DNA of 32,373 nucleotides from Hymenobacteraceae bacterium (GTDB taxonomy: Bacteria; Bacteroidota; Bacteroidia; Cytophagales; Flexibacteraceae), in contig CANHCT010000016.1 in NCBI GenBank assembly GCA_947459175.1, positions 1-32,373 on the forward strand, read 5' to 3'. Within the stretch, counting starts at the first letter, position 1. Each line of letters opens with the position of its first letter. A model generated the notes under the pieces. That model searched no databases. It saw only the letters and a list, made by a program, of their open reading frames with translations, and was not told where the DNA came from. Below, one piece after another: positions 1-32,373 of the stretch. A program made the translations under genes and the position numbers.

Positions 1-611
1 ATATTTTCCCGGTAAATGCTCAGTTCATTGTCCAGAGCCAGCAAATGGAAATAGGCCGTTGCCACCTCAGAGATAGTGGTGGTGAGGACCAGGTTTTTGC
101 CCATCTCACCGGCAAAAAACCGGCTCATGGCTGCCTTCCTTCTGTTTTTTAATTTGCCCCAAATGTCTGCCTCCCAGGCACTTTGAAAACCCGCAGAAAA
201 ATCGGGCAGTGGATTGGGAACCTTTTGGTTTTCCCTCAGATTGGGAGAAAAGCGGGTGTCATAATTTCCCACTCCGTCCATGGTGTAATCACCGAATCGT
301 CGGATACCGCTTCCGGCATATACACTCAAATCGGGGAGGTTGTTTCCTTTGTTCAGAATTACTCCCGCACGAAACATTTGTACCCGGTTTAGGGCCAGTC
401 TGTAGTCGAAGTTGTTGCTTAATGCTTTGTCTATCAGCCTGCTCAGGGTAGAATCGAAAAACACGGAATTCCATTTCGGCAGGGTCCTGCTGAGGGAATC
501 GGAGCCGGCGCCCGGAAAACGGGAGGGCAAAGCCATTTCTGCCTTTTGCGGGGCAGGGGTTGTCCGGCAAGCTGTTAATGCCAGAAGAAAACTGTAAAAA
601 AAATACCGCAT
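1..611 (-). CDS. RND efflux outer-membrane factor, TolC/NodT-type lipoprotein (partial, C-terminus beyond window)
   Basis: The reverse strand stays open from an ATG at 609-611 to the window edge, giving about 203 N-terminal residues. The protein starts with a short hydrophobic segment ending in a lipobox (LALTAC, Cys15), so it is probably an outer-membrane lipoprotein. What follows fits the outer-membrane efflux family: an early segment with DKALSNNFDYRLALNRV (first long helix of the barrel-tunnel repeat), then a segment with FSAGFQSAWEADIWGKLKNR, close to the conserved 'WExDxxGK' region of OprM/NodT proteins, and a helix containing EVATAYFHLLALDNEL. It begins 13 bases after the pump gene's stop codon, so it is the last gene of the adaptor-pump-channel operon. 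The role is the exit duct of a tripartite efflux pump; the substrate cannot be told. Family assignment is firm, and only the C-terminal half is missing because of the window boundary. Confidence 0.9.
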   Translation of the reverse strand, partial: MRYFFYSFLLALTACRTTPAPQKAEMALPSRFPGAGSDSLSRTLPKWNSVFFDSTLSRLIDKALSNNFDYRLALNRVQMFRAGVILNKGNNLPDLSVYAGSGIRRFGDYTMDGVGNYDTRFSPNLRENQKVPNPLPDFSAGFQSAWEADIWGKLKNRRKAAMSRFFAGEMGKNLVLTTTISEVATAYFHLLALDNELSIYREN

Positions 612-624
612 TACCGGATGAAAA

Positions 625-3600
625 TCAGACTTCAACACCGGCCAGTTCTTTGTTTTCAATGGGCTGAGATTTTTTGGAAACAGAGCTTAATCCTGCAAAA
701 GCATAATAAAGACCGGGAACCAGAATGACCCCGAATAAAGTACCAAAGAGCATACCGCCTGCTGCAGAAGAGCCGATGGTCCGGTTTCCGATTTCACCGG
801 CGCCCGATGCCAGCATGAGAGGAATCAATCCTGCAATAAATGCGAATGAAGTCATGAGAATAGGTCTGAGCCGTGCACCTGCCCCGATGAGGGCTGCCTG
901 GAATACACTGAAACCTTCCTTTTGCTTCAATATGGCAAACTCCACTATGAGGATGGCATTTTTTCCGAGTAAACCAATGAGCATCACCATAGCCACCTGC
1001 GCATAAATATTGTTTTCCAGTCCGAAGAGGTACAGAAAAAACAGAGATCCGAAAATTCCGCATGGCAGTGAAATCAGCACCGGAAGGGGCAAAATGAAAC
1101 TTTCGTATTGGGCAGCAAGCAAGAGGTAAACAAAAAGCAGGCAGATGCAAAAAATGAAGACAATCTGATTGCCCGATTCGATTTCCTCTTTGGTGATACC
1201 CGAAAATTCATGCGAAAAACCTTTGGGCAAATGCCTTGCTGCTACTTCTTCAATGGCCTGTATGGCCTGGCCCGAACTGTATCCTTTTGCCGCTTCGCCG
1301 TTGAGCATAGAAGAGGTGTACATGTTGTAGCGGGTAAGTTGCTCAGGTCCGTAAACCCGCTCTATGGTGCTGAAAATGGAATAGGGAACCATCTCACCGT
1401 CCCGGTTTTTGATTCTGAGTTTCAGCACATCTTCCGGATGGGCGCGGTATTTGGGGTCCGATTGTACCATCACTTTATACATCTGCCCGAAGCGGATAAA
1501 ATTGGTGGCATAGGTAGAGCCCATCAGGATTTGCAGGTTGCTCAGGGCATCTTCTATCGAAATACCTTTTTTAGCTGCCACAGCCTGATCCACCCGAATG
1601 AGGTACTGAGGAAAGTTGGGATTGAAGCTGGTAAACACACTTTTGATTTCGGGCCTTTTCCGAAGTTCCTTCATAAAGTTTTGCGTTACCTCATCGGTCT
1701 TTCTCAGATTTCCCGAGCCGGTCTTGTCCAGAATGCGCATTTCAAATCCGCTTGCATTACCAAAGCCGGGCACGGGAGGAGGGGGGAAGAACTGAATATC
1801 CGCATCCTGAATGTGGGAGGTTTTTTCTTCCAATACGGCAATGATGTCCCGTGCTGATTCTTTCCTGTCGTTCCATGATTTCAGGTTGATGGTGCTCATA
1901 CCGAAAGAAGCCCCCGAGCCATCGGTCATCATGCTGAATCCGGCCAGACTGGATACGGTTTCCACAGATTTCAGTTCCAGGGCGGCACGGTCTATTTCGT
2001 TCATTACTTCTTCGGTCCTTTCCAGGGTTGCACCGTTTGGGGTGGTCACATTGGCATAAATGGTGCCCTGGTCTTCCGTTGGGATAAATCCCGTAGGGAG
2101 AATGCGTGCCATGCCCCAGACCGAGATTGAAAAAACAATCAATATTCCGAAAGTGACCATCCTTCTGGAGATAAACAATTCCAAAAGTCGCTTGTAACGG
2201 AATGAAAGTCGGTCGTAAGCCCGGTTGAATCCGTCAAAGAAGCGATCCAATACATTTTTCTTTTTATTGGAGGAATGGGGTTTCAGCAACAAGGCGCATA
2301 AAGCCGGGGTAAGCGTAAGGGCATTGATGCCCGAAATGACAATGGAAATGGCCATGGTCACCGAAAATTGCCGGTAAAAAACTCCGACAGGTCCGGAGAG
2401 AAATGCCACAGGAATAAATACGGCCGACATGACCAGTGTAATGGCCACAATGGGACCGGAAATTTCCCTCATGGCCATGAAAGCTGCGGTTCTGGCATCA
2501 CAATGATGCTCTTCCATCTTGGCATGAACAGCTTCAACCACCACTATGGCATCATCGATGACCACTCCGATGGCCAGCACCAATGCGAAAAGGGTTAGCA
2601 GGTTGATGGAAAAGCCGAAAAGTTCCATAAAGGCAAAAGTTCCTATCAAGGCGACAGGAACGGCCAGAACGGGAATGAGCGTGGAGCGCCAGTCCTGAAG
2701 GAAAAGAAAAACCACCAAAGCAACCAGAATGAATGCCTCAATCAGGGTCTTTTTTACCTCAAATACAGATGCATCCAGAAAGCGGGATACATCGTAGGAA
2801 ATGGTGTAGCTCATACCCGGAGGAAAAGATTTCTCCTTCAGCAGGGCCAGCCGGGATTTCACATTGGCAATCACCTCACGGGCATTGGAGCCGGGCCTTT
2901 GTTTCATGATGATGGCAGCCGATGGTTTGCCGTTCTCCTTCGATAAAACATCATAATCCAATGATCCAAATTCAATTTCGGCAATGTCTTTCAGTCGGAG
3001 TAAATCCCCGTTGGGTGAAACCTTGACTACCAGGTTTTCATATTGTTCCTTTTGTGTAAATTTCCCGGTGTATTTCAATACATATTGAAGCGATTGGGCC
3101 TTTCTGCCTGAGCTTTCCCCTATTTTTCCGGGTGCTGCCTCAACATTTTGCTGTCTCAGGGCTGTCACAACATCCTGTGCCGAAAGTTCATATGCATCCA
3201 AAACCTGGGGTTTCAGCCATACCCGCATGGAATATTCCCGTTGTCCCATGATGTCGGCAAATCCCACTCCGTCAATTCTTTTCAGTTCGGCTAAAACATT
3301 GATATCGGCAAAGTTGTAAATGAATTTTTCATCCAGACTGGTGTCTTCGCTCACCAGATTGAGGTACATGAGCATGCTGTTTACCTCTTTCTCGGTTTGA
3401 ACTCCGGCCTTCAGAACTTCCTGCGGCAATTCATCCAAAATGGTAGAAACCCGGTTTTGAACATTCACTGCAGCCAGATCCGGATTGGTTCCTACTTTGA
3501 AATAAACCGTGATGATGCTGGTTCCGTCATTTCCGGATACTGAGGTCATGTACGACATGCCGGGTACTCCGTTTATGGCCCTTTCCAAAGGCGTAACCAC

Positions 3601-3780
3601 GGCTTTGGAGCAGACCTCGGCATTGGCTCCCACATATTTGGTGGTAACCGAAACAGCGGGCGGCGCAATATCCGGATATTGGGTTACAGGTAAACCCGTA
3701 AGGGCCAGAAGTCCTAACAGGACAATGAATACCGATATTACAAGAGATAAAACAGGCCTTCGGATGAATAAACCTACCAT
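625..3780 (-). CDS. RND family hydrophobic/amphiphilic efflux pump inner-membrane subunit (AcrB/HAE1-type)
   Basis: A complete 1051-aa protein, the normal length for HAE1 pumps, with an ATG start. Visible hallmarks: N-terminal FIRRPVLSLVISVFIVLLG (first membrane helix), a large periplasmic loop, the proton-relay pair Asp409-Asp410 in the fourth-helix motif GVVIDDAIVVVE, and the matching Lys in LLGKNAILIVEFA near the tenth helix. The Gly/Pro-rich porter segment FFPPPPVPGFG is also typical. It would be an inner-membrane trimer that uses the proton gradient to expel drugs, detergents or lipophilic metabolites through the adaptor and channel encoded beside it. It lies 8 bases after the adaptor's stop codon and 13 bases before the channel gene. 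No TetR/AraR-type regulator is adjacent. Substrate range cannot be inferred. Confidence 0.95.
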   Translation of the reverse strand: MVGLFIRRPVLSLVISVFIVLLGLLALTGLPVTQYPDIAPPAVSVTTKYVGANAEVCSKAVVTPLERAINGVPGMSYMTSVSGNDGTSIITVYFKVGTNPDLAAVNVQNRVSTILDELPQEVLKAGVQTEKEVNSMLMYLNLVSEDTSLDEKFIYNFADINVLAELKRIDGVGFADIMGQREYSMRVWLKPQVLDAYELSAQDVVTALRQQNVEAAPGKIGESSGRKAQSLQYVLKYTGKFTQKEQYENLVVKVSPNGDLLRLKDIAEIEFGSLDYDVLSKENGKPSAAIIMKQRPGSNAREVIANVKSRLALLKEKSFPPGMSYTISYDVSRFLDASVFEVKKTLIEAFILVALVVFLFLQDWRSTLIPVLAVPVALIGTFAFMELFGFSINLLTLFALVLAIGVVIDDAIVVVEAVHAKMEEHHCDARTAAFMAMREISGPIVAITLVMSAVFIPVAFLSGPVGVFYRQFSVTMAISIVISGINALTLTPALCALLLKPHSSNKKKNVLDRFFDGFNRAYDRLSFRYKRLLELFISRRMVTFGILIVFSISVWGMARILPTGFIPTEDQGTIYANVTTPNGATLERTEEVMNEIDRAALELKSVETVSSLAGFSMMTDGSGASFGMSTINLKSWNDRKESARDIIAVLEEKTSHIQDADIQFFPPPPVPGFGNASGFEMRILDKTGSGNLRKTDEVTQNFMKELRKRPEIKSVFTSFNPNFPQYLIRVDQAVAAKKGISIEDALSNLQILMGSTYATNFIRFGQMYKVMVQSDPKYRAHPEDVLKLRIKNRDGEMVPYSIFSTIERVYGPEQLTRYNMYTSSMLNGEAAKGYSSGQAIQAIEEVAARHLPKGFSHEFSGITKEEIESGNQIVFIFCICLLFVYLLLAAQYESFILPLPVLISLPCGIFGSLFFLYLFGLENNIYAQVAMVMLIGLLGKNAILIVEFAILKQKEGFSVFQAALIGAGARLRPILMTSFAFIAGLIPLMLASGAGEIGNRTIGSSAAGGMLFGTLFGVILVPGLYYAFAGLSSVSKKSQPIENKELAGVEV

Positions 3781-3788
3781 GGTGATGT

Positions 3789-4928
3789 TTATTTGGATGC
3801 CAGTTCTTTTAAAATTTCTTTCATCGCAATGAACCTCGGGTTGATAACCGAGCCATCACCCACATTCTGAATCCCTTCGTACACAATCATGTCCTTGTCT
3901 TTCAGGCCTTTGCTGATGATGAAAAGATGAGAAAGGCGGTGGCTTGCTGTTACATTACGGATTTCGAGTTTGTTGTCCTTATTCACCACATACACATACA
4001 GTTTGTCCTGAATTTCAAAGGTGGCTTTTTGGGGAATGGCCAGAACATTGATGAGTCTTTTGGTCATCCTTACCTTGCCGCTGGCGCCATGCTTCAGGAT
4101 TTTATCCGGATTGGGAAACCGGGCACGAAATGCAATGTTGCCTGTTGATCCGTCAATTTCTCCTTCAATGGTTTCAATTCTGCCCGATTGCTCATGCATT
4201 TTGCCGTCGGCCAATATGAGGTCAACTTTTTTAGAGCCGGTGGAATCCTTCAGTGAGTTTTCGGCATAAGCGAGGTATTCTTTTTCCGAAACATCGAAAT
4301 AGGCAAATACATGATTGTTCTCCGAAATCGAGGTGAGCAGGCTTCCTTCATCGATCAGCGATCCGATTTTAAATGGAATCCGGTTGATGAATCCATTGAA
4401 AGGGGCCCGGATTTGGGTGTAGGATAATTTATGTTCAGCCGCTTCTTCATTGGCCAACGCTTCCTCTACTTTGGCATTGGCCGAGGCGAATTTATTTTTG
4501 GCAATTTCCAGTTCAGTAGAGGAAACCACATTTTTCCAAAACAGCTGGGTTACATTGGTGAGTTCAATTTCGGCAGAACGCGCCTCTGATGCAGCAATCC
4601 GGTAAATCGCTTTGGTCCGGTTGAGTTCTTCCCGGTAGCCGGCTTCATTGATTTTAAAAAGCAATTGGCCTTCCCGGACATATTGCCCTTCGTCTGCAAA
4701 AATTTTTTCGAGATACCCCGAAACCTGGGCCCGGATTTCCACATTCTGAACCGCAGCAATTTCGGCAACATAGTCGGTGTGGAGGTTGGTATCAATCGAA
4801 ATTACCCTGGTTACCGGTATGGTCTCCGGCGCAGGCGGGGTTTCAGGACCGCCGGTGCAGGCCAGCAGTAAAAAACAAACTGCAGAACAGTAAAGCGATG
4901 GTTGAAAAAGTTTAATCAATGGTATCAC
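3789..4928 (-). CDS. RND efflux periplasmic adaptor (membrane fusion protein, AcrA/MexA-like lipoprotein)
   Basis: A 379-aa adaptor. The signal peptide ends in FLLLAC, so Cys24 should be lipidated and the protein tethered to the inner membrane. Order of domains: beta-barrel/lipoyl N-half with VEIRAQVSGYLEKIFADEGQ (about residues 62-82), a coiled-coil hairpin rich in Glu/Ala/Lys (about 105-165), the second lipoyl half with YTQIRAPFNGFINRI, a beta-barrel, and a membrane-proximal domain. The start used is GTG (4926-4928). An in-frame TAA lies immediately before it, so translation cannot begin further upstream; a TTG three codons later is an alternative. It is the first gene of the operon and the adaptor that joins pump and channel. 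Family certain, start fairly certain. Confidence 0.93.
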   Translation of the reverse strand: MIPLIKLFQPSLYCSAVCFLLLACTGGPETPPAPETIPVTRVISIDTNLHTDYVAEIAAVQNVEIRAQVSGYLEKIFADEGQYVREGQLLFKINEAGYREELNRTKAIYRIAASEARSAEIELTNVTQLFWKNVVSSTELEIAKNKFASANAKVEEALANEEAAEHKLSYTQIRAPFNGFINRIPFKIGSLIDEGSLLTSISENNHVFAYFDVSEKEYLAYAENSLKDSTGSKKVDLILADGKMHEQSGRIETIEGEIDGSTGNIAFRARFPNPDKILKHGASGKVRMTKRLINVLAIPQKATFEIQDKLYVYVVNKDNKLEIRNVTASHRLSHLFIISKGLKDKDMIVYEGIQNVGDGSVINPRFIAMKEILKELASK

Positions 4929-4944
4929 TTAAGATTTCAGACTG

Positions 4945-4952
4945 CAAACCTA
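4945..4952 (-). promoter_or_regulatory. Possible -7 promoter box of the efflux operon
   Basis: On the reverse strand this reads TAGGTTTG, an exact match to the Bacteroidetes -7 element TAnnTTTG, 16 bases upstream of the adaptor's GTG. I find no TTTG at the expected distance for a -33 element, so this is a partial match only. Confidence 0.3.
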
Positions 4953-5226
4953 AATAGGAAAAAAAACGGAAGCTTTTGCCTTAATAATCATTTAAGGATT
5001 GCCGAATGGAGTTTTTTATTGTAATATATTTATTATCAGGATTTTAAAGTTATTTTTTGGTTCGAAAATCTCCTTTTTCCTGTTGTTGAACCGTTGGAAA
5101 TTAAAAAAAAATTAAGGCCTGATTCCGAAGGCAGCAGCAGGGGTGTGATTGGGTGGCAATGATTGTACAGAAATTCTGCTGCCCTGCGAGTCAGCACTAT
5201 CCTTTTTTCTTTTTACTTTTCTGTTG

Positions 5227-5234
5227 TACCCTTG
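5227..5234 (+). promoter_or_regulatory. Weak -7-like promoter box before xdhC
   Basis: Reads TACCCTTG, one mismatch from TAnnTTTG, 20 bases before the ATG. No clear -33 partner is present. Position is right, but the match alone is weak. Confidence 0.25.
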
Positions 5235-5254
5235 CCTATTGAAATTCCATTTTC

Positions 5255-6220
5255 ATGGATATCTGGACCTTTATTTCCGAAAAAATTCATTCCGGAGCGC
5301 GTATTTTTCTTTTGTATGTGCTCGAAAGTCAGGGCAGTTCGCCCGGCAGGCGGGGATTTAAAATGGCAGTGGCCTCGGATGGCAGTTTTACAGGCACCAT
5401 CGGCGGCGGCATTATGGAATTTAAAATGGTAGAAAAGGCAAAGGCCTTGCTTTCCAACGGGCAGTTTGAATTGGAGGCCACCTATCAGTACCACGACAAA
5501 GCCCATGGCACCGACCAATCGGGGATGATTTGTTCCGGCAGCCAATTTCTGGTTTTTGTGCCGCTTTCTGCGGCTGAACTTCCTTTTGTCCAGTCTGTTA
5601 TGGCGGCCCTTCGTGAAGAAAAACCTGTATCCCTCCGGGTTTCGCCCGAAGGGATCTCTTTGGCAGAGTACCTTGCCGACGAATGGGAAATCCGGTCGGA
5701 GAAAGACTGGATTTCTGTGGAAAGCTTAAAAAAGCAACCCGTGATCCACATCATCGGCGGGGGGCATGTGAGCCTGGCCCTGAGCGAACTGATGCGCTAT
5801 CTGGGCTTTTATATTTTTGTTTACGATGACAGACCCGGACTTTCTACACTGAAAGAAAACCATTTTGCAGACGAAAAATTTGAAGTAGATTACAATAGGG
5901 CAGGGGATTGGCTTAAGGCAAAATCTTCTGATTTTGTGGTGATTATGACCGTAGGATACAGAACCGACAAGCTCATTCTGCGGCAATTGCTGGGCAAAAA
6001 TTTTTTCTACCTGGGCATGCTGGGGAGTGAAAATAAAATTGAAACCCTGATGGCCGAACTGAAAGCTGAAGGTTTTGAGGAAGAAGACTTGGCGGGGATT
6101 CATGCGCCCATAGGCTTGATGATATACAGCCAAACCACACGGGAGATTGCCGTGAGCATTGCAGCCGAAATCATAATGGAAAAAAATAAGAATCTGCCCG
6201 GTGGAAGGGGCCAAAAATAA
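5255..6220 (+). CDS. XdhC/CoxI family molybdoenzyme maturation protein
   Basis: A 321-aa protein with the two-domain layout of the XdhC/CoxI family. The N-terminal XdhC_CoxI domain (about residues 10-110) has ESQGSSPGRRG, the TIGGG turn and a Cys-containing MICSG motif. The C-terminal XdhC_C Rossmann domain (about 165-310) begins with VIHIIGGGHVSLAL and ends with the family signature HAPIGLMIYSQTTREIAVSI. In characterised relatives this protein binds molybdenum cofactor, promotes its sulfuration and delivers it to xanthine dehydrogenase-type hydroxylases. No molybdoenzyme subunit gene lies in this window. Its stop codon (6218-6220) directly abuts the ATG of the next gene, so it should be the first gene of a three-gene operon. 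Family assignment is firm; the client enzyme is unknown. Confidence 0.9.
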   Translation: MDIWTFISEKIHSGARIFLLYVLESQGSSPGRRGFKMAVASDGSFTGTIGGGIMEFKMVEKAKALLSNGQFELEATYQYHDKAHGTDQSGMICSGSQFLVFVPLSAAELPFVQSVMAALREEKPVSLRVSPEGISLAEYLADEWEIRSEKDWISVESLKKQPVIHIIGGGHVSLALSELMRYLGFYIFVYDDRPGLSTLKENHFADEKFEVDYNRAGDWLKAKSSDFVVIMTVGYRTDKLILRQLLGKNFFYLGMLGSENKIETLMAELKAEGFEEEDLAGIHAPIGLMIYSQTTREIAVSIAAEIIMEKNKNLPGGRGQK

Positions 6221-7240
6221 ATGATGATACAAACCAATAAAGAGTTGGCGATCACCCGGATAACGGCACTTTGGGCGCTCAGCGAATCCGGAATGGGAGG
6301 GGTGCTCCATGCCCTGCGGGTGCCTTTTACCGGGATTTTTGCCGGGGGTTTTGCCCTCATTATGCTTTGCCTTCTTGCCCATTTTTCAGACCGCAATCCT
6401 GCCAAAATGCTTTCGGCCCTTTTGGTGGTGTTGCTGATTAAAGCCGGTGTAAGTCCCCATTCTCCTTTTCCTGCTTATTTTGCAGTTTCCTTTCAGGCTT
6501 TTGTTTCTATACTGATTTACAGGTTTTTGGGGATTCATTTTTTCTCCGTTTTCCTTGCCTGCCTCATTGCGCTGCTGGAGTCTGCCTTTCAGAAATTGAT
6601 TTTTCTTACCCTGTTTTTTGGTGAAAATATCTGGGTGGCCACCGACAAAATGATGGCCCATGCAGGCAAGCAAGTGGGTATGACGGTAGAAAACGGGTCT
6701 TTACTCGCCATGGGCATATACACGGGCATTTATTTTTTTGCTGCCATTCCTGTGAGCGTTCTCACCATCCGGCTTTTCCGAAAAATATCATCGGGCGAAA
6801 GTGCGCCTCCTTTGCCTGAATTCGACCCGCAGCCGGCTTCTTTTTTGGCAAGCGGCACCCGAAAAAGCAATCGCCAAGTCTTTATTTGGCTGTTTATTTT
6901 AACGGCGCTTTCTCTTGCGTTGTATGTGTTCAGGTCAGATCAAAAGTCATTCATCATGGACCTGACGAAAACCTTGGTTTGGTCCTTTTCGGCCCTGCTG
7001 ATTTGGTTTGTTTTACTCAATCCCTTTCTTGTTTTTCTCATAAAGCGATTCCTCAGCAGCAAAAGGCAAGGCCTTCAATCTCAGATCAATGAAGCGTTGG
7101 GCATTTTTCCGGCTTTTTCACGCATCAATGCTCTGGCATGGCAGCATTCTGCAGGAAAGCGGGGCTTTTTTCGCCTTCCGGAGTATCTTTTTCTGCTGCT
7201 TGTCTGGTGTTTAACTTATCCTTCAGAAAATCAGTCGTGA
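6221..7240 (+). CDS. Polytopic membrane protein of unknown function, coupled to XdhC and a P-loop NTPase
   Basis: A 339-aa integral membrane protein that I do not recognise. Hydrophobic segments are visible at about residues 36-54, 62-76, 84-104, 107-133, 160-184, 220-236, 251-275 and 321-333, with possibly one more at 12-30. A hydrophilic Pro/Ser-rich loop (about 188-218) divides it into two halves. The N-terminal half, with short helices, Gly-rich turns (GVLHALRVPFTGIFAGGFAL) and many small residues, looks loosely like an ECF-transporter substrate-binding component. The second half has an NPFLVFLIKRFLSSKR segment that could be cytoplasmic-facing. Both resemblances are impressions, not established homology. 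It starts immediately after xdhC and overlaps the NTPase gene by 4 bases, which implies coordinated translation of all three. A transport or sensing role linked to molybdoenzyme maturation is inference only. Confidence 0.75.
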   Translation: MMIQTNKELAITRITALWALSESGMGGVLHALRVPFTGIFAGGFALIMLCLLAHFSDRNPAKMLSALLVVLLIKAGVSPHSPFPAYFAVSFQAFVSILIYRFLGIHFFSVFLACLIALLESAFQKLIFLTLFFGENIWVATDKMMAHAGKQVGMTVENGSLLAMGIYTGIYFFAAIPVSVLTIRLFRKISSGESAPPLPEFDPQPASFLASGTRKSNRQVFIWLFILTALSLALYVFRSDQKSFIMDLTKTLVWSFSALLIWFVLLNPFLVFLIKRFLSSKRQGLQSQINEALGIFPAFSRINALAWQHSAGKRGFFRLPEYLFLLLVWCLTYPSENQS

Positions 7241-7704
7241 GCATATTAATTTTGTCGGGACCAGTACATTCAGGTAAAACCACGGGCTTGCAAAACTGGA
7301 TGCGAAAGCAGGGCAATGTGCACGGGCTGCTGATGCCGGAAGGAGAGGAGGGCCGCTTTTTTGAGTTTTTTCCGGATGGCATCCGTTTTCCTGCTTTTTT
7401 TCAGGAAGGAAAAGAACAAGAAAAAATGGAAATCGGCCGGTTTGTATTCTCTGAAAATGCCTTTGCCAAGGCCAATGATTTTCTGCTCCGTAAAGCCGGG
7501 GAAAAGCCGGACCTGATGGTGGCAGACGAACTTGGAAAACTGGAAATGGAAAATAAAGGATTGGCACCCGGAATTCAGGCTTTGATTGCCGCTTATAAGA
7601 TAGGTCCCGGCAGCCTTATTCTGGTCATCCGCGAGTCGCTCCTGGAACCGGCAATTGAGAAATTCGGCCTGCAAGGCTCTATCCGGATCAGTGGCTTTTT
7701 TTGA
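7237..7704 (+). CDS. THEP1-like P-loop nucleoside-triphosphatase
   Basis: A 155-aa protein starting at GTG 7237, where GTGA overlaps the previous gene's stop; upstream in-frame codons exist but would overlap that gene by about 100 bases and add a sequence without family character. Walker A is GPVHSGKT at residues 8-15, right at the N-terminus. Walker B is LMVADE (93-98), followed by LGKLEMENKG, which matches the DEiGkME pattern of the THEP1 NTPase family. There is no ABC signature, so it is not an ABC ATPase. THEP1 proteins hydrolyse nucleoside triphosphates slowly, and their physiological role is poorly defined. Related NTPases are also found beside molybdenum genes (DUF2478 group), so either assignment is possible. 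The overlap with the membrane protein gene suggests a shared task. Confidence 0.75.
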   Translation: MSILILSGPVHSGKTTGLQNWMRKQGNVHGLLMPEGEEGRFFEFFPDGIRFPAFFQEGKEQEKMEIGRFVFSENAFAKANDFLLRKAGEKPDLMVADELGKLEMENKGLAPGIQALIAAYKIGPGSLILVIRESLLEPAIEKFGLQGSIRISGFF

Positions 7705-7764
7705 ACCTGTGCATAATTCGGGTTGAATGGATTTTTTTTCATTTGTATTCATTTGAAAAAAACC

Positions 7765-7795
7765 TTTGAAACTGAAAGAACATCTGCCAGATTTG
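7765..7795 (+). promoter_or_regulatory. Candidate Bacteroidetes promoter for the LysM gene
   Basis: TTTG at 7765-7768, a 19-base spacer, then CAGATTTG at 7788-7795, one base off TAnnTTTG. It ends 8 bases before the ATG at 7804 and supports that start over the longer reading frame. The leader would be only a few bases long, which keeps this tentative. Confidence 0.4.
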
Positions 7796-7803
7796 CAATC
7801 AGA

Positions 7804-9039
7804 ATGAAAGTCTTGAAACCATTGTATCTATTTTCCGGTCACCTTTCAAAAGCCTGTTATTCAGCCCTGTGGCTGCTGGCTTTTTGCGGTTTTTTATTTC
7901 AGGGTGCGGCTTTCGCCCAGACCTCCGGGCATACCATAAAAAAAGGGGAAACTCTGGGGGCGATTGCCCGAAAGTATAAAACTACGGTTACTGAATTGCT
8001 TCGGTTGAATCCCGGGGCTGAAAAAGGCATTTCGGCCGGAGCGGCTTTAAATCTCCCTGCAGATAAAAAAGACCCGGAAAAAGAAAAACCCGGGCAGTCA
8101 AAGCAAGAGAAATCAGAATCCGGCAATGCGAAGAAACACCTCGTAATGTCGGGAGAATCGCTGTACAAGATTGCCTCTAAATATAAGGTATCGGTTATGG
8201 ACCTGGAAAAGTGGAACGGCATCAGCAACAAAGGACTTCGTTCCGGGACTGAAATTTTCGTTTCTGAACCTGAAAATGCCAATGCCGAAGAACCAAAGGC
8301 GGCAGAACCGGCGAAACAAGAAGAACCGGTAATGGGCGGTAAATCAAGCATTCACAAGGTGTCCGGCGGGGAAACATTGAGCCGAATAGCCAAAAAATAC
8401 GGAATGGAAATCAAAATGCTGAAGGAGATTAATGGTTTGAAATCCAATCAGTTAAATGCAGGCCAAGAACTGAAGGTATTAATTTCGGAGGAACCGGAGA
8501 AGGCCGAAAAGCCCGGCAGGAATACGCCTGCCGAAAGCCCTCAGGCTGCTTCTTCTGAGAAACCCAAAGTTGCGGGCAGCGAAGAAAAGCCCAAAATGCC
8601 GGTAACGCCCAAGGTCCCTGCCGAGTCAGAAAAGCAGGCGGATAAACCTGCTGCTATGGTTCAGCCCGAAGCACCGAAGCCCGAAGAAAATCCCATCACA
8701 AAAGAGGAACCCAAAGCCAGTGCCGGAAGCATCCGTGAAGTAAACAATACCCTGGGCTATACCCGCATTATCGAAACTGGTTTTGCCGAAGCCATCGAAG
8801 GTGACCAAAGTTCCAAAAAGCACCTCTGCATGCACAAAACAGCTCCGATAGGCTCTATTCTGCAAGTAAAAAATGAGGCAAACGGACAAACTGTTTTTGT
8901 AAAAGTAATTGGCCGCCTACCCGAAACAGGCTCAAATGAGAGGTTGATTATCCGCATCTCCAAAGTAGCCTACGACAAATTGCTGGCCACAGGCAAGCGC
9001 TTTCCGGTGGAGGTGAGTTACCCCGAAAGTCAGCCCTGA
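7804..9039 (+). CDS. Secreted LysM protein with three LysM repeats and an RlpA-like double-psi beta-barrel domain
   Basis: The ATG at 7804 gives 411 aa with a signal peptide ending near AFAQ (residue 39). Reading could extend 27 codons upstream, but that sequence is not signal-like. Three LysM repeats follow: about residues 43-85 (HTIKKGETLGAIARKY), 112-154 (HLVMSGESLYKIASKY) and 183-227 (HKVSGGETLSRIAKKYG), so it should bind peptidoglycan. A Pro/Glu/Lys/Ala-rich linker covers about 228-315. The C-terminus (about 315-411) resembles the RlpA/DPBB fold: GFAEAIEG, MHKTAPIGSILQVKN, VFVKVIGRLP, then IIRISKVAYDKL. The His of the HKTxPxG motif is present, but where RlpA lytic transglycosylases have a catalytic Asp (VNDRGP) this protein reads VIGRLP. 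Cell-wall binding is likely and glycan cleavage doubtful. Its TGA abuts the stop of the opposing bioA. Confidence 0.85.
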   Translation: MKVLKPLYLFSGHLSKACYSALWLLAFCGFLFQGAAFAQTSGHTIKKGETLGAIARKYKTTVTELLRLNPGAEKGISAGAALNLPADKKDPEKEKPGQSKQEKSESGNAKKHLVMSGESLYKIASKYKVSVMDLEKWNGISNKGLRSGTEIFVSEPENANAEEPKAAEPAKQEEPVMGGKSSIHKVSGGETLSRIAKKYGMEIKMLKEINGLKSNQLNAGQELKVLISEEPEKAEKPGRNTPAESPQAASSEKPKVAGSEEKPKMPVTPKVPAESEKQADKPAAMVQPEAPKPEENPITKEEPKASAGSIREVNNTLGYTRIIETGFAEAIEGDQSSKKHLCMHKTAPIGSILQVKNEANGQTVFVKVIGRLPETGSNERLIIRISKVAYDKLLATGKRFPVEVSYPESQP

Positions 9040-10305
9040 TCAGGCATACTTTTCCAGGAAGGTGATGATTTCGCTGTGCAGCCTGTCCATGTCTGACTCC
9101 GAAGCGCAGTAGGGGGGAACCAGGTACATTACATTCCCTATGGGCCTCACCAATAAATCTTTATCTAAGAAATACTGATAAATAAGAGCCCGATTCGGAT
9201 GGGTGTAATTCAGGCCGTCCTCGGGGGAGAGGGTCAGAGCAAAGATGGTACCCAATTGCCTGGGGTTGAGATGGGGAAAAGATGCTTCCACTTTTTGGCA
9301 AAAGGCCTTCTGCAGCCCGCAAAGCCTGTTGATTCGGAGGGTGGTTTCGGGTTTTTGCAAAAGCCCGAGGCTGGCCAATGAGGCTGCGCAGGCCAGAGGA
9401 TTGGCCGTGAAAGAGTGCCCGTGATAGAGGGTGTGCCCGTAATCTGCCTGATAGAAAGGCTTGGAAATTTCTTCCCGGCAGGCGGTAATGCCCAATGGCA
9501 AAAATCCTCCTGTCAAACCTTTTGAGAGGCAAATCAGGTCCGGCAAAACCGACAATCGGGAAGAAGCGAAGGGGGTACCGGTTCTGTAAAATCCGGTAAA
9601 CACCTCATCTGCAATGATTTTGGTGCCGTATTTCCTTGCCGTGGCAAACAATTCATCCAGCCAGCCGGCATCGTACATGAGCATTCCCCCTGCTCCCTGC
9701 ACCAGTGGCTCCGCAATAATGGCAGCCACCGTTCCGGTTTCCAGCAGGCGAATTGCCTTTTCCAAGCCTTCTTCGCTGCCTTTCGGGTTTGTATACCTTG
9801 GCAAAATAAACTCAACATCAAAAAGCCAATCCTGAAATGCTGCAGAAAATGGCCCCCGGGCTCCCACAGCCATCGCACCGAAAGTGTCACCATGATAAGA
9901 ATTCTCAAGGGCCAGAATTTTGCTGCGCTTTTCTCCGCACAGGTGAAAAAATTGCAGTGCCATTTTGATGGCCACCTCAACGGCGGTGCTGCCATTGTCG
10001 GTATAAAAAACCCGGCTGAATCCGGGAGGCAGAAATTTCAGTACTCCGGCAGCCAGTTCTTCGGCAGGTTCGTGGGTGAATCCTGCAAACACCACTTGTT
10101 CCAATTTTTCGGCCTGCCGGGCAATGGCCTGCGCGATGACAGGGTGCCCGTGGCCATGCAGGTTTACCCACCAGGAAGAAATGCCGTCGAAAATTCGCCT
10201 TCCTTCTTTTGTGATGAGATATGCCCCCTCTCCGCGGTCAATCAGGATTTCTTTCCCGCCGATACCGGGAGTGTAGGGATGCCAAACCTTTGAATCAGAG
10301 GCCAT
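9040..10305 (-). CDS. bioA: Adenosylmethionine--8-amino-7-oxononanoate aminotransferase
   Basis: A 421-aa class III aminotransferase of normal BioA length. It catalyses transfer of an amino group from S-adenosylmethionine to 8-amino-7-oxononanoate, giving 7,8-diaminopelargonate in biotin synthesis. Visible marks: the BioA N-terminal pattern VWHPYTPG, GISSWWVNLHGHGHP near residues 41-54 (substrate/SAM region), YTDNGSTAVE (101-110), the PLP-stacking Tyr in YHGD (137-140), DEVFTG with Asp233, and the PLP-binding Lys262 in SKGLTGG. These separate it from other class III enzymes such as ornithine or GABA aminotransferases. The gene overlaps the 3' end of bioD by 11 bases and follows it on the same strand, so the two are translated together. 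The next biotin steps (bioB, bioF) are not in the window. Confidence 0.95.
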   Translation of the reverse strand: MASDSKVWHPYTPGIGGKEILIDRGEGAYLITKEGRRIFDGISSWWVNLHGHGHPVIAQAIARQAEKLEQVVFAGFTHEPAEELAAGVLKFLPPGFSRVFYTDNGSTAVEVAIKMALQFFHLCGEKRSKILALENSYHGDTFGAMAVGARGPFSAAFQDWLFDVEFILPRYTNPKGSEEGLEKAIRLLETGTVAAIIAEPLVQGAGGMLMYDAGWLDELFATARKYGTKIIADEVFTGFYRTGTPFASSRLSVLPDLICLSKGLTGGFLPLGITACREEISKPFYQADYGHTLYHGHSFTANPLACAASLASLGLLQKPETTLRINRLCGLQKAFCQKVEASFPHLNPRQLGTIFALTLSPEDGLNYTHPNRALIYQYFLDKDLLVRPIGNVMYLVPPYCASESDMDRLHSEIITFLEKYA

Positions 10306-10912
10306 TCAGGTTGACTTTGTTGGAAATTTCTTCGATAGCAGTACGGTTCACCTCATCCAGCTTAGGAATTCTGAGGATACAAGGAGCAGGGCAGCGGTTC
10401 TGAATCACACTTTCGGCATTCTGGAAATCCAGGCCGTTGAACACCAGCCCTGCAACAGGAATTTTTCTCCGCTCCAATTCCGCTATTGTCAGCAGAGAAT
10501 GATTGAGTGCCCCAAGATAATGATTGATTACCAGCACAACCGGAAGGTCAAGCCGGGTTATCAAATCGGCCAGAACTTCATTCCCGTTCAGGGGGACCAT
10601 AAGGCCACCCGCGCCTTCCACCACGAGCGGACCCTGAACATCCGGAACGGAAAAGTCCTCCGGACTGATTGTAATGCCCTCATTTTCTGCTGCAAAGTGA
10701 GGTGAAGCCGGGGTTTTAAGGCAATACCTTTCCGGAATAATCACCGCTTCCGGCAACATAGAGGTCATCCAGCTGCTGTCGGTCGGACTTCCGCATTGTA
10801 CGGGTTTCCAATAAGCTGCCCGCAGGTGGTTTACAAGAACAGCAGAAGTAAGGGTTTTGCCGGAGTCGGTACCTATGGCGGTAACAAAAATGCGGTCAGG
10901 AAAGGAATTCAA
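10295..10912 (-). CDS. bioD: Dethiobiotin synthetase (start uncertain, non-ATG)
   Basis: The product ligates CO2 to 7,8-diaminopelargonate with ATP to form dethiobiotin. Marks: a P-loop near the N-terminus (GTDSGKT), YWKPVQCGSPTD (BioD substrate-binding KPVQ motif), VVEGAGGLMVPL (the EGAGG loop characteristic of BioD), and VVLVINHYLGALNHSLLT. No ATG exists in a suitable place. The reading frame extends up to a TTG at 10955-10957, with TGA just upstream, but BioD proteins usually begin only 3-6 residues before the FVT strand. The TTG at 10910-10912 gives a protein of 205 aa that fits this best. Calling the longer form adds 15 residues (RRLTEFAPKFFALV and so on) that do not look like family sequence. 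It overlaps bioA, which lies downstream in the same operon. Function is clear, the start is not. Confidence 0.88.
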   Translation of the reverse strand: MNSFPDRIFVTAIGTDSGKTLTSAVLVNHLRAAYWKPVQCGSPTDSSWMTSMLPEAVIIPERYCLKTPASPHFAAENEGITISPEDFSVPDVQGPLVVEGAGGLMVPLNGNEVLADLITRLDLPVVLVINHYLGALNHSLLTIAELERRKIPVAGLVFNGLDFQNAESVIQNRCPAPCILRIPKLDEVNRTAIEEISNKVNLNGL

Positions 10913-10939
10913 AACTAAAGCAAAAAATTTCGGCGCAAA
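10910..10939 (-). promoter_or_regulatory. Candidate promoter for bioDA
   Basis: On the reverse strand, TTTG at 10939-10936, an 18-base spacer and TAGTTTTG at 10917-10910 form a good match to the TTTG/TAnnTTTG pair. The -7 box overlaps the preferred TTG start of bioD. If the promoter is real, either the transcript starts at about the start codon or translation begins still further downstream. Confidence 0.35.
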
Positions 10940-10956
10940 TTCAGTCAATCGCCGCA

Positions 10957-11100
10957 ATGAAAAAAATATTCATTTCAATGTTGGCCACTCATTTAATGCT
11001 GTTATTTCATTTCGGTTACAGCCAGGGGCCAAAAGGTCCGATCGGAAGAAAAAGACCTTCACTAACCAATGAAAATGATCAGTGGGGCTTATTCCCATAA
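10957..11100 (+). CDS. Small secreted peptide candidate (47 aa)
   Basis: The frame begins with an ATG at 10957 and ends in TAA at 11098-11100. The N-terminus is a textbook signal peptide: MKKIF, a hydrophobic core with LATHLMLLFHFG, and a likely cleavage after YS (about residue 22). The remaining 25 or so residues are polar and Gly/Pro-rich: GPKGPIGRKRP, then SLTNENDQWGLFP at the C-terminus. I recognise no family. It runs divergently from bioD; its ATG lies 44 bases from the preferred bioD start. The signal peptide is the main support, because 47 codons could be open by chance. A 3' truncation of a longer secreted protein is an alternative, since the following DNA shows scattered open stretches. 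Confidence 0.45.
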   Translation: MKKIFISMLATHLMLLFHFGYSQGPKGPIGRKRPSLTNENDQWGLFP

Positions 11101-11793
11101 TGCCTGGTCGGTAAGCGAATATTCTTTTTTCATTTTTTACTTCGTATGTTGGATCTTGGATTGGTGCCGGCCGGATAAAATTAGCTGGATTTGGAACAAG
11201 GGGTTTCAAGATGCAGAAAATGCCCTACCGTCAGAGTTTGCAACAACTTAAATTGGAGGGAGATTAGGCCATATCCGGTACTGTCTTTGAAATTCCTGAT
11301 CCCATGCGCTTTGCCGGCGCCTGAAAAAAAACTGTTGTTTTGAAAAAAGTGCCGTTCGATTCCCATTTATAAAGGCATGGCAGTAAAATTATTTTGAATA
11401 AAAAATCAGATCGGAAACTTTGTTGGAATTGTAGCCGGAAAACAATGCCTAAGCAATCAGCGGGGAGCCCTCTATGCCACATCAGAAATTCAGAATTTCT
11501 ATAAAAGGATAATTTCTTGGGACAGAGGGTGGAATATAGAGGATAAGCAGGTATGGGGTTCTGAAAAGGGGGGTTATATATTTGAAAAGTATGAAAGCTG
11601 GTAGTTCGGGGCATAATATTGAATAATTATCTGAATTATTGTAATGTTCATAGAAATCCTTGTATAAAGATTGTAAAATATTTGGCTCAATTACAGGGTC
11701 AACGAAAAAATCAAAATCAGTGAGCAGAATTACTTTAAAAGAATTAATTTTTGTTAAAAAAAAGAAAAGACCAGTTCTGTTTATGTAATAGAT
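11101..11793. other. Gene-poor region between the 47-aa ORF and the XRE regulator
   Basis: About 690 bp without a convincing gene. Left part (11101-11400) has mixed composition and several short frames. A 68-codon open stretch without a usable early start runs on the plus strand from 11398 to the TAG at 11602-11604; its predicted sequence (NQRGALYATSEIQNFYKR, then WDRGWNIEDKQVWG) is more protein-like than random and may be a remnant. The reverse-strand frame over 11264-11614 looks like a shadow. From about 11605 on, the DNA becomes strongly A+T-rich and seems purely intergenic. Confidence 0.5.
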
Positions 11794-11824
11794 TTTGGAA
11801 GATAAAATCAGACATATATATTTG
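11794..11824 (+). promoter_or_regulatory. Consensus Bacteroidetes promoter of the XRE regulator
   Basis: TTTG at 11794-11797, a 19-base spacer, and TATATTTG at 11817-11824 match both elements of the Bacteroidetes vegetative promoter exactly. It lies 25 bases before the ATG at 11850. This is the best promoter match in the window. Confidence 0.7.
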
Positions 11825-11849
11825 CACCCGTTAACATTCCACTATAAAA

Positions 11850-12191
11850 ATGATTAAAATTAATGTGAAAAAAGTTATGGAAGCAAGAGGCATCTTTGCT
11901 CCATACAAATTCATGGTGAAGAACGGATTTATCCCGACCACCGCAACCAAGATAGCCAAAGGTGAAGTAGAATACCTCCGCCTTGAGTATATCGAGAAAC
12001 TTTGCACGCTTTTGAATTGCCTTCCCAACGATTTGTTCGAGTGGATTCCCTCCGACAAGCGTGAAGACAATCCCAAGCACCCGCTTTATCCTATCCGGAA
12101 GAATGAAAACTCTATGAATCTTCCTGAAATTCTGAAAGGGCTTCCCATGGATAAGCTCCGTCAGATTGAGGATATGCTGAAAAACATTTAA
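11850..12191 (+). CDS. XRE (Cro/C1-type) helix-turn-helix transcriptional regulator
   Basis: A 113-aa protein. Residues about 1-68 form a Cro/C1-type HTH domain of the small YozG-like kind: an initial helix (INVKKVMEARG), the turn region TTATKIAKGEVEYLRLEYIEKLC, and the closing helix LLNCLPNDLFEWIP, whose 'LxCxPxDLFEW' ending is typical of this group. The rest, KHPLYPIRKNE and a C-terminal amphipathic helix with LPMDKLRQIEDML, is probably for dimerisation. It would bind DNA as a repressor or activator, targets unknown. The gene stands alone, with its own consensus promoter and a strong terminator, so it is a single-gene transcription unit next to a gene-poor region. Confidence 0.85.
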   Translation: MIKINVKKVMEARGIFAPYKFMVKNGFIPTTATKIAKGEVEYLRLEYIEKLCTLLNCLPNDLFEWIPSDKREDNPKHPLYPIRKNENSMNLPEILKGLPMDKLRQIEDMLKNI

Positions 12192-12209
12192 TTGATTTTG
12201 AATGTTCCT

Positions 12210-12239
12210 AAAAAGCCATCAGAATTGATGGCTTTTTTT
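12210..12239 (+). terminator. Intrinsic terminator after the XRE regulator
   Basis: Perfect 12-bp stem AAAAAGCCATCA / TGATGGCTTTTT with loop GAAT, ending in a run of T, 18 bases after the stop codon. The A/T-flanked stem could also work on the other strand. Confidence 0.9.
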
Positions 12240-12397
12240 ATATTTTACAGTTTGTTAACCCCTAATGTCAACGGATCTACTGAAAATTTTCCGGAAAATA
12301 CAACGGAATTTGCCGGCAGGTTTTCCTTTGTTATCTCGCTTTTAAGCCCAAATTTTAGCTTTATTCAGAATAATCAAGGATTTTAAATTTCGGGGAG

Positions 12398-12405
12398 TAC
12401 CTTCG
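12398..12405 (+). promoter_or_regulatory. Candidate -7 box of the desaturase gene
   Basis: TACCTTCG, one base from TAnnTTTG, 22 bases before the ATG. No distinct TTTG is present at -33. Confidence 0.35.
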
Positions 12406-12427
12406 TGCAAAATTTTTTTAACTTTTA

Positions 12428-13546
12428 ATGTCAGCCATACCATTCCAGCCTCTTCGATTTGTTTCCAAAGACCGGTCTCAGTTTTTTGCCGTACTCCGAA
12501 AAAGAGTAGATGCCTATTTCGAGGAGAATAAAATTTCACGCCATGCCAATTCCGAAATGAAATGGAAAATGGTGCTGCTTCTTTTGGGCTATATTCTTCC
12601 ATTCATAATTATGTTAGGCTTTGGCCTGGAAGGTTTAGGAGGCTATATCTGCTTTTCCGTCATGGGAATTTTTGTTGCCGGTGTTGGTATGAGTGTAATG
12701 CATGATGCCATTCACGGGGCGTTCTCAAAAAAACAAAAAGTTAATGATTGGGTAGGGTACAGCCTCAACCTTCTTGGCGCTTCTATTTCCAACTGGAAAT
12801 TGCAGCACAATCTTTTGCACCATACCTACACCAACATAGTAAGTCACGATGAAGACATTAAACCCAGAGTAGGACTGAAGTTCAATCCCAATATTAAAAC
12901 CAAGAAAATTCATCGCTTTCAGTTTTTGTACGCTTTTCTTTTTTATGGAATAATCACCATTTACTGGGTCCTGGCCAAGGATTTGGTTCAGTTTATTCAG
13001 TTTTCACGGAAGGGAATAAATAAAAACAGCAAAGGAGAAAATGTTATCCTTTTTCTTAAAATGACCCATATGAAATTGTGGTATTTCGGAATTTTTCTGG
13101 CATTGCCCATTTTTGTTCTGGGGTTCTCCCCGGTCTTTATCATTACTGGGTTTTTACTGATGCACTTTATCGCAGGCCTCATTCTGACTCTGATTTTTCA
13201 GTTGGCCCACACGGTGGAGGCTACCTCACATCCTCAGCCAAATAGCTCCGGAGTAATTGAAAACGATTGGGCCATTCATCAAATGAATACGACAGTCAAT
13301 TTTTCAAAGGACAATCGCCTGTTAAGCTGGTATGTAGGAGGCCTGAATTTTCAGGTTGAACATCACCTTTTTCCAAAAATTTGCCATGTACACTATCCGG
13401 CTATTGCGCCAATTGTGAAAAAGACAGCAGAGGAATTTGGTGTTCCTTATCTTGAAAATCCCACGCTGATACAGGCTTTAGGTTCTCATTTCCGGTTTTT
13501 GCAAGCCATGGGCCGAATGCCTTCGCTGAACGAGGCGATAGGGTAG
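12428..13546 (+). CDS. Fatty acid desaturase (acyl-CoA/front-end type, QxxHH third His box)
   Basis: A 372-aa membrane-bound di-iron desaturase. The three histidine boxes are visible: HDAIH at residues 92-96, HNLLHH at 127-132, and QVEHH near residue 310. The third box has Gln in place of the first His, the form seen in linoleoyl-CoA and other front-end desaturases. Four hydrophobic segments (around residues 48-66, 71-90, 165-185, 210-250) fit the usual arrangement with the His boxes on the cytoplasmic side. There is no N-terminal cytochrome b5 domain, so an external ferredoxin or cytochrome must supply electrons. It would introduce a cis double bond into membrane-lipid acyl chains; regiospecificity cannot be told. 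It ends 3 bases before the opposing rsh stop codon. Confidence 0.92.
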   Translation: MSAIPFQPLRFVSKDRSQFFAVLRKRVDAYFEENKISRHANSEMKWKMVLLLLGYILPFIIMLGFGLEGLGGYICFSVMGIFVAGVGMSVMHDAIHGAFSKKQKVNDWVGYSLNLLGASISNWKLQHNLLHHTYTNIVSHDEDIKPRVGLKFNPNIKTKKIHRFQFLYAFLFYGIITIYWVLAKDLVQFIQFSRKGINKNSKGENVILFLKMTHMKLWYFGIFLALPIFVLGFSPVFIITGFLLMHFIAGLILTLIFQLAHTVEATSHPQPNSSGVIENDWAIHQMNTTVNFSKDNRLLSWYVGGLNFQVEHHLFPKICHVHYPAIAPIVKKTAEEFGVPYLENPTLIQALGSHFRFLQAMGRMPSLNEAIG

Positions 13547-13549
13547 GGT

Positions 13550-15772
13550 TCAGGAGTCGAAGCGGTCTACCCGCACAACACCTTCTACCTTCTCCAGTTT
13601 GGAAATAAGGTGTTCCAGGTGTTGGGTGTCATGCACAAAAAGCATGATTTTTCCTTCAAATATGGTTTCATTGGTGTCGATTGAAATGGATCGCATATTC
13701 ACCCGTAAATCATTGGATATCACCCTCGTAACATCCTGTACCAATCCCAGTCGGTCGGTGCCGGTAATGCGCAGTCCGGCCAGAAAGGCCAATTCTTTCT
13801 GAGATGTCCATTTTGCTTTTATGATGCGGTAACCATAGTTGCTCATCAGTTCCACCGCATTGGGACATGAGGTGCGATGAATTTTTATACCCTCATTGAC
13901 GGTAACAAAACCAAAGACATCATCGCCGGGTATCGGATTACAGCACTTGGCGAGTGTATAATCTATTTTATCCATGTTCTCTCCAATCAGCAATTGATCG
14001 GAGTCTACGCCCCTGACTTTTTTGATTTCCTTTTCAAAGGATTTAGCATCATGTATTACCAAGGGTCCGGCCAGTTCCCGCCGCTTTTTCTCCTCCCGAT
14101 ACTTTTTTATTTGTGAAGGGTCGATTCCACCCCGGCCAACCAGATAAAAAAAGTCCAGGTTGGTTCTGCAATCAAAATAAGCCCGCAATCCGGACATGAT
14201 TTCCTCCGTCATTTCAAGTTTCAATTGCTTCAGCTTTCGCTCCACAATCTCCTTTCCGTCAATGGCTACCAGTTTTTTCTGTTCTCTGAGGCTGTCTTTG
14301 ATTTTTGAAACAGCTTTGCTGGTAACCACTATTTTCAACCAATCCTCATTGGGTTTTTGCTTTGCACTGGTGAGGATTTCAATTTGGTCACCATTGCGTA
14401 ATTTATGTGAGATGGGTACCAACTTGTTGTTCACCTTTGCCCCGATGCAGTTGGCGCCAATTTTGGAATGGATGTCGAAAGCAAAGTCGAGGGCAGTGGC
14501 CCCGGAAGGAAAAATCCGCAGATCACCCTTCGGAGTAAAAACATAGACCTCCTCGGCAAAAAGGTTGTTCCTGAAATCATTGACAAACTCAATAGCTGAA
14601 CCATCCTGATTTTCAAGCATCTCCCTCACTTTTGCCAACCAGGATTCGATGCCGGTTTCCCGGTTGAAGGATTGGTCTTTGTGCGAGTCTTTGTATTTCC
14701 AATGTGCAGCCACGCCTTTTTCGGCAATCTGGTCCATTCGCTCGGTACGGATCTGCACTTCTACCCATTGACCTGTTCGGCTCATCACTGTGACATGCAG
14801 AGATTCATAGCCATTGCTTTTCGGGGTACTCACCCAGTCCCGAAGCCGGTCGGGGTTGGGTTTGTAGAAATCGGTTACAATTGAATATACTTTCCAGCAG
14901 GCCGCTTTTTCTTCCTCAAAGGGAGTATCGAGAATAATCCGTATAGCAAACAAATCGTAGATTTCCTCAAAGGCGATTTTTTGTTTTTTTATTTTGTTCC
15001 AAATGGAATAGATGCTTTTGGGTCTTCCTTTGATGGTGTAGTTGAAGCCGGTTTGGTTCAAGGCCTCATCGATGGGTTCCAAAAACTCGCGGATAAACTT
15101 GTTTCGGCTGGCTTTGGTTTGCTTGATTTTGTTGGCAATATCCCGGAAAACATCTGGCTCAGTATATTTAAGATATAAGTCTTCGAGCTCGGTTTTAATG
15201 GCATAAAGCCCCAATCGGTGTGCAAGTGGAGCATAGAGATAAATAGTTTCAGAACTGATTTTTAATTGGGAGTTACGGGGCATACTGTCCAGGGTCCGCA
15301 TGTTGTGCAGTCTGTCAGCAATTTTTATGAGGATTACCCGGATGTCTTCTGAAAGTGTCAGCAGCATTTTACGGAAGTTTTCCGCCTGCTGGGAACTGCC
15401 TTGCTGAAAAACACCTGAAATTTTGGTCAGGCCATCAATGATCCGGGCCACTTTTACACCGAATAATTTCTCAATGTCCTTTACCTCCATGTCAGTATCT
15501 TCTACCACATCATGCAGAAGAGCAGCAATCACAGCTGTGGGACCAAGTCCAATTTCATCTACACAAATCTGGGCTACAGCTATGGGATGATAAATATAAG
15601 GTTCGCCCGATTTTCGGCGCATTTCCTTGTGGGCTTCTACCGCTGTATTAAAGGCCAGCCTGATTTGTTTCGAGTCGTCCCCTTTCATCATGGGCCTGAC
15701 CGAACGCATCAGTTTCCTGTACATGTTTACAATTTGCCGGTTCTCTTTTTCAGCGTCGATTACGGTTTTCAT
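13550..15772 (-). CDS. Bifunctional (p)ppGpp synthetase/hydrolase (RelA/SpoT homologue)
   Basis: A 740-aa Rsh protein, standard length. Domain order: HD hydrolase domain with YHPIAVAQ and ALLHDVVEDT (His87-Asp88, Glu91-Asp92) and ADRLHNMRTL (about 152-161); synthetase domain with YDLFAIRIIL (about 272), STPKSNGYESLHVTV (about 315-329) and EVQIRTERMDQIAEKGVAAHW; TGS domain from about 408 (VYVFTPKGDLRIFPSGATALDF); a zinc-finger/helical region with the CCNPIPGDD motif; and a C-terminal ACT domain with ITGTDRLGLVQDVTRVI. The intact HD site and synthetase motifs support both making and degrading the alarmone, as expected for a phylum that usually has one long Rsh. It has an ATG start and converges with the desaturase gene. 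Confidence 0.95.
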   Translation of the reverse strand: MKTVIDAEKENRQIVNMYRKLMRSVRPMMKGDDSKQIRLAFNTAVEAHKEMRRKSGEPYIYHPIAVAQICVDEIGLGPTAVIAALLHDVVEDTDMEVKDIEKLFGVKVARIIDGLTKISGVFQQGSSQQAENFRKMLLTLSEDIRVILIKIADRLHNMRTLDSMPRNSQLKISSETIYLYAPLAHRLGLYAIKTELEDLYLKYTEPDVFRDIANKIKQTKASRNKFIREFLEPIDEALNQTGFNYTIKGRPKSIYSIWNKIKKQKIAFEEIYDLFAIRIILDTPFEEEKAACWKVYSIVTDFYKPNPDRLRDWVSTPKSNGYESLHVTVMSRTGQWVEVQIRTERMDQIAEKGVAAHWKYKDSHKDQSFNRETGIESWLAKVREMLENQDGSAIEFVNDFRNNLFAEEVYVFTPKGDLRIFPSGATALDFAFDIHSKIGANCIGAKVNNKLVPISHKLRNGDQIEILTSAKQKPNEDWLKIVVTSKAVSKIKDSLREQKKLVAIDGKEIVERKLKQLKLEMTEEIMSGLRAYFDCRTNLDFFYLVGRGGIDPSQIKKYREEKKRRELAGPLVIHDAKSFEKEIKKVRGVDSDQLLIGENMDKIDYTLAKCCNPIPGDDVFGFVTVNEGIKIHRTSCPNAVELMSNYGYRIIKAKWTSQKELAFLAGLRITGTDRLGLVQDVTRVISNDLRVNMRSISIDTNETIFEGKIMLFVHDTQHLEHLISKLEKVEGVVRVDRFDS

Positions 15773-15978
15773 TCAAAAATTACGGGTTATTTTTTGGATC
15801 GCCAAAAAGTACAGAGGGTTTCAATTTAGCAATCCATTAATATACTAATTCCTTACAAGAATATCTCCTCTACCGAAAAAGAAGCATTCAGTACTCCGGC
15901 AATCTTTTTGTTTGCCTGATGTGTAAAGGATTTTGCAAAAGAAGAAAGGTGATAAAAGGAATCAAAGGAATGCAAAAC

Positions 15979-16623
15979 CTAAACCCGGACAAAAGGATTG
16001 TACCTTTTTTCATATCCGATTTGGGTCTCGGGTCCATGTCCGGGGTAAATGATAGTCTCATCAGGCAGATTATAAAGGCCTGATTTTATGGAATTTGCAA
16101 GAATATCAAAATTTCCTCCGGGTAAATCGGTTCTCCCGACGGACTGCCGGAAAAGGACATCTCCGGACCAAACCCTATGAGATGCTTTGTGGTAAAAGGC
16201 CACATGGCCCATACAGTGACCGGGCAGAAAAAGAACCTCAAATTCTTCTTCTCCAAGTTGAAGTCTTGCCTCATCAGGAAAAAAAACAGGCGCAGAATCC
16301 GGCAGTCTGAACCCATGGAATCCGTAGCCCGGTGCGTAAAGTTCCGAAGACTTATATCCGGCCGATTCCAACGGATGCATGTAAAAGGGAATTTTCCATT
16401 CATTCAGACAAAATTCCAAACCCAGAATATGATCTATGTGTGTGTGCGTTAGCCAAATGGCTTGTGGCTTTATGCCACGGGATTCAACAAACTCCTTCAA
16501 TTCTTTTTTTTCAAAGTTGTCGAAACAGCCCGGATCGATAATTACGGCCAGCTTTTGGTCATTCCAAAGCAGATAGGTGTTTTCCTGAAAAGGATTGAAT
16601 GAAAACAGATGACTAAACAGCAT
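15979..16623 (-). CDS. MBL-fold metallo-hydrolase (glyoxalase II-like)
   Basis: A 214-aa protein from the ATG at 16621-16623; a longer reading from a TTG adds seven residues that are not family-like. The zinc site motif HTHIDH sits at residues 60-65, followed by the second-site His in LPGHCMGHVAFY, the bridging Asp in WSGDVLF, and YPGHGPET near the C-terminus. The N-terminal NPFQENTYLLW and VIIDPG strands are typical of the short hydroxyacylglutathione hydrolase-like group found in most Bacteroidota. It probably hydrolyses a thioester such as S-lactoyl-thiol, but the short form lacks the glutathione-binding C-terminal domain of true GloB, so the substrate is open. It stands alone. Confidence 0.88.
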   Translation of the reverse strand: MLFSHLFSFNPFQENTYLLWNDQKLAVIIDPGCFDNFEKKELKEFVESRGIKPQAIWLTHTHIDHILGLEFCLNEWKIPFYMHPLESAGYKSSELYAPGYGFHGFRLPDSAPVFFPDEARLQLGEEEFEVLFLPGHCMGHVAFYHKASHRVWSGDVLFRQSVGRTDLPGGNFDILANSIKSGLYNLPDETIIYPGHGPETQIGYEKRYNPFVRV

Positions 16624-16666
16624 AGAGCGGCAAATTTGCAACAATAGAAGCGGAAATGAATATTTT

Positions 16667-16674
16667 TACTTTTG
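16667..16674 (+). promoter_or_regulatory. Orphan -7 box in the MBL-methyltransferase intergenic region
   Basis: TACTTTTG matches TAnnTTTG exactly on the plus strand, with no TTTG at the proper -33 distance. It lies 231 bases before the methyltransferase-like gene and could start a long leader for that gene, or it may be chance in A+T-rich DNA. Confidence 0.3.
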
Positions 16675-16904
16675 TGCAAAATTATTTTTTAAATATCTAA
16701 AGAACAGTTACTTATGAAATTTTTCTCTTCAACAACCTGCATTACGGCAAAAATCTCCACCGAAAAAAAGATCCAGCGGAACCTTTAAAAACAAATTTTC
16801 ATAGTTTTGCCACTTCCACGGCAAACATCTGACTATAGAAAAACATTTACCCGCCTCAATTTTAACTGAATTTTAAAGCAAGGTTTTTCTGCGCCAATTT
16901 TGGT

Positions 16905-17816
16905 ATGGGTTTAGACACCAACGGTATTAAATTTCTTTTAGCTAGCCACAAAAAGGGTGTTTCGCTTAGGCGTACCATGATGATTGGCAGGCAGATTCTC
17001 AATACCGATGCCTCGGAATTGGAAAACAATCTGAAAGGATTTGGTTTGTTTAAGTCTAAATCCGATGTAGATACTTTGATGAGAGAAAGGGGCGGGTATG
17101 CAGAACCTTTGCTCAATTTACTCGGAGCCGAAACTACAGACAGTCTCGATTACAGCAACTATGAAGGTGCAAATATCCTTCACGACATGAATTTGCCGGT
17201 TCCTGCCGAACTCAAAGAAAAGTATAGTCTGGTTTTGGAAAGCGGTTCGCTGGAGCATATTTTCAACTTTCCGGTTTCCATGGCCAACTGCATGGAAATG
17301 ACCGAAAAGGATGGGCATCTTCTGATCATTACCCCTGTTAACAACATCATGGGCCATGGGTTTTATCAGTTCAGTCCTGAGGTGTTCTATCGGGTTTTGA
17401 ATGAGCGGAATGGCTTTGAAATCAAGCAAATGTTGATTTTTGAGTATTCTCCAGATCTGAAATGGTTTTCTGTGAAAGATCCTAAATTGGCAAAGCAAAG
17501 GGTTGAACTGATGAATTCGAGTGCAACCTACCTCTGCGTTCTTGCAAAAAGAAACGAGGTAGTTCCTGTTAATGCATCATTTCCTCAGCAGAGCGATTAT
17601 GAGGATGCCTGGGCCGGACGGGAAAACTACTACTCACAAATAGCCGGAGACAGAGATTCCATTGACAAGCAGCAGGACCCTGCACCAACAAGGAAATTGC
17701 TCAAAAAAATACTTCCAAGCTTCTTTATCGATGTCTACCGGGCCTACAAACAAGCTGTCAAAGTAAAATTTGATCCCAAATTTTACACGGAGGTTGATAT
17801 CTGGAATCTCAGCTAA
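16905..17816 (+). CDS. Class I methyltransferase-like protein with degenerate SAM motif
   Basis: A 303-aa protein. The core resembles a Rossmann-fold SAM-dependent methyltransferase: a first strand ending MMIGRQ (about residue 27), YEGANILHDMNLPVP as the acidic-loop region, YSLVLESGSLEHIFNFP (about 107-123) as the post-I/motif IV area, GHLLIITPVNNIMGHGFYQFSPEVFYRVL and FEIKQMLIFEY as later strands. The usual GxGxG SAM loop is missing, replaced by the single Gly of IGRQ. Such proteins occur near envelope-polysaccharide genes, but no such cluster is visible here. A C-terminal extension of about 90 residues (AWAGRENYYSQIAGD, then basic LLKKILPSFFIDVYRAYKQAVKVK) has no recognisable domain. I am fairly sure of the fold and unsure of activity. 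The ATG follows a CAATTTTG box by only 2 bases. Confidence 0.65.
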   Translation: MGLDTNGIKFLLASHKKGVSLRRTMMIGRQILNTDASELENNLKGFGLFKSKSDVDTLMRERGGYAEPLLNLLGAETTDSLDYSNYEGANILHDMNLPVPAELKEKYSLVLESGSLEHIFNFPVSMANCMEMTEKDGHLLIITPVNNIMGHGFYQFSPEVFYRVLNERNGFEIKQMLIFEYSPDLKWFSVKDPKLAKQRVELMNSSATYLCVLAKRNEVVPVNASFPQQSDYEDAWAGRENYYSQIAGDRDSIDKQQDPAPTRKLLKKILPSFFIDVYRAYKQAVKVKFDPKFYTEVDIWNLS

Positions 17817-17843
17817 ACCGGATTTTTTGATTTTAAAAATACT

Positions 17844-18713
17844 TTACTTCATGTCAGGCAGGCTCATAAATGGCGTTTTGCCGTCTGTAATGATGATTTT
17901 GGAATTTCCCGATTTTGACAAAGCCTCAAATGCTTCTATAGATTTCATTTTCAGGATATTGGGTGTAATATTCTGATTGAGTAGGTCGTTGGCTTTCTTT
18001 TGGCCTTCGGCTTCCAATACCAACGAATTCGCCTTTCCCCTGGACTCAATTTCCATCTTTTCTTTTTGAGCTTCTGCGGCGATGATCATGGCCTGCTTGT
18101 CACCCTGTGCTTGTATAGCCCGCCGTTCCGCATCTCTTTTTTCTTTGTCTTTTAAAAACTCCATGCGCTGGGCATCCTGTTCGGCAGACATTTTTTCTTC
18201 TATGGCTTTGGCCAGCATAGGAGGTAAGGAGATGGATTTCATTAAAACTGCCTCAATTTCAAACCCTTTATTGGAAAGCACCTCCATCATCCGTTCTTTG
18301 ATTTCCTTTTCAATGGTGGATCGCTTGGAACTGTGCATGTCTTTGGCATCAAAGCGGGCACAAATATCTGCCGATGCCGACCTGAACACGGGAAATATCA
18401 GAACTTCTTCAAAGTTCAGGCCAACCTCCCGCATTACTTTTACAAACTGCTCATTTTTAAGGCGGTATAAAATGGAAATCTCAGCATTTACGGTAAGGCC
18501 CTCCCGGGAAGGCAATCCTTGTGTAGTGGCGAGATTGATGGTTCGGATGGGTGTTTTAATAATGACTGAAATAAACGGATTGAAAAAAACCGGACCCGGG
18601 CCATAGACTTTTTCGGTTATCCGGCCAAGGCGCCTCTTTACCCCGACTTCATCCTGACGGATTATGGTACATGAGCTGATGCAAAAGGAAAAAATCAAAA
18701 TGAGGATACGCAT
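17844..18713 (-). CDS. SPFH/prohibitin-family lipoprotein
   Basis: A 289-aa protein with a short hydrophobic N-terminus ending in a lipobox-like FCISSC (Cys15), then a band-7/SPFH domain (about residues 20-190): VGVKRRLGRITEKVYGPGPVFFNPF, IRTINLATTQGLPSREGLTVNAEISILYRL, and KGFEIEAVLMKSISLPPMLAKAIEEKM. A charged coiled-coil region follows (about 180-245; RDAERRAIQAQGDKQAMIIAAEAQKEKMEIESRG). Prohibitin-like proteins oligomerise into membrane-associated rings that organise microdomains or protect membrane proteins from proteolysis. Usually they are anchored by a transmembrane helix; here the Cys suggests a lipid anchor and an extracytoplasmic location. No protease gene such as ftsH is adjacent. 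It converges with the methyltransferase-like gene (27 bases apart). Confidence 0.88.
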   Translation of the reverse strand: MRILILIFSFCISSCTIIRQDEVGVKRRLGRITEKVYGPGPVFFNPFISVIIKTPIRTINLATTQGLPSREGLTVNAEISILYRLKNEQFVKVMREVGLNFEEVLIFPVFRSASADICARFDAKDMHSSKRSTIEKEIKERMMEVLSNKGFEIEAVLMKSISLPPMLAKAIEEKMSAEQDAQRMEFLKDKEKRDAERRAIQAQGDKQAMIIAAEAQKEKMEIESRGKANSLVLEAEGQKKANDLLNQNITPNILKMKSIEAFEALSKSGNSKIIITDGKTPFMSLPDMK

Positions 18714-18875
18714 AAAATTTTAATTTAAAGTTAAATAAACGCTAAACCTGATTGAAGGTTAACCCCGATTTTAATTCTTAACTCTTTTTTAAGCCAAAGA
18801 CTTTTCTATGCCTGCACCGGATATAGTCCGAATTTAAAAATCGCCAAAAACCTGCCAACTATTCCGCAAAATCCC

Positions 18876-18883
18876 TATTTTTG
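18876..18883 (+). promoter_or_regulatory. Candidate -7 box of the 114-aa gene (and possibly secDF)
   Basis: TATTTTTG matches TAnnTTTG exactly and ends 10 bases before the ATG at 18894. No TTTG lies at the expected -33 position. Confidence 0.45.
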
Positions 18884-18893
18884 CAACCTTAAA

Positions 18894-19238
18894 ATGAAGG
18901 GTCTGAACAAAAAGCTGATTTATAAGCAATTAAGCGTATTTTGCCTGGTGGTCTTCACCGGGTACCTTGCCCTTCAGATTTTTTTTCATCCTGTAGCAAA
19001 ACCCGAAAAGCAGAACGCTTCAAATCAGAGCGAGTGGGTTTTGGCTGTTTCACACCATGCACCTGCAGCCGACCTCACCCCCGATCTGAAGTTTATTCAG
19101 GATTGGTTTCGGCATGATCATTTGGTATTTGTTTTTGGTTCTTCAGCAGTATTCAGGTTCGGCACCGGTGCGTACTGCCTGGTTAACTCTGAACTTATCA
19201 GATTTCTGCGGGCCTCCATTTGCATCAATGCCCCCTGA
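18894..19238 (+). CDS. Small membrane-anchored protein of unknown function upstream of secDF
   Basis: A 114-aa protein with a basic start (MKGLNKKLIYK) and one hydrophobic segment at about residues 11-30 (LSVFCLVVFTGYLALQIFF), either a signal-anchor or an uncleaved signal peptide. The rest is likely periplasmic, with WVLAVSHHAPAADLTPDLKFIQDWF and a Phe/Gly-rich stretch VFVFGSSAVFRFGTG. I recognise no family. It lies 87 bases upstream of secDF on the same strand with a -7 box just before it and no terminator between, so it may share a transcript with secDF. The start is supported by the -7 box and by the signal-like N-terminus. Confidence 0.6.
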   Translation: MKGLNKKLIYKQLSVFCLVVFTGYLALQIFFHPVAKPEKQNASNQSEWVLAVSHHAPAADLTPDLKFIQDWFRHDHLVFVFGSSAVFRFGTGAYCLVNSELIRFLRASICINAP

Positions 19239-19325
19239 ACCGGAAAAGCCCTTCTTTTCCGTACTCATTTACTTTACTGTTTTTTTTCTTTATTTTCATT
19301 CTAATTCATTCATTATTATTTCTTT

Positions 19326-22300
19326 ATGAGAAACAAGTCGTTGTTAATTACACTCACAGTGGTGGTTTCGGCCCTGTGTGCTTACTATCTTTCTTTTACC
19401 TTTATTTCCAGAGGTGTGGAGAAGGATGCAGAAGAATTTGCTACCGTAAACGGGGTTGTAAATCAGCAGAAAAAAGCCGCCTACCTCGATTCGATGTGGG
19501 TAAATCCTTCCATTAATATTTTGGGAAAAGACTTCACCTACAAAGAGGTGAAAGAAAATGAGGTGAAACTCGGCCTTGACCTGATGGGAGGTATGCATGT
19601 GACCATGGAAGTCGATGCAGGTGATATTATAAAAGTTCTCTCCGGAAACAATCCGGGCAAGGCCCTTTCCGATGCGATTGCCGAAGCCCGGGAAGCCCAG
19701 AAGACCAGTCAGTCACCTTTTCTTGATTTGTTCGTGAAGGCATTTCAGGAAAAAAATCCGGGAGTTAAACTGGCCTCCATTTTCAGCAATAAAAACAATG
19801 CCCAACGGATTGATTTTTCTTCTGAAGATGCCAAGGTAAAAGCATACCTCGCCGAAGAAATTCAGTCAACCATAGATAGATCATTTGAAATCCTGAGGAC
19901 CAGGATTGATAAGTTCGGGGTTACTCAGCCAAATATTCAGCAATTGAAGGGAACCAACCGCATTCAGATTGAATTGCCGGGAATTTCGGATGCCCAGCGG
20001 GCGAGAAAAATCCTTCAGAGCGTGGCCAAACTCGAGTTTTTTGAGGTTTGGGAGCAAAATGAGTTTATCCCTTATTTCAATCAGCTGAATGACCTTTTGG
20101 TAAAAGAAGAAAATGCTGCCAAAGGATTAAAAACAGCTGCTCCGAAAGATGTTTTCAGCAGTTCATCCGATTCCAGCAAGACCACAGCAGATTCCACCGC
20201 TTCAGCAGCCGATTCTTCCGCCGGTGACACTTCAGCTCAGGCACTTGCCAAAAAAATGGAAAGCAAACAGGATTCGGGCAAGGCAAAGGCTGATACCTCC
20301 CAATCCAAAACCAGCGCTCTGCTTACTTCCCTGTTCAAGCCGGTATATGGCGGTTTGGGAGCAGCCATAAAGGATACGAACAAAGTGAACAGGGTGTTGA
20401 ATCGTCCTGATGTTCAGGCATTGTTTCCATCCAACATGAAATGTCTTTGGGGCGTGAAACCCGAAAGTACCGGGCAGGCAGGTCAAAAGGAAGAAGAAGG
20501 TGTTTTGCCGCTTTATTTTGTTAAAAAAGGAAGGGACAATCAGGCACCACTGGAAGGCTCCGTGATTACCGATGCCCGTCAGGATTTTGATGAACGCGGC
20601 CAACCCGAAGTAATGATGTCGATGAATTCCGACGGGGCCAGAATCTGGAAACGACTTACAGCTGCCAACATCGGCAAGAGAATTGCCATTGCCCTTGATA
20701 ATTATGTGTATTCCGCACCCAATGTAAGGGGCGAGATTCCCAACGGAAACAGTTCAATTTCTGGTAGTTTCACTGTAGATGAGGCAAAAGATCTTGCCAA
20801 CATTCTGAAAGCTGGTAAACTTCCTGTACCCACCCGCATTGTTGAAGAAGAAGTTGTAGGACCAACTCTCGGAAAAGAATCCATCAATCAGGGTTTGCTT
20901 TCTATCATTGCCGGCTTCCTTACCATCATTTTATTTATGATTGCCTACTACAACAGCTCCGGGGTTGTGGCTGATATAGCGGTACTATTGAATGTGTTTT
21001 TTGTAGTCGGAATTCTGGTTCCGGTTCAGGCAGTGCTTACCCTTCCGGGAATTGCCGGTATCGTACTTACTGTGGGTATGGCTGTGGATGCCAACGTACT
21101 GATCAACGAGCGAATCCGGGATGAAATACGACTAGGGATACCACTCAAGGAGGCAGTGAAAAAAGGATATGAAGCCGCTTCTACCTCCATTTGGGATGCC
21201 AACATTACTACCGTATTGGCTGGTTTTGTACTCTTTTACTTCGGTTCCGGCCCGGTTCAGGGATTCGCTACTACGCTGATTATCGGTATTTTCACCTCGC
21301 TTTTTACTTCGGTTTATTTTACCCGCATTCTGGTAGAATCGCGTTTGAATAAAGGAGGTTCTTTCTCATTCTCTACCGGAATTTCCAAAGACCTGTTCAA
21401 AAATGTGAATTACGATTTCGTTTCCAAAAGGAAGATTGCCTATGTTTTCTCTTCTGTGGTTATCGGAGCGGGTTTGGTTTACATTGCCATGACCGGCCTG
21501 AATTATGGTGTGGATTTTAAAGGCGGCTGGAAATATGTTGTGAAGTTTGAAAACGCTGTTGCAACCGATGATGTTCGGGCTGCTTTGGAAAAACCATTAG
21601 GCGGATTTCCTGAAGTGAAGTCTTTTGGTTCTTCTGATAAAGTGCAGATTACCACATCTTATATGATTGATGACTTGTCAGACGATGCAGCCTCCAAGGT
21701 TTTGGACAAGGTGGAGGAAGGTCTCAACGGGTTTCAAACGGGAGGAAAGCACGAAATTCTTTCTACTGCTAAAGTTGGACCAACCGTAGCAAATGACATA
21801 AAAGTGAATTCTACTGTGGCTGTAGTTATTGCCCTTGTCCTGATTTTCGTATACATCATCATCCGTTTCCGCAAGCTGGGTTATGCCATGGGCGCCACTT
21901 TGGCTCTTTTCCATGATGCGCTGATGGTATTGGTGTTTTACACGGTTTGCCGTCACTTTTTGCCATTCTCGCTTGAAGTGGATCAAAACTTCATAGCAGC
22001 CATTCTTACAATTGTGGGATATTCTGTAAACGATACCGTTGTTATCTTCGACAGGGTTCGGGAGTTCTTTAAAGATTCTGCCCTTGAGGCGGATCCGAAG
22101 GCGGTAATCAATAAAGCGCTGAATGACACCTTCTCCAGAACCGTGGTTACCGCATCTACTGTATTGCTGGTGGTGTTGATTCTGCTGTTCTTTGGTGGTG
22201 AAACCATCAGGGGCTTAAGTTTCGCCCTACTGATTGGTGTAATTACCGGAACTTATTCCACCATTTACATCGCACTTCCTTTTGTATTGGATGCTCCGGG

Positions 22301-22334
22301 CATTAAGGAAAAGAAAGAGGAAGCAGCTTCATAA
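19326..22334 (+). CDS. secDF: Protein translocase subunit SecDF (fused SecD and SecF)
   Basis: A 1002-aa fusion typical of the phylum. It uses the proton-motive force to pull proteins from the SecYEG channel on the periplasmic side. SecD half: N-terminal helix, LGLDLMGGMHVTMEV (about 82-96), the P1 domain, and VGMAVDANVLINERIRDE with its functional Asp. SecF half: YGVDFKGGW and VGYSVNDTVVIFDRVREF, plus the final helices. Both halves therefore carry six membrane segments. An unusual Ser/Ala/Asp/Lys-rich low-complexity insert occupies about residues 276-331 of the periplasmic domain. ATG start at 19326 follows a T-rich leader. A strong terminator follows the gene. Confidence 0.96.
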   Translation: MRNKSLLITLTVVVSALCAYYLSFTFISRGVEKDAEEFATVNGVVNQQKKAAYLDSMWVNPSINILGKDFTYKEVKENEVKLGLDLMGGMHVTMEVDAGDIIKVLSGNNPGKALSDAIAEAREAQKTSQSPFLDLFVKAFQEKNPGVKLASIFSNKNNAQRIDFSSEDAKVKAYLAEEIQSTIDRSFEILRTRIDKFGVTQPNIQQLKGTNRIQIELPGISDAQRARKILQSVAKLEFFEVWEQNEFIPYFNQLNDLLVKEENAAKGLKTAAPKDVFSSSSDSSKTTADSTASAADSSAGDTSAQALAKKMESKQDSGKAKADTSQSKTSALLTSLFKPVYGGLGAAIKDTNKVNRVLNRPDVQALFPSNMKCLWGVKPESTGQAGQKEEEGVLPLYFVKKGRDNQAPLEGSVITDARQDFDERGQPEVMMSMNSDGARIWKRLTAANIGKRIAIALDNYVYSAPNVRGEIPNGNSSISGSFTVDEAKDLANILKAGKLPVPTRIVEEEVVGPTLGKESINQGLLSIIAGFLTIILFMIAYYNSSGVVADIAVLLNVFFVVGILVPVQAVLTLPGIAGIVLTVGMAVDANVLINERIRDEIRLGIPLKEAVKKGYEAASTSIWDANITTVLAGFVLFYFGSGPVQGFATTLIIGIFTSLFTSVYFTRILVESRLNKGGSFSFSTGISKDLFKNVNYDFVSKRKIAYVFSSVVIGAGLVYIAMTGLNYGVDFKGGWKYVVKFENAVATDDVRAALEKPLGGFPEVKSFGSSDKVQITTSYMIDDLSDDAASKVLDKVEEGLNGFQTGGKHEILSTAKVGPTVANDIKVNSTVAVVIALVLIFVYIIIRFRKLGYAMGATLALFHDALMVLVFYTVCRHFLPFSLEVDQNFIAAILTIVGYSVNDTVVIFDRVREFFKDSALEADPKAVINKALNDTFSRTVVTASTVLLVVLILLFFGGETIRGLSFALLIGVITGTYSTIYIALPFVLDAPGIKEKKEEAAS

Positions 22335-22348
22335 GTTTTCATTCTTGG

Positions 22349-22385
22349 ACAACAAGTGCTGAGAACCCTCAGCACTTGTTGTTTT
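22349..22385 (+). terminator. Intrinsic terminator after secDF
   Basis: Perfect 15-bp stem ACAACAAGTGCTGAG / CTCAGCACTTGTTGT with loop AACC, followed by TTT, beginning 14 bases after the secDF stop codon. Confidence 0.9.
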
Positions 22386-22413
22386 CACAAAAAGAACGAT
22401 AACAAGGTATTCC

Positions 22414-23577
22414 ATGAGTTTTTTTGCTGATTGGCTGGAAGATAAAGAGAATCGATTTAGTGTATTCCTTTTTTTTATCCTTTTTTTCTCATTTTTTGGA
22501 ATAGGCCATCTGATTCTTGTAAGAGATATTAGTTCTGATCTGCAACTACATGCAGGTTATTGCCGGATGATGAATAAGGGTGAATTTCCCTACACAGGGA
22601 TCTTTCTCATGTTTTTTATCGTAAATATAATATCAGGTTTTTCTACCGATTTTATCACTTTATATTATGTATTAGCCTGTTTGGTGTCAACAGGATTTGC
22701 TTCCAAAGGAGTATTGATATTTAGGCTTATTAATTCCTTAGCCGGAATCATGAAGTCATTTTGGTTTTCACTAGGGTCTATGATTTATTTTGGAATACCG
22801 GTTTTGTTTTTTGTAAGAAATCGTTATTTCTATGTTTCCAACCAAACACCTAATGTTTTCCATAGTTCCAGTGCAATCTTGGTGGCTCCCCTTACTTTGA
22901 TTCTGTTCTTTCTTCAGATCAGTTATTGGCGAGGTAAGAAAGTTTTAGGATGGATTTGCTTGGTAATTTTTTTGACGGCAAGCATTAAACCATCTTTTTT
23001 GCTTGTTTACCTGGCTGTAACCCCGTTTTTTTCAATCTGGAGATTTGGTTTTAATAGAGAATTCTTTTCATCACTTATACCATGTATTTTTCTTGTATTT
23101 ATTCTTGTTATACAAGCATTTTTAATTTATTTTATTCAGTATGGAGTATTAGAAACCGACAATTCTCATATTATCGTTTCTTTTTTTGATTACTGGTCGT
23201 TTTTCTACCCTGAAAAATATTTTTTATACAGTTGTATTGGAGGATTCTTTTTTCCTATCTGTTTCTGGTTGGTTACGATTGACCAAAGTAAGTCAATTTC
23301 GTTCTATTATTCGGGTTTTTTGGTTTTTGTTTCCCTACTGATTTTTATCTTCTTCTCAGAGACGGGAGCAAGAAGATTTCATGGAAATTTTGGTTGGCAA
23401 ACTATATTTGCACACAATGCTTTGCTGGTAGTTTGTTTAAGGGAAATGTTCCGGCTTGAGGTTAAAGGATTGCTTCCAAACCGGAAGAAAACAATGCTGT
23501 ATTCTATTTTTTCTATTCATGTATTGTGCGGATTGATTTATCTGTACAGATTTTTGGTTTTAAAGGATTACAACTAA
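22414..23577 (+). CDS. Polytopic membrane protein, GT-C glycosyltransferase-like
   Basis: A 387-aa protein with about nine to ten hydrophobic segments, very rich in Phe, Ile, Leu and Tyr. A first helix (about residues 16-35) is followed by a loop with RDISSDLQLHAGYCRMM and GEFPYTG. An acidic first extracytoplasmic loop followed by such a segment is the pattern of GT-C membrane glycosyltransferases (GT39/GT87-like), and TASIKPSFLLVYL later resembles the KPS/KPT helix of that group. These are pattern judgements, so the family is uncertain. The gene is visibly more A+T-rich than its neighbours and uses many AT-ending codons. It lies alone between the secDF terminator and its own terminator, so it is transcribed as a separate unit and may have been acquired by transfer. 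Confidence 0.7.
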   Translation: MSFFADWLEDKENRFSVFLFFILFFSFFGIGHLILVRDISSDLQLHAGYCRMMNKGEFPYTGIFLMFFIVNIISGFSTDFITLYYVLACLVSTGFASKGVLIFRLINSLAGIMKSFWFSLGSMIYFGIPVLFFVRNRYFYVSNQTPNVFHSSSAILVAPLTLILFFLQISYWRGKKVLGWICLVIFLTASIKPSFLLVYLAVTPFFSIWRFGFNREFFSSLIPCIFLVFILVIQAFLIYFIQYGVLETDNSHIIVSFFDYWSFFYPEKYFLYSCIGGFFFPICFWLVTIDQSKSISFYYSGFLVFVSLLIFIFFSETGARRFHGNFGWQTIFAHNALLVVCLREMFRLEVKGLLPNRKKTMLYSIFSIHVLCGLIYLYRFLVLKDYN

Positions 23578-23603
23578 AAAAAGGCCGGTTCTCCGGCCTT
23601 TTT
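23578..23603. terminator. Bidirectional terminator between the GT-C-like gene and fabG
   Basis: Stem AAAAAGGCCGG / CCGGCCTTTTT with loop TTCT, flanked by A and T tracts on both sides. It starts right after the stop codon of the plus-strand gene and lies 25 bases from the fabG stop, so it can serve both convergent genes. Confidence 0.9.
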
Positions 23604-23628
23604 CTTTAAAATATTAGAATTATAAATC

Positions 23629-24375
23629 CTAAGTCAGCATGCCACCATCTACCTGGAGTACTTGCCCAGTAATGTAGCTGCTCATGCCCGAAGCCAGAAA
23701 AATTACAGCGTCCGCAACCTCCGAGGCCTGACCGCCCCGCTTCATAGGTATGGAAGATGCCCATTCTGCCACAACTTTTTCATCCAGTTGTCCGGTCATT
23801 TCGGTTTCAATAAATCCTGGAGCTATCACATTGCTCCTGATATTCCGCGAACCCAATTCCAGAGCCACAGATTTGGAAAAGCCTATAATTCCGGCCTTCG
23901 AAGCAGCATAGTTGGCCTGTCCGGCATTTCCTCTGATACCCACTACTGAACTGAGGTGAATGAGCGAACCGGCTCTTGCTTTCATCATGGGTTTTGTGGC
24001 TGCTTTTGTCAGATTGAAAACTGATTTCAGATTCACCCGGATGACCTCATCAAACTGATCTTCGCTCATGCGCATCAGCAGACCATCTTTGGTGATTCCG
24101 GCATTGTTTACCAAAACATCCAGTTTGCCAAAATCAGCCAGCACAGCATTCACCAGATTTTCGGCCTCCTCATACAGGGAAGCATCTGAGCGATAGCCTT
24201 TTGCCTTTACTCCGAATGCGGACAATTCGGCTTCGAGGGCCTGTCCTTTTTCTATGCTTGAAAGATATGTAAAAGCAACATTTGCCCCGTGTTCAGCCAG
24301 CTTTAAAGCAATGGCCCTTCCTATTCCCCGGCTTGCCCCTGTTACCAGGGCTACCTTTCCTTCCAGTAATATCAT
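23629..24375 (-). CDS. fabG: 3-oxoacyl-[acyl-carrier-protein] reductase
   Basis: A 248-aa short-chain dehydrogenase/reductase of FabG length. It reduces 3-oxoacyl-ACP to 3-hydroxyacyl-ACP with NADPH in each round of fatty acid elongation. Motifs: nucleotide-binding TGASRGIG (residues 12-19), NNAG (90-93), catalytic Ser143 in HLSSVVG, Tyr156 and Lys160 in YAASK, and the C-terminal GFIETEMT and YITGQVLQVDGGM segments, the latter typical of FabG. ATG start at 24375. It does not sit in a fab operon here, so a FabG paralogue with another substrate cannot be fully excluded, but sequence features favour FabG. A weak -7-like box (TATCATTG, 24401-24408 reverse) lies 25 bases upstream. Confidence 0.9.
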   Translation of the reverse strand: MILLEGKVALVTGASRGIGRAIALKLAEHGANVAFTYLSSIEKGQALEAELSAFGVKAKGYRSDASLYEEAENLVNAVLADFGKLDVLVNNAGITKDGLLMRMSEDQFDEVIRVNLKSVFNLTKAATKPMMKARAGSLIHLSSVVGIRGNAGQANYAASKAGIIGFSKSVALELGSRNIRSNVIAPGFIETEMTGQLDEKVVAEWASSIPMKRGGQASEVADAVIFLASGMSSYITGQVLQVDGGMLT

Positions 24376-25124
24376 GAAAAAAGAATGATTTTGCAGGGCG
24401 CAATGATAGAAAATAATTGTGGTTGTTTTCTGAAAATTGATTCAAGGATTTTCCTTTCAGATTGACCGATAATCTATTTTAAACCATATTCTTCTTCACT
24501 TACATTAAAATAGAATTTTTTATGTCCATGCGTAAAAAAGTTGAGTTCCGCAGTTGAGCAGGAAACGAGAAACTGAAATGATTTTCTTGATTCAGGTACA
24601 TTCACTTATTCGTTATTTTTTAAAAAATTACAAATGATTTTTTAGGGTTTGTATTCAATTCCTTATAACTTGTATTTTATTAGTATTCAAATAATTAAGA
24701 TTAAAAAAAGAAGTCATTGAACTGATACAAGCCCATTCGTGTTCATGCAATAGCTCTCAATTGTTGTTTTTATAATTAATTGAAAATCAATAATTTAATT
24801 CTGAAGTATTTTTGTTTTTTTGACTTGGAATGGCGAAATAAATTGATATTCAGGGAGTTATTTTAAAAACCTTAGAGGGATAGGAAAAAATCAGATTATT
24901 GCAATGTATGCTCCAAATATTACGCATTGAAAATCAAACCCCCTGTGGTTGCGTATTTTTTTTCCATTTATTTGTTGGCATAGAGACTGATAGTAAAGCC
25001 TGGTAACGACCTGAAAAGGAATTGGGTAACAGATGCTTTCAATACTCGTTCTTTTTTGGCACAGATGATAATATCATTTCTCTGTACCGATTTTTATTCA
25101 TATTTACTTAAACACAAAAGCAAA
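24376..25124. other. Long A+T-rich intergenic region between fabG and the cytochrome gene
   Basis: About 750 bp with no ORF of coding character on either strand; the longest plausible ATG frames are under 25 codons. It is strongly A+T-rich, with long A and T runs (24617-24630, 24820-24828, 24955-24963). A TAnnTTTG match (TATTTTTG, 24807-24814) on the plus strand leads into no ORF. I see no clear terminator hairpin or repeat. It may hold regulatory DNA, a small RNA or a fully decayed gene, but nothing specific can be supported. Confidence 0.6.
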
Positions 25125-26084
25125 ATGAAGAAGTTTTTCAAGTATTTCGGCATTTTCATTCTTGTCGCCCTTGTGGGTCTCGTGTTGGCTGTAGCCATGC
25201 GGCAAAATCGAACTTTCGATGCCCCGTATCCAGAAATAGCGGCATCCACCGACTCTGCCGTCATTGCCCACGGCAAGTACCTGTTTTACGGACCGGCTCA
25301 CTGTTTGGATTGCCACAGCTCCATGGAAGATGTGGAAAAAGTAAATGCCGGAGTTGAGGTTTTGCCCAAAGGCGGCCGCATCTGGAATCTCCCAATAGGT
25401 ATTGTTACCGTCCCCAATATTACCTCTGATAAGGAAACCGGAATTGGTGCCCGCTCTGATAAGGATATTGCGAGAGCACTTCGCTACGGGGTGAGCCACA
25501 ATGGCCGTGCACTATTTGATATGATGCCTTTCCACAACACCAGCGACGAAGATCTAACTGCTATTTTATCCTATCTGCGGACCCTTCCGCCCTCCAAAAA
25601 TCCGGTAACTACCTTCCAACCTAATGCGATAGGAAAAGTATTAAATGCGTTTGTGTTTAAGCCCGTTGGTCCCGACAGAGAAGTACCTGCCGCAGTGACA
25701 CGGGATTCTTCTGCGCTTTACGGGGAATATCTGGCTACTAGCATCGCCAATTGCCGGGGATGTCACAGCGACCGTGATTTGAAAACCGGAGCCTATATTG
25801 GACCAGAGTATGCCGGAGGTTTCAAAATGCCGATTGACGGAACCACGGACGAGTTTATGGTAACCTGTAATCTTACTCCGGACCCTGAAACCGGCCGAAT
25901 CACCGACTGGACCGAAGAACAATTTATTGCAAGGTTCCGTCAGGGAAAGAAAATCAAAACCAGCCATATGCCATGGGGGCCATTCAAGACTTTTGCTGAT
26001 TCGGATTTGAAGGCCATTTACCGGTTTCTGAAAACCCTGAAGCCGATAAAAAATGATACCGGTCCGGTTTATGTAAAGAGTTGA
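25125..26084 (+). CDS. Membrane-anchored diheme cytochrome c
   Basis: The ATG at 25125 gives 319 aa; an upstream ATG at 25056 adds 23 residues of no signal character. An N-terminal hydrophobic helix (about residues 7-25) is an uncleaved anchor or signal peptide. Two haem c attachment sites are visible: CLDCH at 60-64 and CRGCH at 210-214, with a candidate Met axial ligand in each half (the MMPF segment near 133-136; the HMPWGPF segment near the end). The two halves look like duplicated cytochrome c domains: HGKYLFYGPAHC against YGEYLATSIANC. It would transfer electrons at the periplasmic face, partner unknown. Such proteins often accompany PQQ or molybdenum dehydrogenases, none of which is here. 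Its stop overlaps the next gene's start. Confidence 0.88.
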   Translation: MKKFFKYFGIFILVALVGLVLAVAMRQNRTFDAPYPEIAASTDSAVIAHGKYLFYGPAHCLDCHSSMEDVEKVNAGVEVLPKGGRIWNLPIGIVTVPNITSDKETGIGARSDKDIARALRYGVSHNGRALFDMMPFHNTSDEDLTAILSYLRTLPPSKNPVTTFQPNAIGKVLNAFVFKPVGPDREVPAAVTRDSSALYGEYLATSIANCRGCHSDRDLKTGAYIGPEYAGGFKMPIDGTTDEFMVTCNLTPDPETGRITDWTEEQFIARFRQGKKIKTSHMPWGPFKTFADSDLKAIYRFLKTLKPIKNDTGPVYVKS

Positions 26085-27337
26085 TTTTGAGTCAGAATCT
26101 GCAAATTAATTCGGAAAGGCTTCGGAATTGGATCGATGCCATGAGCCAAATCGGCAGGATAGGGGAGACCGGTGTTTGCCGGCCCGCTCACTCTGCTTTG
26201 GAAAAGGAAGCATTCAATCTGGCTTCTACCTGGATGGAAGATGCCGGAATGCAGGTGAAAACCGATCATTTTGGCAACCTGATTGGGCGACTGGAGGGAA
26301 AAAATCCGGACCTTCCGGTTTTGATGATGGGTTCCCACCTCGATTCTCAACCTTATGGTGGCAGATTTGATGGAGTTGCGGGTGTCCTCGCTGCCATCGA
26401 AGTGGTAAAGACCCTCAATGAAAAGGGAATAATGCCGGAACGACCCATCGAAATTGTATCCTTTGCCGACGAAGAAGGCTGGCGCTTCAAAAAAGGACTG
26501 TTTGGTTCCAGAGGAATTTTGGGGAAACTTGAACCCGGCGAACTGGACAGAACAGACGAAAACGAAATCACCCGCCGGCAGGCCCTGATTGATTTTGGTT
26601 GCGAACCGAACCGGTTTTCAGAATCGGAGTACAAGCCGGGGTCCATTTATTGCTTTCTTGAATTGCATATTGAACAAGGGCCCGTTCTCGATATTCAGCA
26701 AAAACCTGTCGGTATTGTGACCGGCATTTCGGGTCCTCTCTGGCTAACTCTGAAATTAAAGGGTATGGCAGGACATACCGGCTCGGTGCCCATGCCTCTC
26801 CGAAGGGATGCTTTATTGGGTGCTGCCAAAATTATAGTTGCAGTAAATGAAATAGCTACACAGGTAAAAGGAAATCCAACCGTCGGCTCTGTGGCCACCA
26901 TCGAAGTTTTTCCGGCTTCCCGCAACATCATCGCCGAGCGTGCCACCATCACCATCGACCTTCGGGATATTGATTTGGACCGCAGAAACCGGTATGAACA
27001 ACAACTCCGGTCCCGGATTGCTGAAATTTGCGCCGAAAACAACCTTGAGTATGAACTGACCGAAGATACCAACAGCGAGCCACGCTACTGTGCTCATTGG
27101 ATTATGGATATCATACGAGATTCCTGCCGCGAACTGGACCTTGATGCTCCGGAACTGATGAGTGGCCCTTTTCATGATGCACTTGCTTTGTCCTACGCCT
27201 GCGATTACGGAATGATTTTTGTCCGCTGCAAGGATGGCATTAGCCACAATCCGCTTGAATATTCGTCTCCGGAAGATTTGGCTCTCGGTACAGAGGTCTT
27301 GTATAAAACGGTATTGGGAATTTTGGAGAAAAAATAA
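26081..27337 (+). CDS. M20-family Zn amidohydrolase (allantoate amidohydrolase / N-carbamoyl-L-amino acid hydrolase type)
   Basis: A 418-aa enzyme of the M20 peptidase superfamily, HyuC/AllC branch. It cleaves carbamoyl or ureide amide bonds. Metal-binding residues: His86 and Asp88 in GSHLDSQPYGG, Asp97 in RFDGVAG, Glu131-Glu132 in FADEEGWRF, His in ELHIEQGP and His in GISHNPLEYS. The dimer-domain motif GHTGSVPM and SGPFHDALAL fit the group. Allantoate, ureidoglycine, N-carbamoyl-beta-alanine and N-carbamoyl-amino acid substrates cannot be told apart from sequence alone. The likely start is a TTG at 26081, overlapping the cytochrome stop by four bases (TTGA), which indicates translational coupling; another TTG two codons later is possible. 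Followed by a terminator. Confidence 0.88.
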   Translation: MILSQNLQINSERLRNWIDAMSQIGRIGETGVCRPAHSALEKEAFNLASTWMEDAGMQVKTDHFGNLIGRLEGKNPDLPVLMMGSHLDSQPYGGRFDGVAGVLAAIEVVKTLNEKGIMPERPIEIVSFADEEGWRFKKGLFGSRGILGKLEPGELDRTDENEITRRQALIDFGCEPNRFSESEYKPGSIYCFLELHIEQGPVLDIQQKPVGIVTGISGPLWLTLKLKGMAGHTGSVPMPLRRDALLGAAKIIVAVNEIATQVKGNPTVGSVATIEVFPASRNIIAERATITIDLRDIDLDRRNRYEQQLRSRIAEICAENNLEYELTEDTNSEPRYCAHWIMDIIRDSCRELDLDAPELMSGPFHDALALSYACDYGMIFVRCKDGISHNPLEYSSPEDLALGTEVLYKTVLGILEKK

Positions 27338-27338
27338 A

Positions 27339-27361
27339 AAAGCCCTGATTTTCAGGGCTTT
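27339..27361. terminator. Intrinsic terminator between the amidohydrolase and gyrB
   Basis: Perfect 10-bp stem AAAGCCCTGA / TCAGGGCTTT with loop TTT, flanked by A and T tracts, one base after the amidohydrolase stop. It lies 22 bases from the gyrB stop and can also end the gyrB transcript. Confidence 0.88.
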
Positions 27362-27383
27362 AATTTTAATTTTCCGTTCCCGA

Positions 27384-29363
<1,980 letters not shown>

Positions 29364-29364
29364 T

Positions 29365-29372
29365 CAAAGATA
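29365..29372 (-). promoter_or_regulatory. -7 box of the gyrB promoter
   Basis: On the reverse strand TATCTTTG matches TAnnTTTG exactly, 34 bases before the gyrB ATG. The -33 region falls inside the adjacent inverted repeat and holds no TTTG at the expected spacing. Confidence 0.55.
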
Positions 29373-29374
29373 CA

Positions 29375-29404
29375 GCATTACGGCCAAAAGATAAGCCGTA
29401 ATGC
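29375..29404 (-). terminator. Inverted repeat between the seven-helix membrane protein gene and gyrB
   Basis: A perfect 10-bp inverted repeat, GCATTACGGC / GCCGTAATGC, with a 10-base spacer. It starts 22 bases after the upstream gene's stop and ends 2 bases before the gyrB -7 box. As a terminator it lacks a good T tract (TGTATCTTT follows on the reverse strand). It also covers the expected -33 region of the gyrB promoter, so an operator or attenuator role is equally possible. Confidence 0.5.
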
Positions 29405-29426
29405 CAAAATAATGCCTGAATTTGAT

Positions 29427-30314
29427 TTAGTGATTGATCCAGCGAATCACAAGCTCCGGATGGAAACTGACGAAGATTCCATCGTCCAATACAAAACGGA
29501 AGGAAAATAGAAAAAGCCCGAGAGCCACCACTAAAAACCAGTTGATTCCCAGGCTCTTCTCAAACCTGACAATCGACACCTCATAAAAGAATCGCTGGGC
29601 GATGTAAACGGGGATCACGGAGGTAAACATCATCAGAAAAATGAGGGCCTCGTTGTAGGTAATCAACGGGGTCTTAAGTAAAATCATGGTGAGGCTTCCA
29701 AAAAACCAAGGTACAAAAACCATGGCTGTAATAAACCTGTTCCTTTTGTGATGCATTAGCAGAGACTGAGAAATGGCCATTTGCAGAAAAAACTTTACTG
29801 AAAGAAAGCCAACAAGGAACATGCAAATCATGGCGCCGATGGCGATAAAATACTCGATTTCCACAGGAATTGCGGCCCAATTGGAGGCATGCCTGAAACC
29901 AGACCTGGAAATTACTCCTGCTACATAAGCGCCAAAGAACAAGTTAAATCCATGGTGATATCCCCAAAGGAAAAAAAGCCGCTTCCAGTTTTTCTCTTTC
30001 CTGAAAAGAAAGAAAAAACGAAGGCACACAATTCCAAAAACAGCAGATGAAACAGGACCTGAAGAAAATGTACAAATAACATTGGGCTGATTCCACCACC
30101 AAAGGGGAATATCGAAGGTGGTTTTCCAATAATGAATTTCTGTAGGAATTTGGAAAAACCCGGCAACGAGAGAAGTAACCCCCATGTTGATACAGTTGTA
30201 AATCAAATAACAACCCACGAACATGGCATAGGAGAAGAAGGCCAGATAGTACAGTCTGATTTTATCTGATTGTTGCCCCGGCTTTAACTCTGGTTCTGAA
30301 ATTTTCTCTGCCAT
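29427..30314 (-). CDS. Seven-helix integral membrane protein of unknown function
   Basis: A 295-aa protein that I do not recognise. Hydrophobic segments lie at about residues 23-54, 83-104, 113-135, 152-178, 197-213, 221-240 and 257-275, with a polar N-terminus (MAEKISEPELKPGQQSDK), so the N-terminus is probably cytoplasmic. Noticeable motifs are WGYHHGFNLFFGAYVAG in the third helix, and the aromatic loop PLWWWNQPN between helices one and two. Paired His in a membrane helix could bind metal or haem, but no known family pattern fits. It lies between the rodA operon and gyrB, 96 bases upstream of gyrB, with its own 5' intergenic region of 209 bp containing a -7-like box (TACATTCG, reverse strand, around 30370). 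Confidence 0.65.
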   Translation of the reverse strand: MAEKISEPELKPGQQSDKIRLYYLAFFSYAMFVGCYLIYNCINMGVTSLVAGFFQIPTEIHYWKTTFDIPLWWWNQPNVICTFSSGPVSSAVFGIVCLRFFFLFRKEKNWKRLFFLWGYHHGFNLFFGAYVAGVISRSGFRHASNWAAIPVEIEYFIAIGAMICMFLVGFLSVKFFLQMAISQSLLMHHKRNRFITAMVFVPWFFGSLTMILLKTPLITYNEALIFLMMFTSVIPVYIAQRFFYEVSIVRFEKSLGINWFLVVALGLFLFSFRFVLDDGIFVSFHPELVIRWINH

Positions 30315-30523
30315 CAGAAATATTGCTTTTTAGAAGAATATTTGGAGTAAACCCATTATTTGTGGGCGAATGTAGATGATTTTGGTCAAGTTGGATACAA
30401 ACCCCTGAAAAATAGAATTACCTTTTTTTTTAACATCCTTAGCAATTGGTTTAAAATCCTTATAATGAATACCTTGAGCCCAATTAGCTGATTCCAAAAC
30501 GGGCAGCAATTTATTGGTCTGCC

Positions 30524-31798
30524 TCAGGCATTTCTTGCCAGCATTTGACCGCGGTGTGCATCGAGTTTCAGAAAAATAAACAGCAGGATAGTAAAGCTCC
30601 ACAGCGAGGAACCGCCGTAGGAAATAAAAGGAAGCGGAATTCCGATAATGGGCAATATACCAATGGTCATGCCGATGTTGATGGTAAAGTGAAAAAACAG
30701 AATGGAGGCTACACAATAGCCATACACCCGACTGAATTTCAGTTTTTGCCTTTCGGCCAAAAAAACAAGACGCCAAAACATAGCAAGAAAAACACCGCAA
30801 ACCACCAAAGAGCCTATCCAGCCAAATTCCTCCCCGATGGTGCAGAAGATAAAATCGGTGCTTTGTTCGGGCACGAAGTCGAATTTGGTCTGTGTACCCT
30901 GCAAATAGCCTTTGCCGAGAAAGCCACCGGAGCCAATGGCATTTTTGGACTGTGTTACATTCCAGCCGACTCCAAGCGGGTCAATATTCGGATTGATCAA
31001 AACCTTTATCCGGTTCTGCTGATGGGGCTGCAATACATCGTTGATGAAATAGTTTGCTCCAACCACAACACCGCAAACCACCAGCGCCACCACCAGCAGT
31101 CCGATGATGTTGTTGATGGTTTTATCCATTTTAAGAAAAAACAACAGGGCGATTACTCCAATAATGGACAATAGCCAGGCCTGCGGAACCAGCAGGGTAA
31201 GGACGAACAATATCACAACCCCAATGCCGAGACCCGGAATCCAGGCCGGAAGTCCTTCTCTAAATAGGGGTATGATAAATATGCTGAAAACCAGCGTACT
31301 GCCTGTGTCGTTTTGAAGCAAAATCAAGGCCATGGGGATGGCAATAATTCCCGCGGCACGGTAAAGATCGGGCCAGCGATCGAGCCGGATGAGCGGATTG
31401 CTCATGTATTTTGCCAGAGCCAGCGATGTGGCAAACTTCGCAAACTCCGAAGGCTGAACTCCAAAACTGCCGATTCCCAGCCAAGATTTGGAGCCAGCTA
31501 CCGTTTTTCCAACTCCAAGGACCGCCACCAAAACCAGCATCACTGCCCCAAAAATGAAATAGCTGAATACATCGTAAAACTTGTAGTCAATTGCCATTAT
31601 CAGAACAATCAATACTGAGCAGGTACCAATAAAAAGTAATTGCCTCCCTGAAGAAATCGAAAAATCCCATGCCGCTACATCTGAATTGACATCCAGTTCT
31701 GAGGCATAGATGGTGAGCCAGCCCAGAAAAACCAGGCTCAGGTACATCATCAGCAGCGGTATATCAATGGTTTTTACCAGTTTTTCCTCCCTTGCCAT
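30524..31798 (-). CDS. rodA: Rod shape-determining protein RodA (SEDS peptidoglycan polymerase)
   Basis: A 424-aa SEDS glycosyltransferase that polymerises lipid II into glycan strands with the class B PBP encoded just upstream, as part of the elongasome. Start chosen at the ATG 31796-31798 (MAREEKLVKTIDIPLL); an upstream in-frame extension of 45 codons overlaps the PBP gene and is not family-like. Hallmarks: GSKSWLGIGSFGVQPSEFAK (the conserved W-x-x-x-G and QPSE motif), LLQNDTGSTLVF with the essential Asp, GFLGKGYLQGTQTKFDFVPEQSTDFIF, and PLPFISYGGSS near the end, all diagnostic of RodA/FtsW. Ten membrane segments fit. FtsW is the alternative; pairing with PBP2 favours RodA. The gene overlaps the PBP gene by 35 bases. 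Confidence 0.94.
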   Translation of the reverse strand: MAREEKLVKTIDIPLLMMYLSLVFLGWLTIYASELDVNSDVAAWDFSISSGRQLLFIGTCSVLIVLIMAIDYKFYDVFSYFIFGAVMLVLVAVLGVGKTVAGSKSWLGIGSFGVQPSEFAKFATSLALAKYMSNPLIRLDRWPDLYRAAGIIAIPMALILLQNDTGSTLVFSIFIIPLFREGLPAWIPGLGIGVVILFVLTLLVPQAWLLSIIGVIALLFFLKMDKTINNIIGLLVVALVVCGVVVGANYFINDVLQPHQQNRIKVLINPNIDPLGVGWNVTQSKNAIGSGGFLGKGYLQGTQTKFDFVPEQSTDFIFCTIGEEFGWIGSLVVCGVFLAMFWRLVFLAERQKLKFSRVYGYCVASILFFHFTINIGMTIGILPIIGIPLPFISYGGSSLWSFTILLFIFLKLDAHRGQMLARNA

Positions 31799-32373
31799 TG
31801 CCGGTTTCGCTTGTGTCTTTGTTGATATAATCCCTTGAAAGCATGTGCTTGTACAGGTTTTTACGGTTGATGGTATCGTTGAGGTATTTTTCAACCATGA
31901 GGGTGGCAATCGGTGCGGCAACGAAGCCACCAAAACCTGAGTTTTCTACCACTGTGGCCACTGCAATCCTGGGATTGTCTTTCGGGGCAAAGCAGATGAA
32001 AATGGAATGGTCTTTGCCGTGGGGATTTTGGGCAGTACCTGTTTTGCCGCAGATTTCAATGGTTTTCATCCGGGCCTGACTCCAGACAGTTCCCTGCTGA
32101 ACGGCCCACTTCATACCGGTCAAAACGGCTTCAAAATTCCGCGGGTCAATTTTGGTTTTGTGCGGCACGGTAAAATCGGTGATAGGTTTGCCCTTGTCAC
32201 CGATTCTTTTTACAAAGTGAGGGGTATAGTAAAATCCTCGGTTAGCCAGTACGCAGGCCACGTTGGCCATATGCAAGGGACTCAGACCCAATTCCCCCTG
32301 ACCGATAGAAAGAGAATAAATGTTGGAATATTTCCAGTGCTTTTCGCCGTAGATTCGGTCGTAGTAGGCCACG
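31764..32373 (-). CDS. mrdA: Penicillin-binding protein 2 (class B transpeptidase), C-terminal part
   Basis: The last 202 codons of a transpeptidase; the frame runs out of the window. The third active-site motif, KTGT, is present in EICGKTGTAQNPHGKDHS, preceded by SIGQGELGLSPLHMANVACVLANRG, the conserved helix of class B PBPs, and followed by HSIFICFAPKDNPRIAVATVVEN. It cross-links glycan strands made by RodA. Position directly upstream of rodA, with overlapping ends, identifies it as the elongation PBP2 rather than the division PBP3. The C-terminal tail is Lys/Gly/Asn-rich (TSETGNGKGGKTGKNH). The active-site Ser and N-terminal half are outside the window. Confidence 0.92.
   Translation of the reverse strand, partial: VAYYDRIYGEKHWKYSNIYSLSIGQGELGLSPLHMANVACVLANRGFYYTPHFVKRIGDKGKPITDFTVPHKTKIDPRNFEAVLTGMKWAVQQGTVWSQARMKTIEICGKTGTAQNPHGKDHSIFICFAPKDNPRIAVATVVENSGFGGFVAAPIATLMVEKYLNDTINRKNLYKHMLSRDYINKDTSETGNGKGGKTGKNH

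Follow-up and report, generated by a model that had tools for sequence, protein, structure and literature searches.

Cells that need the molybdenum cofactor (Moco) are generally held to make it themselves, and uptake of exogenous Moco had, when PMC9793310 was published, been observed only in C. elegans. A 2018 survey listed 305 bacteria with molybdoenzymes and without a complete Moco pathway, and asked for tests of whether such proteins use molybdenum at all (PMC6147048). The literature that we searched, with subscription papers and preprints outside its scope, contained no bacterial Moco importer. Several described systems share a part with the locus studied here, a cassette of genes for XdhC, an unnamed membrane protein (MP) and a P-loop NTPase. 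The S components of ECF transporters (RibU, HmpT/4huq_S, 5edl, CbiM) are like residues 1-195 of MP in predicted fold, and their role in vitamin or cofactor binding may be likened to that of MP, however, MP matches none of the known S families in sequence and carries a fused C-half. A complete ECF transporter has the T component EcfT/CbiQ (PF02361), absent from 39 of 40 genomes including that of our cassette, and an ABC-type ATPase pair, whereas the ATPase adjoining MP is of the THEP1/NTPase_1 type. THEP1/NTPCR proteins (PF03266, COG1618), ASCE-class NTPases that are neither kinases nor GTPases, resemble this NTPase in profile, fold and the DExGxxE Walker B motif; it differs in being linked with both a membrane protein and MobA, the function of the family being otherwise unknown (PMC1079890). 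The MobA-MobB guanylyltransferase/adaptor pair offers another likeness, a P-loop protein fused to or adjoining MobA, but our NTPase belongs to THEP1 and not to PF03205, and is kept also where MobA is absent. The oxyanion importers ModABC, WtpABC and TupABC likewise supply molybdenum to molybdoenzymes; they import molybdate or tungstate and need MoaA-MoeA downstream, whereas the MP cassette is without ABC parts. Our working analogy is cobalamin uptake (BtuB-TonB with an inner-membrane importer), in which a large finished cofactor is salvaged through a TonB receptor and a dedicated importer, although both the inner-membrane proteins and the cofactor are other than in the Moco system proposed here.

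The window, that is, the whole stretch of 32,373 nucleotides analysed, is a complete contig (C16) of a 3.0-Mb Hymenobacteraceae assembly of 243 contigs, about 96% complete (Table 1). The ORF check agreed with the sequence-only reading that the three genes are packed without gaps, and both junctions it described are seen: the xdhC stop codon TAA (6218-6220) abuts the MP ATG at 6221, and the MP stop TGA (7238-7240) and the NTPase GTG start (7237-7239) overlap as GTGA (7237-7240). An alternative in-frame ATG for the NTPase is found at 7138; the homologues begin where the GTG stands. An aminotransferase near the cassette, considered as a neighbour common with the Flaviaesturariibacter locus L102, was rejected as it is BioA beside BioD.

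Table 1. Features of the cassette and ordinary neighbours in the window.
Feature	Position	Strand	Basis
XdhC-like Moco-binding xanthine dehydrogenase maturation factor	5255..6220	+	PF02625 4.2e-14, PF13478 2.4e-34
MP, unnamed two-part membrane protein, 339 aa, candidate Moco-binding permease	6221..7240	+	
MP N-half, residues 1-195, predicted ECF S-component-like helical domain	6221..6805	+	
MP C-half, residues 196-339, a pair of hydrophobic helices followed by long ones; putative coupling part	6806..7237	+	
THEP1/NTPase_1-family P-loop NTPase, 155 aa, GTG start	7237..7704	+	PF03266 2.6e-8
NTPase Walker A motif GPVHSGKT	7258..7281	+	sequence
NTPase Walker B / THEP1 motif DELGKLE, with ASCE-type catalytic glutamate	7525..7545	+	sequence
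RND pump with membrane-fusion protein, ordinary neighbour	628-4928		
BioA-BioD, ordinary neighbour	9043-10957		
RelA/SpoT, ordinary neighbour	13553-15772		
SecDF, ordinary neighbour	19326-22331		
GyrB, ordinary neighbour	27387-29330		

The second product had been called an unrecognised membrane protein, and this holds: neither profile searches nor Foldseek placed it in a known, unrelated family. MP matched no family in Pfam or NCBIfam, its 64 relatives had none in common there (scattered weak single matches, the best being Trep_Strep at 7e-5 in one relative), and the MP profile found no match among PDB sequences; in these searches MP has no sequence membership in a known S family. With the AF2 model (mean pLDDT 88), plain Foldseek gave nothing below E 0.001 and a fold search of a viral library gave no match. 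In a VIA-align comparison of the model, the seven top structural matches, all to residues 1-195, were ECF S components or CbiM (Z 11.9-8.0: 5edl 11.9, TmRibU 11.6, 4huq_S 10.7, 3p5n 10.1, CbiM 8.0), and the best unrelated chain scored 7.5; helical bundles below Z 13 call for care with this method, the best value for MP being 11.9. The N-half is thus predicted, from the model, to have the fold of an ECF S component, in agreement with the solute-binding look that had been noted for it. The residues best conserved in the family fall in this half (W18, E22, GG26-27, H30, P35, K74, SPH78-80, Y86, Q92, QK124-125, W138 and Y167 over 64 sequences), with charged or polar ones lying within helices, e.g., E22, K74, Q92 and Q124. 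The C-half is modelled as helices 219-237, 244-280, 282-312 and 315-332 with hydrophobic peaks at 225-235 and 252-268, and its long helices are probably cytoplasmic. The whole-model structural search gave only helix-pair matches for residues 212-281, and no established match to EcfT for the C-half.

The third gene passes the Pfam cut-off for NTPase_1/THEP1 (34.4 versus 23.9 bits, 2.6e-8). Among 30 relatives the G and K of Walker A and the D, E, G, L and E of the DELGKLE motif are 100% conserved. The structural model was built on a natural MP-NTPase fusion, a single 518-aa ORF at locus L138 (pTM 0.71), whose NTPase part resembles A. aeolicus THEP1 (1ye8) with Z 15.2 and rmsd 3.0 over 152 residues. 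Profile and fold therefore both bear out the description of this product as a P-loop NTPase that is not an ABC ATPase. A metabolite-kinase role by analogy with CobU/NadR was set aside, since THEP1 is ASCE-class and not a kinase (PMC1079890).

About 100 MP relatives were found in all. The order-level search gave MP in eight of 241 genomes and the class-level search 17 real members among 395 genomes (matches in G028, G363 and G512, weak and within 584-1172-aa frames, were rejected), while a scan of named-species genomes with a profile built from five MPs gave 103 relatives, of which 80 were kept. Most belong to Bacteroidota; others come from Verrucomicrobia, Kiritimatiellae, Ignavibacteriae and Caldithrix. 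Our own selection from these searches, with known duplicates left out, comprised 90 loci, six of which end at MP, leaving 84 in which the adjoining gene could be tested. The NTPase lies directly downstream of MP in 67 of these 84, which, together with the L138 fusion, means that the arrangement is not due to chance. It does not adjoin MP in the other 17, among them the TonB operons of Verrucomicrobia and loci of Pontibacter; at L018 and L111 a six-frame search did find an NTPase, one of them distant and the other truncated where the contig stops. The XdhC-MP-NTPase order of the window recurs in Flaviaesturariibacter (L102), and the orders XdhC-MocA-MP-NTPase (L100) and XdhA-XdhB-XdhC-MOSC-MP (L128) are also seen. 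XdhC, MobA-FdhD-FdhF, SorA and MOSC occur as alternatives beside the pair. What is conserved is MP together with the NTPase, and XdhC is an optional partner; of the three-gene unit proposed from the sequence alone, the MP-NTPase adjacency has been kept, while XdhC is swapped for other genes.

A Moco gene occurs at most six genes from MP in 57 of the 90 loci (XdhC, XdhAB, MOSC, sulfite dehydrogenase, MobA, MocA, FdhD or an FdhF-like oxidoreductase), and the contexts span the xanthine oxidase, sulfite oxidase and DMSO reductase families, plus MOSC. Loci of the DMSO-reductase type are arranged MP-NTPase-MobA-FdhD-DUF7009-FdhF/YdeP-type oxidoreductase; MobA is found in 32 of these 34 formate-dehydrogenase-type loci, and the NTPase is fused to MobA in 25 loci. 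By comparison, a MobA-like gene is present in two of ten xanthine-oxidase-type loci, both best-scoring as MocA (cytidylyltransferase), and one of them, L104, adjoins a two-subunit hydroxylase. Sulfite dehydrogenases, which are Mo-MPT enzymes, stand beside MP or the NTPase in L089, L094 and L127, and MOSC proteins occur in nine MP loci. The type of nucleotidyltransferase fits the local enzyme type across the MP loci. From this fit and established cofactor chemistry we infer that the molecule common to all MP contexts is nucleotide-free Mo-MPT.

Other neighbours were recorded as well. DUF7009 (PF22668, approximately 122 aa) is conserved between FdhD and the FdhF/YdeP-type oxidoreductase, e.g., at L054:10095-10469, in about 22 loci, and is likely a partner of that oxidoreductase. 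In Caldithrix (L129:6073-9011) the order is MobA-MobB-DUF4213/DUF364-MP, with a true MobB where the THEP1 NTPase sits elsewhere. IscS-IscU-IscA-like genes are found directly 5' of MP-NTPase in nine loci, all from related marine Bacteroidia (L098, L099, L101, L103, L106, L108, L109, L118 and L124). This neighbourhood may reflect shared ancestry, and IscS could supply sulfur for cofactor sulfuration.

The first gene of the cassette is above the Pfam cut-offs for XdhC_CoxI (4.2e-14) and XdhC_C (2.4e-34), and below the NCBI equivalog cut-off for xanthine dehydrogenase XdhC (TIGR02964; 111.3 versus 161.6 bits). It is the single XdhC_CoxI match of its genome, from which FdhD is absent. The sequence-only reading placed no molybdoenzyme near the cassette, which is right for the 32-kb contig; it does not hold for the genome, where a search for MoCoBD_1 gave one protein, a 798-aa xanthine dehydrogenase-like XdhB on contig C199. 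The lack of the enzyme near the cassette reflects the contig boundaries, and in a congeneric genome MP-NTPase adjoins xdhA-xdhB in divergent orientation; the description of the cassette as lacking a molybdoenzyme has to be limited to the contig. An alignment of XdhB with human xanthine oxidoreductase spans about 740 residues (E 1e-167), and XdhB retains GGGFGGKE, AFRGFGGPQG and KAVGEPPL, which we take to be the cofactor-side and catalytic segments in XDH; with the catalytic GEPP motif intact, the molybdoenzymes of carrier genomes look functional. Three other genomes of the same genus (G002-G004) were found without MP, MoaA and MoeA.

The carriers of MP mostly cannot make Moco. In our survey of synthesis genes, which covered MoaA, MoaC and MoeA (plus ModB), MoaA was not found in 33 of 37 MP genomes and MoeA not in 35 of 37. 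MoaC is present in 180 of the 395 class-sample genomes, but in two of the 17 with MP (G043 and G609) and in none of the 14 with adjacent MP-NTPase; G043 and G609 have MoaA, MoaC and MoeA, and their NTPase is not beside MP. Apart from these two, most MP genomes, including that of the window, use molybdenum enzymes without de novo synthesis. Draft genomes of Ignavibacteriae and Caldithrix with MP contain MoaA. The genomes with MP and without MoaA and MoeA include Cochleicola, two Taibaiella, Cryomorpha, Winogradskyella pelagia, two Pontibacter, Chryseotalea and UKL13-3; as this set contains isolates and one complete chromosome (UKL13-3), the absences cannot be put down to unfinished assemblies. 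Among genomes with FdhD, MP is found in 13 of 16 that lack MoaC versus one of 112 that have it (Fisher p 3.6e-14, a value inflated by kinship). The swap is reciprocal within single groups. In family f32, eight genomes are MP-positive and MoaC-negative and six the reverse, with no exception (p 3e-4); within genus g186, G362 and G421 stand against G578, and within g233, G473 and G596 against G612; the pattern repeats once each in f48, f59 and f23. Three class-sample genomes (G273, G570 and G577) have FdhD and neither MoaC nor MP, being either incomplete assemblies or users of another salvage route. The molybdate permease ModB is missing from 16 of 17 MP genomes, including that of the window.

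A compact Verrucomicrobia operon (L110:2680-8503) contains, in this order, genes for a TonB-dependent receptor, MP, ExbB, and ExbD-like and TonB-like proteins, with no NTPase; the receptor and ExbB are confirmed by Pfam, and ExbD and TonB were assigned by eye. A TonB receptor also precedes MP in L119, L123 and L135, and of these four loci only L123 has the NTPase. The Verrucomicrobia operons suggest that the cofactor's passage through the outer membrane is TonB-dependent. A short ModE-like DNA-binding protein accompanies MP at L117:7475-7816 (TIGR00637, 4e-21, below cut-off), and a relative of it precedes the TonB receptor at L135:4639-5076; both are possible regulators responding to molybdenum or Moco.

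Taken together, we lean towards the view that MP and the NTPase are a salvage importer of ready-made Moco (Mo-molybdopterin). Transport, its direction, its substrate and its coupling are what we infer from the observed adjacency, fusions, contexts and gene absences and from the predicted folds. Since MoaA, MoaC and MoeA are missing, import of the cofactor rather than uptake of molybdate is expected, and since MoeA is missing the imported cofactor should already carry molybdenum, its most likely form being Mo-MPT. As EcfT/CbiQ is absent from 36 of 37 MP genomes, a canonical ECF module cannot serve MP. Seated at the inner membrane, the pair would take up ready-made Mo-MPT; the S-component-like N-half of MP would bind it, and the C-half with the THEP1-type NTPase would probably power its release into the cytoplasm or act as a gate for it. 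There it would be handed directly to the processing enzyme encoded nearby. In the window's genome XdhC would be expected to sulfurate it and then load xanthine dehydrogenase, and elsewhere the recipient would be MobA (for FdhF/YdeP-type enzymes), MocA, a sulfite dehydrogenase or a MOSC protein. The earlier idea of a Moco-linked transport or maturation module is well supported; what it missed is that most carriers have lost Moco synthesis, a sign that they salvage the finished cofactor. The role of the NTPase as motor, gate or handover protein is the least certain part: a motor is roughly an even call, cofactor handover falls somewhat short of that, and since 17 of the 84 loci have no NTPase next to MP, MP may not strictly need it as a motor. 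Against salvage count the synthesis genes of G043 and G609, MoaA in the Ignavibacteriae and Caldithrix drafts, and the three genomes with FdhD and without MoaC and MP; moreover, Moco is oxygen-labile, and a protected extracellular source must therefore exist.

The best-surviving alternative, which we consider rather unlikely, is that MP takes up Moco alone, facilitated or trapped by downstream binding, and that the NTPase is a soluble loading factor comparable to MobB which hands Mo-MPT to MobA or XdhC. It would suit the NTPase-MobA fusions, the MP genes without adjoining NTPase in Verrucomicrobia and Pontibacter, and the Caldithrix locus where a true MobB accompanies MobA and MP, but the NTPase is translationally coupled to MP and once fused to it, THEP1 is an ASCE-class NTPase outside the MobB family (PMC1079890), and XDH-type loci keep the NTPase without MobA. 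An unrecognised, non-homologous route of Moco synthesis or molybdenum insertion at the membrane, of which MP and the NTPase are a part, would give an identical auxotrophy pattern, and new biosynthetic components have been suggested (PMC6147048); we find it improbable, as two genes, one with a permease fold and one for a THEP1 NTPase, would scarcely substitute for the chemistry of MoaA, MoaC and MoeA, and the operons with TonB/ExbBD speak for uptake. Import of molybdate or tungstate is very improbable: the near absence of ModB from MP genomes and the ModE-like regulator at two loci would fit it, however, without MoaA, MoaC and MoeA most of these genomes could not turn molybdate into Moco, and a small oxyanion would not be expected to need a TonB receptor. 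Finally, it is hard to credit that the enzymes are Mo-independent (forms raised in PMC6147048) or decayed and that MP-NTPase carries something else, such as an XDH substrate, for which the purine-catabolism genes near MP in L091, L093 and L113 might speak, since the formate-dehydrogenase-type, sulfite dehydrogenase and MOSC neighbours have only the cofactor in common, the XDH catalytic motifs are intact, and XdhC, FdhD and MobA are retained.

Weighed by fold alone, the MP system would be a variant of S-component-type importers. Import of Moco would be new, as the literature searched holds no Moco importer and an S-like permease here has a THEP1 NTPase as its partner in genomes that lack EcfT. 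Tentatively, it could be both the first bacterial importer of intact Moco and a new class of transporter, one that uses a THEP1-type NTPase, instead of EcfT and the ABC ATPases, to drive an S-component-like permease. For the question of molybdenum use without a Moco pathway, the cassette supplies named genes, a mechanism and culturable carriers, among them Taibaiella chishuiensis, Winogradskyella pelagia and Chryseotalea sanaruensis. If salvage import is true, it would suggest a possible function for a member of the THEP1 family, it would account for some of the several hundred bacteria with orphan molybdoenzymes that lack Moco synthesis, and Moco would be a shared, vitamin-like good in microbial communities.
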